DNA of 63,424 nt from assembly GCA_024401355.1 (NCBI GenBank), contig JAKSLF010000015.1:1-63424 (forward strand). The letters are read 5' to 3'. The notes beneath the pieces were generated by a model. The model saw nothing but the letters and a program-made list of their open reading frames with translations, did no database searches and had not been told where the DNA came from. This stretch comes from Bacteroidales bacterium. GTDB lineage: Bacteria; Bacteroidota; Bacteroidia; Bacteroidales; Marinilabiliaceae. Shown one piece after another: positions 1-63,424 of the stretch; within the stretch, counting starts at the first letter, position 1, and each line of letters begins with the position of its first letter. A program made the position numbers and the translations under genes.

Positions 1-1
1 A

Positions 2-517
2 GGCATACTGATAACGATAGCCTATGATGAAACTATCGCAAGTGCACCAGCAGATGCACCAGCAGATGCACCAGCAAGTGCACCAGCACGTGCACCACAG
101 AATAGAATAGAAAAAGAAATATATAAAGAAAAAGAAATTACAGTTGTGTCGACAACCGTCGACACCCACCCCCCAAAACCTACCATCGATGAAATCCAGC
201 AATACATCACCGACAAGGGATACACCGACATCGACGCCGAGGCATTCTGGAACTTCTATGAATCGAAAAACTGGATGATAGGCAAAAACAAAATGTCTAA
301 ATGGAAATCCGCCATCGCCACATGGCACCGCAAAAACCTAATCGAACAAAAACAAAAGCAAAACATAAAACACACCGACAATGACACCAATCAAATCGAT
401 AGTCAAAACCGACGACTGCAAGACGCTCTTCTATCCACCTACTACTCTATGCTTGGCAGCCAAGAAGCTCCGCGAAACGAAGGACTACCCGACGTTCCTG
501 ACATCCTACTCGGTTGA
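2..517 (+). CDS. C-terminal part of a phage/plasmid-type replication protein (DUF6291-like), truncated by window edge
   Basis: The frame is open from the first bases, so the true start lies outside the window; the GTG at 146 is internal. The visible part has a 60-bp tandem repeat encoding A-x-A-P units, then a Lys/Glu-rich linker, then a helical domain with the pattern T-[IL]-D-E-[IV]-Q-x-Y-I near residue 62 and an aromatic stretch containing NWMIGKNKMSKWKSAIATW. From memory, that C-terminal domain is typical of DUF6291 and other replisome-organiser-like proteins of Bacteroidales phages and mobile elements. A DNA replication role is inferred from the family. The last 137 bp overlap the next gene in another frame, which suggests a compact element-type arrangement. 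Confidence 0.6.
   Translation, partial: GILITIAYDETIASAPADAPADAPASAPARAPQNRIEKEIYKEKEITVVSTTVDTHPPKPTIDEIQQYITDKGYTDIDAEAFWNFYESKNWMIGKNKMSKWKSAIATWHRKNLIEQKQKQNIKHTDNDTNQIDSQNRRLQDALLSTYYSMLGSQEAPRNEGLPDVPDILLG
38..97 (+). repeat. Five imperfect 12-bp tandem repeats inside a coding region
   Basis: Five consecutive 12-bp units of the form GCA-NNN-GCA-CCA, where NNN is AGT, GAT, GAT, AGT and CGT. They encode Ala-(Ser/Asp/Arg)-Ala-Pro and form a flexible linker in the truncated replication-type protein. Because the unit is a multiple of three, copy-number change keeps the frame. The first base of the array is 37 bases from the window edge, so more units could exist upstream only if the sequence before position 38 were repetitive; it is not. 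Confidence 0.85.
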
Positions 518-908
518 CAACGAAAACTACTGCGCCGCCAACGTCGACCGTGCCCTCACCACCAACTCACCCATGCTCGAAGTAGCCGCCGAAGCCTATG
601 GCGACCAGCAGGTCATCACCTGGCTCTACGCACACCTCGCCTCACTCGCTCTCTCCACCAGCGCCAAGAAGGGCGAAGAACTCCTCGTCAACCAGCTTAC
701 CAGCCTCGCACGCACCATCCTCTACAACTACCCTAAGCTCCGCACCACAGCCTTCATGCTCTTCTGCGCCAGGTTCAAGGCCGGACACTTCGGCACTTTC
801 TACGGCTCGTTCGACCCCCTCACCGTCACCTCGGCCCTCAAAGACTTCACCGCCTGGGCACAGCAGCAGCGATGGATCGCCATGGAAAAACAGTCGCGTA
901 ATGGCTAG
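381..908 (+). CDS. DUF6633 family protein
   Basis: A 175-residue protein with an N-terminal segment rich in CLAAKKLRETKDYPTF and a C-terminal part with FCARFKAGHFGTFYGSFDP and a final aromatic helix. The order of 'YPTF', a helical middle and 'F.AG.FG.FYG..DP' matches what I recall of DUF6633, an uncharacterised Bacteroidota family often near replication or mobile genes. ATG 381 is chosen because the conserved YPTF region begins shortly after it; the next in-frame Met is after that region. This makes a 137-bp overlap with the upstream gene. No signal peptide or membrane segment. Function unknown. Confidence 0.6.
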   Translation: MTPIKSIVKTDDCKTLFYPPTTLCLAAKKLRETKDYPTFLTSYSVDNENYCAANVDRALTTNSPMLEVAAEAYGDQQVITWLYAHLASLALSTSAKKGEELLVNQLTSLARTILYNYPKLRTTAFMLFCARFKAGHFGTFYGSFDPLTVTSALKDFTAWAQQQRWIAMEKQSRNG

Positions 909-926
909 AGATACCTAAAAATGACT

Positions 927-958
927 ATTGCGTGAGTTGTTGAAAATGTGTAATTTTG
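927..958 (+). promoter_or_regulatory. Bacteroidota-type promoter for the TonB receptor operon
   Basis: A -7 box TAATTTTG at 951-958 fits the Bacteroidota consensus TAnnTTTG. A TTG at 928-930 lies 20 bp upstream, where the -33 element is expected. The receptor start follows 22 bp after the box. Confidence 0.6.
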
Positions 959-980
959 CACCTGATGTAAAACGTTGTTG

Positions 981-3926
981 ATGCTCAAGATTCAGACTAT
1001 ACTGTTCATGATGCTGGTCTCGCTCCTCGCCATGTCGCAGTCCTACAGGATTAGCGGTCGTGTCGTCGATGCCGAGTCGGGCGATGGAGTGGGGTTCGCC
1101 TACGTGATGATACCCGAACTCTCGCTCTGGGCTGTAGCCGACGATGGCGGTTCCTTCGTCCTGCGCAACGTCGCTCCTGGTGAGTCTCTGCTCCAGGTCA
1201 ACTGCATGGGCTACGAGAAGTTCTCCACCAAGGTCACGGTCAACGCCGATATCGACAATCTCGTCCTCAACATCAACGCCAGCAGCCTCAAGATCAGCGA
1301 TGTCGTCGTCGTCGCACAGCGCAAGAAGAGCAGCATCTCCACCTCCTACAGCATCGACCGTATGGCGCTCGACAACCAGCAGATTCTCAACATGGGCAGT
1401 GTCTCGTCGCTCCTCCCTGGTGGACGCACGGTCAATGACAACCTGACGGACGACAGCCGACTCGCCCTCCGCAGCGAAAAGCTCGAGATGGGCAACGCCA
1501 GCTTCGGCACCGCGGTCGAGGTCGATGGAGTAAGGATGGACAACAATGCCACCATGGGCGAGGTCTCGTCGGCTTCCACACGCAGCGTCGCTACCTCCGA
1601 CATCGAGAGTGTCGATATCGTCACCGGCATACCTTCTGTTGAGTATGGCGACCTCAGCAACGGTGTCGTCAAGATCAACCTCCACAGGGGCAAGTCGCCC
1701 TACGTCGTCGAGGCTAAGGTCAACCAGAGCACGTCGCAGTTCTCGCTCAACAAGGGTGTCGACATGGGCGGCCGACGTGGTGTCGTCAATCTCTCGTTCG
1801 AACACGCCCGTTCCCTCAGGGAAATCGCTTCGCCCTACACTTCCTACAAGCGCAATGTCCTCTCTCTCCGATATAGCAATCTCTTCTTCCGCTCGTCCAT
1901 GCCGCTCAATCTCACGTTCGGCGTCTCGGGCAATATCGGCGGATACAAGTCCGAGCAGGACCCCGACAGGAATCTCGACTCCTACGACAAGGAGGACGAA
2001 CGCTTGCTACGTCTCAATCTCGACGGCTCGCTCCTTGTCAACAGCGCCTGGCTCACCGACCTCTCTCTCAAGGCCAACATGAGCCTCACATCGCGACTCA
2101 AGGATAGATATTACAACTCCAGCAGCTCTTCCGCCCAGCCCTACATCCACGTGATGCAGACTGGCTATCATGTTGCGGGCATTTCATCCGACGACGATAT
2201 CGTCCTCGGACCTACTGGCTACTGGTATGTGCATGAGTATAACGAACAGAAGCCTCTCAACGCCAATTTCGTCCTGAAGGCCAACCGCTCGAAGCGTGTC
2301 GGAAGTGCTCTGACTACTAAGCTGATGCTCGGCGCCGACTTCTCCATGAGCGGCAACAACGGACGGGGCAGGTACTACAACGACCTCTCCGTGGCCCCCA
2401 CTTGGCGCGAATACCGCTACGATGCTCTCCCTTGGCTCTACAATCTGGCGTTCTATGCCGAGGCTCAGGTGGCTCGCACGTTCCGCTCCAGCGACAAGCT
2501 CACGCTCAATGCCGGACTACGCGACGATATGACGATGATTCCACAGTCCGCCTACAATACGGTCGGCAGTCTCTCGCCTCGCTTCTCCGCTCGCTATCTC
2601 TGGACCAATGACAACGACGGCGCTCTCGTCGAAGATGTCGCTCTCCATGCCGGATGGGGTAGGAGTGTCAAGCTCCCTTCGTTCCAGATTCTTTATCCTC
2701 AGGAGAGCTATTTCGACATTCTCACGTTCACACCTGGCACTACGGCCGACAATAAGGCTTACTACGCCTACTACACCTATGCCAGCAAGCCACTCTACAA
2801 CGATGACCTCAAGTTCCAGATGACCAATCAGACCGATGTCGGTGTCGAGATGACTCTCCGCGCTGTCAAGCTCTCTCTCTCGGGCTTCTACACTACGACG
2901 GACAACGCCTATCGCATGGTCAACTCTTTCACTCCACTGCAGTATGCTTTCACGTCTCAGGCCGCTCTCGAGGATATCACCATCCCTAGCGCCGACCGCT
3001 CTTACTCCATCGACTCTTCGTCGGGCACGGTCACTGTCTCCGGCAACGGCATGCAGGTCGCTCTCCCGTCTTCGCTTCGCAACACTTTCCTCAAGAACAG
3101 GCAGTATGTCAACGGCAGCACCGTCAGGCGTTACGGACTCGAGTGGATGGTCGATGTCGAGATTCGCAAGTGGCTGACGTTCCGTCTCGACGGTATCTTC
3201 TACCGCTATCGTGCTGTCGACGAGACGCTTATTGCCGGCACTCCTATGGGCGTCGGCGACTATCTCGCTTCGTCGGCTCTGCAGCCTCTGGTCGGATATT
3301 ATCGGGGTAGCGGCGCCTCATCTGCCACCGACCCGAGCACACCAGCGGTTAGCAATGGCTCCGAGTCGTCGCACTGCCGACAGAATGCCTCGTTCACTCT
3401 CCGTGTCCCTAAGGCTCGACTCATCATGACTCTTAAGACAGAGGTCTCGCTCCTCAACAAGACCCGTCAGCTCTCTCAGGCCAATGGCAACACGCGTGGC
3501 TTCGCTATCGACAAGGCTGGCGACATCGAAGGCGCTCCTTTCAACGGTCAGGAGGACCACTACGTGATTCTCTATCCCGAGTTCTATTCCACTTGGCAAC
3601 AACCCGACGAGCTCATCGACTTCGCCGAGGCTCTCGCCAATGCCAAGGTCAGCAACAGGCAGCTCTACCAGCAGCTCTCGCAACTCATCGTGCGTTCGTC
3701 GACTGCCTACTATTTCAACCAGAATAAGGTCTCGCCTTTCTGCTCGATGAACTTCCTCGTCACTAAGGAAATTGGCGACCACGTATCGCTCTCTTTCTAT
3801 GCCAACAACTTCGTCAACACGATGAAAAGTGTTAAAGAGTCACAAACTCGACTCGAAACGTCACTTTTTGACAGCAAATACGTACCTAAATTATATTACG
3901 GACTCTCATTAAAACTTAAACTATGA
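981..3926 (+). CDS. TonB-dependent outer-membrane receptor with carboxypeptidase-regulatory-like N-terminal domain
   Basis: About 981 residues. A signal peptide (MLKIQTILFMMLVSLLAMS) is followed by a beta-sandwich domain (YRISGRVVDAESGDGVGFAYV, the CarboxypepD_reg-like start common in Bacteroidota receptors), a plug region with 'SDVVVVAQRKK' and 'VDGVRMDNNATMGEVSSAS', and a long beta-barrel ending in the aromatic/hydrophobic pattern YYGLSLKLKL. It should import a ligand across the outer membrane using TonB energy. The ligand is unknown; no SusD partner follows, so glycan import is not supported. The first ATG is 981; the upstream TTG codons at 975 and 978 were not used because the signal peptide begins cleanly at 981. 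The 3' end overlaps the next gene by 4 bp. Codons are strikingly C-rich (GTC, CTC, ATC). Confidence 0.9.
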   Translation: MLKIQTILFMMLVSLLAMSQSYRISGRVVDAESGDGVGFAYVMIPELSLWAVADDGGSFVLRNVAPGESLLQVNCMGYEKFSTKVTVNADIDNLVLNINASSLKISDVVVVAQRKKSSISTSYSIDRMALDNQQILNMGSVSSLLPGGRTVNDNLTDDSRLALRSEKLEMGNASFGTAVEVDGVRMDNNATMGEVSSASTRSVATSDIESVDIVTGIPSVEYGDLSNGVVKINLHRGKSPYVVEAKVNQSTSQFSLNKGVDMGGRRGVVNLSFEHARSLREIASPYTSYKRNVLSLRYSNLFFRSSMPLNLTFGVSGNIGGYKSEQDPDRNLDSYDKEDERLLRLNLDGSLLVNSAWLTDLSLKANMSLTSRLKDRYYNSSSSSAQPYIHVMQTGYHVAGISSDDDIVLGPTGYWYVHEYNEQKPLNANFVLKANRSKRVGSALTTKLMLGADFSMSGNNGRGRYYNDLSVAPTWREYRYDALPWLYNLAFYAEAQVARTFRSSDKLTLNAGLRDDMTMIPQSAYNTVGSLSPRFSARYLWTNDNDGALVEDVALHAGWGRSVKLPSFQILYPQESYFDILTFTPGTTADNKAYYAYYTYASKPLYNDDLKFQMTNQTDVGVEMTLRAVKLSLSGFYTTTDNAYRMVNSFTPLQYAFTSQAALEDITIPSADRSYSIDSSSGTVTVSGNGMQVALPSSLRNTFLKNRQYVNGSTVRRYGLEWMVDVEIRKWLTFRLDGIFYRYRAVDETLIAGTPMGVGDYLASSALQPLVGYYRGSGASSATDPSTPAVSNGSESSHCRQNASFTLRVPKARLIMTLKTEVSLLNKTRQLSQANGNTRGFAIDKAGDIEGAPFNGQEDHYVILYPEFYSTWQQPDELIDFAEALANAKVSNRQLYQQLSQLIVRSSTAYYFNQNKVSPFCSMNFLVTKEIGDHVSLSFYANNFVNTMKSVKESQTRLETSLFDSKYVPKLYYGLSLKLKL

Positions 3927-5158
3927 AAAAGTTGTTTTTCCTCTTGCTCGCAGTATTCCTTGTCTCATGCGATAAGGACGATGACAAGACTATTAAGACT
4001 TACGACTTGACTATCTCTGTCAACGGTGTCGAGGCGGTCTTCGATTCGTGCTACGTGATGGTAATTGACCAGCAGAACAATAGCAACTCTTGCAACCTTG
4101 ATGCCAGTGGTGTGACTACTTTCACGGTGCCTGCCGGTATCTACGAGGTCTATCTCAACGGAACTGTCACCGACGCTTACTGCCGCACTATCTATAATGC
4201 TTCTCAGACGGGTGTCGTCGTGGGCGATAAGACTGCCAACATGGTCGAGCTTACTGCCACTGTCACCAAGATGCAGACTGCCAATCCACTCGTGATAAAG
4301 GAGGTCTATTGCGGCGGCTGCCAGAAGGACGACGGCTCCGGCAAGTTCACCAACGATAAGTGCATCATCCTCTACAACAATTCTTCCCTTGCCGTGTCGC
4401 TCGCCAATGTCGCTGTCGGCATGGTCGAGCCTTACAATGCCGAGGCTGGCACTCATTCGTTCCTCACCGGAGGTAAGCTCACCTACGAGTCTGACAATTG
4501 GATTCCGGGCATCAACGGCATCTGGTATTTCAACTCTTCTGCCGAAATAGCTCCATACTCCGAGCTTGTCGTTGCTGTCAATGGCGCTATCGACCATACG
4601 CTCTCCTATAGCAATTCGGTCAACTATGCCAAGCCCGAATACTACTGCATGTACGACCCCGAGGCTGCTAGTTCCGACGGCGGACATTACAACAATACGT
4701 CTTACCATCCTTCCCCTTCCGAGGTGATCCCTTCCGATCATTACCTCAAGGCTATCAAGTATGGCAAGGGCAATGCTTGGCCTATGAGCCAGACGTCGCC
4801 TGCTGTCTTCATCTTCAAGTGTGAGAATAATTCTGTCGAGCAGTATGTTGCCAAGGAGGATAGTCTTGTCTACCCGGCCGACAAGCAGGGCAACCTCACT
4901 TATGCTTGCCTCCGTGTGCCTAGGGCTTGGGTGCTCGATGGTGTCGAGATTTTCAATTCCGACGCTGTCCCTTCGTCCAAGAAGCGCATGACACCCGATA
5001 TCGACAATGGATATGTCGAGATGAAGGGTGGTTTCGGTCATTCGGTCATCAGAAAGAAGGACGAAGCCGCTTCTGCTGCTGCCGGACATGATATTTATGT
5101 CGATACCAACAATTCGTCTAACGATTTCTATGAGGCTGATAAGTGCTCTCTTATGTAG
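3923..5158 (+). CDS. DUF4876 family lipoprotein
   Basis: A 411-residue lipoprotein: signal MKKLFFLLLAVFLVSC with lipobox V-S-C and an Asp-rich +2 region (CDKDDDK), which in Bacteroidota is compatible with surface export. An N-terminal Ig/CarboxypepD-like segment (residues 25-110) is followed by the long domain with 'VIKEVYCGGCQKDDGSGKFTNDKCIILYNN' features that I associate with DUF4876 (LTD-like fold is likely). It starts inside the stop of the TonB receptor (ATGA-type overlap) and overlaps the following barrel gene by 29 bp, so all three are translationally linked. It probably serves as the surface lipoprotein partner of the receptor, in the position SusD has in glycan systems. Substrate unknown. 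Confidence 0.75.
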   Translation: MKKLFFLLLAVFLVSCDKDDDKTIKTYDLTISVNGVEAVFDSCYVMVIDQQNNSNSCNLDASGVTTFTVPAGIYEVYLNGTVTDAYCRTIYNASQTGVVVGDKTANMVELTATVTKMQTANPLVIKEVYCGGCQKDDGSGKFTNDKCIILYNNSSLAVSLANVAVGMVEPYNAEAGTHSFLTGGKLTYESDNWIPGINGIWYFNSSAEIAPYSELVVAVNGAIDHTLSYSNSVNYAKPEYYCMYDPEAASSDGGHYNNTSYHPSPSEVIPSDHYLKAIKYGKGNAWPMSQTSPAVFIFKCENNSVEQYVAKEDSLVYPADKQGNLTYACLRVPRAWVLDGVEIFNSDAVPSSKKRMTPDIDNGYVEMKGGFGHSVIRKKDEAASAAAGHDIYVDTNNSSNDFYEADKCSLM

Positions 5159-6731
5159 TCTGATATCTCTGCCGGCTCTTGCGCAGGAGCGTTTCCAGGG
5201 TGTCGTCGACCGCAATGTCTGGCTTCTGTCCGACAATGCTGCGGCCCTGACGCTCTGCACCGACTCTACGGCTTCGCTCGCCGAGCTCGCATGGAACCGT
5301 TCTTGGGGCAAATGGCACGACTATAGCGAGGGTAGTTCACACAACAATGTGTCGGCTCGTGTCCAGTCGTTCCTGCATCTCTCGCCTTCGGTCATGACCT
5401 ATGGTAGTGTCTCCTACGACAATTTCAACGGACACCGCATGCAGGGCTCGATGCTCTTCGACGACGCCTCGCTCCGACCATTCGACATTGTCGACTACGA
5501 ACTGGGCAATGCCGGCGACAAGCATTTCGAGATGGTCTCGCTCGATGGGGCTGTCGGATGGCGTCCTCTCTCGCATCTGGCCATCGGGGCCAAGGCCGAC
5601 TACAGGGCGGCTACCTATGTCAAGTATAAGGACCTCCGACATACTAACACCTACATGCGTCTCGACCTCACGGCTGGCTTTTGCCTCCCTCGTCTCGCTG
5701 GCGGTCTCATCGATGCCGGACTCTATGGCGAGTATAGGCGTAGGGTAGAGGAACTCGTACTCAAGACTTACGGCACTAGCGATATTATATATAAGTCAAT
5801 CGTCGACTACGCCAATTTTACCGGTACTGTCGAGTCGTTTGGCGAAACTGGCTTCACCGATACGGGCACCGGACTGCCTCACCTCTCTGAAAAGAAGGGT
5901 GCCGCCGTCCAGCTCGCCTTCCATCTGACCGACAACATCGAGTGGCTCAACGAGTTCGTCTGGCTCACTCACGACGGTCGTTATGGCAAGAAGTCGCAGT
6001 ATACTATTTCTCATTCTAGGTGGAATGGAAAGGATTTTGAGCTCAGGTCACATCTCAAGTGGTCTCACAACGACGATTTGCATCTCGTCGATTTCTCTTG
6101 GCATTCCGAGAGTCTCGATGCCGACAGGGAGGTCTACATACGTGAGAACGACGACCGCAATGCTTCGGTGATTTACTATAAGTATTTTACCCCGGTCAAG
6201 ATGAACGACAAGCAGCAGACGACGCTCCGCTTTGCCTATGCCGGACGACTCAAGCCCTACGACGGTTGCTACCTCTGGAGCTTCGGTGCCGGAGCCGAGA
6301 TTGTCCGACTCGAACAGACGGCTTACGTCTACCCTAAATATAGTAGGCAGAAGATTAGCGTCTACCGTCCGTTTGCTCAGCTCGAGCGCAGGTTTATGAT
6401 GCACGACTACCGCCACTTCTCGGTCGGGCTCTCTGTCAATACGCAGAGCGGCAACGGCGATCTCAAGGACGACGGACTGCTCTCGGGCATCAACAGCGAC
6501 AAGAACAGCATGGAGGTGCAGTCCACTTTCCAGCTCCAGCACTACGAATGGCTCACTACCCGGCAGTGGAATGCCTCTTGCTCGCTCGGTTTCGGGTGGC
6601 AAATGAACCGTGCTGCTAATGTCAGACCATTTGTCTCAATGACTTACGGATTGTGCAAGGCAACTGACAATTCTTGCATCGACGGGTCGTCGCGACATGA
6701 TTTTTCTCTCCGTCTCGCTTGCGAGTTCTGA
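5130..6731 (+). CDS. DUF6850 family outer-membrane beta-barrel protein
   Basis: ATG 5130 gives a normal signal peptide (MRLISALLCSLISLPALAQ) and a mature protein of about 515 residues starting ERFQGVVDRNVWLLSDNAAAL. Alternating hydrophobic/aromatic strands run to a terminal F (SLRLACEF), the typical end of an outer-membrane barrel. The 'N...L..S.NAA.L' opening and 'GKWHDYSEGSSHNNVSA' match my memory of DUF6850, which travels with DUF4876 and a TonB receptor. An upstream in-frame start at 5028 was rejected because it would add a hydrophilic extension lying wholly inside the DUF4876 gene. Function unknown; probably the third part of the same transport or surface system. Confidence 0.7.
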   Translation: MRLISALLCSLISLPALAQERFQGVVDRNVWLLSDNAAALTLCTDSTASLAELAWNRSWGKWHDYSEGSSHNNVSARVQSFLHLSPSVMTYGSVSYDNFNGHRMQGSMLFDDASLRPFDIVDYELGNAGDKHFEMVSLDGAVGWRPLSHLAIGAKADYRAATYVKYKDLRHTNTYMRLDLTAGFCLPRLAGGLIDAGLYGEYRRRVEELVLKTYGTSDIIYKSIVDYANFTGTVESFGETGFTDTGTGLPHLSEKKGAAVQLAFHLTDNIEWLNEFVWLTHDGRYGKKSQYTISHSRWNGKDFELRSHLKWSHNDDLHLVDFSWHSESLDADREVYIRENDDRNASVIYYKYFTPVKMNDKQQTTLRFAYAGRLKPYDGCYLWSFGAGAEIVRLEQTAYVYPKYSRQKISVYRPFAQLERRFMMHDYRHFSVGLSVNTQSGNGDLKDDGLLSGINSDKNSMEVQSTFQLQHYEWLTTRQWNASCSLGFGWQMNRAANVRPFVSMTYGLCKATDNSCIDGSSRHDFSLRLACEF

Positions 6732-6753
6732 TTTTTTTACCTAATTTTGGGTA

Positions 6754-6785
6754 TTGCATCCAAGTAGCTTTTCTTGGTAACTTTG
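6754..6785 (+). promoter_or_regulatory. Promoter for the GLUG-like protein gene
   Basis: -7 box TAACTTTG at 6778-6785, TTG at 6754-6756 with a 21-bp spacer; start codon 32 bp downstream. Confidence 0.6.
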
Positions 6786-6817
6786 CATCAGGAAAATGAT
6801 ATTAAACAGATTGAAAA

Positions 6818-8020
6818 ATGAAGAAATTATTTACGCTTTTTGTTGTTCTTGGTGCGGCACTCAACGTTATGGCCGACAATGTTTATGGTTTTGCTGGTAG
6901 TGGTACAGAAGCCGACCCATACAAGATTACTTCGGCTGCCGATTTCACAACTCTCGCTGAGAAGATTACAGCAGATAACACTGGTGCTGGTGAGTATTTC
7001 GTTTTGACTGCCGACATCAATTTCGGCGGCACTGAAGAAAACCCTGTGCAGTTCCCATCGGTTGCAAGAGCTGCTATCACTAATCTCACTACTATTGCCT
7101 GGGGTTTTCAAGGTATAATCGATGGCAATGGCAAGAAGATTAGCGGCATCTATCATACTAATTGTGCCAACAATGATGAAAGCAAATTCAATGCTCTTGT
7201 CTCTTCGCTTGGTGAAGGCGGTGTGGTAAAGAATATGACCTTTACTATGAATAATTTTGTCAAGGCATATCAATATGTTGCACCTTTTGTTAGTCTCAAT
7301 TATGGAGGATTTGTTGAAGACTGCATCAATTATGCCGATATCACTTCGGTTGGCGCAACAGCATCTGGCATCTGCTCTTATATCGTCAAGGGAAAAGGTG
7401 TCGTGAGAAATTGCACTAACTATGGTGACATTGTTGCTTCTACATACGCAGCCGGTATTATTGGTGGAAGTCAGTCTGGTGCTTTAGTAGGTAAAACTGA
7501 TGCAGAATACGCGAACGTTATAGTTGATCGTTGTGTTAATTATGGCGATTGCTCTTCGACTAATGGAACAGGCGCTGCTGGTATTGCTGGCAATTTTAGC
7601 GGTGTGATCACCAATTGCACAAATAACGGAAATATTAATGATCCCAAGGGAAAATATATTGCCGGCATCGTGGCTAGCATGGCCTATGTCGCTGACGTCA
7701 GTGGTAATGTCAACAATGGAGATATTACGGGTTCCAACTATGTAAGTGGCATCGTCAGTTATATCGCTAAAGGCAACAACGAAGATGTCGACTTTTCCGA
7801 CAATATTAATAATGGTCTGATTGTTGGGACAGGTGAGAATTGCGGACCAATATTTGGTGGCGGTCTGCGTACTGCTCAGATAATAACTGCTGTCAACAGA
7901 CTGATAGCTCCTTCCATCACCGACGATAGCGCTCCTTGCTACAATCTCATGGGGCAGCGTGTCTCTCCTTCTTCCAAGGGTGTCGTTATCAGACGTGGAA
8001 AAAAATATATCAATAAATAA
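6818..8020 (+). CDS. Secreted GLUG-like repeat surface protein with C-terminal sorting-type tail
   Basis: 400 residues. A signal peptide (MKKLFTLFVVLGAALNVMA) is followed by 'GSGTEADPYKITSAADF', the standard opening of Bacteroidota beta-helix/GLUG proteins, and by repeats of the form 'C.NYGDI....AGI.G' between about residues 155 and 330, which predict a right-handed beta-helix. The C-terminus (PCYNLMGQRVSPSSKGVVIRRGKKYINK, split here as PCYNLMGQRV and KGVVIRRGKKYINK) resembles the short tails that direct Bacteroidales proteins to type IX secretion and surface attachment. Likely adhesin or surface structural protein; ligand not predictable. It lies 2 bp before the M16 protease and may be cotranscribed with it. 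Confidence 0.7.
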   Translation: MKKLFTLFVVLGAALNVMADNVYGFAGSGTEADPYKITSAADFTTLAEKITADNTGAGEYFVLTADINFGGTEENPVQFPSVARAAITNLTTIAWGFQGIIDGNGKKISGIYHTNCANNDESKFNALVSSLGEGGVVKNMTFTMNNFVKAYQYVAPFVSLNYGGFVEDCINYADITSVGATASGICSYIVKGKGVVRNCTNYGDIVASTYAAGIIGGSQSGALVGKTDAEYANVIVDRCVNYGDCSSTNGTGAAGIAGNFSGVITNCTNNGNINDPKGKYIAGIVASMAYVADVSGNVNNGDITGSNYVSGIVSYIAKGNNEDVDFSDNINNGLIVGTGENCGPIFGGGLRTAQIITAVNRLIAPSITDDSAPCYNLMGQRVSPSSKGVVIRRGKKYINK

Positions 8021-8022
8021 GT

Positions 8023-10866
8023 ATGGTTAAAAGGTTGTTTCATATATTGGTTGGGCTTGCAGCAGGTTTCTCTGCTGTGGCCCAGCCTTTGTTTAAGGAT
8101 CCCGATATCAGGGAAGGTAAGCTCTCCAACGGACTGACTTACTACATCCGCCATAATGCCACTGTCGAGGGCTTGGCCGATTTCTACCTGGCTCTCCGTG
8201 TCGGGTCGGTTCTCGAAGACAATGACCAGCGTGGTCTCGCTCATTTCCTCGAACACATGGCTTTCAACGGTTCCGAGCATTTCCCCGATGGCAACACCGG
8301 CAGCCGTTCCATACACAACTGGTGCGAACGCAACGGCATCAAGTTTGGTGCCGACCTCAATGCTTCTACCAGCATCGAACGCACTCTCTTCAACATCTCC
8401 AACGCTCCCGTCAGCAAGGCTGGAGTAGCCGACACTTGTCTGCTCATTCTCAACGACTGGAGCCACGCTCTGCTCCTTCGTGACGACGAAATTGACAACG
8501 AACGCAATGTCATCCACGAGGAGTGGCGAACTCGCCGTTCCACTATGGCCGTTAGTCGTATCATCGAAGAGGCTATGCCTATTATATATAAAGGTACTAA
8601 GTATGCTGACTGCCTGCCTATCGGTTCGATGGAGGTGGTCGACAATTTCCAATACGACGCACTCCGACGTTTCTACCGTTCTTGGTACCGTCCCGACCTT
8701 CAGGCGGTCGTCGTTGTCGGCGATGTCGATGTCGACTCGATGGAGCAGAAGATTCGACAGATGTTTTCATCCATACCGATGCCGGCTGATGCTTCGCCTC
8801 GCGAATATTATCCTGTGGCCGACAATGACGAGATGGTCATTTTCTCCAGGGCCGACAACGAGCAGCCTACGTTGAATCTTCAGCTTTTCATGAAGCGTGA
8901 CGCCTCGCCTCGCAACCAACGCGATTCACGTGAGGCGTTTGTCGACGGCTACAAGTCGCGTCTCGCTCTCTTTGTTGTCCGTCAGCGTCTCCAGCAGCTC
9001 ACCAATGTCGAACATCCGCTACTCGTGACGGCTTCCGCTCGCGACGGCATATTCTACATGACTGAGGAGAAGGATGCTTTCTCACTCAACCTCGGGCTCC
9101 GTCTCGACAATCCTAAGGCCGGCATCGATGCCGCAATGGAGGTCGTCATGAAGGCTCGACGTTTTGGCATCACCGAAGCTGAGTTCGAACATGCCAAGAT
9201 GCAGTTTAATGTCAATCTCGAACATCGTGTCGACAATAAAAACAAAACTCACAACTCCGAATATGTCGGCAAGATTATCTCACATTTCTGCAGCAATGCT
9301 CACCTGATGTCTATCGAACAGGAAGCCGACCTCGAACACGAACTGATGGACAATGTGACCATTGAGGAGGTCAACGAGACTCTGCGCAATATTGTCTTCG
9401 ACGATGCTACAGGCAAAAACCAGGTCGTTCTCCTCTACGGCCCGTCGCAGCATAACGGCAAGCCATACGCAATGCCTTCCGATAGCGATGTCAAGCAGTG
9501 GATTCTCGATGCTCAACGACGCGAATATGCCAACGATATCGTCAACTCTCCTGTCGACCGCCGCTTCATCAAGAAGCTCCCTAAGAAGGGTAAGATTGTC
9601 GACCGTTCCGATTTCGGCAATGGCTATACGAAGTATGTGCTTTCCAACGGCATTAATGTCTATGCCCGTCCTTCCGAACTCGAACCTAACCGCCTGACGA
9701 TAAAGATGTTCCGCGAAGGTGGTGCGGCTCTCTATCCCGACGAGGATGTACCGTCAATCCAGATGCTTGAGAATGTTATCGCCCGTAGCGGTGCTGCCGA
9801 TTTCGATTTCCTCACTCTCGAAAAGAAACGTGCCGGAAAGGCTCTGCGTGTCACTCCTTTCTTCGGCCAGGAGGAGGAGGGTATCGAAGGTGTCTGCGCT
9901 GCGTCCGACTTGAAGACTTGGCTCGAGGTAGCTTATCTCTATGTTACCCAGCCTCGCAAGGACAAGGATGTCTACGGCAGCATTACCGAACGTAAGCACG
10001 ATGTCCTCGTCAACAGAACTGCCAGCCCTAAGGTCGTCTTCAACGATTCGTTGCGACAGGCTTTGTATGTCAATCCGCAACGTACCGAACCACTAACTCT
10101 TGAAACTCTCCATAAGGTCTCGCACGACCGCATTATGGATATATATAAGGAACGTTTTTCCGATATGACCGGCATGTCTCTCATCGTCACCGGCGATATC
10201 CGAATGGACGATTTCGAGGATCTCATCTGCCAGTATGTTGCTTCACTTCCAGGACGTGGACGACGTAGCAAGATCAAGACCGAAGGACTACGTGAAAACT
10301 ATCTCAACGTGCGTCGTGGCAACAATACCACTGTCTTCGACTACAAGCAGGAGACACCGTCGGCTCTGACCCAAATTTCTTATTTCGCCGATATGCCTTA
10401 CACCGCTGCCAACGATATGAAGGCCGAAGTTCTCGCTCAGATCCTACGTACTGTCTATACCGAGACTATTCGCGAGAAGTTGGGTGGTACCTATGGTGTC
10501 CAGGTGTCGAGTCGTGGTTGGTCCAAGCCCGATCCTGGTATGTCATTGACTGTTAGCTTCCGTTGCGACCCCGAACGATACGAGTCGCTGCTACCTGCCG
10601 TCGAACAGCAGCTCAAGCTCATCGCCGACAACGGACCGACTGACATCCTGCTGAAAAATGTCAAGGAGTATGAGCATAAGTATTTCAACCGCATCGTCAT
10701 TTCCAACGGCTGGTGGGAGTATGTCTGCTACCACATGATTGCCGACAATATCGACTACAATGCGGCCTACCTCGACATCGTCGATTCGCTGACTCCACAA
10801 GACATACAGCAGTTCTGCCAGCAGATTCTCGCATCCAACAATCGTGTACTGGTGACTATGAAATAA
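8023..10866 (+). CDS. M16 family zinc protease (pitrilysin/insulinase type), exported
   Basis: 947 residues with a signal peptide (MVKRLFHILVGLAAGFSAVAQ). The inverted zinc motif HxxEH is H74-F-L-E-H78 (GLAHFLEHMAFNGSEHF), and the distal Glu helix is at 'DDEIDNERNVIHEEW'. A second M16-like half begins near residue 545 ('TKYVLSNGINVYARP') and lacks the zinc motif, as is normal for the two-lobed family. Predicted periplasmic peptidase degrading peptides. It follows the GLUG-like gene by 2 bp and precedes the FMN-binding gene by 12 bp. Confidence 0.92.
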   Translation: MVKRLFHILVGLAAGFSAVAQPLFKDPDIREGKLSNGLTYYIRHNATVEGLADFYLALRVGSVLEDNDQRGLAHFLEHMAFNGSEHFPDGNTGSRSIHNWCERNGIKFGADLNASTSIERTLFNISNAPVSKAGVADTCLLILNDWSHALLLRDDEIDNERNVIHEEWRTRRSTMAVSRIIEEAMPIIYKGTKYADCLPIGSMEVVDNFQYDALRRFYRSWYRPDLQAVVVVGDVDVDSMEQKIRQMFSSIPMPADASPREYYPVADNDEMVIFSRADNEQPTLNLQLFMKRDASPRNQRDSREAFVDGYKSRLALFVVRQRLQQLTNVEHPLLVTASARDGIFYMTEEKDAFSLNLGLRLDNPKAGIDAAMEVVMKARRFGITEAEFEHAKMQFNVNLEHRVDNKNKTHNSEYVGKIISHFCSNAHLMSIEQEADLEHELMDNVTIEEVNETLRNIVFDDATGKNQVVLLYGPSQHNGKPYAMPSDSDVKQWILDAQRREYANDIVNSPVDRRFIKKLPKKGKIVDRSDFGNGYTKYVLSNGINVYARPSELEPNRLTIKMFREGGAALYPDEDVPSIQMLENVIARSGAADFDFLTLEKKRAGKALRVTPFFGQEEEGIEGVCAASDLKTWLEVAYLYVTQPRKDKDVYGSITERKHDVLVNRTASPKVVFNDSLRQALYVNPQRTEPLTLETLHKVSHDRIMDIYKERFSDMTGMSLIVTGDIRMDDFEDLICQYVASLPGRGRRSKIKTEGLRENYLNVRRGNNTTVFDYKQETPSALTQISYFADMPYTAANDMKAEVLAQILRTVYTETIREKLGGTYGVQVSSRGWSKPDPGMSLTVSFRCDPERYESLLPAVEQQLKLIADNGPTDILLKNVKEYEHKYFNRIVISNGWWEYVCYHMIADNIDYNAAYLDIVDSLTPQDIQQFCQQILASNNRVLVTMK

Positions 10867-10878
10867 TACAGGTGAATT

Positions 10879-11268
10879 ATGATGAAGACTATTTTATTTT
10901 CGCTCCTCATGCTTCTGCTCGCTGATTCTGCCGAGCATGACGAGGTGATGAGAAAGGATGGCGATACATATATTGTCAATACTACTACTATATGCGACCG
11001 CAAGGGCTACAAGGATATTACACCTCTCGAGGTCTATATTAGAAAAGGTAAGGTGGTCAAGATTGTCGCCCTCGATAATAAGGAGAGTAAGGGATATTTC
11101 AACCCGATGACTCGCCGACTCTTCCCGCTCTACGAAAATCTGAAGCTCAGCAAGGCAAAGTCTCTCTCCAAGGAACCTTCCGTCGATGCCACTACGGGTG
11201 CAACGTTCAGTGGAAAGGCTGTGCAGGCTAATATAAATTCTGCTTTGCACTACTACGAAAGTCATTAG
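10879..11268 (+). CDS. Exported FMN-binding domain protein, predicted covalent flavoprotein
   Basis: 129 residues: a short hydrophobic N-terminus (MMKTILFSLLMLLLADSA) and one FMN_bind domain. The motif VDATTGATFSGKAV carries the [ST]-G-A-T signature at which ApbE attaches FMN through the Thr in RnfG/NqrC-type proteins. As a free-standing periplasmic domain it probably passes electrons to or from an envelope redox partner; no partner or apbE lies nearby. Possibly the last gene of the M16 transcription unit. Confidence 0.8.
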   Translation: MMKTILFSLLMLLLADSAEHDEVMRKDGDTYIVNTTTICDRKGYKDITPLEVYIRKGKVVKIVALDNKESKGYFNPMTRRLFPLYENLKLSKAKSLSKEPSVDATTGATFSGKAVQANINSALHYYESH

Positions 11269-11276
11269 TTTTTTCC

Positions 11277-11284
11277 TATCTTTG
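11277..11284 (+). promoter_or_regulatory. -7 box for the carboxylesterase gene
   Basis: TATCTTTG, 22 bp before the ATG. I see no good TTG at the usual -33 distance, so this is weaker than other boxes in the window. Confidence 0.45.
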
Positions 11285-11306
11285 CGCACAATTAATTTCA
11301 TTATCT

Positions 11307-12785
11307 ATGAGAAGTAAAATAATGCTTGCGTTGTGCGCACTGATGATGGTCGCATGCGCTACTAAGGAGGTTAACACCAATCCCGTCCTTACTGTCGAAG
11401 GAGGTATGATTCAGGGTGTCAACACCGAAATCAAAGGAGTTACTGTCTACAAGGGTATCCCATTTGCTGCACCACCAGTTGGCGAAAACAGATGGAAGGC
11501 TCCACAGCCTGTCGTCCCTTGGCGGGGTGTGAAGGTTTGCGACCAGTTCGGTCATCCTGCTTTCCAGGGCGCTCACTACGATGGCGGCTACACTACCGAA
11601 TGGGGCTATGGCGAAGAAAAAGCCTACAGCGAAGATTGTCTCTACCTCAATGTCTGGACTAAGGCTTCGGCTCAGCCTGACAAGAAGTTGCCTGTCGCTA
11701 TCTGGATTTTCGGTGGCGGTATGCGTGAAGGATGGGGTTCAGAACCTGAATTTGACGGTCAGGAATGGGCCAACAAGGATGTCGTCATTGTTACTTTCAA
11801 CTATCGTGTAGGTCCTTTCGGATTCTTCGCACATCCTGCTCTTTCGGCCGAAGATCCCGAACATGCTACTGGCAACTGGGGTACTCTCGACCAGATCGAG
11901 GCTATGAAGTGGGTGAAGAAGAATATCGCTCAGTTTGGTGGCGACCCCGACAATGTGATGATCTTTGGTCAGAGCGCCGGCGCTCGTAGCACTAAGTTCC
12001 TCTGCTCATCACCTCTCACTAAGGGACTGTTCAACAAGGCTGTCATCATGAGCGGTAGCGGTCTCATGCTTCCCGACAAGCAACCTGCTGCTATTCCTGG
12101 AATGCCTGCTCTGCCTATGGCTAAGCAGCTCACTCTCGCTGAGGCTGAACAGTCTATTAAGGCTGTTACCGACTGGGCTAACCTCACTACTGCCGAGCAA
12201 CTCCGCAAGGCTCCTACCGAGATGATTTATGCTCTCGGTATGACATATACTAGTGTCACTGGCAAACGCAGCTGCCTTACTGCCGGACCAATTTCTCCTT
12301 ATATCGACGGTTACGTTCTCGACAAGTCTTTTGACGATGCCTGCATCGATGGCTCGCTTGCCGATGTACCTTATATGATTGGTTTCACTCAGCACGATGC
12401 TGGTAATATGGGACCACAGATTGTCGACTTCTGCCTCAACAGAGAGGAAAAGGGCAATAAGGCTTGGGCTTATCAGTTCGCTCGTCCTCTGCCCGATGAT
12501 GGTAGCCATCCCGAGGATTATCTCAAGGGCGCTTTCCACTCGTCTGATTTGTGGTTCGTCTTCAAGTCTCTCAAGCATTGCTGGCGACCATGGACTAAGG
12601 GCGACTGGGATCTCTCCGAGAAGATGTTGACTGCCTGGTCCAACTTTGCCAAGTATGCCGACCCTAATGGTAAGGACGGTGGCGAATGGAAACCTTTCAC
12701 TAAGGACAATGGTCAGTTCATGCGTTTCATGCTCAACGAGAATGATGAAGAGGCTTCGTCACTCGGTCAGCCTGTCGGACGCTAA
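11307..12785 (+). CDS. Type-B carboxylesterase lipoprotein
   Basis: 492 residues. A lipoprotein signal (MRSKIMLALCALMMVAC) is followed by the complete carboxylesterase fold: 'VYKGIPFAAPPVGENRWK', 'SEDCLYLNVW', the nucleophile elbow GQSAGA with S213, and 'GAFHSSDLWFVF' carrying the probable catalytic His. The oxyanion-hole segment reads WIFGGGMREGWG where the family usually has HGGG, a change that may affect activity or specificity. Predicted to hydrolyse ester substituents (for example on plant polysaccharide or xenobiotics) at the cell envelope. A strong terminator follows. Confidence 0.88.
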   Translation: MRSKIMLALCALMMVACATKEVNTNPVLTVEGGMIQGVNTEIKGVTVYKGIPFAAPPVGENRWKAPQPVVPWRGVKVCDQFGHPAFQGAHYDGGYTTEWGYGEEKAYSEDCLYLNVWTKASAQPDKKLPVAIWIFGGGMREGWGSEPEFDGQEWANKDVVIVTFNYRVGPFGFFAHPALSAEDPEHATGNWGTLDQIEAMKWVKKNIAQFGGDPDNVMIFGQSAGARSTKFLCSSPLTKGLFNKAVIMSGSGLMLPDKQPAAIPGMPALPMAKQLTLAEAEQSIKAVTDWANLTTAEQLRKAPTEMIYALGMTYTSVTGKRSCLTAGPISPYIDGYVLDKSFDDACIDGSLADVPYMIGFTQHDAGNMGPQIVDFCLNREEKGNKAWAYQFARPLPDDGSHPEDYLKGAFHSSDLWFVFKSLKHCWRPWTKGDWDLSEKMLTAWSNFAKYADPNGKDGGEWKPFTKDNGQFMRFMLNENDEEASSLGQPVGR

Positions 12786-12806
12786 ACGATATTTTTGAGT
12801 TAAGAT

Positions 12807-12843
12807 GAAAAAGGCTTGGGACTAGTGGTCTCAAGCCTTTTTC
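12807..12843. terminator. Bidirectional hairpin terminator between convergent genes
   Basis: A 15-bp stem (12807-12821 with 12829-12843, one mismatch) around a 7-base loop, A-rich on the left and T-rich on the right. It can terminate both the esterase and the convergent pectate lyase. Confidence 0.85.
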
Positions 12844-12867
12844 GCGTGTGTGTGGAGTATAAAAAAA

Positions 12868-14445
12868 CTAGTGTGCTATTTGAATCTTGCGTGTCGCAAG
12901 TGAGTTTTTCGTATGCAGAACTACGATGTATATGCCCGACTTCAGCGACGATGTCTCTAGTTGGGAGGCTCTTGTCACGGTCACTCTCTTTCCTGTAATG
13001 TCATATATCTCTATCGTCTTGACGTCGTCCGATGCTGTGATCATTCCGTTCTCAATCTTGAGGTCCAATGTCGAAGCGTCGATATGCTTGATGCCTGTTG
13101 TCTTTGTATATTCCCTGTATCCAAGGTCTGGAGCATCGTCATTGTATGCACGTCCTACGTCAACACCTGCATCTATAAGGTCCGATTTCTCAACCAGCAG
13201 GAGCAATGTCCATTGTGGCAATGAACCGTCTTTCTGACGTGCCTTGGTGATGACTGTCGTGTCGAGCGACTGGAAGTCCTGGTCGTTGCATGCTATGCCT
13301 GTCAGGTTCCACGAGTTGTTTTTCTGGGTCACGCTCTTCGCTGATATGGAATTCTTTGATTTCGAACCAAGGCTGATGCAGTTCTTTATTATCAGCGAAC
13401 CGCCATTCTTGTTCGTGAATCCATAGTCTATTCCGTTGCTGTATGCTGTACAGTTTATCACGGTCATGCTGCCGAAGTCGTTGTTCTGGTCAAAGCCTTT
13501 TACCTTGTTGCCAACGGCAAGGCAGTTATACAGCTCAACGTCATGCACTTTCGAGTCACCACCTATCTTGAATCCGTTGCCATTACCAAGGTTCACGTAG
13601 TGTTCTAGTGTGACGTTCTCTATCGTTTTGCCGTCATCGTCTGTTATTGTCAGTCCTGACGCAAACTGGTCAAACCACTCTTTGTCTGTCTCATAGCGAC
13701 CATGGTTTCTCATGTCATACTCTTTCGGACCGTTGGCAAAGCATACACAGTTCTCAAATACCGTCGGTACGTCGTCCGATGTTATTCGCTGGTAGAAGTC
13801 CCATCCGTCATCCGAGTTGTTCCACGCACGGCAACCTATATATGTATTGCCCGGACCTGTATACTGCTTGTCGGCAAAACCATCAGCATTGCCACCAAAG
13901 TCAGCCTTTGTTATATCGCCAAGTTTATAGTCGAAGTTGTCATGCGAGTCGCAGTTGATTATCATGTTGTGTCCGCCTGTTCCCTTCATCTGTATGCCTG
14001 TGTCGCCATTGCCGTAGCCATCCAGCTGCTCAAATGTGTTATGCGATCCTTCGTTCAAGAGTCCGTTCTTGCCCGTGTAGCGTATTGTCACTCCCTTCAG
14101 GTGAACATACTGTGTCGTATTCTTGAAGATGAAACCTCGCTGTCCGTAAGCAATCTTGCGGAAGTCAAATATCGGAGTCTCACCCTCGCATGCCAATATC
14201 TTTATCGGATTCTCTTTCGTTCCTGCTGGCTTGATGTTGAGCGACGAACTGTAGTTGTATATTCCACCTCTTACATATAAGATGTCACCTGCCTGCAATT
14301 TGTTGACAAGTGTATAGAATGCACCCGGTGTCTCGTATGACGATCCGTTGCCTGTCGCATCAGGAGCTGAGTAGTATGTTGTCGCGTTTGCTTCCGTAAA
14401 TAGACCAACGAAAGCTGCTGCCAAAAGTGATAGTCTCTTTTTCAT
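12868..14445 (-). CDS. Pectate lyase-like right-handed beta-helix protein (PL9-like) with C-terminal sorting domain
   Basis: 525 residues. A signal peptide (MKKRLSLLAAAFVGLFTEANA) is followed by 'YYSAPDATGNGSSYETPGAF', 'AGDILYVRGGIYNY' and 'KPAGTKENPIKILA', then a beta-helix with 'NADGFADKQYTGPGNTYIGC', 'NNSDDGWDFY' and 'GNGFKIGGD', the features of PL9 pectate/rhamnogalacturonan lyases (Asp cluster for calcium, Lys in the active groove). The C-terminus 'KTIEIYDITGKRV ... SSLKSGIYIVVLHTK' is a type A sorting domain of type IX cargo. Likely secreted, cleaving pectin backbone by beta-elimination. It is a lone enzyme, not in a SusC/SusD locus. Confidence 0.78.
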   Translation of the reverse strand: MKKRLSLLAAAFVGLFTEANATTYYSAPDATGNGSSYETPGAFYTLVNKLQAGDILYVRGGIYNYSSSLNIKPAGTKENPIKILACEGETPIFDFRKIAYGQRGFIFKNTTQYVHLKGVTIRYTGKNGLLNEGSHNTFEQLDGYGNGDTGIQMKGTGGHNMIINCDSHDNFDYKLGDITKADFGGNADGFADKQYTGPGNTYIGCRAWNNSDDGWDFYQRITSDDVPTVFENCVCFANGPKEYDMRNHGRYETDKEWFDQFASGLTITDDDGKTIENVTLEHYVNLGNGNGFKIGGDSKVHDVELYNCLAVGNKVKGFDQNNDFGSMTVINCTAYSNGIDYGFTNKNGGSLIIKNCISLGSKSKNSISAKSVTQKNNSWNLTGIACNDQDFQSLDTTVITKARQKDGSLPQWTLLLLVEKSDLIDAGVDVGRAYNDDAPDLGYREYTKTTGIKHIDASTLDLKIENGMITASDDVKTIEIYDITGKRVTVTRASQLETSSLKSGIYIVVLHTKNSLATRKIQIAH

Positions 14446-14553
14446 TTGCCATCATTTTTCGATGATGCAAAATAACAAAGAATATCAGAAATGGTTGGTG
14501 GGGATTTTATTGCATTATAGTAGATAAAATGGCAATATGGCTCTAATTGTCTG

Positions 14554-15171
14554 CTATTTGACTCGTCCTGCTGCTATCCAGTTCTTCACGTAGTAGTCCT
14601 GGTTCAGGTCGCTGACGACCACGCCTTTCGAGGTGCTGGCATGTATGAATTTGTTGTTCTTGAGGTAGATGCCGACGTGGTTCGGTGTCGATGTCCTTTT
14701 GCCGTCGGTGCGGAAGAATACAAGGTCACCTTCTCGCAACTGCTCTTTCTTGATGCGTGTGCAGTTGTCGCTCAGCATTCCTGCCGACTGGCGTGTTAAT
14801 GTCTTCCCATATACTGCTTTATATACCGAGTATGTGAAGCCCGAGCAGTCGGTTCCGCTCTTCGATGTTCCTCCATATTTATATGGTACTCCCATCCATG
14901 AGGCACATTCGGCATATAGTTTTGTGTTGTCACCCGACGACGGAGTGAGTCCCAGTTTCTTGCAGTTTGCGTTATGAGCAGTTGAGTATGTGTCTTGGGA
15001 TGCCTCCTTTGATTTGTTGTCCTTAGATGAACTATTTGAAGTAGACCCTTTCGAGGATGTCTTTTTTGTTGATGGTAGTTGAGCGGTTGAGCGTGACGAT
15101 CGGCATGCTGGCGCTGTACATAATAAGGCAACAAAACCCAGTAGTGTCAATCTCTTATACAAACCTCTCAT
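14554..15171 (-). CDS. NlpC/P60 family cell-wall peptidase lipoprotein, copy 1
   Basis: 205 residues. Lipoprotein signal ending TAPAC, a Ser/Lys-rich linker, then an NlpC/P60 domain from about residue 85: 'YKYGGTSKSGTDCSGF' (catalytic Cys in DCSGF), 'TPNHVGIYL' (His) and 'FIHASTSKGVVV' (third catalytic position). Predicted gamma-D-glutamyl-diamino acid endopeptidase acting on peptidoglycan. It lies 13 bp downstream of a paralogue on the same strand. Confidence 0.9.
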   Translation of the reverse strand: MRGLYKRLTLLGFVALLCTAPACRSSRSTAQLPSTKKTSSKGSTSNSSSKDNKSKEASQDTYSTAHNANCKKLGLTPSSGDNTKLYAECASWMGVPYKYGGTSKSGTDCSGFTYSVYKAVYGKTLTRQSAGMLSDNCTRIKKEQLREGDLVFFRTDGKRTSTPNHVGIYLKNNKFIHASTSKGVVVSDLNQDYYVKNWIAAGRVK

Positions 15172-15184
15172 TATCGTATTGATA

Positions 15185-16018
15185 TTAATCTTTAGGGACG
15201 AATGTGATATCTTCCTCGCATTCCTCTACATTTCCATCCTCGTTAAACGAGATATTCATGATTTCACCTTCGGCTGCCTTGTCTATAGACTTGCGTGTTA
15301 CATTACTATTTGCTTGACCAAAATTCCCACTTGTGAGGAAAGCCTTGCTAACTCGTCCGCCCGTGAGGAATGTTTTGCGGTAGTAGTCGGAAGATAGTTC
15401 GCTGACTATAACACCTTTTGACGTGCTTGCGTGGGCAAATTTGCCATCTTTGAGGTAGATTCCTACATGGTTTGGAGTTGAAGTTACACGTCCGTCAGTA
15501 CGGAAGAACACAAGATCGCCTTCTTGCAGATTCGCCTTAGATACTTTTCGGCAGTCATTAGTTAGAATACCTGAAGACTGACGTGTGAGAGTTATATTGT
15601 AAACCGTCTTGTATATATTGCCTGTAAAACCAGAGCAGTCAACGCCGCTTTTGGAAGTGCCGCCATAACGATATGGTGTACCAATCCAACTGCATACTTC
15701 TGAGTATAGTTTTGCGTTATTGTTCTTGGTGAGTTTAAGGCCTAGTTTCGAGCCAAGCTTGTTGAGGTCGGAGCTTGATGTGGATGAACCTTTTTTGGAA
15801 CTATTGTTTTTGTTCTGGTTCTGTTTTTGTGTGATTGATGAAAGGTCGTTGATGTTTAGACCGTTCTCATGTCTCTTGTTGAAGTCTTCAGCAGATATTT
15901 TTCCTACGACTTTTGTCGTTGGTTTATTTGATGAGCATCCTGAGAATGTCAAAAACATTGCGATCAGACCTACTACAAATAGTGCGTGGTGAAATATACT
16001 ATTAAATGAAGGATTCAT
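15185..16018 (-). CDS. NlpC/P60 family cell-wall peptidase lipoprotein, copy 2
   Basis: 277 residues, clearly paralogous to the next gene downstream: the same 'TPYRYGGTSKSGVDCSGF', 'LTRQSSGIL', 'GDLVFFRTDG' and 'TPNHVGIYL' blocks. Lipobox-like F-S-G-C at residues 25-28. It differs by a C-terminal extension of about 55 residues ending in an acidic tail (EDGNVEECEEDITFVPKD), absent from copy 1. First gene of a two-gene operon transcribed from a box overlapping the divergent promoter of the gene at 16126. Confidence 0.88.
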   Translation of the reverse strand: MNPSFNSIFHHALFVVGLIAMFLTFSGCSSNKPTTKVVGKISAEDFNKRHENGLNINDLSSITQKQNQNKNNSSKKGSSTSSSDLNKLGSKLGLKLTKNNNAKLYSEVCSWIGTPYRYGGTSKSGVDCSGFTGNIYKTVYNITLTRQSSGILTNDCRKVSKANLQEGDLVFFRTDGRVTSTPNHVGIYLKDGKFAHASTSKGVIVSELSSDYYRKTFLTGGRVSKAFLTSGNFGQANSNVTRKSIDKAAEGEIMNISFNEDGNVEECEEDITFVPKD

Positions 16019-16046
16019 ATACGTTGAATTAAAAATTCACTATATA

Positions 16047-16078
16047 TTGTATTGTTTGTTGCAAATGTACTATATTTG
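16047..16078 (+). promoter_or_regulatory. Promoter for the C-GCAxxG-C-C gene
   Basis: -7 box TATATTTG at 16071-16078; TTG at 16047-16049 with a 21-bp spacer. Confidence 0.55.
16062..16069 (-). promoter_or_regulatory. -7 box for the NlpC/P60 operon (minus strand)
   Basis: TACATTTG on the minus strand, 43 bp before the ATG at 16018. It adjoins the divergent plus-strand box at 16071-16078. Confidence 0.5.
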
Positions 16079-16125
16079 TTTTTATAATACATTATTTATT
16101 TAAAAAAAATGTAAAAAATGTGCCA

Positions 16126-16626
16126 ATGGAAAGTATAGAAAATATATGTGATATCGACAAGTTCTCCGATGCTCGTGTAGCTCGTGCTGTCGAACTTTTC
16201 CACATGGGTTACAACTGCTCCCAGTCTGTAGCTTGTGCTTGGGCCGACTGCTATGGTCTGACTGTCCAACAAATGGCTCTTGTCGCTTCGTCGTTCGGCG
16301 GTGGTATCGGGCGAATGAGACTCACTTGTGGTGCTGCATGTGGTATGTTTATACTTGCCGGACTCGAATATGGCTATGCCGACCCAAAGGATAAGGAGAG
16401 AAAAAACGCCAACTATGCTATTGTCCAGGAACTCGCCAAGCGTTTCACGTCTGCCAACGGCAATCTCCAATGTGGTGCCCTGCTCCGTAATGCCGGAATA
16501 ACACCACACACCTCAAGCACTTCCGAAGAACGTACTCCTGAATATTACAAGAAACGTCCTTGTCCTAAAATCATCGAAGCTGCAGCTCGCATTTGGCTCG
16601 AATATATCCGCGAGCAGAAAGGGTAG
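16126..16626 (+). CDS. C-GCAxxG-C-C family (CGCAxxGCC) redox/metal protein
   Basis: 166 residues. Cysteines are in the family order: YNCSQSV, 'RMRLTCGAACGMFILAG' (the GCAxxG-like core) and 'NLQCGALL', with a small glycine-rich helix-breaking segment SSFGGGIG. These short proteins are thought to bind a metal or act in redox, but no reaction is established. ATG 16126 is preferred to the GTG 6 bp upstream. No signal peptide, so cytoplasmic. It converges on the next gene with a 5-bp gap and no evident terminator. Confidence 0.8.
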   Translation: MESIENICDIDKFSDARVARAVELFHMGYNCSQSVACAWADCYGLTVQQMALVASSFGGGIGRMRLTCGAACGMFILAGLEYGYADPKDKERKNANYAIVQELAKRFTSANGNLQCGALLRNAGITPHTSSTSEERTPEYYKKRPCPKIIEAAARIWLEYIREQKG

Positions 16627-16631
16627 TCACT

Positions 16632-17420
16632 CTATTCCCAATACTCAATCGTGCGTTCGGCTATCTCTACTGGTTTGCCGTCGCATAGTGTCTGGCGGTA
16701 TGTCCATTCGCCATTCTCGTCGGTCTGATACGTATAGGTGTAGACGGTCTTCTGGCCGTTCTTGTCTACTGTCATCTTCTGTGGTAGCAGATTGCCTGTC
16801 TTGAATATGTTGCTGACCGACTTGCCGTAGTTCAAGGTGATTGTTGTCGGAACGTCTCCGTCTTTTATTATCGAACTCAAAGTGTTGTTCTTGTTGTAGA
16901 AGTATTCCGTGTTCTCCACTTCACCGTCGTTGAATGTCTCCGTGGTCTTCACGTAGTGGTCTTCATGGCGTATGCGTATTGTGCATATCGTGATGGCTAT
17001 CGCATCTGTCAGTCTCATCTTGGTGCAGAGTTTGTTGCTGTCATTCTGCTCATACAATATCTGCAACGTTCGTGCTCCTTGGGCGTCATGCGTTGTCGTT
17101 ACATATTTCATGCTGTCGCGATACTGGTATAATGTACCCGAAAGTTTTGTCCCCTCGTTGTCAAATGTACGTTCCGTCTGTATGTTGCCCAGCTCATCGT
17201 ATGTTCGTTCAACCTTTGATGTCTGGCTCCCTTTCTGTATCGTGTTGCGGCTGAAGTCTACTGCATATACGGTCTCAGTAAATGACTTGACACGTGAATG
17301 AAAATGGTCCGTCATGCAGTCTGTAAAGTCACGTGGACACACTCCAGGCATGATACTCTGAGCATTGCCCGACAGGCCAAATGCTGCAACAAGATATAAT
17401 ATGTAGATAACTTTGCGCAT
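16632..17420 (-). CDS. Exported protein of unknown function with YD-repeat-like segments
   Basis: ATG 17420 gives a signal peptide (MRKVIYILYLVAAFGLSGNAQ) and 262 residues in all; the longer frame to 17528 adds a non-hydrophobic extension and was rejected. The mature part has repeated strand pairs of the type 'TYDELGNIQTERTFDNEGT' and 'YFYNKNNTLSSI', reminiscent of single YD/RHS-like hairpins seen in small Bacteroidota exported proteins. No catalytic motif. Function unknown. Confidence 0.6.
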   Translation of the reverse strand: MRKVIYILYLVAAFGLSGNAQSIMPGVCPRDFTDCMTDHFHSRVKSFTETVYAVDFSRNTIQKGSQTSKVERTYDELGNIQTERTFDNEGTKLSGTLYQYRDSMKYVTTTHDAQGARTLQILYEQNDSNKLCTKMRLTDAIAITICTIRIRHEDHYVKTTETFNDGEVENTEYFYNKNNTLSSIIKDGDVPTTITLNYGKSVSNIFKTGNLLPQKMTVDKNGQKTVYTYTYQTDENGEWTYRQTLCDGKPVEIAERTIEYWE

Positions 17421-17516
17421 AGCGAAATATAGCATATTTATAAGGTGTCTAACCAAAGACTTCTCAAAGTTAATAATTAATCGAACATCTAAGGCTATGG
17501 GACGGGATAAAATTTG

Positions 17517-17524
17517 TATCTTTG
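17517..17524 (+). promoter_or_regulatory. -7 box for the MFS transporter gene
   Basis: TATCTTTG, 21 bp before the ATG at 17546. Confidence 0.5.
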
Positions 17525-17545
17525 CCAACGTGTAAAAATTGAGTC

Positions 17546-18913
17546 ATGAATGAAATTGAGCAATATGACGGTCTGAAGATGCCGCGAAGAGTCTACTCTG
17601 TGATAGCCATAACGCTGGGTCTCTTTTCGTCGATGATGAACTCTACCATAGCCAATGTAGCTTTGCCTACTATCGGCCAGAATCTGGGCATCACTCCTGC
17701 CGACTCAATTTGGATTATCAATGTCTATCAGATTGCCACTATCATTTTCCTCTTGCCTTTTTCGGCTCTTGGCGAAATGTATAGTTATAAGAAGGTACTG
17801 CTCAGCGGACTTGTCATCTTCACGGCCGCTTCGTTCTGCTGCGCTTTTTCTACCAGCTTCGCCATGCTTATCTGCTTCCGAGTGATGCAGGGTCTGGGCT
17901 CTGCGGCAATGGTCTCTGTCAATATGTCTCTCATCCGACTGACCTATCCTAAGCGATATCTCGGTCAAGGCATCGGACTCAACTCCACTTTCGTGGCAAT
18001 CTCTTCTGTTGGCGGACCAGCCATTGCGTCTATTGTGATGTCTACTACTACCTGGCAGTGGCTCTTTGCTCTCAATGTCCCTCTCGGCATCTTTGCTGTC
18101 GCTTTCGGACTTTGGGCTCTCCCCGAGAATAATGTTAAGATGGAGAAACGTCCGTTCCCTGTTATGGATGCTCTCCTCAACGGACTCTTCTTCAGTAGTG
18201 TGATTATGTGTATGGAAGGACTGACGCACGATTTCCCTGTTGCCGTTACCTCCTCTTTTGCTGCTCTCGCTTTGGCTACTGGTATCATCTACATCCCTCG
18301 TCAGCTTGGTCAGGATGTTCCGCTGCTTCCGTTCGACCTCCTTCGAAAGCCGATTTTCAGCATCTCCATTCTTTCGAGCATCGCTTCGTTCATGGCTCAG
18401 ATGACTTCCATGACGGCTCTCCCGTTTTTCTTCCAGAACATCATGGGTTATAGTGCTTCCGAGTCCGGACTGCTCTTTACTGCTTGGCCTTGTGTCGTGA
18501 TGTTTGCAGCACCTCTTTCTGGCTGGCTCTTGAAATATTTCCATCCAGGCATACTTGGTGGAGTAGGGCAGATGCTCATCATCGCTGGTCTCGTACTTCT
18601 TGCTACTGCTGGCGACGATTGTGGTGAATTTGGCATCGTCTGGAGAATGATGCTTTGCGGAGCCGGATTCGGAATTTTCCAGTCACCCAACAACAGCGTC
18701 ATAATGCAGTCCGCACCACAAAAACGCAACGGCAGTGCCAGCGGAATGCTAGCCACCTCACGTCTCCTCGGCCAGACCACAGGAGCACTCACCGTAGCCA
18801 TGATGTTCAACGCCTTTGGCGAAATCGGAGCTCGCTACGCCCTCTGGCTCGCCGCCGCCGTAGCCATCATCGCCTGCCTCCTCTCCATCTCCCGCCGCGG
18901 CATGAAATACTAA
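17546..18913 (+). CDS. MFS drug-exporter-type transporter (DHA2, EmrB/QacA-like)
   Basis: 455 residues, almost entirely hydrophobic with about 13-14 predicted membrane helices. 'MMNSTIANVALPTIGQNLG' in helix 1 is the DHA2 motif (here N-S-T-I-A-N-V-A-L-P), followed by 'SALGEMYSYKKVLLSG' (motif A-like), 'FRVMQGLGSAA' (motif B region) and 'GLNSTFVAISSVGGPAIASIV' (motif C region). Proton-coupled export of toxic compounds is the usual role; the substrate is unknown. Codons in the last 250 bp are distinctly more C-rich than in the first half. Confidence 0.9.
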   Translation: MNEIEQYDGLKMPRRVYSVIAITLGLFSSMMNSTIANVALPTIGQNLGITPADSIWIINVYQIATIIFLLPFSALGEMYSYKKVLLSGLVIFTAASFCCAFSTSFAMLICFRVMQGLGSAAMVSVNMSLIRLTYPKRYLGQGIGLNSTFVAISSVGGPAIASIVMSTTTWQWLFALNVPLGIFAVAFGLWALPENNVKMEKRPFPVMDALLNGLFFSSVIMCMEGLTHDFPVAVTSSFAALALATGIIYIPRQLGQDVPLLPFDLLRKPIFSISILSSIASFMAQMTSMTALPFFFQNIMGYSASESGLLFTAWPCVVMFAAPLSGWLLKYFHPGILGGVGQMLIIAGLVLLATAGDDCGEFGIVWRMMLCGAGFGIFQSPNNSVIMQSAPQKRNGSASGMLATSRLLGQTTGALTVAMMFNAFGEIGARYALWLAAAVAIIACLLSISRRGMKY

Positions 18914-19065
18914 TCTCCTGTTACCGTCTCACTGTCTCAATTGCCTCTTCCCCCAGTTTTTAACAAACTTCATCTGTTAATTTCCGCCCAGTCTCTTTAG
19001 TGACATTTAGTAATCTTTCACGATTTAGCCCCCCTCGACTTCCGACACTTTTCTCGGAGGGATAA

Positions 19066-19098
19066 CGGTACCTTACCGTAACCTTACCATACCTTTCT
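19066..19098. repeat. Degenerate 11-bp tandem repeat, three units
   Basis: Units CGGTACCTTAC, CGTAACCTTAC and CATACCTTTCT run head to tail. The core TACCGTA resembles, on the other strand, the cleaner 11-bp array at 29754-29793. Confidence 0.6.
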
Positions 19099-19186
19099 GA
19101 CTCCATTAAAAAAGGCATTTCTTTAACCCACTTTAACAATGGTCATGGTCAAAGTTGTCAAACTCGATTCCCGGCTTTTTTTAACA

Positions 19187-19221
19187 TTAAAAAAGGACGA
19201 CCACCGTCAAGTGGACGTCCT
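19187..19221 (-). terminator. Rho-independent terminator of tRNA-Thr
   Basis: On the minus strand an 11-bp stem (one mismatch) with a 6-base loop followed by a run of T. It starts 14 bases after the tRNA 3' end. Confidence 0.8.
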
Positions 19222-19234
19222 CAATGTTACTCTG

Positions 19235-19307
<73 letters not shown>

Positions 19308-19376
19308 AACGATTGACTTTCGTCAGAATCGACTGCAAAAGTAGTTGTTTTATTTTGAACCTGCAAGAATGACAGC

Positions 19377-20549
19377 CTAATTTTTTGACTCCTCACCACC
19401 TCCAAGCCACTTGATGTAGCAACGCTTCCGCTTGTGCTGAATGTGGTCAAACGACTTCCACATCTGAATCGCCACTTTGTTGTCTTCATGCATTCCTGTC
19501 GTTTCTACAAACCTGACTCCGTCCTCGCTCGCTGTCTTCCATAGTTCGTTCATCAACAGCGATGCCACGCCTAGTTTTTGTAGTTCTGGACGAACTCCTG
19601 TCAACAGCAAGTCTATCTCTTCAGGATGCTTCAACGCTTTCATTACATACCACCATCCCAATGGCAACAATCTTCCGTTCGCTCTCTTCAACGCTCGCGA
19701 CAACGACGGCAATGCAATGATGAAGCCGGCCATCTCACCTTTGTTGTCGGTCACGGTCTTCACATATCGCGGAACAAGTATCGGCATGTATTTCTCAATG
19801 TAGAACTCCTTCAGACGTTCAGTAAACGCAAATGTCCCAAAGAGCGAAGCAAATGCTTCATTGAAAAGTGAAAATATCTGTGGAGCTTTTTCTCTTAGCT
19901 GCTTTGACGATGTAAATGAGTTGACTCGTAGTCCATAACGTTTGCTGATCGCTTCCGCCACACGAAATGTCTTCTCTGGCAAACTCTCTGGAAAGGTTAT
20001 TCTAAACTCCAGCCAGTCCTGCTGCTTTTCATATCCGCATTCCTCTAAAAGCCTGTGATAATACTCTTTGCTGTATTCCGAACCAACCGAAGGCAGATAT
20101 TCAAAACCCTCTACCAGCACTCCTTGGTGGTCGAGGTTCGTGAAGCCAAGTGGACCATGGATTGCCTCAATGCCTTTCCCTCTAAGATAATCTTCTGCAG
20201 TCGCCAGCAGTCTCTTTGCAACGTCGATGTCGTCTATGCTGTCAAATCGTGTAAGTCGGCCATGCTTGAGCCCGGTCTTCTCCTGCCAAAGTCTGTTGAT
20301 GATTGTCCCGACTCGTCCTACGCACTTCCCTCCGTCGAAGGCAAGCCAAAGTCTGACGTCGCAGAACTCAAATGCCGGATTGTCCGACGGACGCAGCAGT
20401 TTCAATTCGTCATCAATCATCGGAGCAACCCAGAACGGATCGTTGCGATATATCGAAAATGGCAACATGACGAATTTCTTGAGCAGTTTTTCGTCTGTCA
20501 CTTCTACGATGTCTATCTTGTGCATGGTGTCGGGCTTGCTCTGCTTCAT
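19377..20549 (-). CDS. GNAT-like N-acetyltransferase family protein (about 390 residues)
   Basis: The N-terminal part has 'FSIYRNDPFWVAPMIDDELKLL' and 'CVGRVGTIINRLW', and the C-terminal part has 'GVRPELQKLGVASLLMNELW' with a Q/RxxGxG/A-like acetyl-CoA loop and 'VETTGMHEDNKVAIQMWKSF'. This long two-lobed GNAT type is common and uncharacterised in Bacteroidales. Its ATG overlaps the stop of the upstream YitT-RdgB fusion by 4 bp (ATGA), so the two are translationally coupled. Substrate unknown. Confidence 0.75.
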   Translation of the reverse strand: MKQSKPDTMHKIDIVEVTDEKLLKKFVMLPFSIYRNDPFWVAPMIDDELKLLRPSDNPAFEFCDVRLWLAFDGGKCVGRVGTIINRLWQEKTGLKHGRLTRFDSIDDIDVAKRLLATAEDYLRGKGIEAIHGPLGFTNLDHQGVLVEGFEYLPSVGSEYSKEYYHRLLEECGYEKQQDWLEFRITFPESLPEKTFRVAEAISKRYGLRVNSFTSSKQLREKAPQIFSLFNEAFASLFGTFAFTERLKEFYIEKYMPILVPRYVKTVTDNKGEMAGFIIALPSLSRALKRANGRLLPLGWWYVMKALKHPEEIDLLLTGVRPELQKLGVASLLMNELWKTASEDGVRFVETTGMHEDNKVAIQMWKSFDHIQHKRKRCYIKWLGGGEESKN

Positions 20550-22219
20550 TTTTTCTTTGGTGATGTCTCGAGAAATGCCTTGAGTTTGCTTATCGCAAGT
20601 GAACGCTGACTTATCTGGCTCTTTATTTCAAAGCCCAGCTCAAAATATGTCTTGTCAAATCCTTCTGGAATGAATACTGAGTCATAAAGGAACGAATCCT
20701 CGTTTCCTTCCGAAGGTCTCTTTGCTATTGTACCTGGCAGTATGCCTTCAAAGGTGTGCGACTCCCATGTCGACGCATCTTCATATTCGCCTGTTATCAG
20801 CGCTACTACAGTATGTACGTATGCCGAACGGTCTGCTTTCCCTTCTAGTTCCCTCATCAGTTTTTCGGCATTGGCTTTCGGGTCGCGGTCCGACGGCTTG
20901 TCTACTACTGGTTTGTGGTTTTTCAGTATGTTGAGCATCTCCTGCGACACTCCGTCGTCCAGTTCGTCCATCCTCAGCAGTTTCGGGTGTTCCATCTGCT
21001 CTTTGCTTATTGCTGCATAGTTTCGTGAATATATGCCCGGAAGTCCACCAAGTGCTGTGCATTCAAGTGCCGAGTCGTCGGCAATGCAGTCAAAACCATA
21101 GTATCTCTTGACGAATCTCGCTTTCAGCAGAGCATTCCCCTGCAGGGTGTCTGCCTCTTCTGGAATGTCTATGTAGCAGCCGATGTCGGCCAGCGAACGT
21201 ATCTCATATTTCTCGCCCAATACTGCCCGCACTTCAGCCAGTTTATGACTGCTGTTGCTCGCCAGTACCAACACTCGCTTGTCGCTTCCCGAGCCTTTGT
21301 CCGACACTTTCATCTCGTCAAATCCTTCACCCCACACACTTCGTGCATCGCTCATGCTGACAAAGCAGTACGGATCTATGTTCTTGACCATGCGTAGCAC
21401 CATCGACTGTTCCCTTAGTCTTATTATGCTCATCACTACTTTGCGGTCGGTGTGAGTATACCATCCCTCGCCGTTCAGCATCGTCGCTCCACGGTTGAGT
21501 TTTATTATTGCATCGGCTATCGCATCTGCATTGCGTGAGAATATCATCAGCTGAACCGACTGGTTCTGCCTCCTTATGCAATAGTCTAGGGTCATCGAAC
21601 ATATAAACAGCATCACAAAGCCATAAATCACTCGAGCCCAGTCGTGGAAAACAAAGTAGCACGATGATATTATAACCACATCACAAGCCATGATGACCGA
21701 ACCAAGCGATATCGGCTTGTACTTGTTTACTATCGCTGCTATTATGTCTGTTCCACCTGTCGAACCGTTGTTCTCAAAGCAGAATGCAAGTCCTATTCCA
21801 CAGCAGATGGCACCAAGCACACATGCCATGAACGACTCCTCACCAATGAGGTGGGGCAGTACAGATAGTTCTGGATTCGTCGCATCAGGAATTTCTATGA
21901 TTCGCTGGAAAAACCACAGGCAGAATGTCATGAGTCCTACCGCATAGATTGTCTTCATGCAGAATTTGATGCCAAGCACTTTTATCGCCGCAATAAGCAG
22001 GCAGATATTGATGCCAACATACGTCACCTGTATCTCTATTCCTGTAGCATAATATATTATAGAACCAATACCTGCTACACCGCCTGTCGTAAGTCCGTAT
22101 GGTAGCATGAACACGGTGACGCTCATCGCATAGAGTGCTACACCAAGTGTTATGAAGGCATAATCCTTTAGTTCGTGTAGAATATGACTAATTCCTAACT
22201 TATTCTTTGTGTCTGACAT
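20546..22219 (-). CDS. Fusion of a YitT/DUF2179 membrane protein with a RdgB/HAM1-like NTP pyrophosphatase domain
   Basis: One uninterrupted 557-residue frame. Residues 1-305 are a YitT-family protein: five to six membrane helices with 'YGLTTGGVAGIGSIIYYATG' and 'NNGSTGGTDIIAAIV', then the soluble DUF2179 domain ('GATMLNGEGWYTHTDRKVVMSII', 'DPYCFVSMSDARSVWGEGF'). Residues 315-557 are a HAM1 domain: 'LASNSSHKLAEVRAVL', 'IADDSALECTALGGLPGIYSRNYA', 'LYDSVFIPEGFDKTYFEL' and 'ISQRSLAISKLKAFL'. Against the usual family the conserved Asn of the first motif is Ser, DDSGL reads DDSAL and SHR reads SQR. About 40 residues (405-447) are inserted before 'KANAEKLMRELEG'. The HAM1 domain normally removes dITP/XTP from the nucleotide pool; here it would be tethered to the inner membrane. 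Activity is uncertain. Confidence 0.85.
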   Translation of the reverse strand: MSDTKNKLGISHILHELKDYAFITLGVALYAMSVTVFMLPYGLTTGGVAGIGSIIYYATGIEIQVTYVGINICLLIAAIKVLGIKFCMKTIYAVGLMTFCLWFFQRIIEIPDATNPELSVLPHLIGEESFMACVLGAICCGIGLAFCFENNGSTGGTDIIAAIVNKYKPISLGSVIMACDVVIISSCYFVFHDWARVIYGFVMLFICSMTLDYCIRRQNQSVQLMIFSRNADAIADAIIKLNRGATMLNGEGWYTHTDRKVVMSIIRLREQSMVLRMVKNIDPYCFVSMSDARSVWGEGFDEMKVSDKGSGSDKRVLVLASNSSHKLAEVRAVLGEKYEIRSLADIGCYIDIPEEADTLQGNALLKARFVKRYYGFDCIADDSALECTALGGLPGIYSRNYAAISKEQMEHPKLLRMDELDDGVSQEMLNILKNHKPVVDKPSDRDPKANAEKLMRELEGKADRSAYVHTVVALITGEYEDASTWESHTFEGILPGTIAKRPSEGNEDSFLYDSVFIPEGFDKTYFELGFEIKSQISQRSLAISKLKAFLETSPKKK

Positions 22220-22240
22220 CGAGTCTTAACTTTTTTGATG

Positions 22241-22248
22241 CAAAGGTA
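22241..22248 (-). promoter_or_regulatory. -7 box for the YitT-RdgB/GNAT operon (minus strand)
   Basis: TACCTTTG on the minus strand, 21 bp before the ATG at 22219. No TTG at the ideal distance. Confidence 0.45.
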
Positions 22249-22404
22249 TGAATAAATAACACAAGCTATTTCTCGTATTGAGAAAACAATTGCTAAAAAG
22301 TGATAAATTTCGGGCTTGTTTCTTTTCTTGTTCTGGCTTTTCTTCGAATTTTTTACTAAATTGCAGATGTAACTTAAACGAAACAAACCAAAAACGTTTT
22401 AATT

Positions 22405-22974
22405 ATGGCAACAAAGAAATGGATATGCCCAGTATGTGGCTATGTTTATGAAGGAGAGAACCCACCAGAGAAGTGTCCACAGTGTAAAGTTCCTGGTTCA
22501 AAATTCAAGGAGAAGGTCGACAATGGTGGTTTGAATTTCGCTTGTGAGCATGAACTTGGTGTAGCAAAGGCTATTCCTGCAGGTGAGGAAGGTGCTTTCG
22601 TACTTCAAGGTCTGAAGGACCATTTCGCAGGTGAATGTACAGAGGTTGGCATGTATCTCGCTATGAGCCGTCAGGCTGATCGTGAAGGTTATCCAGAAAT
22701 TTCTGAGGCTTTCAAGAGATATGCTTTCGAAGAGGCAGAGCATGCTGCTAAGTTCGCTGAACTTCTCGGTGAAGTCGTTTGGAATACAGAAAAGAATGTA
22801 AAGGCACGTATGGAGGCTGAGGAAGGTGCTTGCGCTGCTAAGCTCGAAATTGCCAAGGTGGCTAAGAAGCTCGACCTCGACGCTATCCACGATACCGTTC
22901 ATGAGATGGCTAAAGACGAGGCTCGTCATGGTGCCGGTTTCCAGGGCCTCTACAACAGATACTTCAAGAAGTAA
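22405..22974 (+). CDS. Reverse-type rubrerythrin (N-terminal rubredoxin, C-terminal diiron domain)
   Basis: 189 residues. The rubredoxin iron site comes first ([12 protein letters not shown] and [11 protein letters not shown], two CxxC pairs at residues 9-12 and 24-27). The ferritin-like diiron domain follows, with ligands in '[12 protein letters not shown]', '[10 protein letters not shown]' and '[12 protein letters not shown]'. This order is reversed from classical rubrerythrin. It reduces hydrogen peroxide in the cytoplasm and is typical of strict anaerobes. Monocistronic, with its own terminator. Confidence 0.93.
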
Positions 22975-22998
22975 TCTGTAGTCTGTTGATATTTTATG

Positions 22999-23031
22999 GT
23001 CCACTTGCCTGTCGGTGAGTGGACTTTTTTT
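22999..23031 (+). terminator. Terminator after rubrerythrin
   Basis: 7-bp stem GTCCACT/AGTGGAC, 12-base loop, then seven T. Confidence 0.85.
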
Positions 23032-23032
23032 G

Positions 23033-23063
23033 TTGCTATCATAGATAAATTTGATTACCTTTG
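23033..23063 (+). promoter_or_regulatory. Promoter for topoisomerase III
   Basis: -7 box TACCTTTG at 23056-23063 and TTG at 23033-23035, 20-bp spacer. It overlaps the T-run of the preceding terminator region. Confidence 0.6.
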
Positions 23064-23126
23064 TAGTCCTTAAATATTATAAGTAATAATAGGAGACCAT
23101 AACGAAGACCATAAAGTGACATTGAA

Positions 23127-25292
23127 ATGAAAGTTTGTGTAGCAGAGAAACCTTCCGTGGCAGGCGAAATAGCCAACATACTCGGAGCAACAGCACGCCG
23201 CAACGGCTATTACGAAGGTAATGGCTGGTGTGTCACTTGGGTGTATGGTCACCTCTGCGAACTCAAGGAACCTCATGAATATAATATAGGATGGAAGTCG
23301 TGGTCTTTCGACTGGTTGCCTGTTGTTCCACAGAAGTTTGGTATCCGCATCAAGAATGATGAAGGCGTCAAACGTCAGTTTGAAATAATCAAGAATCTTA
23401 TTTCACAAGCAGAAGAGGTTGTCAACTGCGGTGATGCCGGACAGGAGGGAGAACTCATTCAGCGTTGGGTCTATCAGCTTGCTGGCATGAAGTGTCCGAT
23501 GAAGCGTCTTTGGATTTCGTCACTTACTGAAGAGTCTATTCGTGAAGGTTTCAATAGTCTGAAAGCTGGTAGCGATTTCGATCTCCTCTATCAGGCTGGA
23601 GCCGCACGTGCTATGGCCGACTGGTTGCTTGGCATGAATGCTACTCGTGCTTATACTATCCGTTATGCAACGCAGCGACAGGTGCTCTCCATCGGTCGTG
23701 TCCAGACTCCTACTCTCGCCCTGATGGTGCAGCGTCATAAGGAGATTGAGAATTTCAAGCCCGAGACTTATTGGGAACTGAAGACTAAGTATAGAGATGT
23801 CATCTTCTCCTCTTCCGAAGGAAAATACAAAGAGCGAGAAAAGGCCGAGGCTGCACTTAAGTCTATCGAAGGAAAGGATTTTGAGATAACCGACATACAG
23901 ACCAAGGAAGGCAACGAAGCTCCACCTCGTCTTTTCGACCTCACCTCGCTTCAGGTCGAGTGTAACAAGAAATACTCTTTCTCGGCCGAGGAGACTTTGC
24001 AGTTGATTCAGTCTCTCTATGAGAAGAAGCTCACGACTTATCCTCGTGTCGACACTACTTATCTCTCTGATGATATATACCCTAAAGTGCCACAGACACT
24101 TCAGGGTCTTACACCATATATGAATCTTGTTCAGCCTTTGCTTGGCCAGAAGATAAAGAAGTCCAAGAAGGTGTTTGACAATTCAAAGGTTACCGACCAC
24201 CATGCTATAATTCCAACTGGTGTGCCACCAAGTTCATCGTTGCCACGCAATGAGAAGTTGGTCTACGATCTTGTCGCACGACGTTTTATTGCCAACTTTT
24301 ATGAAGACAGTAAGGTCTCAACGACAACTGTTGTCGGCAAGGTTGATAATGTCGATTTTAAGTGTTCTGGCAAACAGATTTTGTCGCCTGGTTGGCGTGT
24401 CGTATATGGCAACACGATAGACGATGAGTCGAAGGGTGAAGATAGCCAGATAATGCCCGACTTTGTCAAGGGTGAACATGGTCCGCATGAACCTCAGTTG
24501 CAGGAGAAGCAGACAACGCCTCCTAAGCCATATACCGAAGCCACTCTGCTCCGTGCCATGGAAACTGCTGGCAAACAGGTCGACGACGACGAACTGAGAG
24601 ATCTTATGAAGGATAATGGCATCGGCCGACCTTCAACTCGTGCTGCTATTATTGCCACTCTCTTGAAACGTAACTATGTCGAAAGACAGAGAAAAAATCT
24701 TATACCGACAGCTACCGGCATCAAGCTGATTGAAACCATTGGCATCGAACTCCTGAAGAGTGTCGAGATGACCGGTTTGTGGGAGAAGAAACTTCGCCAG
24801 ATAGAAAAGGGCGAGTACCAGACTCAGGCGTTCCTCGACGAGATGAAGCAGCTTGTTACTCAAATTGTCTATGCTGTCAGAAGTGACGACCGAATGCTTC
24901 AGATTGGTCAGGTGCCACAAGATGAAAAGTCGGCAAATGGCAAAAAGTCGAAGTCGTCTGCCGACAATGACGGTACCGAAAAGGAAAAGAAACCACGAAA
25001 ACCTAAAGAAGCTGCCAAACCTGTCGATTTGAACGAGATTAAATGTCCATTGTGCGGAAGGCAGATGCTTGAAGGCAAGTCGGCTTGGGGTTGTTCGGGC
25101 TTCCGTGAAGGTTGCCAGTTCCGTGTTCCTTTTGAACTTATGCACAAGAAGTTGACGTTGACGCAGCTGTCTGTCCTCTGCAAGAAGAAACAGACTGGCG
25201 TTATCAACGGATTTGTCGACGAGACAGGTGTCAAGCGAAGCGGCAAGATTGTAGTTGCCGACAACGGACTGCTGACTATAGAAAATGCCTAG
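23127..25292 (+). CDS. topB: DNA topoisomerase III (type IA)
   Basis: 721 residues. The Toprim domain starts 'KVCVAEKPSVAGEIANILG' and has 'NCGDAGQEGELIQRW' (acidic metal-binding residues). The strand-passage core has 'RQVLSIGRVQTPTLALMVQRHKEI', and the catalytic Tyr lies in 'LTTYPRVDTTYLSDD'. 'LRDLMKDNGIGRPSTRAAII' is also conserved. A Lys-rich linker leads to one C-terminal zinc-ribbon-like element, CPLCGRQMLEGKSAWGC. It relaxes and decatenates single-stranded or recombination intermediates. The length and lone ribbon match the chromosomal Bacteroidota form rather than plasmid TraE-like forms. The 3' end overlaps the convergent DPP IV gene by 4 bp. Confidence 0.93.
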   Translation: MKVCVAEKPSVAGEIANILGATARRNGYYEGNGWCVTWVYGHLCELKEPHEYNIGWKSWSFDWLPVVPQKFGIRIKNDEGVKRQFEIIKNLISQAEEVVNCGDAGQEGELIQRWVYQLAGMKCPMKRLWISSLTEESIREGFNSLKAGSDFDLLYQAGAARAMADWLLGMNATRAYTIRYATQRQVLSIGRVQTPTLALMVQRHKEIENFKPETYWELKTKYRDVIFSSSEGKYKEREKAEAALKSIEGKDFEITDIQTKEGNEAPPRLFDLTSLQVECNKKYSFSAEETLQLIQSLYEKKLTTYPRVDTTYLSDDIYPKVPQTLQGLTPYMNLVQPLLGQKIKKSKKVFDNSKVTDHHAIIPTGVPPSSSLPRNEKLVYDLVARRFIANFYEDSKVSTTTVVGKVDNVDFKCSGKQILSPGWRVVYGNTIDDESKGEDSQIMPDFVKGEHGPHEPQLQEKQTTPPKPYTEATLLRAMETAGKQVDDDELRDLMKDNGIGRPSTRAAIIATLLKRNYVERQRKNLIPTATGIKLIETIGIELLKSVEMTGLWEKKLRQIEKGEYQTQAFLDEMKQLVTQIVYAVRSDDRMLQIGQVPQDEKSANGKKSKSSADNDGTEKEKKPRKPKEAAKPVDLNEIKCPLCGRQMLEGKSAWGCSGFREGCQFRVPFELMHKKLTLTQLSVLCKKKQTGVINGFVDETGVKRSGKIVVADNGLLTIENA

Positions 25293-27472
25293 AGGTTTGT
25301 CTTAATCCAGTTGAACATCATTGTGTAGAGGTGGAAACGAGTGTTGCCACCATAGATTCCGTGATTCTTGTTAGGGTAGCAGAACATGTCAAACTGCTTG
25401 TTTGCTTCTATAAGAGCACTTGTAAATTCGGTCTGGTTCTGCAGGTGTACGTTGTCGTCGGCTGTTCCGTGGATGAGGAATAGCTTGCCCGAGAGTTTGT
25501 CGGCCAATGCGAGTGGACAATAGCTGTCGTATCCCGATATGTTTTCCTGAGGTGTACGCATGTAACGTTCTGCATATATGGTGTCGTAGAATCGCCATGA
25601 TGTTACTGGTGCTACGGCTATGCCTGCCTTGAATATGTCTGTTCGGCAGAGGCAGAGAGATGACATGAATCCGCCAAAGCTCCATCCCCAGATACCAATG
25701 CGTGATTCGTCGACGTAGGGTAGTGAAGCGAAATGCTTGGCTGCTGCAATCTGGTCGTCGCTCTCATATCGTCCAAGACGTTGATAAGTGCATTTCTGGA
25801 ATTCTGCACCACGACAACCTGTTCCTCGACCATCGACACAAGCTACGATATATCCTTCAGAGGCGAGTGCCTGTTCCCAGTCGATGCTCCATTTGTTGAG
25901 CACTTGCTGAGAGTTCGGTCCGCTATACTGAACCATCAACAGAGGATATTTCTTTGATGCGTTGAAGTTGGATGGCTTGACAATCCATGCGTTTAGCTGG
26001 GTTCCGTCGGCTCCAGGAACGGTGATGAATTCCTTTTTGTGGAAGTTGTATGAGTTGATAGTGTTCTTGTAGCTCTTGTTGTCGAATACTGTCCAAAGTT
26101 TTTTGCCAGTTGCCGATTCGTGGATGGTGAACTGGTATGGTGTCTGGGCGTCGGAGTAGACTTGTGAATAGTATTTGCCGCTGGCACTAAGGTTGATATG
26201 TGTTGTGCCGTCGCCAGAAGATAGACGTTTTTCGATTTTGCCGTCAATGCTTACTGAGTAAATGTCGCGGTTGATAGGCGATGTACGTGCGGCTTCGTAG
26301 TATATGGTTTTTGTTGTTGGGTTGTAACCTACTAATGCTGTTACATCCCATTCGCCTTTTGTCAGTTTGGTGCGTAGCACTCCGTTTGTTCCATATACAT
26401 ATATGTGGTTCCATCCGTCTTCGGCACTTGTGAAGATGAAGGTTTGTCCATCAGGAAGGAAGAGCGAGTTGTCGAGGCTGAATTCGTCGACATAGCGGCT
26501 GTCGTGGTCAGTTACTATCGTCTTGCATACTGTTGACGCGGTGTTGGCCAACATTATTTCGAGGTTGTCCTGTCGTCTGTTAAGTCGGTAGATGGCGAGT
26601 TGTCCGTCAGTGTATGTCCATTTGATGCGTGGTATGTACATGTTGTTCATGTTGCCAAGATCCATGGTCTTTGTCTGGCGGTTGTCAACGTTGTGGACGA
26701 GTACGCTTACTGACGAGTTCTTTTCACCTGCCTTGGGGTATTTGTATTCGTATGTGCCTGGGTATGTGGCATATTGGCTGTTCTGACCTGCGTTGTAGAC
26801 AGGGAAGGAGAATGACTTTACCTCGCTTTCGTCGAAGCGGATGAAGGCGAGTTGCTTGGAGTCTGGCGACCATTCCATTGCTGATGTCATGGCAAATTCC
26901 TCTTCGTAAACCCAATCAGGAGCACCGTTGATGATGGCGTTAGTCTTGCCGTCGGTGGTGACTGCCGATGTTGAGTTGTAGCGGAATTTCTTGATGTATA
27001 TGTTGTTGTTGTATACGTATGCTACCATTGAGCCGTCTGGCGATATGTGGGCATCGCGAACTGGTCCGTTGTCGCTGACTGGCTTGAGTTCGTTGTACTT
27101 GATGTCGTAGACGTAGTAGTCGGCTGTGAATGAGTGACGATAGAGACTTTGGGTGTTGTTCCAGACAAGTATTTTCTGTTCGTTGTCAGAGAATGTGAAG
27201 CCGTCGATGCTTTCGATTTTGGTTTCACGCACCTTGTCGAGGTCCATTATTGTACCTTCTTCGTTGCCTGTCTTGTATGAGTATATCTTGATTGTCTTGC
27301 CGTCGGTCTGTGCATAGCTTTCACCATTGGCAAGTGAAGTTAGTTCGCTTGGAGTCTGTGCATAGACATTGTGGTCGCTGTATAGATTCTTTATGGTAAT
27401 CTCTTTCTGTGCCTCGGCGATAAAACTTGTGGCTGAGAGAGACAATAGCAAGATGACTGCTGATATTTTCAT
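25289..27472 (-). CDS. Dipeptidyl peptidase IV (S9 family prolyl peptidase), exported
   Basis: 727 residues: signal peptide (MKISAVILLLSLSATSFIAEAQ), beta-propeller, then alpha/beta hydrolase. The substrate N-terminus-binding Glu pair is in 'DWVYEEEFAMTSAMEWSPD'. The catalytic triad is GWSFGG (Ser), 'HGTADDNVHLQ' (Asp) and 'NKNHGIYG' (His). It cleaves X-Pro/X-Ala dipeptides in the periplasm or at the outer membrane, part of peptide scavenging in saccharolytic and asaccharolytic Bacteroidales. Single gene with its own promoter. Confidence 0.94.
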   Translation of the reverse strand: MKISAVILLLSLSATSFIAEAQKEITIKNLYSDHNVYAQTPSELTSLANGESYAQTDGKTIKIYSYKTGNEEGTIMDLDKVRETKIESIDGFTFSDNEQKILVWNNTQSLYRHSFTADYYVYDIKYNELKPVSDNGPVRDAHISPDGSMVAYVYNNNIYIKKFRYNSTSAVTTDGKTNAIINGAPDWVYEEEFAMTSAMEWSPDSKQLAFIRFDESEVKSFSFPVYNAGQNSQYATYPGTYEYKYPKAGEKNSSVSVLVHNVDNRQTKTMDLGNMNNMYIPRIKWTYTDGQLAIYRLNRRQDNLEIMLANTASTVCKTIVTDHDSRYVDEFSLDNSLFLPDGQTFIFTSAEDGWNHIYVYGTNGVLRTKLTKGEWDVTALVGYNPTTKTIYYEAARTSPINRDIYSVSIDGKIEKRLSSGDGTTHINLSASGKYYSQVYSDAQTPYQFTIHESATGKKLWTVFDNKSYKNTINSYNFHKKEFITVPGADGTQLNAWIVKPSNFNASKKYPLLMVQYSGPNSQQVLNKWSIDWEQALASEGYIVACVDGRGTGCRGAEFQKCTYQRLGRYESDDQIAAAKHFASLPYVDESRIGIWGWSFGGFMSSLCLCRTDIFKAGIAVAPVTSWRFYDTIYAERYMRTPQENISGYDSYCPLALADKLSGKLFLIHGTADDNVHLQNQTEFTSALIEANKQFDMFCYPNKNHGIYGGNTRFHLYTMMFNWIKTNL

Positions 27473-27555
27473 GCGATATTTATCGTTTAGTGAATGAATT
27501 GAAACAGTTGGAATGGGTTTCCATGTTATTCAGAGCGAAGTTAATCAAAAAAATG

Positions 27556-27563
27556 CAAAAGTA
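27556..27563 (-). promoter_or_regulatory. -7 box for DPP IV (minus strand)
   Basis: TACTTTTG on the minus strand; the ATG follows after an 83-base leader with no other recognisable element. Confidence 0.45.
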
Positions 27564-27582
27564 ATGCAGTTGGTAGCAATTT

Positions 27583-28440
27583 TTATTGCTTGGACGTGCT
27601 GTGGAGTACAATCAGATGTATTTCGGGTGCTGCACAGAAGCGGATTGCCTTGCGTGAAGTGCCGATGCCGTTGGAGCAAACAACAGGAAGATTGTAGGAA
27701 GTTTTTCGTATTCCGTGGCGGAAACGTTGTCCATGGTGTGATGGGAGAACTGGTGCATAGATGCCAAAAAGAGTTACTTGTCCACCATGCAGATGTCCTG
27801 CCAAAGCGAGGTCGACGTTTTGGCAATATATGTCTTCGGTATAGTCGGGTGTGTGGGTGAGAAGGATGACATAGTCGGAGGAAGTGAGGTTGGCTGTTGG
27901 ACAAGGTGTCTCCTCGCGTCGCTTGAATGTGTTGAGAGCTCCGGCTATGTATATTTTTGAACCGTTGTAGGTTATTGAGTCGATGGCATTTTCGAGCGTG
28001 GTGATTCCGTTTTGTGACATTGACGAACGGATGAGGTCGGTGCATCGTTCGTAGTCGTTGTTGCCCATGACGCCAAATGCTCCGAGACGAGGATGTGCCT
28101 GCATGATGGTGGTGAAAAGTGGGTCGACATATTGGCATCCTTCCTGATAGTCGCCTCCGAGGAGGATGACATCTGCGTTGAGTTCTTTGAGCAGAGTGCC
28201 TAATTCTTTAAGGTCGTTGTCGTTGAATCGGCTTGCGTAATGGATGTCGGTGAGAAACGCCATTGTGATACCATCGAATGCCTGCGGTATGTCGTTGTCG
28301 TATACGTCGAGTTTTATGCATCGGCGAATGGTGTGATGTGGACACTTGGTTCGGATTCTCGACTTGACAATGCCTTCCTGCTGCTGGGCAAATGTGGTGA
28401 GAGATGCCAAGAAAAGGAGTATGGCGATCAGTTGTCTCAT
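27583..28440 (-). CDS. Exported calcineurin-like metallophosphoesterase
   Basis: 285 residues with a signal peptide (MRQLIAILLFLASLTTFAQ). Metal-binding blocks are in order: 'MAFLTDIHYA' (DxH), 'VILLGGDYQEG' (GGD), 'GVMGNNDYE' (GNND in the place of GNH), 'LLTHTPDY' and 'ALAGHLHGGQVTLFG' (GHxH). This is the YkuE-like phosphodiesterase group. The substrate, possibly a lipid or nucleotide phosphodiester, is not known. It lies 5 bp downstream of mnmA and is probably cotranscribed with it. Confidence 0.85.
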   Translation of the reverse strand: MRQLIAILLFLASLTTFAQQQEGIVKSRIRTKCPHHTIRRCIKLDVYDNDIPQAFDGITMAFLTDIHYASRFNDNDLKELGTLLKELNADVILLGGDYQEGCQYVDPLFTTIMQAHPRLGAFGVMGNNDYERCTDLIRSSMSQNGITTLENAIDSITYNGSKIYIAGALNTFKRREETPCPTANLTSSDYVILLTHTPDYTEDIYCQNVDLALAGHLHGGQVTLFGIYAPVLPSHHGQRFRHGIRKTSYNLPVVCSNGIGTSRKAIRFCAAPEIHLIVLHSTSKQ

Positions 28441-28445
28441 CTCTG

Positions 28446-29639
28446 TTATTCGGCAATTGGTCCGGAGATGACAATCTCTTCGTTGATGTATGCTGCGGCG
28501 AATTGTCCAGGAGTGACTCCACGCTGCTGTTCGTCGAAGATGATGTAGAGTGCTTTTTCACCCATGCGGAGCGTTGCTTTCTGGAGTGGCTGTCGGTAGC
28601 GGATGCGGACGTCGGCACGGAGAGATTCACCAACGTTGAGCTTGATGTCGGGACGGAGGAAGTGGACTTCGTCGAGGTTGATGCGAAGCACTTTGCGGTG
28701 GAGTCCGCGATGTGAGTCGCCCATTCCGACGTATATCTGGTTGTATTCGACGTTGGTACCTATAATAAATAATGGTTCAGGGAAACCGCCGATGTTGAGT
28801 CCTTTGCGTTGTCCGATGGTATAGAAGTGAGCTCCCTGGTGGTTGCCGACTTTTTTGCCATGCATTGGGTGGAAAGGGTAGTTGAGTGAGAGGTTGTAGA
28901 GGTCGTCTTCGGTGTCGGTCTTCGACCAGTCACGGTTGAATATTTCGCATTCGGAAGGGATGATGAATACTTTGCCTTCCTTGGCTTTCAGTTTCTGCTG
29001 GAGGAAGACGGGAAGGTCGACCTTGCCAACGAAGCAGATGCCTTGTGAGTCTTTCTTGTGGGCGGTGATGAGGTTGAGTTCGTTGGCTATGCGACGAACT
29101 TCGGGTTTCAGCATGTCGCCAATAGGGAAGAGTGCTTTCTTGAGCTGCTGCTGGTTGAGCTGGCAGAGGAAGTATGACTGGTCTTTGTTCGGGTCCGATC
29201 CGGCGAGGAGGCTGTAGACTTCGGTGCCGTCGGGAAGTGTGGTTGTTGTCTTGCGGCAATAGTGACCGGTGGCGACATAGTCGGCTCCAAGTTCGAGTGC
29301 TTTCTGCATGAACTTGTCGAACTTTATTTCGCTGTTGCAGAGTACGTCGGGGTTTGGTGTTCGGCCTTTTTCGTATTCGGCGAACATGTAGTCGACAACA
29401 TGCGAACGGTATTCTGCTGAGAGGTCGACCATCTTGAATGGTATGTCGAGTTTTCTGGCAACGGCTTCGGCATCGAACTTGTCGTCCATCCAGGGACAAT
29501 CGCCCTTGAGGAGACCTGTCGTGTCGGTCCAGTTACGCATGAAAAGTCCGATGACATTGTATCCCTGCTGCTTCAAGACGTAGGCTGCTACGCTTGAATC
29601 AACTCCACCAGAAAGTCCTATAACTACAGTTTCGGCCAT
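28446..29639 (-). CDS. mnmA: tRNA-specific 2-thiouridylase MnmA
   Basis: 397 residues from ATG 29639; the longer frame to 29708 was rejected because the PP-loop must lie at the N-terminus: 'VVIGLSGGVDSSVAAYVL' at residues 5-22. Catalytic Cys residues are in 'DVLCNSEIKFDKF' and 'SQGICFVGKVD'. It adds sulfur to U34 of Lys, Glu and Gln tRNAs using a sulfur-relay persulfide. First gene of a two-gene operon with the phosphoesterase. Confidence 0.95.
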   Translation of the reverse strand: MAETVVIGLSGGVDSSVAAYVLKQQGYNVIGLFMRNWTDTTGLLKGDCPWMDDKFDAEAVARKLDIPFKMVDLSAEYRSHVVDYMFAEYEKGRTPNPDVLCNSEIKFDKFMQKALELGADYVATGHYCRKTTTTLPDGTEVYSLLAGSDPNKDQSYFLCQLNQQQLKKALFPIGDMLKPEVRRIANELNLITAHKKDSQGICFVGKVDLPVFLQQKLKAKEGKVFIIPSECEIFNRDWSKTDTEDDLYNLSLNYPFHPMHGKKVGNHQGAHFYTIGQRKGLNIGGFPEPLFIIGTNVEYNQIYVGMGDSHRGLHRKVLRINLDEVHFLRPDIKLNVGESLRADVRIRYRQPLQKATLRMGEKALYIIFDEQQRGVTPGQFAAAYINEEIVISGPIAE

Positions 29640-29697
29640 TGAATGATTACCTATTATATATATGCGGAGATTGTGAGTCTCTGCGATGAAAATTATG

Positions 29698-29705
29698 CAA
29701 AGATA
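29698..29705 (-). promoter_or_regulatory. -7 box for mnmA (minus strand)
   Basis: TATCTTTG on the minus strand, 58 bp before the chosen mnmA ATG. Confidence 0.5.
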
Positions 29706-29753
29706 CAAAACCTTTGGGTTAATTGAAAATTGCTAGTTGAAAATTGATAATTC

Positions 29754-29793
29754 CTACGGTATCCCTATGGTATCCCTACGGTATCCTTATGGT
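29754..29793. repeat. 11-bp tandem repeat, three and a half units
   Basis: CTACGGTATCC, CTATGGTATCC, CTACGGTATCC and a partial TTATGGTG. The pattern stands apart from the AT-rich surroundings and recurs in degenerate form near tRNA-Thr (19066-19098). Confidence 0.8.
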
Positions 29794-29932
29794 GAATGTT
29801 CGACATTTGTGTAGTGAGAGTACGTGTTTCGATTTTAATTGTCGGATGACATTTGTGGGAGGTTGATGAAAGGAGTGTTGTGGGTTGTTTCAGAAAAAAA
29901 ATAAAAACCAGGTGGGATATTGTGTTTTTTTT

Positions 29933-29940
29933 TACATTTG
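29933..29940 (+). promoter_or_regulatory. -7 box for the LRR surface protein
   Basis: TACATTTG, 37 bp before the ATG, preceded by a long T-run. Confidence 0.45.
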
Positions 29941-29977
29941 CACCATACTTTGAAAATAAACCAAACTATTACTTCGT

Positions 29978-32900
29978 ATGAAAAAATTTGTATCTGTCTT
30001 TGCTGCCTCTTGGGTTGCTGTATCTGCAATGGCGGAGGTTGAATCTGGTTCGTGTGGCACAGGTGTCTCATATAGTTATGATACGGAAACGAAGGTGCTG
30101 ACTATTTCGGGTACGGGTGTAATAAAGAACTATAGTTCGAAGACTGCGGCTCCATTCTCGGAAGATACAGAGACTTTGATTATTGAGGATGGTGTGACGA
30201 CGGTTGGTCGTTATGCGTTTACAAAATGCAATCAGCTTAAAAAGATAGAACTTCCTTCTACGTTGGAGTGGGTTGAAGTTAATTCGGCATTTGTGATTTC
30301 TGATAATTTGGAATCTGTGGTTTTTAATGGTACGTTGAAGGAATGGGCTGCTATAGACTGGGGAAATATGACTAATTATTTTTATTCATGTTGGGATAAA
30401 TTGTCTATTGACGGGAAAATATATTCAAATACAGACGTGCTAGAGATTCCGGAAGGAGTTACTAAGATTGGTAAGGCTGCTTTTTCAGGTATATCAGTTG
30501 CTGCGGTGGAGTTTCCGTCTACTTTGGAGACGATTTCTGAAGATGCTTTCTATAATGCAAAGATTAAATCAAATTATCGTCATTTGCCAAAGTCGCTGAA
30601 GAGTATAGGACAGTATGCTTTTGCAGCGGTTCGTGGTGTTTTCTATCTTGAGTCTCTGACTCCTCCTGCTATAGGAAGCAATTCTTTTGACCAATATTAT
30701 ACTGTGGGTTTTGTTGTTCCATCGGAGGCTATGGATGCTTATCTTGAGGCTGATGTGTGGAAAGACCAGAAGGACAAAATTGTCAATCATGAGCTTATGG
30801 TGAAGCCGTATGATTGGATACATGGATCTGTGTCTGTGTCAGGGGCGGTTTTTGATTTGTATGACAGTCAAGCGGATAATACTATATATTATTTCAAGAC
30901 TCACGATGACGCAAAGGTGAAGATGTCTTCAGACTGGTATTCCCCTGATAGGGTGATAGTAGATGATAAGACTATATTTCTGGACAATACAGACGAGTAT
31001 ACCATCAAGGATATAACTGGAGATGTTGTGGTCGAGGCTATATTTAGCACCAAGTTGACTATTAATGATAGGGGAGTGGGTGATGGATATTACAAACTTG
31101 TATATGACAGAGTGCTGCCATATCGAGACATGACATTCAGTGTCGAGCCTGTGTATGGAAGTGTGATATTGTCGATTACCTGTGACGGAGTTGAGCTGGA
31201 CGTGACAAAATCGTCGCATACAATCAAAACTGGCGACAAGGAGCCGAACCTGGTTGTCAATGCAGCCCTTTCGCTGGAAGGAACATGTGGTGAAGGTTTG
31301 AACTGGAAGCTTGATATTAAAGAGGGGAAACTGACAATAAATGGCAACGGTAAGATGGAGGAATATGCTTCGAAAGAAGATGCTCCATGGGCTGTGTGTG
31401 CAGAGTATGTGAAGAATGTATATTTGACAGGTGACATTAAGTCGGTGTCGGACAATGCGTTTGCTGCCTGTGAGAATTTGGAAATCGTTGATGTAGACAG
31501 CAAGTCGAACGTGGCGATAGGCAAGAATACGTTCAAGAGTGGGACTGCGGCAAAGGTTGAGATACATCGGGAGAATGACTTCTATGAGAATGACGAGAAT
31601 TGGAAAGGCTTGACCAAGAGTTATTACTACACGGCGACGATAACAACAGAGGAGCTGAAGAACTGCAAACTCAAGGATTATGGGAGTCGTCCAAGTTGTG
31701 TGGCCGGTGGTACTATGTATGTATATGCAGCTGTGGATGAGGGTTATACAATTGTGGTGTATGCTAATGGTAAAAGGACATCGAAAGGTTATGTGTATTC
31801 GAATGAATACGTAAACTACAAGGTATCGGATGTTCATAGCGATATAGTGTTTAGTGCCAAGGCTGTGCTCATAACAGAGGGAACATGTGGTGATGACAAT
31901 TCGGACGTGAAGTGGAGTTATGATGAAGAGACGAAGACCATGACAATCAGTGGTGAAGGTAGTATTAAGTATTTTGAGCGAGTGGGAGACATTTATAGTG
32001 ACGAGATGAATACTCCATGGAATGTTTTTGTAGACGACATAGAGACGGTGGTTGTGAAAGAAGGTGTCACTGGATTGGGACAGGATGCGTTTTATGGATC
32101 TGACAACCTGAAGACAGTTGTCCTGCCTTCGACATGTCATGATTATGGTCTTCAATCGTTTGGTTGGTGTCCAAAACTTGAGTCAGTTATGATTGTGACA
32201 TCAGCTGTGATGAGAAACAATGACCAGAACTTCAGCAACTATGATAACTGCACGCTTTATGTGCCGGTTGACCTGGTGGAAACTATCAAGAAGGACATCA
32301 TATTCAGCAAGTTCTCGAAAATAGTCGGTATCTACAGAATTATGGCAGATGAGACGGTCAAGAACGGAAAAGTTAAGAGTGACAAATATTGGTATTTGCC
32401 AAATGAGGATGGAACAATATCCTTCGAACCAGACTTTGGATATGAATTAGCAACGGTCATGATAGATGGTGAAGTTGTTGAGGTCAAGGACAACACATGC
32501 CAGGTGAAGAACATTGAAAAAGACATCACGATAAATGTTGAATTTAAGACGGATACAAGTGGAACATGTGGTGAGAACTTGACGTGGAACTATGATGAAA
32601 GCACTCGTGTTTTGACAATTAGTGGAACAGGTGCGATGGATGACTATGAGCCGGAGAAGGCTCCTTGGAGTGCGTTGGTAGATAAAATCTTTACAGTTGT
32701 GGTAGAGGAAGGTGTTACCAAGATAGGCTCGAATGCGTTCTGCGACATGTATGGCACACGTGAATTCTATTTTGCATCGTCGGTAGAAGATTTTGGCATG
32801 ACGCCGTTCTCAATGGTTAGTCATCCAATGGGGTATGTGGTTCCGTATGTATATGTGTCCAACACATCTATATTGAAAAATATCAATAGTGAAGTATTTG

Positions 32901-33466
32901 CAGAGAGTAGCTTCGACATTTGTCTTTCTGTACCTGGAAAGTATATAGAAGAATTTAAAAATGACGAAATGTTGCCGAAAGTACATGAGATTATTAATCT
33001 CTATGCTTATTATGAAGTGAAAGTAGATGAGTCAATTGCCAATGGAAAGATTTATGTTGAAAATTCGCAGACTATTGCTATAGAGTCTACATTAGTCACC
33101 TTCTATGTGACTCCAGCTTTCGGCTATAGAGTGTTGGAAGTTACGGTAAATGATGAGGTCGTGACTCCAGTGAACGACGTCTTTCGCCGATATGAAGTAA
33201 AGGCCAATTCGGATATCGTGATAAAGGCGACATTTGAATTGATAGATGCGATAAACGACGAATATGTAGACGAAAGTATAGTTTATGCGAGTGGCAACGT
33301 AATAGTTGTGAAAAACGCATCGGGTCCGGTGGCAATATATGACCTGTCGGGCAACTGTGTAGCTTCGACAAAGAAAAAAGTAGACGAGGCAGAGTTTGTG
33401 ATGCCAAAATCGGGACTTTATCTTGTGAAGACGGGCAAAGCGGTTCGTGGTGTATTGACAAAGTGA
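29978..33466 (+). CDS. Large BspA-type leucine-rich repeat surface protein with C-terminal sorting domain
   Basis: 1162 residues with a signal peptide (MKKFVSVFAASWVAVSAMA). Four modules each open with a 'GTCG..L.W.YD...L.ISG.G' strand signature (near residues 26, 430, 640 and 865), followed by BspA-type LRR_5 units such as 'GVTTVGRYAFTKCNQLKKIELPSTL'. Between modules lie beta-rich InlB_B_2-like segments ('VNYKVSDVHSDIVFSAKA'). The C-terminus 'GPVAIYDLSGNCV ... MPKSGLYLVKTGKAVRG' is a type IX sorting domain. Likely a cell-surface adhesin. It is clearly AT-richer than its neighbours. Confidence 0.82.
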   Translation: MKKFVSVFAASWVAVSAMAEVESGSCGTGVSYSYDTETKVLTISGTGVIKNYSSKTAAPFSEDTETLIIEDGVTTVGRYAFTKCNQLKKIELPSTLEWVEVNSAFVISDNLESVVFNGTLKEWAAIDWGNMTNYFYSCWDKLSIDGKIYSNTDVLEIPEGVTKIGKAAFSGISVAAVEFPSTLETISEDAFYNAKIKSNYRHLPKSLKSIGQYAFAAVRGVFYLESLTPPAIGSNSFDQYYTVGFVVPSEAMDAYLEADVWKDQKDKIVNHELMVKPYDWIHGSVSVSGAVFDLYDSQADNTIYYFKTHDDAKVKMSSDWYSPDRVIVDDKTIFLDNTDEYTIKDITGDVVVEAIFSTKLTINDRGVGDGYYKLVYDRVLPYRDMTFSVEPVYGSVILSITCDGVELDVTKSSHTIKTGDKEPNLVVNAALSLEGTCGEGLNWKLDIKEGKLTINGNGKMEEYASKEDAPWAVCAEYVKNVYLTGDIKSVSDNAFAACENLEIVDVDSKSNVAIGKNTFKSGTAAKVEIHRENDFYENDENWKGLTKSYYYTATITTEELKNCKLKDYGSRPSCVAGGTMYVYAAVDEGYTIVVYANGKRTSKGYVYSNEYVNYKVSDVHSDIVFSAKAVLITEGTCGDDNSDVKWSYDEETKTMTISGEGSIKYFERVGDIYSDEMNTPWNVFVDDIETVVVKEGVTGLGQDAFYGSDNLKTVVLPSTCHDYGLQSFGWCPKLESVMIVTSAVMRNNDQNFSNYDNCTLYVPVDLVETIKKDIIFSKFSKIVGIYRIMADETVKNGKVKSDKYWYLPNEDGTISFEPDFGYELATVMIDGEVVEVKDNTCQVKNIEKDITINVEFKTDTSGTCGENLTWNYDESTRVLTISGTGAMDDYEPEKAPWSALVDKIFTVVVEEGVTKIGSNAFCDMYGTREFYFASSVEDFGMTPFSMVSHPMGYVVPYVYVSNTSILKNINSEVFAESSFDICLSVPGKYIEEFKNDEMLPKVHEIINLYAYYEVKVDESIANGKIYVENSQTIAIESTLVTFYVTPAFGYRVLEVTVNDEVVTPVNDVFRRYEVKANSDIVIKATFELIDAINDEYVDESIVYASGNVIVVKNASGPVAIYDLSGNCVASTKKKVDEAEFVMPKSGLYLVKTGKAVRGVLTK

Positions 33467-33490
33467 TGCAGGAACAACTGATATGAGCAG

Positions 33491-33519
33491 GAGGCACGAT
33501 GAGTATCGTGCCTCTTTTT
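33491..33519 (+). terminator. Terminator after the LRR gene
   Basis: 10-bp perfect stem GAGGCACGAT/ATCGTGCCTC with a 4-base loop, then five T. Confidence 0.9.
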
Positions 33520-33541
33520 ATTGTATAAAAATCCAAAGAAT

Positions 33542-33573
33542 TTTGGTATTGCAGTTTGGATTTTGTAATTTTG
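33542..33573 (+). promoter_or_regulatory. Promoter for thrA
   Basis: -7 box TAATTTTG at 33566-33573 and TTTG at 33542-33545, spacer 20. The 72-base leader has no Thr-rich leader peptide. Confidence 0.6.
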
Positions 33574-33645
33574 GAGGCTTTTTGTGGCCCTATGCTTTAG
33601 CGAGGGACAAATTATATAATGGAATAATACGGACAATATCAGAAT

Positions 33646-36066
33646 ATGAGAGTCATAAAATTTGGTGGCACATCGATGGGAAGTGCCAAGAGCATAACAG
33701 AGGTTAAGCGAATAATCCTCAAGCATGACAAGCCAGTATGTGCAGTAGTTTCTGCAGTAGGTGGCGTGACAGATATGCTTGTGTCGGCAGCGACACTTGC
33801 TTCAAAAGGTGAGGACTACACATCGACCTTCAACGCTATAGTAAGCAAGCATGAAGCGATAGTCGCAGAGTTGTTCCCTGACACCAAGAGTGCGGTAGAG
33901 GCGTTGATGGCTCCTATATTTTCTGATTTGAGCAGTCTTTTGAAAGGTGTGAACCTCCTCAAGGAACTCAGTCCACGAAGCCTTGACACTATTTCGGGAT
34001 TTGGCGAGAAGTTGTCGAGCATGATATTGAGCCAGTTGATGCCAGGTGCAAAGTGGCATAACAGCCAGGAGCTGATAAAGACTCACAAGGTAGGTGGTCG
34101 CAGCCAGGTTATAGAAGACTTGACATACGCAAATGTGGCAGCGATAAAGAAAGACCTTGCTGAAGTGAACATCTTCCCAGGATTCATCTCATCGAACGAG
34201 AAGAATGAGCCTTCGACACTTGGACGTGGCGGTTCTGACTATACAGCAGCCTTGCTCGCAGCAGCACTTGATGCTGATGTGCTTGAGATTTGGACAGATG
34301 TCGATGGATTCATGTCGGCAGATCCACGAATCATAAGCCATGCTTACACACTTGACCATCTTACATACGCCGAGGCGATGGAGTTGTCGCACTTTGGCGC
34401 AAAAGTTATTTATCCACCAACAATACTTCCGGCATTGAAGAAGAATATTCCTATATATATAAAGAACACCTTCAATCCTACAGCAGAAGGAACTCTCATT
34501 GATGGTAATGAGAAGCAGAGTGCAAACAAGATTAAAGGCATATCGTCAATCAAGAACGTCAGCCTCTTGACATTGCAGGGCATAGGCATGGTAGGTGTTT
34601 CTGGTATTTCGATGAGACTTTTCAGAGCATTGGCTCCAGAATATATCAACGTCATATTGATATCTCAGGCATCGTCGGAGAACTCTATATCAATTGTCGT
34701 AGAGTCGAAGGAAGCGCAGCGTGCTGCCGAGCTTATCAATGCAGAGTTTGACCATGAGATAAATGCGGCTCGAGTACAGCCTGTAAGCATCGAGAACAAC
34801 ATGGCGGTTGTGGCAATCGTCGGTGACAAGATGAAGCACAACACAGGTGTGGCAGGAACACTCTTCAATGCTATTGGCAAGAATGGCATCAACATCTATG
34901 CAATAGCACAGGGTGCAGCCGAGGTGAATATCTCGTTTGTAGTGAAGGAAGAGGATTTGAAGAAGACATTGAGCGCAGTACACGACAACTTCTTCCTCAG
35001 CCACTATCAGCTCCTCCATATCTTCCTTGCTGGCGTAGGTACAGTTGGTGGAAAGTTGCTCGAGAAGATTCAGGCGCAGACAGAGAAGTTGCGTTATAAC
35101 GACAAGTTGCTCATTCGCATTGTTGGTGTTGCCAACTCGAAGAAGATGATACTTGACCCTCAGGGACTCAATCCTGAGACAATCAAGGCAGACCTTGAGA
35201 ACGGACAGCCATCGACTCCTCAGCTCTATGCAGAGGCAATCAAGGAGTTGAACCTCTCAAACAGCGTATTTGTTGACTGTACAGCATCGGCTGATGTCGC
35301 TTCGATTTATGATACAATGCTTGAGAATAACATAAACGTCGTTACGGCCAACAAGATAGCATCTTCATCGGCATACGACCACTACATGAAGCTCAAGAAG
35401 ACTGCAAAGGAGAAGGGTGTGAAGTTCCACTTTGAGACAAATGTGGGTGCAGCACTTCCTATCATTTCGCCAATCAACGACCTTATAAAGAGTGGCGACC
35501 GTATCGTGAAACTTGAGGCTGTGCTTTCGGGTACACTTAATTATATATGCAACGAACTTTCGGCAGACAAGCCTTTGAGTGTAGTCGTTGCTGAGGCTAA
35601 GGCAAAGGGATATAGCGAGCCAGATCCACGTATCGACTTGAGTGGTACGGACGTTGCCCGCAAGATTCTTATCCTTGCACGTGAAGCTGGTTACAAGCTC
35701 GAAATAGATGACATAGACAAGACTCCTTTCGTCCCACAGGAATATCTCGATACAAAGAGTGTTGATGAATTCATGGAGAAAGTAAAGCAGCTTGATGGTC
35801 AGTATGAGAAGATGCGTCAGGAGATAGCAGCAAAGGGTAATGCTTTGCGTTATGTGGCTACATTTGAGGACGGCAAGGCAAAGATAGGCTTCAAGGAAGT
35901 TACAAGCAAGGATCCTTTGTTCAACCTCGAAGGCAGCAACAATATCGTGCTTATCAATTCGGACAACTACAAGGCTCATCCAATGGAGGTCAAGGGCTAT
36001 GGAGCTGGTGCCGATGTTACAGCATCGGGTGTGTTTGCTGATGTGATAAAGGTGGCAAATCTCTAA
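33646..36066 (+). CDS. thrA: Bifunctional aspartate kinase / homoserine dehydrogenase I
   Basis: 806 residues. The kinase domain opens 'VIKFGGTSMGSAKSI' and has 'GRGGSDYTAALLAAALDA'. Two ACT-type regulatory domains lie around residues 310-450 ('VSLLTLQGIGMVGVSG', 'MAVVAIVGDKMKHNTGVAG'), giving probable threonine feedback control. The dehydrogenase starts near residue 460 with a Rossmann motif 'IFLAGVGTVGGKLLEKI' and has 'LEAVLSGTLNYICNEL'. It carries out the first and third steps from aspartate to threonine/methionine. In Bacteroides the kin genes thrA, ApgM-type kinase and thrC are adjacent; here thrA is followed by its own terminator and four other genes. Confidence 0.95.
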   Translation: MRVIKFGGTSMGSAKSITEVKRIILKHDKPVCAVVSAVGGVTDMLVSAATLASKGEDYTSTFNAIVSKHEAIVAELFPDTKSAVEALMAPIFSDLSSLLKGVNLLKELSPRSLDTISGFGEKLSSMILSQLMPGAKWHNSQELIKTHKVGGRSQVIEDLTYANVAAIKKDLAEVNIFPGFISSNEKNEPSTLGRGGSDYTAALLAAALDADVLEIWTDVDGFMSADPRIISHAYTLDHLTYAEAMELSHFGAKVIYPPTILPALKKNIPIYIKNTFNPTAEGTLIDGNEKQSANKIKGISSIKNVSLLTLQGIGMVGVSGISMRLFRALAPEYINVILISQASSENSISIVVESKEAQRAAELINAEFDHEINAARVQPVSIENNMAVVAIVGDKMKHNTGVAGTLFNAIGKNGINIYAIAQGAAEVNISFVVKEEDLKKTLSAVHDNFFLSHYQLLHIFLAGVGTVGGKLLEKIQAQTEKLRYNDKLLIRIVGVANSKKMILDPQGLNPETIKADLENGQPSTPQLYAEAIKELNLSNSVFVDCTASADVASIYDTMLENNINVVTANKIASSSAYDHYMKLKKTAKEKGVKFHFETNVGAALPIISPINDLIKSGDRIVKLEAVLSGTLNYICNELSADKPLSVVVAEAKAKGYSEPDPRIDLSGTDVARKILILAREAGYKLEIDDIDKTPFVPQEYLDTKSVDEFMEKVKQLDGQYEKMRQEIAAKGNALRYVATFEDGKAKIGFKEVTSKDPLFNLEGSNNIVLINSDNYKAHPMEVKGYGAGADVTASGVFADVIKVANL

Positions 36067-36088
36067 ATAGAGAATACATACAAAAAGA

Positions 36089-36114
36089 AAAAGGCGTCGA
36101 AATGACGCCTTTTG
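36089..36114 (+). terminator. Terminator after thrA
   Basis: 10-bp perfect stem AAAAGGCGTC/GACGCCTTTT with a 5-base loop. It lies over the earliest possible start of the next frame (36102), which supports the later start at 36162. Confidence 0.85.
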
Positions 36115-36161
36115 CGGTTATAATAACAGATTGTTTTGTAGTGAGAAATCGCAGAGTCATA

Positions 36162-37700
36162 ATGTGCATAATGCTTCTGTTTTCAATTTTGAGAATAGAA
36201 GCTGTCGGGAAATGGGCTGTTGGGGATCTTGTAGATCCGTACACTCAGGACAGCACGTGTTATGTGCTTGATGACTTGGATTATTTGTCTGCAGGCAGTC
36301 GTGATTCCATAAATGAGATATGTGCTGCATTGAGAATCGATGCAGACTTAGAGACCGCAGTGGTGCTGCTTGACGAATTGGATGGTGACGTATTTGACTT
36401 TGCCTGTGAGCTTTATGAACATTGGGGACTAGGTAAAAATGACAGGGGATTGTTGTTACTCTTGGTGATGGAGCAGCATGATTGGCGATTTGTTACAGGT
36501 TATGGTGCAGAGGCCGATTTGCCGGATGCCTTGTTGGGTAACATAGGAAATGATATAATGGTTCCTTACATGCGCGATGGGGATTATGGTGGTGGTATAT
36601 GTGCCGGCTTGGAGGATATATACCTGGTATTGACAGATGAGGAATATAAGTCGGGGACGTATGGAGTGGTATACGATGCAGAAAATGATAGTCTTGAAAA
36701 TCAGTCTTATGGATATGTTTTGACGAATAATGATTCTAATTACGACAATGGGTGGGGAGACGCGATGTTAGAGATTTGGATTGTTATATTCATTTTCGGA
36801 GGTACTGTGATGTCGATATATAAGTCGTCGAAAGGATCGTTATCGAGTATAAAGGCTGAGAAGGTGTCGAAAGTTGTCAGTGAAAATCAATATGGTGAAA
36901 TTCGATTGGGTCTGAATAAGAATTATAAAGATTGGAGTGTCTGGAATTCCGGTGCCGGTTGTCTGCGATTTTTAGTTGTTGACTTTGGGTTTATAATAGT
37001 CGTGATGATGGCATACGATGGTGGCGGATTAATGGTGCTTGTGGGATTGTTGATTTATTTGACGGTTATTGCCGTTGTGTGGCGTTTGACTGCGATGTAC
37101 AAGATGAAAAAAAGTAATGATTTGTTGCAAAAGTATGCGCATACGAAGGCAATGATGGATAGTGGGCCGATGAAACTATTTCGTTGGATAGCTCCGCATA
37201 TTGCGGGTCCGTATTATGTTCATTTGGAGGAGTCGCAGGAAAATCAGGGAAAGGAGTTGTTGAGGTGTCCGATATGTGAAGGCGAGTTGAAGAAGAGTGA
37301 AGAAACCAGATACAGACCATCGGGAGTAGGGTTGTATGAGGTGGAACATGATATAATGAAATGTGAGATGCATGAATGTGCTGAGGGGCACACTGTTGGA
37401 GTGTATATGCCAGGCAAGTCATATTTTAAATATGTAAAAACGTGTGATAATTGTGGCGGTCATACATGTACAAAATCTGTGCGTGTGACAAAAGATCCGA
37501 CCTATTCAGAGACGGGTGAGAAGATTGTGACCTATAAGTGTGAATATTGCAATACGGAGAAGGAACAATTGGAGCTGATTTCAATATTGACGCGATCGTC
37601 GAGTGGTGGTGGCGGCGGTTATTCTTCTGGTGGCTATTCTGGTGGTGGAAGTCGCGGTGGCGGTCGTTCCGGCGGTGGTGGTGCCGGTGGCCGATGGTAA
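36162..37700 (+). CDS. TPM-domain (YgcG-like) membrane protein with zinc-ribbon-like segments and Gly-rich tail
   Basis: 512 residues from ATG 36162. A hydrophobic leader precedes a TPM domain (residues about 25-165): 'YVLDDLDYLSAGSRDSIN', 'LGKNDRGLLLLLVMEQHDWRF', 'GYGAEADLPDALLGNI'. Then come a membrane helix ('IVIFIFGGTVMSIY'), two more helices ('FGFIIVVMMAYDGGGLMVLV'), Cys pairs CPICEG, CDNCGG and CEYC in a ribbon-like C-terminal part, and a terminal Gly/Ser stretch ending GGAGGRW typical of TPM proteins. The TPM domain is linked to photosystem repair or phosphatase activity in plants; the bacterial role is unclear, probably envelope protein quality control. Confidence 0.78.
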   Translation: MCIMLLFSILRIEAVGKWAVGDLVDPYTQDSTCYVLDDLDYLSAGSRDSINEICAALRIDADLETAVVLLDELDGDVFDFACELYEHWGLGKNDRGLLLLLVMEQHDWRFVTGYGAEADLPDALLGNIGNDIMVPYMRDGDYGGGICAGLEDIYLVLTDEEYKSGTYGVVYDAENDSLENQSYGYVLTNNDSNYDNGWGDAMLEIWIVIFIFGGTVMSIYKSSKGSLSSIKAEKVSKVVSENQYGEIRLGLNKNYKDWSVWNSGAGCLRFLVVDFGFIIVVMMAYDGGGLMVLVGLLIYLTVIAVVWRLTAMYKMKKSNDLLQKYAHTKAMMDSGPMKLFRWIAPHIAGPYYVHLEESQENQGKELLRCPICEGELKKSEETRYRPSGVGLYEVEHDIMKCEMHECAEGHTVGVYMPGKSYFKYVKTCDNCGGHTCTKSVRVTKDPTYSETGEKIVTYKCEYCNTEKEQLELISILTRSSSGGGGGYSSGGYSGGGSRGGGRSGGGGAGGRW

Positions 37701-37732
37701 GAGTAGAATAATACATATATTAGTAAACATAG

Positions 37733-38708
37733 ATGAGAAAGCATTTGAAGAGATTGACGTTGTTGCATTCGAACGATATGCATGGTGACTTCTTAGCTGA
37801 GGAAGTTGATCAGCAGCTAGTAGGAGGAGTGTCCATGTTGTCGGGTTATGTAGGAAGAGTGCGTGAGGAAGAGAAGAACGTGCTATATTGCATAGCGGGT
37901 GATATGTTTCGTGGGAGTGTGATAGATGCAGAGTATAAGGGAATTTCGACAATAGAGATAATGAATATGTTGTCGCCGGATGTGGTTGCGGTGGGCAATC
38001 ATGAGATGGATTATGGTGTTCCTCATTTGTGTAGAGATAAATGACGATAATTGTCCGAAAGATACAGCAGTAGAGGAATTGATATGTAATTATAAGCGTG
38101 TTACCGATGTAAAATATAATCGAGTGGTTACGCGTTTTAAGAAATGCTTGACTCATCCTTCAAGAACATCGGAAACATAGTTGGGAAATATGTGGGCAGA
38201 TATATTGTGTGAGAGTTTGGGTGTTGATGTGATGTTGATGGGTTCTGGTGCTTTGCGTTTGGATAAACTTGGTCCGATTGTGACGTATGCAGATTTGTTG
38301 GCATGTTATCCATATGATGAGTCGATATATCAGTTTTCGTTGACAGGAAGGCAGTTTAAACAGATGATGCGTCATGTGTTGCGTGATGAAATGTGGCAGG
38401 GAGAACATTGTGAGTTTTATCAAATGTCGAGAGGAGTGGAGATTCATTATTCGTGCAGAGAACATGAATTTAAGAGATTTGATTTTAATGGCGAGCCATT
38501 GAAAGATGATGAAACGTTGACCAGGGCATTCGCGAAATATCATTTTCTTAATTTTGAGGAATTTACGTCACTTAGATTATCAGATGTAGAGCGAATATCA
38601 AAACCAAGAGTTATATCGATATCGTGTTTTCAGATTATAGAGGAGTATCTTTCGACCCATCAGCTACTTACTGCAGATATTGAGGGACGAATAGTTGTAG
38701 AGAAATAG
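37733..38708 (+). pseudogene. Decayed UshA-like 5'-nucleotidase (internal deletion, frameshift and nonsense codon)
   Basis: The 5' part (37733-38044) encodes the start of a metallophosphoesterase: 'LTLLHSNDMHGDF', 'YCIAGDMFRGS' and 'VAVGNHEMDYGVPHL', then stops. In another frame, from about 38030 to the end, the C-terminal domain resumes ('ELICNYKRVTDVKYNRVVTRF', 'THPSRTSE', then 'LGNMWADILCESLGVDVMLMGSGALRLDKLG'), with a TAG at 38178-38180 where a Glu codon is expected. The region that should join HEMDYGVPHL to the second domain, well over 100 residues in the family, is missing. So there are at least three lesions: a deletion with frameshift near 38030, and the nonsense codon. No initiation signal rescues the C-terminal part, though ATG 38190 could start a fragment. 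Confidence 0.88.
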
Positions 38709-38726
38709 AAAATTGTACAATAAATA

Positions 38727-38759
38727 AATTAGGGAGGCTATTGATTAGCCTCCCTAATT
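38727..38759. terminator. Bidirectional terminator between convergent genes
   Basis: 14-bp stem (38727-38740 with 38746-38759), 5-base loop, AT-rich feet on both sides. It serves the nucleotidase pseudogene and the TMEM43-like gene. Confidence 0.85.
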
Positions 38760-38783
38760 GTATGAGTGATAATGTTGTGATCG

Positions 38784-40028
38784 TTAATTGTTCTCTGTAG
38801 AAACTGGTGCACTAGCCTCTTGTGCTATAACCTGATTGTCGGTTTGTGGCGCTTTATTTTTGCCCTTGACAATATACAGTACTGTGATAATCACAGCAAC
38901 GCCAAGTATGCATCCAGCGAGAATAGGACGATAAGCAATCCATGCTATGCCAATAATGAGCAGAGACCATGTAGTTCCGAGGACTTTGCTTACGAGACCA
39001 ACTCCCCAATTTAAAATGTTTGCAACAAAAGGAACAACCTTGAAGATGGTTGACAAAATGCTGAATATACTCTTGAATGCCATGCAGATAACAATCCATC
39101 CGACAATACGTAAGATCCATAAGAAAATCTTATTAGCTTCCTGCTCTGATTCGAACATTTGGTCCATGCTTATGGCGCCCATTTTAATGGCGCTAAGCGT
39201 CTTGCCGTTCTTTGCTGTAAATGATTCGAATGTATCTCCCTTCACCTGTGCGAGGATTGATACGATGCCAGGGTTGACTTGTGTAAAAGTTACTCTTACG
39301 TCACCGATCTGTGGAGAATTGGGGTTACGTCCAAAGTAAACGACATTATCGTTGATATGTACGAAATTGTCGTTTTGTGCTTTCATAGTCTGACGAATAT
39401 TACTGTTCCATTTATCGATAACAGACTGGTTGATTTTGACATTCGTTGCAGAGTTGTCTGAAATACCATTAGTAAGTGAACTGTTAAGATGATATCCTCC
39501 AAAAGAGACATTTTGCGCAACACAGCTCTTGTCTTCAAAATTCATAAGAGTTATGTTCTTGTATGAAGTTGCATTAGAGCCGTGGAAAGACGAAGAATTA
39601 ACAGGTGTACGAACCCATTCTACTTTGCATGTGTAAGTCTTGGTTGTCTCTTCACTTCCGCCCAGCTTGTCTTTAGATTCTGTTTGACAATCTTCGACGT
39701 ATTGATAATATTCGACCTTGCGGTCGAGTTTGATAGCTGTTGCCGATACTCCGAAATCAGTATCAGTTAGTACATCTTTTGTTGTTGCATTAGCAGTAGC
39801 GTGAATGAGTTTGCCATTGAGAGCTGGATCAACATTTTCTACATTCTCGACGTGTACAGCAACATCCTGTGCTTCTTCAAGCATAGTTGCAGTTTTTACT
39901 GCTCGACCTTCGTTCCACCAAAGGAGACATGTTCCAGCTACGAATAAGATTATTCCTGACTTGATGCCACCGGCAGAGCGTTTTACTCGTGTGCCGTAGC
40001 TTGTTGTGGTAGTTTCTGTGACTGCCAT
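38784..40028 (-). CDS. TMEM43/LUMA family membrane protein
   Basis: 414 residues. An N-terminal Tyr/Thr region and helix 'GGIKSGIILFVAGTCLLWWNEGRAVKT' carry the 'NEGR' signature of the TMEM43 (DUF1625) family. A large periplasmic beta-rich part follows, and the C-terminus has several helices ('IFLWILRIVGWIVICMAFKSIFSIL', 'SLLIIGIAWIAYRPILAGCILGVAVIITVLY', shown here in part). The bacterial function is unknown; in animals the family lies in the inner nuclear membrane. It is convergent with the TPM/nucleotidase pair. A co-function with the TPM protein is only a guess from position. Confidence 0.8.
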   Translation of the reverse strand: MAVTETTTTSYGTRVKRSAGGIKSGIILFVAGTCLLWWNEGRAVKTATMLEEAQDVAVHVENVENVDPALNGKLIHATANATTKDVLTDTDFGVSATAIKLDRKVEYYQYVEDCQTESKDKLGGSEETTKTYTCKVEWVRTPVNSSSFHGSNATSYKNITLMNFEDKSCVAQNVSFGGYHLNSSLTNGISDNSATNVKINQSVIDKWNSNIRQTMKAQNDNFVHINDNVVYFGRNPNSPQIGDVRVTFTQVNPGIVSILAQVKGDTFESFTAKNGKTLSAIKMGAISMDQMFESEQEANKIFLWILRIVGWIVICMAFKSIFSILSTIFKVVPFVANILNWGVGLVSKVLGTTWSLLIIGIAWIAYRPILAGCILGVAVIITVLYIVKGKNKAPQTDNQVIAQEASAPVSTENN

Positions 40029-40071
40029 GATATTAGTTTTAATTAAGCGTTTTCTATATGTTTAATATTCG

Positions 40072-40079
40072 CAAATATA
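40072..40079 (-). promoter_or_regulatory. -7 box for the TMEM43-like gene (minus strand)
   Basis: TATATTTG on the minus strand, with TTTG 19 bp upstream, 43 bp before the ATG. Confidence 0.55.
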
Positions 40080-40130
40080 TGGAAAACTTTATCATCAACA
40101 AAATGTTTGCTTGTATCTTCGTATGTCAAC

Positions 40131-41576
40131 TTATTGCTGAGCCTTTATCGGTTTGATTCTTTTGAAATTCCCCCAATACTCTGCCTTTTTGTAAAGGTCT
40201 ATACTTTCGGATGGAACGTACAGAGTTGTTTTTACCGTTCCCCTGAATGGTGGACCATTGTGGTCGGTCAGAACCGGCGGTATTGATGAGTGAATGGTGA
40301 CCGATGACAAAGCGCTGCAGTCTGAAAAAATGTAGTAGCCGCCTATGCTGTCAACTCCACTAGGTATTGTTATGTTGTTGATGGCAGAGCATCCAATGAA
40401 GGCAAAATCGTCTATGACTTTGACGCTGTCGGGAATAGAAATTGAAGCCAATGACTTGCAGTTGTCGAAAAGGCCAAAGTTGATTCGTCGCAGGTTTTGA
40501 GGCAGAGTAATGCTGGCGAGATGTTCGCAACCCGAGAAAGCTCCAGACGCAATAGCTGTTATGTTGTCGGGGAGTGCAATCTCTGTCATCTTTTTACTTT
40601 CAAAGAAAGCAGATTTGCCAATTGTTGTGACGTCGGATGGAATTGTCGAATAGTTACATCCGGCAACTAAAGTGTTTGTTGCAGTATGAATAATGGCATT
40701 GCAATTGTTGCGTGAGTCGAATGTGGAGTTGGCTCTGTCGACATTTATTGTCGTTAGTGAGTTGCAGTTAGCAAATGCCCGTTCGCCGATGGTTGACGTT
40801 GACGAAGGAATTGTGATAGATGTGATAGAGTCGCATCCATAGAACGCTTCTTCCGCAATCTCGACAAGTGTATTGGGCAAAGTTACAGATGTTATTCCGC
40901 TGCATTTGTAGAAAGCCATTTCACGTATTTCGGTCAATCCTTCAGGGAGCACAATATGTCCTTTGATTCTGCTGCATTGGAATGCACTATAACATATTGA
41001 CGAAATGCCGTGTGGAATCTTTGTGTTGCGGCAGCCGAGCATTAGTGAATTGTCTGACTTGTCGATTATGGCATTGCAGTTGTCGCGTGAATCGTAGTTG
41101 TTATTGTCAGCATCAACCTCGATGTGTTGTATGCCTGTGCACATGGTGAATGCTTCTGGCATTATAGAATCTATCGATGCCGTAATGATGAGAGTGTCGA
41201 TAGAGTGGCACTCGCCGAAAGCCTCTCGTCCGATATATGTCAACTTGCTGTTGAATGAAGGAGAGTGCAGATTGTGGCAATTGTAAAAAGCGAGATACTC
41301 TATTCTAGTAAGTGTTGAAGGGAAAGTTATTGATTTGAGTGATGGGCAATCGGCAAAAGCTCCACTTCCTATTGTAGTTACTCCTTCGCTGATGACAATC
41401 CTGTTGATCTTGCTGCGATATCGATGCCATGGGTATTCGTCGAGATTGATGGCTTGAATGTTATCTTTCAAAGTTAGAGTTCCATCGTCTGAAAGTGACC
41501 ATTGGGCAGAAGTCAAAGTAGTACACGAAGCTAGTGTAAATAAAATGGAGACTATGGATAGTATTTTGTTGATCAT
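40131..41576 (-). CDS. BspA-type leucine-rich repeat lipoprotein
   Basis: ATG 41576 gives a lipoprotein signal (MINKILSIVSILFTLASC); the frame extends 6 codons upstream. The mature protein of about 463 residues is a series of LRR_5 units ('ITIPSSTSTIGERAFANCNSLTTI' type) with recurring 'NNYDSRDNCNAIIDKSDNSLMLGC' loops that appear twice ('NSTFDSRNNCNAIIHTATNTLVAGC'; each given in part). A short C-terminal segment 'LYVPSESIDLYKKAEYWGNFKRI' closes the fold. No sorting domain: anchoring is by lipid, unlike the other LRR protein in the window. Likely surface binding protein. Confidence 0.8.
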   Translation of the reverse strand: MINKILSIVSILFTLASCTTLTSAQWSLSDDGTLTLKDNIQAINLDEYPWHRYRSKINRIVISEGVTTIGSGAFADCPSLKSITFPSTLTRIEYLAFYNCHNLHSPSFNSKLTYIGREAFGECHSIDTLIITASIDSIMPEAFTMCTGIQHIEVDADNNNYDSRDNCNAIIDKSDNSLMLGCRNTKIPHGISSICYSAFQCSRIKGHIVLPEGLTEIREMAFYKCSGITSVTLPNTLVEIAEEAFYGCDSITSITIPSSTSTIGERAFANCNSLTTINVDRANSTFDSRNNCNAIIHTATNTLVAGCNYSTIPSDVTTIGKSAFFESKKMTEIALPDNITAIASGAFSGCEHLASITLPQNLRRINFGLFDNCKSLASISIPDSVKVIDDFAFIGCSAINNITIPSGVDSIGGYYIFSDCSALSSVTIHSSIPPVLTDHNGPPFRGTVKTTLYVPSESIDLYKKAEYWGNFKRIKPIKAQQ

Positions 41577-41706
41577 TATATATGTCTGTTTCAATTGTTC
41601 AATGCGTAAAGTTATGAAAAAATGTAGATATCTACGAAGTGCTACTTATAATTAATTAAAAACATATTTACTTGCGGTTGCATTTTTGTCAAATAGTTGG
41701 TTTGTA

Positions 41707-41738
41707 TTGTGATTTATACAAAAAAAAGTGTATTTTTG
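41707..41738 (+). promoter_or_regulatory. Promoter for the apgM-thrC unit
   Basis: -7 box TATTTTTG at 41731-41738, TTG at 41707-41709, 21-bp spacer; ATG 23 bp downstream of the box. Confidence 0.6.
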
Positions 41739-41761
41739 CAGTCGATTTGACACATTGACTG

Positions 41762-42967
41762 ATGAAATATTTAGTAATACTTACAGATGGTGCTGCCGAT
41801 GAGCCAATAGCTGAGCTCGGCGGTAAAACAGTCTTTCAGGCTGCAAAGAAACCTAATATAGATGCACTGGCAAAAAATGGCTGTAGCGGAATGTTGAAAA
41901 CCGTGCCAGACTCTCTACATCCTGGTAGTGAGGTTGCCAACATGACAATCATGGGCTATGAGACAGAGAAGTTGTATCAGGGCCGTGGAGTGCTCGAAGC
42001 AGCAGCGATTGGCATTGATTTTGAGCCAACCGACCTTGTTATGCGATGCAACATCTGTACTGTCAATGATGGTATTCTTGTCAACCACTCTGGTGGACAT
42101 ATTTCGACAGAGGATGCCGGACAGTTGATAGAGCTCTTGAATGAGAAGCTCGCAGACGACAGAGTACGTTTTTACAAGGGCGTTTCATATCGCCATATAC
42201 TCATAATCAAAGGTGGAAAGAACGATTTCTCGATGACTCCACCTCACGATGTCCCTGGTTCGCCAGTTGACAAGGTTATGCCAAAGCCAAACAATGGCAA
42301 GTCGGATACCTGTGATCTTATCTGTGACCTTATGCGTCGCAGTCAGGCAATCCTTGAAGAGCATCCTATCAACAAGGCACGTAAGGCAGCTGGCAAGCCG
42401 ATGGCCAACCACATCTGGCCATGGTCGGCTGGTTTCAAGCCATCGATGCCTACAATTCAGCAGATGTATCCACAGATCAAGACAGGTTCAGTTATCTCGG
42501 CAGTCGATTTGATATTCGGTATAGGTCGTCTTGGCGGACTTAAGCCAGTCATGGTCGAAGGCGCAACAGGTCTGTACAATACAAATTTCGAAGGCAAGGC
42601 TAAGGCTGCAATCGAGGCTTTGAAGAGTGATGACTACGTATATCTCCACATGGAGGCTCCAGACGAAGCAGGACATGAGGGCGATGTTAAGTTGAAGGTG
42701 CAGACCATAGAGGATATCGACAAGAAAGTGGTTGGTCCGATTATGGAAGCAATCAAGACGATGGATGAACCTGTATGTGTGGCATTGTTGCCTGACCATC
42801 CAACTCCATGTGCAATCAAGACTCATACTAGAGCGGACATACCATTCATATTGTGCAAGCCTGGCATGAAACCAGATGCAGTCGATAAATATGATGAGGA
42901 GTCTGCAAAGAAGGGTAGTCTTGGTCGTCTTGTCTTGACTGAGTTCATGCAGAAGATGATGGAATAA
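41762..42967 (+). CDS. ApgM-type cofactor-independent phosphoglycerate mutase homologue, proposed homoserine kinase
   Basis: 401 residues of the archaeal-type iPGM/alkaline-phosphatase superfamily: 'YLVILTDGAADEPIAELGGKT' (metal Asp), 'PGSEVANMTIMGYE' (nucleophile Ser region), 'ILVNHSGGHISTEDA', 'VYLHMEAPDEAGHEGD' and 'VALLPDHPTPCAIKTHTRADIP' (DH/H metal ligands). In Bacteroidota this gene sits between thrA and thrC and is proposed to be the missing homoserine kinase, replacing ThrB. Here it precedes thrC by 35 bp, consistent with that role. Confidence 0.85.
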   Translation: MKYLVILTDGAADEPIAELGGKTVFQAAKKPNIDALAKNGCSGMLKTVPDSLHPGSEVANMTIMGYETEKLYQGRGVLEAAAIGIDFEPTDLVMRCNICTVNDGILVNHSGGHISTEDAGQLIELLNEKLADDRVRFYKGVSYRHILIIKGGKNDFSMTPPHDVPGSPVDKVMPKPNNGKSDTCDLICDLMRRSQAILEEHPINKARKAAGKPMANHIWPWSAGFKPSMPTIQQMYPQIKTGSVISAVDLIFGIGRLGGLKPVMVEGATGLYNTNFEGKAKAAIEALKSDDYVYLHMEAPDEAGHEGDVKLKVQTIEDIDKKVVGPIMEAIKTMDEPVCVALLPDHPTPCAIKTHTRADIPFILCKPGMKPDAVDKYDEESAKKGSLGRLVLTEFMQKMME

Positions 42968-43002
42968 TTACGAATAACGAAAATACGAATTACGAATATA
43001 TC
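42968..43002. repeat. Short TACGAAT-type repeats between apgM and thrC
   Basis: Four close copies of (T)ACGAA(T/A) in 31 bases (ttacgaataacgaaaatacg and onward). No hairpin with a T-run, so it does not look like a terminator. Confidence 0.5.
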
Positions 43003-44286
43003 ATGAAATTTTATAGTACAAACAACCGTGAGCATGTTGCAGATCTCAAGACAGCAGTCTTGAAGGGACTTGCACCAGACAAGGGTCTTTATATGCCAGA
43101 GTCGATCCCTGTACTTCCACAGAAGTTTTGGGATGAGTTGCCTGGCAAGAGCATGGGTCAGATAGGCTTCGAAGTGTTGAAGCATTTCTTCTGCCCAGAC
43201 ATTCCAGAAGACAGATTTAAGGCTATGGTAGAGGATGCATTCAACTTCCCTGTACCAGTAGTTAAGGTCAACGACCGCATATCGGTCTTGGAGTTGTTCC
43301 ATGGACCAACATTGGCATTTAAGGATGTCGGTGCTCGTTTCTTGGCACGTGTAATGGCATATTTTGCTGATTACGGTGGAAAGAGCATCAATGTTTTGGC
43401 TGCAACATCTGGTGATACAGGTTCGGCAGTTGCCAATGGATTCCTTGGCGTACCAAACGTTTATGTACACGTGCTTTATCCACATGGATTGGTCAGCAAG
43501 TTGCAGGAGTTGCAGTTTACAACTCTTGGTCAGAATGTAACTGCTTATGAAGTAAGCGGTGTATTCGATGACTGCCAGCGTACTGTCAAGGAAGCATTCA
43601 TGGACAAGGCTCTTAATGCTGAGAAGATATTGACATCGGCCAACTCAATTAATTTGGCACGATTCTTGCCTCAGAGTGTGTATTACTTCCATGCATTGGC
43701 ACAGATACCAAAGGAGAAGTGGAGTCAGGTTGTCATCTCGGTACCAAGTGGTAACTTTGGCGACATCACAGCGGGTCTTATCGCCTACAAGATGGGTATG
43801 CCAGTTAAGCGCTTTATTGCTGCAATCAATGCAAATAAGGTGTTTGCTGACTACTTGACAACAGGTACATATAAGCCACAGCCTTCGGTAGCTACAATCG
43901 CAAATGCAATGGACGTAGGTGACCCAAGCAACTTCGCTCGTGTTCTTGAACTCTTCGGTGGTTCTGTAGAGGAGATGCGTAAGGTTATCAGCAGCTACAG
44001 CTACACCGATGATAAGATTGGCGCTACAATAGCTGAGGTATACAAGCAGGATGGTTACACATGTGACCCTCATGGTGCTGTTGGCTATGCTGCATTGAAG
44101 GATGGTCTTAAGGAAGGCGAACTTGGTTTGTTCCTCGAGACGGCTCATCCTGCTAAGTTCATAGATACTGTAGAGAAGTTTGCTGGTCATAAGGTTGAAA
44201 TACCAGAGCGTCTCCAGAAGTTTATGGATGGCAAGAAGCAGACAGTTGCTATTGATGCAGACTACAAGAAACTGCAGCTCAAGTAA
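43003..44286 (+). CDS. thrC: Threonine synthase
   Basis: 427 residues, PLP-dependent fold type II. The PLP lysine is K107 in 'FHGPTLAFKDVGARF'. Also present are 'NVLAATSGDTGSAVANGF' and 'VISVPSGNFGDITAGLIA' (phosphate-binding Gly loop). It converts O-phosphohomoserine to threonine. Cotranscribed with the ApgM-type kinase. A diverged relative (cysteate synthase) lies at 52837. Confidence 0.95.
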   Translation: MKFYSTNNREHVADLKTAVLKGLAPDKGLYMPESIPVLPQKFWDELPGKSMGQIGFEVLKHFFCPDIPEDRFKAMVEDAFNFPVPVVKVNDRISVLELFHGPTLAFKDVGARFLARVMAYFADYGGKSINVLAATSGDTGSAVANGFLGVPNVYVHVLYPHGLVSKLQELQFTTLGQNVTAYEVSGVFDDCQRTVKEAFMDKALNAEKILTSANSINLARFLPQSVYYFHALAQIPKEKWSQVVISVPSGNFGDITAGLIAYKMGMPVKRFIAAINANKVFADYLTTGTYKPQPSVATIANAMDVGDPSNFARVLELFGGSVEEMRKVISSYSYTDDKIGATIAEVYKQDGYTCDPHGAVGYAALKDGLKEGELGLFLETAHPAKFIDTVEKFAGHKVEIPERLQKFMDGKKQTVAIDADYKKLQLK

Positions 44287-44327
44287 AAAAATTAATTTAT
44301 TAGATATCAATCATCAAAAAGGAAACT

Positions 44328-44963
44328 ATGAAGAAAATATTTGTGATGTTGATGATGATGGTAGCATTGGCTCCAGCATCTATGGCTCAGGAAAAGACAG
44401 CCGACGATTACAAGAATGATGGCAATGCCGCAGTTCGCGAGAAGAACTATCAGGCAGCTCTTGAAGCTTACAAGCAGGCTATTACCCTGTGGGGTGATGA
44501 GGCCGATGCCAAGACTGTTTATAATGCAGCAGACTGTGCAAAGCGCATTGGTGATAACAATGTTGCAATTGAGTATTACAACAAGTCTATCGCTCTTGAC
44601 TACAAGGTAGACTATGCGAAGTACTATATTGCAGAAATATATGGTAAGGATGGCAAGATTGAAGAGCGTATCGCCCTTCTTGAAGAGTCTCTTCCAAAGT
44701 GTACAGACGAGAAGGTTTCTTCTTTCATGAAGAAGGGTCTTGCTAAGGAGTATACAAACAAGGCAATGGCTTTCTATAAGGAAGGTTCTACAATCTTGGC
44801 AGAGTGCCAGACTGCAAAGCCTGATCAGTATGATGCTATCAAGGCTAGAGCAGCAGAGAAGTTCAAGGAGGCTAAGCCATGGGTTGACAAGACTATTTCT
44901 GTTGATCCTGAAAATGCAAATGCAAAGCAGATCTTGAATGGTATCAAGGAATACGTAAAGTAA
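44328..44963 (+). CDS. Exported TPR-repeat protein
   Basis: 211 residues with a signal peptide (MKKIFVMLMMMVALAPASMAQ), then about four helical tetratricopeptide-like repeats, e.g. 'YKNDGNAAVREKNYQAALEAYKQAI' in part and 'AADCAKRIGDNNVAIEYYNKSI'. Periplasmic protein-protein scaffold of unknown partner. It lies 41 bp after thrC with no terminator between, so read-through is possible; a terminator follows it. Confidence 0.8.
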   Translation: MKKIFVMLMMMVALAPASMAQEKTADDYKNDGNAAVREKNYQAALEAYKQAITLWGDEADAKTVYNAADCAKRIGDNNVAIEYYNKSIALDYKVDYAKYYIAEIYGKDGKIEERIALLEESLPKCTDEKVSSFMKKGLAKEYTNKAMAFYKEGSTILAECQTAKPDQYDAIKARAAEKFKEAKPWVDKTISVDPENANAKQILNGIKEYVK

Positions 44964-44985
44964 TTCTTGGTAATGCATAAAATTA

Positions 44986-45024
44986 AATCGGGCTCTGACA
45001 GATGTCAGGGCCCGATTGTTTTTT
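44986..45024. terminator. Terminator between the TPR gene and the convergent GH26 gene
   Basis: 15-bp stem (44986-45000 with 45003-45017, one mismatch) followed on the plus strand by a T-run; the left side is A-rich, so it may act both ways. Confidence 0.85.
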
Positions 45025-45039
45025 AGTTGTTAGTGATGC

Positions 45040-46953
45040 TTATTTGAATGCAGGAACTAAGTCGCGTGTTATTACAGACTCGTTTGACATTGCGTCAATC
45101 CACCATGCATCGTCAGCATGTGAGTTCTTGGCACCCTGGTTGTCATACCATGGCATGAACCAGCTCCATGTCGCTCCTGCCTCTATCTGTTTGCTAATAG
45201 TTGGAACACAAGCGTTGGTGTAGTCGCTCCATCCGCATTCTGAAAGTGTGATTATCTTGTTAGGATAAGCTTCCTTCAGTTTCTTGTATGCGTCTTGTGG
45301 CTTAGGTGTCGAACCATATATATCGCATCCGATTACGTCTACATACTCATCGCCTGGATACCAGTCGTTGTCGCCTATCTGACTTGTCCAAACCCAGATG
45401 AGGTTATCGATACCCTGAGCCTTGAAATAGTCAAACATCATAATCCACAATTTCTTATAGCTAGCTGCGTCGTTGCCCCACCAGAACCATTTGCCGGAAG
45501 CTTCGTGGAATGGACGCCAGAGTACTGGTATGTTCTCTGACTGGAGAAGTTTGAGGTATTTAGTGACATTCGCAAGGTCGTATTTGAGGTAGTCATTTTC
45601 CCATGTGCCTTCGGTGATAGCGTCGGCTACGTGGAACTTGCTGCCAGGCTGATATGTGTAGTCGTCATATCCGATTTGCTTGAGTGAAGGGATTCCTTCC
45701 TGTGGCTTGACAGTAGCACCATTTGCATAATGAGTCAGCACTATGCCAGTGAGTGTGTAGTCGTGTCCGGAAACGATAAGTCCGCCCTTCTGCAGAGATA
45801 CGAGTGTACTTTCGTCGATTACATGCTTAAATTCGCCAGAGATTTCAAAATAGTCGAGAGAAACTGCATCGTTGGTGATGAGTCCCTTCCATCCGCTATC
45901 CTTGAAAGAACCTTGAGCTCCTGCCGACAGATCAGATACCTTGGCGGTGATAATGTCACCTACAGTAGCTTCTGCAAAGGCCGAAGCCTCAACTTTGAAC
46001 CATCCGCTCCAGTCGGTTGGCATGACAGTAGGGAATGACTCTGATTTGTTGTCCTTGCCTGCGAGTTCTGTATCGACACCACCTTCTGGTGCTGGAATAA
46101 CGTATACTCCAACGGCTGAGTAGTTTTGTCCTGAAATGACAAGTCCGTTAGCCTTGATTGACGAAACAATATCGTCAGTCAACTCAAGTACGAATGAACC
46201 TTTAATTCCGAAATATTCATATCCGTCAGCCACGGCTGGCCAGTTTTCAGCCATTGTCTTGAAGCTGCCTTGTGGCGACTGTGCCAGATCTTTGGTTGCA
46301 ACATGTAGTTTTGCACCATTGACTATGTTCTCGTTGTCGAACAATGAAGCATCGAGTTGTACGTTGTCGGCCCATGCACCCATCGACTTTTCTCCTTCCC
46401 AGAGTGTTGCCACGCTGTTGTCTGGTTTAGCTGAAGGGTCGGCAACAACTAGTGAACCTGGTCCGTAGACATCGACTTCTACTTTAGGGACAAGCCAATG
46501 CCAAGAGAATGCAACAATACCATTGTTAGATGCCCACGACTTGACTGGTGTGATGTCGCTATAGTCAATCCAGTTCTCTCCATTTACAGAATATGGAAGA
46601 TGGATATAGTCGTATCCGTTGATCGCTGGATATTTGCCTGTCAGAACGTTGATGCGTTCTGATTCTTCGTTGTTCCAAGCAACATTAGCCATCATGCCCG
46701 AGATAGTTTTTTTCTCAAAGTTCTCGGCCAGATAGTTCAAAAGAGATTTTGCTGCAGTTGAAGTAGCCTGGACAGGAACTACGGTTATTGTCTCTGGTTC
46801 CGGCTCTGGCGTGTTGGGTTCTGGCTGTTCTGGCTCCGGAGTCGGAATGTCCCAGATATCTGACTTCTTGTCGTCATCCTTACATGAAGGAAGCGACAAG
46901 AACATTGCAGATACCATTGTCAAACTTACAATTACATTTAGATTACTTTTCAT
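45040..46953 (-). CDS. GH26 family glycoside hydrolase (beta-mannanase-type) lipoprotein with two domains inserted in the barrel
   Basis: 637 residues from ATG 46953 (lipobox L-P-S-C, then an acidic stretch and a Pro/Glu linker). The GH26 barrel begins near residue 65 ('LLNYLAENFEKKTISGMMAN') and reaches 'GIVAFSWHWLVP' at 150. Roughly residues 165-435 are an insertion with two related beta-sandwich-like domains, each holding 'QGSFK', 'SG.F', 'I...GL.[IV]SG..Y...G[IV]'. The barrel then resumes ('GSKFHVADAI') with acid/base E484 in 'LWRPFHEASGKWFWWG' and nucleophile E572 in 'ITLSECGWS'. Likely cleaves beta-mannan or a related glycan at the cell surface; the inserts look like carbohydrate-binding modules. 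No SusC/SusD nearby. Confidence 0.88.
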   Translation of the reverse strand: MKSNLNVIVSLTMVSAMFLSLPSCKDDDKKSDIWDIPTPEPEQPEPNTPEPEPETITVVPVQATSTAAKSLLNYLAENFEKKTISGMMANVAWNNEESERINVLTGKYPAINGYDYIHLPYSVNGENWIDYSDITPVKSWASNNGIVAFSWHWLVPKVEVDVYGPGSLVVADPSAKPDNSVATLWEGEKSMGAWADNVQLDASLFDNENIVNGAKLHVATKDLAQSPQGSFKTMAENWPAVADGYEYFGIKGSFVLELTDDIVSSIKANGLVISGQNYSAVGVYVIPAPEGGVDTELAGKDNKSESFPTVMPTDWSGWFKVEASAFAEATVGDIITAKVSDLSAGAQGSFKDSGWKGLITNDAVSLDYFEISGEFKHVIDESTLVSLQKGGLIVSGHDYTLTGIVLTHYANGATVKPQEGIPSLKQIGYDDYTYQPGSKFHVADAITEGTWENDYLKYDLANVTKYLKLLQSENIPVLWRPFHEASGKWFWWGNDAASYKKLWIMMFDYFKAQGIDNLIWVWTSQIGDNDWYPGDEYVDVIGCDIYGSTPKPQDAYKKLKEAYPNKIITLSECGWSDYTNACVPTISKQIEAGATWSWFMPWYDNQGAKNSHADDAWWIDAMSNESVITRDLVPAFK

Positions 46954-47021
46954 ACTTATATATGTTGTGATTATTAGATACATTGAAGAATGACGTGCGA
47001 TATCACATCGACCATCGATAG

Positions 47022-47029
47022 CAAAATTA
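47022..47029 (-). promoter_or_regulatory. -7 box for the GH26 gene (minus strand)
   Basis: TAATTTTG on the minus strand, 68 bp before the ATG. Confidence 0.45.
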
Positions 47030-47145
47030 GTTAATAAATGTAACGAAGTGTAATACTATTCAATCAAAAAAGAATGTAAAACGGACAAAAGAATATCTGT
47101 GGGCAGTAAAAATGATAGTGGCAGACATTAAAGAGAAAAAAACAT

Positions 47146-47153
47146 TATATTTG
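47146..47153 (+). promoter_or_regulatory. -7 box for the MBL-fold lipoprotein gene
   Basis: TATATTTG, 23 bp before the ATG. Confidence 0.5.
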
Positions 47154-47176
47154 CAGATGTATTAATTGATATTGAA

Positions 47177-48043
47177 ATGAAAGTTATGAAACACTCTGCA
47201 ATCGTGGCGTTGGCTATGCTCATGGCTAGTTGTGCTGCAAAAAACAACACTAATCAGGAATCTGCTGACGAGGCCGCTTCAGCAAATGCTGCTGAATTGA
47301 CATCAACAGTAATATGTCGTACAGATGACGGCTCGCAACTTATATGGGTCAAGGATAATGAAGGTGACAAGAAGATGGACAGAAAGCTCTTTCCTGATGC
47401 ATCTGACGAATTGATATCTGAACTTGGCTTTGCAGATGGTGTTCCATCGTCAATAAGTGTCTTCTACGTAGAGAATAACGATGAGTGGATGCTTTTTGAT
47501 GCTGGCTTGGGCAAGAATATGGGTGGTAAGGCTATGACAGATAGTGTGGCAGGTCTGGATAGGAGTAAAGTCAAGACAGTATTCCTTACGCATTTTCATC
47601 TTGACCACATAGGTGGTATGCTTGTGGATGGTGAAAAGACATATCCTGATGCTAAGGTCTATGTGTGCAAGAATGAGTATGACTATTGGATGAAGGAAGC
47701 CGATGAGGAAAGCAGCAAGATGCAGCGTGATGTTATGACGAAATATAATGACAACCTCGTGTTCTTTAACTGGGGTGATGAACTGCCAGGAGGTGTAAAG
47801 GCTATAGAGGCACCTGGTCATACACCTGGTCACACCGTATTCCAGAAGAGCAATGTTCTCATCATTGGTGACCTTATGCATGGCTACGATTTGCAGAAAG
47901 ATCATCCAGAGATTAGTTGTAATTTTGATATGGACAAGACTTTGGCTGCGGAGTCGAGAGTCAAGATACTCAACTATGCCAAGGAGAATAACCTTGTGAT
48001 GGTCGGCATGCATCAGCCTGCTCCTGCTGCATGTGAGAAGTAA
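47177..48043 (+). CDS. Metallo-beta-lactamase-fold hydrolase lipoprotein
   Basis: 288 residues. A lipoprotein signal ends M-A-S-C (residue 19), with a second Met at position 4 as an alternative start. The zinc motif is 'VFLTHFHLDHIGGML' (HxHxDH), followed by 'EAPGHTPGHTVF' and 'LIIGDLMHGYDL', and a final His in 'MVGMHQPAP'. The fold is shared by lactonases, glyoxalases and sulfatases; the N-terminal arrangement is closest to quorum-quenching-lactonase-like exported enzymes, but the substrate is unknown. Confidence 0.85.
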   Translation: MKVMKHSAIVALAMLMASCAAKNNTNQESADEAASANAAELTSTVICRTDDGSQLIWVKDNEGDKKMDRKLFPDASDELISELGFADGVPSSISVFYVENNDEWMLFDAGLGKNMGGKAMTDSVAGLDRSKVKTVFLTHFHLDHIGGMLVDGEKTYPDAKVYVCKNEYDYWMKEADEESSKMQRDVMTKYNDNLVFFNWGDELPGGVKAIEAPGHTPGHTVFQKSNVLIIGDLMHGYDLQKDHPEISCNFDMDKTLAAESRVKILNYAKENNLVMVGMHQPAPAACEK

Positions 48044-48118
48044 ATATTCTTTCGGTATCCATTGCGTATGGGTAGCTTAAGGTATGCTTGAAAGTACGTG
48101 TTTCGCGAAAATGTTTAT

Positions 48119-48126
48119 TATCTTTG
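48119..48126 (+). promoter_or_regulatory. -7 box for the surE-lpxB-gldFG-cysteate synthase operon
   Basis: TATCTTTG. The first ATG is only 13 bp beyond, so transcription may start almost at the codon; a second in-frame ATG lies at 48158. I see no other good box before the end of the run at 56141. Confidence 0.5.
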
Positions 48127-48139
48127 TGAGTTATAACAA

Positions 48140-48931
48140 ATGGCGTACAGTAAAACTATGAATGGAACTAGACCAATGATAATGATATCGAACGACGATG
48201 GCATCAGGGCTAAAGGCATCAAGGCGTTGGCAGAGGTGGCGTCGAAGTATGGGGACGTGGTTGTCGTGGCTCCTGATGGGTCGTATTCTGGACAGAGTCA
48301 TTCGATGACTGTCGGTGCAGCTCTGCGACTGTCGGACTATGACATGGGAATAGATGGTGTTGAAGGAATGATGGTTGGTGGTTCGCCTGTTGACTGCATA
48401 AAGCTCGGTTATCATTTAGTTGACCGTAAGCCTGACTTGATATTGTCGGGTATAAATCATGGTTCGAACACATCGTCGAGTGTTCATTATTCTGGTACGC
48501 TTGGTGCTGTTAGGGAAGCAGCCTTGCTTGGAGTCAAGGGCGTTGGTTTTTCGGTGTCGGATTATAGTGAAGATGCTGATTTCTCTGAAGCGAAGAGGGT
48601 TGCTGACATTGTTATCGCATGGGCATTGACAGACGCTTGCAAGAAGGGTGTTTTCTATGGCGTCAATGTGCCTGTGGTTGATAAGGTGAAAGGCATCAAA
48701 CCTGTTAGACTTGCTGGCGGCTTCTGGCGTGAGGATTATCATTGTGCAGAAGATCCGTGGGGCGAGAAATACTATTGGTTGGTTGGTACATTCGTTGATA
48801 CGACTAAAGGTGCTACAGACACAGATGAATATTGGTTGTCGCAGGGGTATGCTACCATCTGTCCTTGCAAGATAGATGTTACCGACTATAGTGAACTGGA
48901 GCAAATGACAGAAACCTCATTTAATAACTGA
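48140..48931 (+). CDS. surE: 5'/3'-nucleotidase SurE
   Basis: 263 residues. 'PMIMISNDDGIRAKGIKAL' carries the two catalytic Asp of the SNDDG motif. Also 'VVAPDGSYSGQSHSMTV' and 'LILSGINHGSNTSSSVHYSGTLGAVREA' (metal and phosphate contacts; shown in part). It dephosphorylates nucleoside monophosphates. The start could equally be ATG 48158 (MNGTRPMIM), which is closer to the family's usual N-terminus. First gene of a tightly packed run of seven. Confidence 0.93.
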   Translation: MAYSKTMNGTRPMIMISNDDGIRAKGIKALAEVASKYGDVVVVAPDGSYSGQSHSMTVGAALRLSDYDMGIDGVEGMMVGGSPVDCIKLGYHLVDRKPDLILSGINHGSNTSSSVHYSGTLGAVREAALLGVKGVGFSVSDYSEDADFSEAKRVADIVIAWALTDACKKGVFYGVNVPVVDKVKGIKPVRLAGGFWREDYHCAEDPWGEKYYWLVGTFVDTTKGATDTDEYWLSQGYATICPCKIDVTDYSELEQMTETSFNN

Positions 48932-48933
48932 TC

Positions 48934-49230
48934 ATGACCATAAATAAGACATCATACGGGGTAGTGCTTGGAATGATTTTGCCACTCCTTACCTCATTTG
49001 GCTTTTTCTATTTTGGTGTTTCAGCGGGAACATCGTGGACTGATTTTTTCAGCTGGCTTGTAAAGATTAATTTTGCTTCGTCGCTGTTTGCTGTGAGTGC
49101 ATTAAGTGATTTGGCATTTTTCATGGGCTTTGCCTATTCCAATAAGATGAATATAGCAAAGGGCATCTTTTTGTCTACACTTTTCTGGGCTATGGTAGTC
49201 GTAGTGTTTAAATTTATCATTCAGGACTAA
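48934..49230 (+). CDS. Small three-helix membrane protein, unknown function
   Basis: 98 residues with about three hydrophobic segments ('VVLGMILPLLTSFGFFYFGV', 'FASSLFAVSALSDLAFFMGF', 'GIFLSTLFWAMVVVVFKFII'). It is wedged between surE and lpxB with gaps of 2 and 1 bp, so it is surely part of the operon. An accessory role in lipid A or envelope synthesis is possible from position only. Confidence 0.75.
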   Translation: MTINKTSYGVVLGMILPLLTSFGFFYFGVSAGTSWTDFFSWLVKINFASSLFAVSALSDLAFFMGFAYSNKMNIAKGIFLSTLFWAMVVVVFKFIIQD

Positions 49231-49231
49231 A

Positions 49232-50407
49232 ATGAAGTATTATATCATAGCCGGTGAACCTTCGGGCGACTTGCATGCGTCTAACCTCATGCGTGGACTG
49301 TATGGCGAAGACCCAGATGCACAGATACGTTTCTGGGGTGGTGACCTGATGAAAGGTGCACTTGACGAAAAAGGTGTCTCTTCTGATGACGATTTTTCTG
49401 GACTTGTGCGTCACTATAAGGATACTGCTGTCATGGGAGCATGGGATGTGCTGACACATTATGGTAAGATTCGCAAGAATTTCAAGACCTGCTACGATGA
49501 TCTGCTGAAGAATAGGCCCGATGTGTTGATTGTCATTGACTATGCTGGATTCAATCTGCCTGTGGCTAAATATGCAAAGAAGAATGGCATTCGTACTTAT
49601 TATTATATAGTACCCAAGACATGGGCTTCGCTTGAAGGGAGAAACAAGAAGTTGAAAGCTTATATGGATAAGCTTTACACGATATTGCCTTTTGAGACGG
49701 ATTATTTTGGCAGCAAGGGACTTGACGTCACTTATTGTGGCAATCCGGTAATGGACGCTATTGAGAACAGGGTCGGCAAGGATGAAAGTTTCGATGATTT
49801 TTGCACTCGCAATGGTCTGGACAAAAGGCCTAAGATCGCATTGGTTGCCGGTAGCCGCAAAGGCGAACTGAAGTATAACTTGCCTGTTATGCTCAAGGCG
49901 ATAGACTCTTTCCCGGACTATCAGTTTGTCATAGCAGGTGCTCCGTCATTTACTTATGACGACTACAGGGAATATATTGAAGGGAACAAGAATGTGACTG
50001 TTGTCTTTGGCGAAACGTATCATCTGATGAGTCATGCTCGTGCAGCTCTTGTAACATCTGGTACCGCGACTCTGGAGACAGCTATATTGAATTGTCCTCA
50101 GGTAGTCGTTTACCTAATGTGGGGCGGATGGTTTAGTAATTGGGTTGCACACATGTTTATGAAGGTTAAGTGGATAAGTCTGGTTAACCTCATCCTGGGA
50201 CGTGAATCTGTCAAAGAGTTATTCCAGAGCGCATATTCGTTTGATAAGATGATAAGTGAGTTAAAGGCACTTACATCCGAGTCGGAAGAAAGACACAAGA
50301 TGCTGTCTGACTATGATGAACTTCGTGAAAGAGTTGGTGGTCCTGGCTGTAGTGTACGTGCTGCCCGTGCTATGGTGGCCGATTTGAAAGATACAATAAA
50401 AAAATAA
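49232..50407 (+). CDS. lpxB: Lipid-A-disaccharide synthase
   Basis: 391 residues, GT19. 'YYIIAGEPSGDLHASNLMRGL' at the start, 'ALVAGSRKGELKYNLPVML' (usually GSR..E), and 'ALVTSGTATLETAILNCPQVVVY' at the UDP-sugar site. It condenses lipid X with UDP-diacylglucosamine on the inner membrane. Operonic with surE and the gldFG gene. Confidence 0.95.
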   Translation: MKYYIIAGEPSGDLHASNLMRGLYGEDPDAQIRFWGGDLMKGALDEKGVSSDDDFSGLVRHYKDTAVMGAWDVLTHYGKIRKNFKTCYDDLLKNRPDVLIVIDYAGFNLPVAKYAKKNGIRTYYYIVPKTWASLEGRNKKLKAYMDKLYTILPFETDYFGSKGLDVTYCGNPVMDAIENRVGKDESFDDFCTRNGLDKRPKIALVAGSRKGELKYNLPVMLKAIDSFPDYQFVIAGAPSFTYDDYREYIEGNKNVTVVFGETYHLMSHARAALVTSGTATLETAILNCPQVVVYLMWGGWFSNWVAHMFMKVKWISLVNLILGRESVKELFQSAYSFDKMISELKALTSESEERHKMLSDYDELRERVGGPGCSVRAARAMVADLKDTIKK

Positions 50408-50417
50408 AGATAAAGCA

Positions 50418-52826
50418 ATGTATAGTCTGTTCAAGAAAGAGATATCAACCTTCTTCTGCTCACTTACGGGCTACCTTGTGGTTGCTGTATTCCTTGTTGC
50501 AACTGGAATATTCCTATGGGTCGTTCCAGGCGAGCTAAACATCTTATATGGTGGATATGCAACTCTCGAGCCGTTGTTTGGCATCGCACCATGGATCTAT
50601 CTGTTCCTTGTCCCTGCCATATCGATGCGCCTCATAGCGGAAGAAAAGAAGCAGGGCACTCTTGAACTCTTGCTCATTCGTCCATTGACAACTCTGCAGA
50701 TTGTCTCGGCAAAATATTGGGCTGGTCTTGCTCTCGTTGTAATAAGCATACTGCCTACGCTTGTATATCTGTTTGTCGTATGGCAGTTGGGTGATCCTGT
50801 CGGCAATGTCGATATGGGTGCAACCTGGGGCTCTTATATAGGCTTGCTCTTGCTTGCTGCCGTATATATGGCCATTGGTGTTTTTGCGTCGTCAATCACC
50901 GACAACCAGATTGTTGCTTTTGTGACGGGTGTGGCTCTTTGCTTCGTTTTTTATACTGGCTTCGACTCTATTGCTTCCATCCCTGCGATGAAGAGTGTGC
51001 AGGATATGGTGTCGCTTTGTGGTATAAGTAGCCATTACGACAGTATTTCACGTGGAGTGATGGATAGCCGTGATGTAGTATACTTTGTGTCTGTGGCGGC
51101 TTTTTTTATCATCATTACTTCGATGATAATAAGCAGACGAAGTGTGAAATGGAGCAGATGGGGAATGGTTGTCGCTTCGCTCGTGGCGGTCAACTTCATT
51201 GGCTCCAAAGTGCATTTCAGAGTTGACCTTACATCTGAGGGACGATTCACGTTGTCAGAAATAAGCAGGAGATATCTTGGAAATCTCGATAAGGATGTGG
51301 TCGTGAAACTTTATCTCGATGGAGAACTCAATCCAGGCTTCACTCGTCTCAAGAAGGCCGCCAGTGAGATGCTCGACGAACTCGACGAGTGTGCCAATAA
51401 GAATATTTACCACTTGACCATTAATCCTTCATCCATGACTCCCAAGGAGTATGAAGCTCTCAACAATGATTTGGCAGAGCAGGGAATGGGTGGTGTGCCA
51501 GTTTTTGAGACAAAGGAGGATGGTCAGAAAACACGCACGGTGGTCTATCCGTATGCTGAGGTGTCGCTTGGAGACAAATATACTTGGGTTAACCTTTTGG
51601 AGAACATTCCTGGTTTGTCAAGCGATGAAAATCTCAACAGGTCTGTTGAAGATATAGAGTACAAGATAGTCGATGCTATACGTAGGGTTGAGTCGGAAGA
51701 GAAACCTAGAGTGGCATTCCTTGAAGGACATGGCGAGTTGGATGAACTGGATGTTATGGAAGCTACTGATGCGTTGTCTCACTATTTTGCTGTCGATCGA
51801 GGTAGGATAGGCAACGATGCTTCTATTCTTGATCCTTATAAAGTTATTATCGTAGCCAAGCCTGCTGACAAATTCAGCGAGCAGGAGAAGTTTGTTATCG
51901 ACCAGTATGTTATGCGTGGCGGTAGAGTTATGTGGCTTGTCGATGCGGTCAACATGACGTTGGACACTCTCCGCAATTCCCCACATACGGTAGGGCTTTA
52001 TGCTGATTTCAATATTGAGGATATGCTCTTTGTCTACGGTGTGAGAGTTAATCCTGAGGTTGTTGAGGATATTAATTGTGGTATGGTGCCAGTCAGCGTT
52101 CAACAGCCGGGTGAGGGTACTAAGCTTGTGCCTATGCCATGGCACTTCAGTCCTCTGTTGTCAACCAATACGGTTCATCCTATTACAAGGAATGTTAGTC
52201 TGGTTAAGGGTGATTTTACAAGCCATATAGACACAGTCGGTGAAGGACTTGATATGGTTAGGATACCGTTGCTGCGAACATCTTCATACACTAAAGTCGA
52301 CAAGGCTCCCGTTATGGCATCTTTGGCCAATATTCATCAGAAGCCGGTGCAGAGCGAATATAATAGAAGTCATCTGGACGTGGCACTCCTTGAGGATGGA
52401 ATTTTCCCTTCAGTCTTCGCACATCGAAAGGTACCTGCCGGTATCAAGTTTAATGGTGAAATAAAAAAGGAGAGTGTTCCGACCAGAATGATTGTGGTCG
52501 CTGACGGTGACATCATTCGCAATGACGTCCGTTTCCGCGATGCACAAAATCCTAAGATTGTTCCCCTAGGTTATGACGAACTTTCAAGGCAAACTTTCGG
52601 CAACAAGGATTTTATCATCAATGCAGTTCAATATCTTGCCGACGATGAAGGGTGGATGACTTTGCGTAACCGCAATTTTACTCTTCGACTCCTTGATAAG
52701 AAGAAGTTGGGCGACGGAACAACGGAATGGAAGGTGCTTGCTGTGGCTATGCCACTTGTTGTACTTGCCGTGGTTTTCGGAGGTGTCGTTGTGTGGCGTC
52801 GTAGGAAGTATGGGAAATTGAAATAG
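50418..52826 (+). CDS. Fused GldF-GldG-type ABC transporter membrane protein
   Basis: 802 residues. Residues 1-240 are an ABC-2 permease of the GldF type: 'YSLFKKEISTFFCSLTGY', 'FLVPAISMRLIAEEKKQGTLELLLIRP' (in part) and six helices. Residues about 245-802 are GldG-like: one helix, then 'FRVDLTSEGRFTLSEISRRYL' and a long periplasmic ABC_transp_aux domain with 'RVAFLEGHGELDELDV', and a C-terminal anchor helix before 'RRRKYGKLK'. In Flavobacterium GldF and GldG are separate proteins that, with ATPase GldA, are needed for gliding. No gldA lies in the window. The transported substrate is unknown. Confidence 0.88.
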   Translation: MYSLFKKEISTFFCSLTGYLVVAVFLVATGIFLWVVPGELNILYGGYATLEPLFGIAPWIYLFLVPAISMRLIAEEKKQGTLELLLIRPLTTLQIVSAKYWAGLALVVISILPTLVYLFVVWQLGDPVGNVDMGATWGSYIGLLLLAAVYMAIGVFASSITDNQIVAFVTGVALCFVFYTGFDSIASIPAMKSVQDMVSLCGISSHYDSISRGVMDSRDVVYFVSVAAFFIIITSMIISRRSVKWSRWGMVVASLVAVNFIGSKVHFRVDLTSEGRFTLSEISRRYLGNLDKDVVVKLYLDGELNPGFTRLKKAASEMLDELDECANKNIYHLTINPSSMTPKEYEALNNDLAEQGMGGVPVFETKEDGQKTRTVVYPYAEVSLGDKYTWVNLLENIPGLSSDENLNRSVEDIEYKIVDAIRRVESEEKPRVAFLEGHGELDELDVMEATDALSHYFAVDRGRIGNDASILDPYKVIIVAKPADKFSEQEKFVIDQYVMRGGRVMWLVDAVNMTLDTLRNSPHTVGLYADFNIEDMLFVYGVRVNPEVVEDINCGMVPVSVQQPGEGTKLVPMPWHFSPLLSTNTVHPITRNVSLVKGDFTSHIDTVGEGLDMVRIPLLRTSSYTKVDKAPVMASLANIHQKPVQSEYNRSHLDVALLEDGIFPSVFAHRKVPAGIKFNGEIKKESVPTRMIVVADGDIIRNDVRFRDAQNPKIVPLGYDELSRQTFGNKDFIINAVQYLADDEGWMTLRNRNFTLRLLDKKKLGDGTTEWKVLAVAMPLVVLAVVFGGVVVWRRRKYGKLK

Positions 52827-52836
52827 GTGTGGAGCG

Positions 52837-54141
52837 ATGATGGAGCCAACAGGATATCTTCTTCAGTCAGCAGTTAGTGGTAAGTTGTATGCCGATAATG
52901 GATGGATGCTTGATTCGGGTGAGGACGGGCAAGGCCTGTTGTGTAGTGTCTATGACAGCACGCAGCTGACCGACCGCGGAGCCTCTGCTGGCTTGTTCCG
53001 ATTTGCTGATTGGCTGCCAGTCTCTCGTGTTGTTCCTAACTCTAACTCTCCTGTGACATATAAGAGTACTGCATTGGCAGCCAGGCTCGGCCTTGAAAAT
53101 CTCTGGATCACTTTTAGTGGCTATTGGCCAGAAAAGGGTGCGGCGATGTCGACGTGCTCATTCAAGGAGACTGAAGCATATAGTGTGATAAGCCGACTTC
53201 GTCCGGATGAGAAAAAGATTTTGGTCGTCGCTTCTGCAGGTAATACGGCCAGAGCTTTCGCTCGTGTATGTTCCGACAATGACGTTCCGGTGATTATATG
53301 TATTCCAGCAGACAATCTGGGTGCTTTATGGTATGACCGCCCAATCGCTCCGTGTGTCAAGGTCATTGCCACTCAGCATGGTAGTGATTATGCTGACGCC
53401 ATCGAGTTGGCTGATGTTATTTGTAGGATAAGTGGCTCGGCGGTCGGTGTCGATGGTTTTATTCCAGAAGGTGGTGCAAAACATATAGCTCGCAGAGGTG
53501 GTATGGGTACTACGGTTCTCTCCGCTGCAACTACCATCGGACGGATTGCTGATGGCTATTTTCAAGCAATAGGTAGTGGCACAGGTGCAATTGCCGCATG
53601 GGAGGCTAGTAAAAGGCTGCATGCCGACGGACGTTTCGGTACGAATGTTATGCGACTTATGTTGTCGCAGAATGCTCCATTTACACCTATATATGATGCT
53701 TGGTGCGCAGGAACTAGAGACCTTGCTCCCGTTTCTCCCGAGAAAGCCAGAATGTATGAAAAGCAGATAATGGCGCCAGTGTTGGCCAATCGACGTCCGC
53801 CTTATTCAATTGCTGGTGGTTTATATGATGCGTTGACAGCCACAGGTGGGAATGTAGCAAGCATATCTAATGATGAGGCTTGTCGAGCAGGTGCTCTTTT
53901 TGCGGAAAGCGAGGGTGTCGATATTTGTAGTGCGGCGTCTGTTGCTGTGGCATCACTTGTTAAGGCAGTTGCCAATGGCAGTATAACCTCTGATGAGGTC
54001 ATTATGCTTAATGTGACTGGCGGTGGTGAAGTCCGTTATCGAAATGAACATGTGACTACTTCGATGCGCCCAGATAGAATTGTGGATGCAGGCTATAAGT
54101 ATGATGATATAGTCGATGTGGTCAAATCTCTCTTTGTGTAG
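52837..54141 (+). CDS. Cysteate synthase (threonine-synthase-like PLP enzyme)
   Basis: 434 residues, PLP fold type II but distinct from ThrC. The N-terminus 'YLLQSAVSGKLYADNGWML' and the segment 'FADWLPV' match what I recall of Bacteroidota cysteate synthases. The PLP lysine is K110 in 'GAAMSTCSFKETEAYSVI'; also 'VVASAGNTARAFARVCSDNDVP' (in part) and 'QAIGSGTGAIAAWEA'. The enzyme makes L-cysteate from phosphoserine and sulfite. Cysteate is the head-group precursor of capnine-type sulfonolipids, and in methanogens of coenzyme M. It follows gldFG by 10 bp and precedes the ATP-grasp-like gene by 3 bp. Confidence 0.85.
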   Translation: MMEPTGYLLQSAVSGKLYADNGWMLDSGEDGQGLLCSVYDSTQLTDRGASAGLFRFADWLPVSRVVPNSNSPVTYKSTALAARLGLENLWITFSGYWPEKGAAMSTCSFKETEAYSVISRLRPDEKKILVVASAGNTARAFARVCSDNDVPVIICIPADNLGALWYDRPIAPCVKVIATQHGSDYADAIELADVICRISGSAVGVDGFIPEGGAKHIARRGGMGTTVLSAATTIGRIADGYFQAIGSGTGAIAAWEASKRLHADGRFGTNVMRLMLSQNAPFTPIYDAWCAGTRDLAPVSPEKARMYEKQIMAPVLANRRPPYSIAGGLYDALTATGGNVASISNDEACRAGALFAESEGVDICSAASVAVASLVKAVANGSITSDEVIMLNVTGGGEVRYRNEHVTTSMRPDRIVDAGYKYDDIVDVVKSLFV

Positions 54142-54144
54142 GTC

Positions 54145-55188
54145 ATGATACTTGTTTATAATCCCACTTGCGAACTGGCAGTTCAACATGATACGGTCAA
54201 TTATCAGCCTGCAAAACATCTGATGGATTTCGAGAGACGTTATGGCGCTTTGATGATGTTTTTGGCTGGTGAAGGTGACGCGGTGGTTGCTGACTGCCCT
54301 GGAAGGCAAGAACTAGATTTTTGGAAGGAGCGCGGTGTCGCAATCCCCGAGTTCATAGACCGTGCGGAGGCTCGTCGCCGTATTGCTAATGGTGAGCATC
54401 TTAAGCCATGGGGCATGAGCAGGGAGGTGCTCTATAGGTTCGGCGGACATGCTCTCTCTGATGGCTTTAATGATCAGCATAGGCGATTGTTTTCTCGATT
54501 GACTTCTGTTGCGGTTGATGATGCATTGGCTTCGGCGGAACTGCCTGATTTCTTTAGGGAAGAAGTCCGTCCTCGTATAGTCGATGATGTTGACATGCTG
54601 CCAGAACTGGTTGGTGATGGTATGTGTGTGTTGAAGACACTGTGGAGTGCTTCTGGACGTGGTGTGTCGCTGGTCTCACGGCCCGAATTTGTCAAGCCTG
54701 CTATAGCCCGTTTCTCTGCCAATGTTCGTAATGACGGTGCTGTGGTCTGGGAGCCTTTGCTCGACAGAGTTGTCGATTTCGCCATGTTGTTTGAAGTTTG
54801 TCCTGATGGTAATGTTGTATATCTTGGTAAAAACTATTATAGGTCTGACGAAGCTGGCCGTTTCGGAGTTGAACTAATAGGCTACGATCCGATTCACCAA
54901 TATGTTGAGGCTGGTTTGGTCCCTGCTGACTGGGAGCAGATAGCTTCCGAAAAACTCAGATGTGCCATTTCTCAGTCTGTAAGTCCGTTATTGTATGTCG
55001 GACCAGTTGGCGTTGATTCTATGCTCTACAGGAGAAAGAGTGGTGAAATGGCGATAAGGCTGTGCATCGAAGCCAACGTGCGTCACAGCATGGGCAATGT
55101 TAATATGCGTATCGCAAAATGTTTTGAAGGTGAGAGTCTGGAATGGACTCTCGGAGATGAAAGTTTGATTAAAATATTAAAGAGATGA
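54145..55188 (+). CDS. Uncharacterised ATP-grasp-like protein
   Basis: 347 residues. The opening 'ILVYNPTCELAVQHDTVNYQP' resembles an uncharacterised Bacteroidota family that begins 'FNPE.D.AL'. ATP-grasp signs are 'VLKTLWSASGRGVSLVS' (Lys and Gly-rich flexible loop), 'VVWEPLLDRVVDFAMLFEV' (E..L...D..) and 'CIEANVRHSMGNVNMRIAK' (Mg-binding E-x-N near the end). Such folds join a carboxylate to an amine or thiol at the cost of ATP. Between a cysteate synthase and a transporter, cysteate or a derivative is a possible substrate; that is inference only. 4-bp overlap with the next gene. Confidence 0.65.
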   Translation: MILVYNPTCELAVQHDTVNYQPAKHLMDFERRYGALMMFLAGEGDAVVADCPGRQELDFWKERGVAIPEFIDRAEARRRIANGEHLKPWGMSREVLYRFGGHALSDGFNDQHRRLFSRLTSVAVDDALASAELPDFFREEVRPRIVDDVDMLPELVGDGMCVLKTLWSASGRGVSLVSRPEFVKPAIARFSANVRNDGAVVWEPLLDRVVDFAMLFEVCPDGNVVYLGKNYYRSDEAGRFGVELIGYDPIHQYVEAGLVPADWEQIASEKLRCAISQSVSPLLYVGPVGVDSMLYRRKSGEMAIRLCIEANVRHSMGNVNMRIAKCFEGESLEWTLGDESLIKILKR

Positions 55189-56141
55189 ATAAGATTGTTG
55201 CGTTGTTGAAGAATTGGACACTTCCGATATCTATGTTGACAGGTGTGTTGATATACCTGGCATTTGCCCATCTTGATTTTTTACAGCCGGCTAAGCCTGC
55301 CGTAAAGGCTATCGATAAGGTCTTGACTCCGTTGCTTATTTTTGTGCAGTTGTTGTTAACTTTCTGTAAGGTCAACCCAAGAGAGTTCCGTTTCCGTACT
55401 TGGCATTTTATTTTGATGGGCATCCAACTTGTCGGGAGTGTGCTGGTCTATTTTGCTATTGCTCCTATAAGTCCCATTGTGGCCCAAGGAGCTATGGTAT
55501 GCTTCATCTGTCCTACTGCTACCGCCGCTGCTGTTGTTACCTCCAAACTGGGTGGCAGTGCCGAGACGCTCATCACGTATACTATGCTGATTAATATTTT
55601 GTGCGCTATCTTTGTGCCGTTGGTCTTCCCGCTGATTCATGAGACTGATGGACTGACGTTCTGGCATGCGTTCCTTCTGATATTGTCTAAGGTATTCCCA
55701 TTGCTTATTTGCCCTTTCATTCTTGCGCAACTGTTGCGATGGTTGTGGCGTTCTGCTCATGTTTTTCTGAAGGAGCATGCTTCTTTAGCCTTTTATATTT
55801 GGGCAGTGGCATTGGCCATGGTGATGGGAAAGACTGTTAAGTCTGTGGTCGACGATTCCGACAATCTCCAGCTTGTCTTCTGGTTGGCTTTCGTGAGTCT
55901 CGTTATTTGTTGCTTTCAGTTTTTCATCGGTAAGAGAGTTGGCGGCTATTATGGCGACAGGATTAGTGGTGGTCAGGCAATAGGGCAGAAAAATACGGTG
56001 CTTGCTATTTGGATGGCGTTTACCTATCTTGAGCCGATAACCTCAGTAGCCCCTGGAGCTTACGTCCTGTGGCAGAACACAATCAACTCTTGGCAATTGT
56101 GGAAACAAAGGAAGAGGGCGGCAGCTTCAAATCCAAGATGA
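55185..56141 (+). CDS. BASS-family (bile acid:sodium symporter-like) transporter
   Basis: 318 residues with nine to ten hydrophobic helices. 'LTPLLIFVQLLLTFCKVNPREFR', 'MVCFICPTATAAAVVTSKLGGSAE' (in part; the crossover region that binds Na+ in the family) and 'GQAIGQKNTVLAIWMAFTYLEP' support the BASS fold. Substrates in the family are organic acids, including sulfonates such as taurocholate. Last gene of the run; it overlaps the ATP-grasp-like gene by 4 bp. Confidence 0.75.
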   Translation: MNKIVALLKNWTLPISMLTGVLIYLAFAHLDFLQPAKPAVKAIDKVLTPLLIFVQLLLTFCKVNPREFRFRTWHFILMGIQLVGSVLVYFAIAPISPIVAQGAMVCFICPTATAAAVVTSKLGGSAETLITYTMLINILCAIFVPLVFPLIHETDGLTFWHAFLLILSKVFPLLICPFILAQLLRWLWRSAHVFLKEHASLAFYIWAVALAMVMGKTVKSVVDDSDNLQLVFWLAFVSLVICCFQFFIGKRVGGYYGDRISGGQAIGQKNTVLAIWMAFTYLEPITSVAPGAYVLWQNTINSWQLWKQRKRAAASNPR

Positions 56142-56173
56142 CAAAAAAACAAGAAAAAAATATGGTGCAACTA

Positions 56174-56204
56174 TTGCACAATAAAAATAAACATACTACC
56201 TTTG
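56174..56204 (+). promoter_or_regulatory. Promoter for the CAU tRNA
   Basis: -7 box TACCTTTG at 56197-56204, TTG at 56174-56176, 20-bp spacer, 47 bp before the tRNA. Confidence 0.6.
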
Positions 56205-56251
56205 CACTCGCAATCGGGAAGCAAAACGGAACGAATGCGAACAATGGTAAT

Positions 56252-56325
56252 GCCGAGATAGCTCAGCTGGTTAGAGCGCAGGATTCATAATCCTGAGGTC
56301 GAGGGTTCAAGCCCCTCCCTCGGTA
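56252..56325 (+). tRNA. tRNA with anticodon CAT (elongator Met or Ile2)
   Basis: A 74-nt cloverleaf: D-arm AGCTCAGCTGGTTAGAGC, anticodon stem CAGGA/TCCTG around loop TTCATAA (anticodon CAT), T-stem GAGGG/CCCTC with TTCAAGC loop, discriminator A, no encoded CCA. It is not initiator tRNA (no GGG/CCC anticodon stem). Whether it is methionine or lysidine-modified isoleucine tRNA cannot be told here. The acceptor stem has a G-T first pair and an A-C mismatch at its seventh pair. Confidence 0.9.
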
Positions 56326-56397
56326 CTTTTTGAAAGCCTTGGAATCAATAGATTCTGAGGCTTTAAATTTATATGTTGTCCCTTCTTTTGACGTTGT

Positions 56398-57174
56398 ATG
56401 GAAATATCTGAAAGGTCTTCTTATGAAACACGTTTGATCGATGTTATCCAGCGTGGTGGAGGGGCAGAGTCTGTCGAGGCTCTGCGTTGCGACTTTATTG
56501 TCGATAAGATCAGGGAGGTGAGGCAGAGCTATGATGCTGTCATGGCCGAATATCGACTCGACGGACGGGACTTTCTCGATCTATTGAGAGACGAGTATGG
56601 AAGTGGGGTAGTGATTGATAAGGTAGAGGATGGACAGACACGAAGTTATTCGGTAAATGATTTCTATAAGATTTCCATAGGAAAGTTCGAACTCATGTTC
56701 GAGATGAATTGCCGAAATGGCGAGGAGTGCCATACAGCCGAACTGTATTATGGCAAGTGCTATGCGTTTAGCGCTGTGTTTCTTACTCCCGAACGTCTTC
56801 TCGAGATTGTCGACAACGTGTCAGAGAAGTATGGTGTGTGGCAACGTCAGTGGAACAGGGTTTTGGCTTCGGCACAAAAAAAGGCTGTGATTAAGCAGTT
56901 GTCAGAAACTGCTATGGTGGCATATCTGAGGAGTCGTCTGAAGGCTACTGGCATCGAGTATAGTCTTCGTGACAAAAAGGAGTCGATGGAGGTGTTCTTC
57001 AAGCTCGATTGGGGATTGAAGTTTAAGGTCAATCTGACAAGAACCAATTTCCGCGAACAGGTCGACGATGCGATTAATATAGTCCTTTCTTTGAAGAATG
57101 ATATGGCTAAGGCCAACTTGATCGGAGTGCATAAAAGTGTCTCTGGAAGCGACTTTTGGACCTCTGAAGAATAA
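56398..57174 (+). CDS. Orphan cytoplasmic protein, unknown function
   Basis: 258 residues, no signal peptide or membrane helix. Mixed helix/strand with many charged residues: 'VDKIREVRQSYDAVMAEYRLDGRDFLDLLRDEYG' (in part) and 'FFKLDWGLKFKVNLTRTNFREQVDDAINIVL' (in part), suggesting an alpha/beta fold with two strands repeated ('KFELMFEMNC', 'LKFKVNLTR'). I do not recognise it. It sits alone between the tRNA and the phosphorylase gene. Confidence 0.6.
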   Translation: MEISERSSYETRLIDVIQRGGGAESVEALRCDFIVDKIREVRQSYDAVMAEYRLDGRDFLDLLRDEYGSGVVIDKVEDGQTRSYSVNDFYKISIGKFELMFEMNCRNGEECHTAELYYGKCYAFSAVFLTPERLLEIVDNVSEKYGVWQRQWNRVLASAQKKAVIKQLSETAMVAYLRSRLKATGIEYSLRDKKESMEVFFKLDWGLKFKVNLTRTNFREQVDDAINIVLSLKNDMAKANLIGVHKSVSGSDFWTSEE

Positions 57175-57223
57175 AAAATCATCAAGAACGTTATAAAAGT
57201 ATAACAATCTGATTGATTTTGCG

Positions 57224-57243
57224 AAGCATGATATGCTTTTTTT
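57224..57243 (+). terminator. Weak hairpin terminator
   Basis: 6-bp stem AAGCAT/ATGCTT, 3-base loop, followed by T. Weaker than the others in this window. Confidence 0.5.
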
Positions 57244-57317
57244 GTATAATTTAGCAGCATCAAAAATAAGGAATAAAAATGCCCTTGTGGCATAAAGAAT
57301 AAAAGCACTCATTGATA

Positions 57318-59810
57318 ATGGAAAACAAGATTTATGGTCATTTTGATGACAAGAACCGCGAGTATGTCATCACAGACCCAAAAACACCTTGGCCTTGGAT
57401 AAACTACCTTGGCAACGAGGACTTCTTCTCGCTAATATCTAATACGGCAGGTGGATATTCTTTCTATAAGGATGCTAAGTTCCGTCGTATCACGCGTTAT
57501 CGTTACAATGGTGTGCCTATGGATAATGGTGGCCGCTATTTCTATATTAATGATAATGGTACTGTCTGGTCGCCAGGCTGGAAGCCTTGTAAGACTCCGC
57601 TCGATTCCTATGAGTGCCGTCATGGTATGAACTACACTCGCATCACTGGTGCAAAGAATGGCATCGAGGCTTCTGTGCTCTTCTTCGTTCCTCTCAAGAC
57701 ATGGGCCGAGGTGCAGAAGGTGACTTTGAAGAATACAACTGGCGCTACCAAGAAGATTAAGCTCTTCTCTTTCGAGGAGTGGTGTCTTTGGAATGCTGCT
57801 ACTGATATGGAGAATTTCCAGCGTAACTTCTCAACCGGTGAGGTTGAAATCGATGGAAGTGTTATCTATCACAAGACTGAGTACAAGGAGCGTCGTAATC
57901 ACTTCGCTTATTATTCAGTTAATGTGCCTATCCAGGGCTACGATACCGACCGTGAAAGTTTCATAGGTCTCTACAATGAGTTTGCTCTCCCACAGTGTGT
58001 CGAGGCAGGCAAGCCTTCTAATAGCCTCGCTCATGGTTGGAGCCCTATAGCTTCTCATTATCTCGAGGTTGAACTTAAGGCTGGCGAAAGCAAGGATTTC
58101 ATCTTCCTTCTTGGTTATGTTGAGAATGAGCAGGACGAGAAGTTTGATGATGCTGAAATAGCTCGTAAGAAGAATGGCTCGCTTATCTCTTCACAGGCTT
58201 CTGACCGTACTTTGATTAACAAGAAGAAGGCTCAGGCTGTTATCGAGAAGTTCTCGACTGTCAAGGCTGTTGATGCGGCTTTTGCCGAGCTTCGTGCTTC
58301 ATGGGATGTTCTGCTTGATAAGTATACCGTATCTTCTGGCGATGAGCGTCTCGACCGTATGGTGAATATTTGGAACCAGTACCAGTGTATGATTACTTTC
58401 AACTTCTCTCGTTCAGCTTCGTTCTTCGAGAGTGGTATCGGACGTGGTATGGGCTTCCGCGATTCAAACCAGGACCTCGTAGGTTTTGTTCATCAGGTTC
58501 CAAGCCGTGCTCGTCAGCGTATTATCGATATCGCTTCTACGCAGTTCCCTGATGGTGGTTGCTATCACCAGTATCAGCCTCTTACTAAGCGTGGCAACAA
58601 CGATATCGGTGGCGGATTCAACGATGACCCAATGTGGCTCATTTTCGGTACTGTCGCTTATATTAAGGAAACTGGCGATTTCTCTATTCTCGATGAAATG
58701 GTGCCTTGGGATAACCAGGCTGGTACTGAGGTTTCTCTCTTTGACCATCTCCGCATTTCATTCAATCATGTTGTCGAGAACCTCGGACCTCACATGCTTC
58801 CTCTCATCGGACGTGCCGACTGGAACGACTGTCTCAACCTCAACTGCTTCAGCTGGGATCCTAACGAGAGCTTCCAGACTACAGAAAATCAGACTGAAGG
58901 CTCTAAAGCCGAGTCTCTCATGATTGCTGGTCTCTTCGTTCTTTGCGGCCGCGATTACGTAGAGCTCTGTCGTCAGCTCAACAAGGCGTCTGAGGCTGAC
59001 CGTGCTCAGAAGTGCATCGACTCTATGGTCGAGGCTGTTAAGAAGCATGGATGGGATGGCGAGTGGTATCTCCGTGCCTACGATTTCTATGGCAATAAGA
59101 TTGGCTCTAACGAAAACGAGGAAGGCAAGATCTTTATCGAAAGCCAGGGCTTCTGCACAATGGCTGGTATCGGCCTCGAGGATGGTCTTGTCGATAAGGC
59201 TCTCGACTCATGCAAGAAGTATCTTGACTGCGAACATGGTATGGTGCTCAACTGGCCTGCCTATACAACATATCACGTCGAAATGGGTGAGATCTCTTCT
59301 TACCCTGCTGGTTACAAGGAGAATGCCGGTATCTTCTGCCACAATAACCCATGGGTTATCATCGGTGAGACTGTTGCCGGACGTGGCAACGATGCTTGGG
59401 ACCACTACACCAAGATCTGTCCAGCATTCATTAAGGACCAGACTCTCCACAAGGTCGAGCCATACGTATATTCACAGATGGTCGCAGGCAAGGATGCCGC
59501 TAAGCCAGGTGAAGGCAAGAACTCTTGGCTCACTGGTACTGCAGCATGGAACTGGTATACAATCACTCAGTTCATACTTGGTGTTAAGCCTACTTACGAT
59601 GGTATCATGATCGACCCTTGTATCCCTTCTTCTATGAAGGAGTATAAGATTAAGCGTGTGCTTCGTGGTGCTCAGTACGATATCACTATCAAGAATCCAC
59701 AGGGCGTTCAGAAGGGTGTCAAGTCTATCACTGTCGATGGTAAGGCTGTCAGTGGCAATGTCGTTAAGCATGCCGATGGCAAACATGTTGTTGAAGTTGT
59801 GATGGGTTAA
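57318..59810 (+). CDS. Cellobiose phosphorylase (GH94)
   Basis: 830 residues from ATG 57318; a TTG two codons earlier is rejected. GH94 hallmarks: '[22 protein letters not shown]' (in part), '[18 protein letters not shown]', and '[17 protein letters not shown]', where D501-W-N-D504 includes the acid residue of the family. No signal peptide, so cytoplasmic. It phosphorolyses cellobiose to glucose and glucose-1-phosphate, saving ATP. Length and the 'DSNQDL' motif fit cellobiose rather than chitobiose or cyclic-glucan phosphorylases. Highly biased codon use suggests strong expression. An epimerase-like gene follows after a terminator. Confidence 0.92.
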
Positions 59811-59842
59811 TAACAACCCTGTTGATATATTTATTATTATTG

Positions 59843-59870
59843 AGCTCGCCAGATTTTCTGGCGAGCTTTT
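59843..59870 (+). terminator. Terminator after cellobiose phosphorylase
   Basis: 11-bp perfect stem AGCTCGCCAGA/TCTGGCGAGCT with a 3-base T loop and a short T-run. Confidence 0.85.
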
Positions 59871-59886
59871 CGACTACATAACTACT

Positions 59887-60825
59887 ATGGAATTATCTAA
59901 TGGCATTTTGTCAATCTCCGTATCCTCTCATGGTGCCGAATTGACGTCAATAAAGCGCGGTGGTCGCGAATATCTGTGGCAGGCTAATCCTGAATACTGG
60001 AAGCGCAGCTCTCCTGTTCTGTTCCCTATTGTTGGCAGCGTGTGGAATGGCGAATACCGTTCGCATGGCTCTTCTTTCAAGTTGGGACAGCATGGTTTTG
60101 CTCGCGATATGGAGTTTGCTTTCGTCAAGAAGGAGACCGACGCTGATGGAAACCCTGTCGTCTTCTATTCTCTTGATAGCAGCGATGCTACTCTCGAGAA
60201 GTATCCTTATGCTTTCCATCTTGAGATAGGGTATAGGCTTGTGGCCAACAGTGTTGAGGTTATTTGGCGTGTGGCCAATCCTTCCGATGCCGACATGTTT
60301 TTCCAGATAGGTGCGCATCCTGCTTTCTATTGGCCTATGCTTTCTGGCGTTTCTCGCGATGATGCCGGTCTCGAGGTTATGAAGCAGATGCTCAATGACA
60401 CAGATCTGCGTGGTTTTTTCAGTTTCGGCTGTAACGAAAAGGTCGCTATAGTAAATACCGCTCTGGCTGATAAGGGTTGTGCCGATGTCAATTGTCATTC
60501 TGTCATCGAGACTCGCCCCGACGGACTTCTGCCACTTACTACGGATACGTTCAATCACGACGCTCTTATCCTTGAGAACGGACAGGTCAATCAGGTGACT
60601 CTTCACGACCAGAACGGCAATAAGTATCTGACTCTCTCGTTCGATGCTCCTCTTGTTGGCCTTTGGTCTCCACCACACAAGAATGCTCCTTTCGTTTGCA
60701 TCGAACCTTGGTATGGCCGTTGCGACAGGGTGAATTATGATGGAGATTACGAAAACAAGGACTGGATACAGAAGATTGTGGCACATGGTTTGTTCGAATC
60801 TCGTTATGTTATAACGGTAGAGTAA
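59887..60825 (+). CDS. Aldose 1-epimerase family protein (LacX-like)
   Basis: 312 residues, galactose-mutarotase fold: 'VSSHGAELTSIKRGGREYLWQ', 'LGQHGFARDMEF', 'QIGAHPAFYWPM' (catalytic His region) and 'VCIEPWYGRCDRV' (catalytic Glu region). It interconverts sugar anomers, or sugar-phosphate anomers, in the cytoplasm. It lies 76 bp after the GH94 gene and is a sensible partner, since GH94 releases free glucose of fixed anomeric form. Confidence 0.85.
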   Translation: MELSNGILSISVSSHGAELTSIKRGGREYLWQANPEYWKRSSPVLFPIVGSVWNGEYRSHGSSFKLGQHGFARDMEFAFVKKETDADGNPVVFYSLDSSDATLEKYPYAFHLEIGYRLVANSVEVIWRVANPSDADMFFQIGAHPAFYWPMLSGVSRDDAGLEVMKQMLNDTDLRGFFSFGCNEKVAIVNTALADKGCADVNCHSVIETRPDGLLPLTTDTFNHDALILENGQVNQVTLHDQNGNKYLTLSFDAPLVGLWSPPHKNAPFVCIEPWYGRCDRVNYDGDYENKDWIQKIVAHGLFESRYVITVE

Positions 60826-60877
60826 GATAAGCGAATGAACTTTTTTTGTTGATGTTTGGCATAAAACTTGATATTTG

Positions 60878-60909
60878 TTTGTTGGATGAATTTATTATTC
60901 ATAACTTTG
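60878..60909 (+). promoter_or_regulatory. Promoter for the last gene
   Basis: -7 box TAACTTTG at 60902-60909 and TTTG at 60878-60881, 20-bp spacer; 79-base leader, A/T-rich, no hairpin of note. Confidence 0.6.
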
Positions 60910-60988
60910 CGGTATTGATAATAAATTATATTTAATAGAGATAGAATAATACAACAACAATAAACGATAACTACTAAATTTTTAGATC

Positions 60989-63424
60989 ATGAAGAACTTA
61001 TTATTACATATTTTTGCTGCATCGCTGATGTTTATCGGCGTGGATGCAAGAGCAGAATACTTGGGGGATTTGACTGTCGAATCAGGTGATGTTTATGAAT
61101 TGCTCCTTGATGAGGTCGGAGATTATGTCGAGTTAGATATGTTGGTCGTGGAGGAAGGCGCAGAGTTGGTTATCGATAATGGTGTTACTGTTTATGTCGC
61201 AGGGGATGTTGAGGTGTATGGAATGATTTCTGGTCAAGATGGTTCTATAGAATGTGAAGGAAATTTGATTGGTGGTGGTTCTGTTACGATTTCTGATATT
61301 AATTTTTTGGTTAAGAATGTTGAAATAGAATGTAATTTGGAGGTTCAGAGTAAGTTTGCTACATCAAGGTCACAAACTCTTGTTTCGATTGCAGATGGTT
61401 ACCTTGTGAAGGCTGAATCGATGGATTTGAAATCGGGCTCTCTCGTTGAAGGTCTGATTTATCTTAAGGCCGGTAAGGGAGTTGTGTTTAATACACCAAG
61501 TGGTGATGTTGCAGTAACATCAACTGGTGATGATGGCGCTTATCTTGCTGTGAAGTATGCTGGGTCCAAGCCTTCGCAGACGTCTTCGACCGATGCTGTG
61601 AATAATGTGGTTTATATGTCTCTTGATAAAAGCTATTACACGATCATGGCTCTTGATGGTGATGTTAATATAACTGCTATCTCATTGCCGCTCGATGAAG
61701 GCCATTCTGATTTGTTTAGCATTGACGACAAAAGTTCTCAGGTGTCTTCTCTCTACTATTCGACAAATAAGTGGAATGAGTTTTCAAGTATTAAGGCTAC
61801 GAATGGTAGAACGACTGAGGCTACTTGCAGTCTTTCTTTGTCGGATGGTGAGTCTTCTGATATATCATACGGTATAAGAAAGGATTTTATCGAGGATGTT
61901 ATTAATAACGAAGCTAGTGGTAGTACTATTACTGCTGTCCGCATAGATTCGAAAATTCCAGGCAAGTATACTTGGACTGGTAAGAAAGGTACGTCTTTCA
62001 AAGATAATAATAACTGGTATGGAGGTTACGCACCAGAGTCTAGTGTGGATGTTGTGATTAACTCAGAATATTCTGAGGCAGCAATATCAGCCATATTTAC
62101 TATTTCAGGCGCGGAGGAAGCCGCTCGTCCTAATGGGTCGGCCAGTGGTGCATTTATTGTTAAAAATTTCCCTGTGATTTCAAGTGGTTCTGTTACTGTG
62201 AAATCATTGACGCTAAATGGTCTTTCGACTATTACAATTGATGGTGGCGCACTTAGGGTTACAAATAAGTTGACTGTTCAGAATAGTGGCGAAGAGGGTC
62301 ATGTGATAATCAATAATAGAGCCTCTTCAAGTTCTGCGTTGAAGTATGGTTCTACGAACTATTCTAAGTTTGTCGTGAATAGGTATTTCCCACAGGGTAA
62401 AAGCTACTATGTAGGTTCTGCAACAACAAATGGCAGTGTTGAAGGTCTAGGTTCTGATGATATGATTGCTGTATATAGTGGCGACGATTTCGGTGTGACT
62501 ACAAGCTTTAACGGCAGTATCATTGGTGGTGGCATACAGCTTAATTCTACTGATCATATCAAGCAGGTTGGTTCGCTCTTCAAAGGTAATCAGTCAGCGA
62601 GTGGTTCGTCAAAGAAAGAAGGATGGATGCTCTTCCAGAATCCTTTTATGAGTGCTGTCTCTGCAAGTTTAAGTTCTTTCACGTTTGGTAATGGTTTGGC
62701 AAAGAGTTTGGTGTTTCCTACTGAAGGTGGTTTCACGACAAAGAATCTTGGCTCAGGTGTGACTGTTTTGGATAATCTTAAATATGGTGCTGACGGTCGT
62801 TCGTCCATCGCTCCGCAACAGGCATTCTATGTGTTGACTATAGATCCGGAGCAGGGCACTTCGTTTACAATAAGGGAGCCATCTTCTCCTAGTGCGGGAG
62901 TTTCGTTGAAGAGCACTCGTGTTGAGACCGACGTTCTTCGTCTTACACTCGGTTCTGAATCATCATTTGATGAGTCTTTCATGTTATATATAGGAGTAGG
63001 CATAAAATCTTCTAAAAATGAGGCATTGGAAAAATTCTCAACTAATGAATTAATGGCTATAAAAGACGGCATTTATAATAGAATCCTTTCAAATGTATAT
63101 ACAAGCAATGTATTAGACGAATATACTTTATCCCAAATGAGAGTCGAAAAAAATAAAATTTATAATGTATTATTTTTTAAAGAAGATGAAGCAAAGAAAG
63201 AAGCATTTTTAAAATTCGCACAAAATGAGAACAATGAAGTAGAAGATGAAGAATTTTATACTATGGTTCTTCCTGCATTCAGTCAAGAAAGCTTAATTGA
63301 TAGCTTAGAATTTTTTACTAAAGATAGCAATGATAATACCTATATTTATAAGTTAAGAGAATATTTAATTCATTATAAGGACACTGATAAGCTTAAAGGC
63401 TTTGATATAAACGAATATGATTTT
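60989..63424 (+). CDS. Secreted beta-rich surface protein, runs off the window; last ~430 bp look foreign
   Basis: The frame is open for 812 codons to the window end. A signal peptide (MKNLLLHIFAASLMFIGVDARA) is followed by a long Ser/Gly/Val-rich beta-strand protein with 'GKYTWTGKKGTSFKDNNNWYGGYAPESSVDVVI' (in part), a G8/autotransporter-adhesin-like element typical of Bacteroidota T9SS cargo, and 'GWMLFQNPFMSAVS'. Up to about codon 667 codon use is like its neighbours. From about 62990, GC drops to roughly 26% and the product turns into a helical, Lys/Glu/Asn/Ile-rich sequence ('LMAIKDGIYNRILSNVYTSN') with TTA, AGA and AAA codons. No C-terminal sorting domain is reached. Treat the C-terminal part as a fusion or chimera until checked. 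Confidence 0.7.
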   Translation, partial: MKNLLLHIFAASLMFIGVDARAEYLGDLTVESGDVYELLLDEVGDYVELDMLVVEEGAELVIDNGVTVYVAGDVEVYGMISGQDGSIECEGNLIGGGSVTISDINFLVKNVEIECNLEVQSKFATSRSQTLVSIADGYLVKAESMDLKSGSLVEGLIYLKAGKGVVFNTPSGDVAVTSTGDDGAYLAVKYAGSKPSQTSSTDAVNNVVYMSLDKSYYTIMALDGDVNITAISLPLDEGHSDLFSIDDKSSQVSSLYYSTNKWNEFSSIKATNGRTTEATCSLSLSDGESSDISYGIRKDFIEDVINNEASGSTITAVRIDSKIPGKYTWTGKKGTSFKDNNNWYGGYAPESSVDVVINSEYSEAAISAIFTISGAEEAARPNGSASGAFIVKNFPVISSGSVTVKSLTLNGLSTITIDGGALRVTNKLTVQNSGEEGHVIINNRASSSSALKYGSTNYSKFVVNRYFPQGKSYYVGSATTNGSVEGLGSDDMIAVYSGDDFGVTTSFNGSIIGGGIQLNSTDHIKQVGSLFKGNQSASGSSKKEGWMLFQNPFMSAVSASLSSFTFGNGLAKSLVFPTEGGFTTKNLGSGVTVLDNLKYGADGRSSIAPQQAFYVLTIDPEQGTSFTIREPSSPSAGVSLKSTRVETDVLRLTLGSESSFDESFMLYIGVGIKSSKNEALEKFSTNELMAIKDGIYNRILSNVYTSNVLDEYTLSQMRVEKNKIYNVLFFKEDEAKKEAFLKFAQNENNEVEDEEFYTMVLPAFSQESLIDSLEFFTKDSNDNTYIYKLREYLIHYKDTDKLKGFDINEYDF
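62990..63424. other. Abrupt low-GC tail, possible junction with foreign DNA
   Basis: My hand count of 63001-63420 gives 108 G+C of 420 (26%), against about 47-52% in 62761-62820 and 62881-62940. The change falls near a short AT-rich word (atgttatatatagg at 62981-62994). The tail has no TAnnTTTG box and is coding in one frame only. Confidence 0.75.

Follow-up and report, generated by a model that had tools for sequence, protein, structure and literature searches.

A putative composite operon places a cysteate synthase behind a conserved surE-lpxB-gldFG block in a Bacteroidales genome

Cysteate synthase makes L-cysteate from O-phosphoserine and sulfite, and the family described by the model TIGR03844 was first recognised in methanogens, for coenzyme M. 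Alistipes and Odoribacter are said, in part of a review, to use an archaeal-type cysteate synthase for sulfonolipid, a distantly related archaeal enzyme that is not a homologue of CapA (PMC10191378). The acyltransferase SulA is recognised by Lys281 at a position where serine palmitoyltransferase (SPT) has alanine, as given in a portion of a second paper (PMC9304779).

The window analysed here, a stretch of 63,424 nucleotides from a Bacteroidales genome, contains seven ORFs on the + strand with gaps of 2, 1, 10, 10, 3 and -4 bp, an arrangement reported by the first-pass annotation and borne out by the ORF coordinates. The first is surE, encoding a 5'/3'-nucleotidase (48140..48931; PF01975 168 bits, TIGR00087 over cut-off), and is followed by a 98-aa membrane protein without a family name (48934..49230), whose homologues lie between surE and lpxB in relatives, and by lpxB, the lipid-A-disaccharide synthase gene (49232..50407; PF02684 228 bits, TIGR00215 over cut-off). 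Next come a gldF-gldG fusion of ABC permease and substrate-binding-like parts (50418..52826; TIGR03518 325 and TIGR03521 507 bits, both over cut-off), a cysteate synthase of the archaeal/Alistipes type (52837..54141), an ATP-grasp-like protein of an unnamed family (54145..55188), and a BASS/SBF-like transporter (55185..56141). The TAnnTTTG box described ahead of surE is indeed there, at 48119..48126 (+). We take this motif to be the -7 type consensus of Bacteroidota, and a match to the consensus does not prove function; other + strand copies between 47,900 and 56,400 lie at 47920, 49068, 55337, 55607 and 55794, all intragenic, and at 56197, ahead of a tRNA-Met gene (56252..56326, +). As the + strand of the window has 37 such boxes, a single box is weak evidence. 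As for internal terminators, all + strand terminator-like matches inside the operon are intragenic, in a scan that over-calls (29 matches in 16 kb versus 12 in shuffles). The seven genes are probably one putative transcription unit.

The first part of this unit is an envelope block, surE-(TM)-lpxB-gldFG, conserved across the family. At 22 of the 26 gldFG loci examined (L221-L240, the window, L090, L104 and L263-L265) lpxB lies less than 1.5 kb from gldFG, the misses being L226, L236, L264 and L265, the last with about 0.7 kb of contig ahead of gldF. In 15 of these 22 loci a homologue of the 98-aa membrane protein separates surE from lpxB. Fused in the window, gldF and gldG are separate genes in many relatives. 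The seven-gene order as a whole is seen only in the window among the genomes searched; the run is a lineage-specific, putative composite operon and not the conserved gene order that had been envisaged. The earlier interpretation is partly supported: the closeness of lpxB and gldFG is real and conserved, and conservation of all seven genes in order is not supported.

As 12 of 14 control genomes match the TIGR03844 model at E 1e-3 and only one of 14 exceeds its cut-off, the cut-off was applied. The window protein scores 466 bits (cut-off 324.9), compared with 35 bits for the thrC model, and 489 bits against the solved cysteate synthase 9k3c. The PLP lysine, assigned through the FKE motif, is K110, and a lysine stands there in 63/63 aligned rows. 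A threonine synthase misnamed as cysteate synthase was excluded, the true ThrC being separate (43003-44286; thrC 296 bits). From its family and its homology to a solved enzyme, the window protein is predicted to make L-cysteate from O-phosphoserine and sulfite. Its identity to any of 62 relatives does not exceed about 60%. Between the host and the sister genome G353 the synthases are 55% identical and the SulA proteins 82%, which suggests that the synthase is fast-evolving or was replaced.

A search of the genome for a cysteate acyltransferase, as the first-pass annotation had proposed, located a SulA-type enzyme on contig C13, outside the operon. It scores 581 bits against A. finegoldii SulA (7u7h) and 218 against SPT (3a2b), carries both Lys281 and the PLP lysine Lys251, and keeps all seven active-site positions (K281, K251, H140, N53, R376 and two further). 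These positions are all kept at 55 of 61 SulA loci, and the six departures are precisely the altered members of the host's genus. Among the 15 genomes of this genus the synthase is over cut-off in three, all with canonical SulA; the other 12 comprise five without SulA (no match at E 1e-60 or better), six with changed catalytic residues and one diverged with the residues kept. The altered forms, which may have arisen once or decayed separately in each branch of the genus, fall on one side of a tree branch at 53/51; given a single origin, co-variation within the genus may reflect few events. SulA dN/dS is 0.03-0.09, a rough figure given that dS is near-saturated at 1.5-2.5. A SulA homologue shares an operon with a gene for a PagL-family lipid deacylase in sister species that lack the synthase; these homologues are mostly altered, and two are without the PLP lysine. 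Natural SulA variants include forms with E281/N140 and with N251.

In the order sample SulA occurs in 76 of 80 synthase-positive genomes and in 133 of 215 others (p 1.3e-9, kinship ignored), the four synthase-positive genomes without a SulA match being G046, G099, G156 and G164. The host likely makes a cysteate-based lipid, in that synthase and SulA are both encoded and co-vary in the genus. It could be argued from the origin of the family in methanogens that the product of the TIGR03844 protein goes into a soluble sulfonate, sulfopyruvate or coenzyme M-like, and not into a lipid, but the presence of SulA in the host and its co-variation with the synthase make this very unlikely. Canonical SulA is also found without an over-cut-off TIGR03844 match in at least six genomes of other genera (G029, G345, G324, G297, G337, G341), where another source of cysteate must exist. 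Weaker TIGR03844 relatives, such as that of G348 at 83 bits, are under the cut-off. The sub-cut-off class was defined by matches of 4.7e-42 to 7.7e-24 in 55 genomes, a range listed in full, leaving aside anything weaker and the two fragments in G110 and G282, and none of these 55 genomes is among the 80 over-cut-off genomes of the order sample. Forty-seven genomes have such a relative together with SulA, the position of SulA being among the matches listed for 27. A strict mutual exclusion of the two types was rejected: G361, in the family, carries one match over the cut-off and another at 135 bits.

The first-pass annotation had also proposed that the operon may serve the making, modification and transport of a sulfonate derived from cysteate, possibly one that GldFG carries or is regulated by. 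The shared strand and tiny gaps agree with this, as does the synthase lying less than 10 kb from gldFG in the host (G000), G353 and G299; the synthases of these three group as a single clade (96/66, not starred) across two genera. However, GldFG is present in 67 of 71 family genomes, some with neither synthase nor SulA, whereas the synthase is over cut-off in 48, and the two are linked in only three of the 47 genomes having both, as counted by eye from search lists. Both gldF and gldG are retained in all five genus genomes without SulA. Nor does the host genome, which is 85% complete, have a GldA-strength or SprA match: its best GldA match is 5.7e-49, while 68/71 family genomes reach 5e-111 or better and 48 exceed the cut-off (the model matches 14/14 controls, 0/14 over cut-off); SprA, found in 68/71 family genomes and 0/14 controls, has no match in the host.

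The last two genes were assigned the modifying and moving of the sulfonate, and for both the distribution speaks against it, since each occurs without cysteate synthase. Neither Pfam nor NCBIfam yields a match for the ATP-grasp-like protein itself; its homologue L098 reaches 25.1 bits for PF02222 (cut-off 27), and the profile meets PurT at E 3e-4. In the order sample SulA accompanies its family in 23 of 74 genomes, compared with 186 of 221 without it. A dedicated sulfonolipid role was rejected on this anti-association and because, across 20 order loci compared, neighbours are shared only by genomes that belong to one family group (at one of these loci, L220, simple ORF calling left the gene unlabelled). 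Some of the matches listed do place it close to SulA, at 0.3-1.6 kb in G319, G321 and G322 and at about 5 kb in G082 and G186. The transporter exceeds the cut-off of PF13593 (35.5 bits, cut-off 25) and is under those of PF01758 (22.1, cut-off 24.3) and TIGR00841 (25.4, cut-off 326.3). It occurs in 15/15 genus genomes, against three for the synthase, and by contig coordinates the two are never close outside the window; a role as cysteate carrier was rejected on this distribution. In G002 the ATP-grasp gene and a 41% identical BASS gene are about 0.5 kb apart, probably by chance. With both genes and GldFG so distributed, the sulfonate-cargo proposal appears highly improbable.

Another reading is that synthase, ATP-grasp and BASS genes landed behind the envelope block and mean nothing beyond shared transcription. 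The unique seven-gene order fits this, and so do the synthase neighbourhoods elsewhere: no other operon gene stands beside the synthase at 44 other loci (30 with flanks of up to 1.5 kb, 14 with up to 10 kb, contig permitting) or at 14 further family loci (L105, L107-L119) covered for about 9-10 kb each side, contig permitting. In G353, moreover, the synthase is upstream of surE and divergent, and BASS followed by tRNA-Met forms a separate pair. Yet neighbours of the window recur at three other synthase loci (L087, L090, L104), the clade of gldFG-linked synthases has been kept beside the block through rearrangement in two genera, and the synthase adjoins the ATP-grasp gene in 3/3 synthase-positive genus genomes. 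We regard a purely accidental neighbourhood as possible but somewhat doubtful.

We consider it likely, from gene content and distribution, that the operon is made of three pieces and that its synthase supplies cysteate to SulA for sulfonolipid. The family-wide envelope block would be the first piece and the archaeal-type synthase the second; ATP-grasp and BASS genes would ride along as a third that is not cysteate-specific. SulA would condense cysteate and acyl-ACP into 3-ketocapnine, the earliest lipid intermediate on the way to sulfonolipid, a role suggested by its homology, intact active site and co-variation. A common promoter would at most link cysteate supply with lipid A synthesis, and a direct molecular link to GldFG would not be needed. 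A further idea, which we think unlikely, is that the block points to a part for GldAFG in lipid traffic of the outer membrane, that the synthase was recruited to this block, and that SulA was rebuilt beside a PagL-like deacylase after the synthase was lost. If so, the lipid handled by GldAFG would belong to the lipid A pathway or be another lipid of the envelope, and not sulfonolipid itself because GldFG persists without it; sulfonolipid and lipid A supply would rise together, and the SulA of sister species would be a catalytically altered or lysine-less partner of the deacylase. On the three-piece reading, synthase plus Lys281 SulA could serve as a genetic test of sulfonolipid production in an uncultured lineage. 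The analysis separates real gene partners from accidental ones, the lpxB-gldFG linkage offers a lead on the role of the GldAFG transporter, and the SulA-PagL operons of sister species may be a natural experiment in how a lipid enzyme changes after losing its substrate supply.

Compared with known systems, the window synthase shares TIGR03844 with the methanogen enzyme of the coenzyme M route, and a different end product is expected. The same GldF and GldG families are adjacent in Flavobacterium; in F. psychrophilum gldG is upstream of dnaN, according to part of one report (PMC5682007), whereas in the window gldF and gldG are fused and follow lpxB. Capnocytophaga, with CapA/CapB/CapC, likewise joins cysteate and an acyl donor into 3-ketocapnine; it uses CapA, unlike Alistipes and Odoribacter with their archaeal-type enzyme, as portrayed in the review passages cited (PMC10191378). 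The sulfonolipid pathway of Alistipes finegoldii and Odoribacter, which comprises archaeal-type cysteate synthase, SulA and ketocapnine reductase, has the same type of synthase by that review's description and the same SulA type with Lys281 as the host. The comparison with these genera is by enzyme type, and in the window the synthase ends a surE-lpxB-gldFG stretch.

The seven open reading frames that run from surE to BASS on the forward strand (48140-56141) were recovered by ORF calling with exactly the strand and gaps reported in the first-pass annotation, and the promoter-type box that it had placed ahead of surE is present as TAnnTTTG at 48119-48126. We take this motif to be the promoter consensus; its next occurrence outside any gene, at 56197, precedes tRNA-Met, so the unit likely ends after BASS. 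Spacing, the sole basis for the claim, suggests that the seven genes would be transcribed as one unit. Family scans supported surE, lpxB, and GldF and GldG within a single ORF, and placed the cysteate synthase well above the cut-off of its family model, TIGR03844; the BASS assignment depends on PF13593 and the ATP-grasp-like protein matched no named family in these scans. The run is operon-like and real, its enzymes being ordinary and their order unusual. Just 5' of surE, at 47177-48043, is encoded a lipoprotein-like protein of metallo-beta-lactamase fold, for which the closest model is an AidB-type lactonase with a score far below cut-off.

The host assembly, in which the window is contig C7, comprises 2.92 Mb in 69 contigs with 85% completeness, and the window was compared with 15 genomes in the genus, 71 in the family, an order sample of 295 and 14 controls. 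Conservation of the whole seven-gene order was not borne out, and the conserved unit is surE-(TM)-lpxB-gldF-gldG, where TM is a small membrane protein. This block is found family-wide (loci L221-L240, L090, L104, L263 and the window at 48140-52826). With the window counted, lpxB lies less than 1.5 kb from gldFG in 22 of 26 gldFG loci examined, and at 15 of these 22 the unnamed membrane protein stands between surE and lpxB. The synthase is within 10 kb of gldFG in 3 of the 47 family genomes with both (coordinates read by eye): on the same strand in the host and G299, and divergent in G353, upstream of surE. Six further family genomes carry the two on one contig at distances above 120 kb; in the remainder, again by eye, the contigs differ. 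The synthases of these three linked loci make up a single clade (96/66; 100/98 for window with G353), although the branches are long and call for caution, and the G350 synthase is placed outside it. Because they group together, a single old linkage, kept through rearrangement, is suggested. Identity between the window and G353 (L090) is 55% for the synthase, against 82% for SulA, 70% for LpxB and 72% for GldFG, and the window synthase (52837-54141) may have changed unusually fast or been replaced.

The ATP-grasp gene is directly 3' of the synthase in all three synthase-positive genus genomes, an arrangement that contig coordinates gave in no other family genome with both genes. BASS occurs in 15/15 genus genomes at an identity of at least 65%, one of these copies being partial and another interrupted by a stop, and in 21/71 family genomes. 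By contig coordinates it is close to neither the synthase nor ATP-grasp anywhere but in the genome of the window. In G353 BASS is followed by tRNA-Met, as here, so the window brings together two separate neighbourhoods at the ATP-grasp/BASS boundary. The idea that a cysteate-derived sulfonate might be the cargo of GldFG is unsupported, as GldFG, fused or split, is found in 67/71 family genomes, including all five genus genomes without SulA. SprA, and likewise GldA-strength matches (5e-111 or better), occur in 68/71; the host assembly has neither, for which its incompleteness may account.

The window synthase scored 489 bits against the solved cysteate synthase 9k3c, and its 14 named relatives (50-59% identity) are from Bacteroidales or Bacteroidia, except for three spirochaete records. 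TIGR03844 was above cut-off in 48/71 family genomes, 80/295 order genomes and 1/14 controls. For the cysteate fatty acyltransferase that the first-pass annotation proposed to seek in the genome there is a candidate, a SulA homolog on contig C13. It scored 581 bits with the solved Alistipes finegoldii SulA 7u7h, 541 with 28eh, also a solved cysteate-C-fatty acyltransferase, and 218 with the serine palmitoyltransferase (SPT) 3a2b. Radka and colleagues (PMC9304779) describe Lys281 as the single clear active-site difference between SulA and Spt. Host SulA carries it, together with the PLP lysine Lys251, Asn53, His140, Arg376 and the Asp and His of the DDAH motif, these last two being our additions among the seven positions checked and H225 our label for the His; as a control, two true SPT-like family proteins have Ala at the Lys281 position.

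In the order sample, SulA (E <= 1e-100) was present in 76 of 80 synthase-positive genomes versus 133 of 215 others (Fisher p 1.3e-9, kinship uncorrected). Within the genus, the three genomes with synthase (the host, G350, G353) all have canonical SulA, 82-100% identical to that of the host. Of the 12 without synthase, five (G351, G355-G358) lack SulA at E 1e-60 or better. All seven positions are kept in 55 of 61 SulA loci examined, and the six exceptions also fall here: H140N and K281E in G347, G352 and G348; N53D, H225Q, K251N and K281N in G346 and G349; N53D and R376H in G359. The SulA of G354 is diverged, yet keeps all seven. With six of the 12 reaching 91% completeness or more, gaps in the assemblies do not fully explain the lack of the synthase. 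The LpxB plus GldFG tree of 25 genomes requires six changes of synthase label. This co-variation is as would be expected if the synthase feeds SulA. The altered SulAs may have a single shared origin, which would limit its weight; against it also stand the four synthase-positive order genomes without SulA at the threshold and an 83-bit, sub-cut-off TIGR03844 relative in G348. The same holds for six genomes of other genera (G029, G345, G297, G324, G337, G341), which have canonical SulA without TIGR03844 above cut-off and so need another cysteate source, perhaps a CapA-type enzyme.

Sub-cut-off TIGR03844 relatives (94-130 bits) lie less than 10 kb from SulA in 11 of 27 order genomes with listed places (G001, G041, G056, G069, G085, G104, G108, G115, G145, G167, G288), at 39-184 bp in three cases among the matches listed. 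None of the 55 order genomes with such a relative has the canonical synthase; family genome G361 has both. They are possibly a second, CapA-like type of cysteate synthase.

ATP-grasp homologs occur in 66/71 family and 74/295 order genomes, and K164, S168, G171-G173, N311, R313, M316 and G317 are among the residues invariant in 21 of them. The family profile matched PurT weakly (E 3e-4), one homolog reached PF02222 slightly below cut-off, and 20 order loci fetched gave no neighbour common to different family groups. Across the order its association with SulA is negative (SulA in 23/74 genomes with ATP-grasp vs 186/221 without). The gene most likely encodes a general ATP-grasp ligase. Despite the order-wide trend, it lies 0.3-5.3 kb from SulA in G319, G321, G322, G082 and G186. 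A shorter version with constant gene order (L088, L092, L093, L095) neighbours phosphoglucomutase-like and rRNA methylase-like genes, named by sequence look, in G351, G355, G356 and G358, where SulA is absent at E 1e-60 or better.

Seven genus genomes have a SulA homolog and no synthase above cut-off, and in six (G348 L246, G349 L247, G346 L248, G354 L251, G347 L253, G352 L254) a gene of about 400 codons follows directly 3', with either an 8-bp gap or an overlap in the mechanical ORF calls; G359 is the exception. These genes are one sequence cluster, and the four products scanned of the six all passed the PagL (PF09411) cut-off. Catalytic residues are changed in five of the six SulAs in these tight operons, and two of the five lack the PLP lysine. 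No gene of this cluster is directly 3' of SulA in the host (contig ending 0.7 kb on), G350, G353 or G299. A rough dN/dS of 0.03-0.09 for three pairs of altered copies suggests that they are retained. A literature search for sulfonolipid with PagL gave no paper on the pairing by title.

The synthase is likely linked to sulfonolipid. It would most likely convert phosphoserine and sulfite to cysteate, which SulA would join with acyl-ACP to give 3-ketocapnine, with reduction and N-acylation by further enzymes most likely to follow. The sequences show the gene identities, assigned by family score, the intact site of host SulA, the co-variation and the conservation of the block; these activities, a single transcript and any regulatory tie to lipid A are what we infer. 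A search for gldF, gldG and lpxB together in one paper found none. In Flavobacterium psychrophilum gldG precedes dnaN, according to PMC5682007, whereas in the window gldFG follows lpxB, and the lpxB-gldFG linkage is therefore not universal. For Alistipes and Odoribacter, the review PMC10191378 describes an archaeal cysteate synthase homolog that serves sulfonolipid making.
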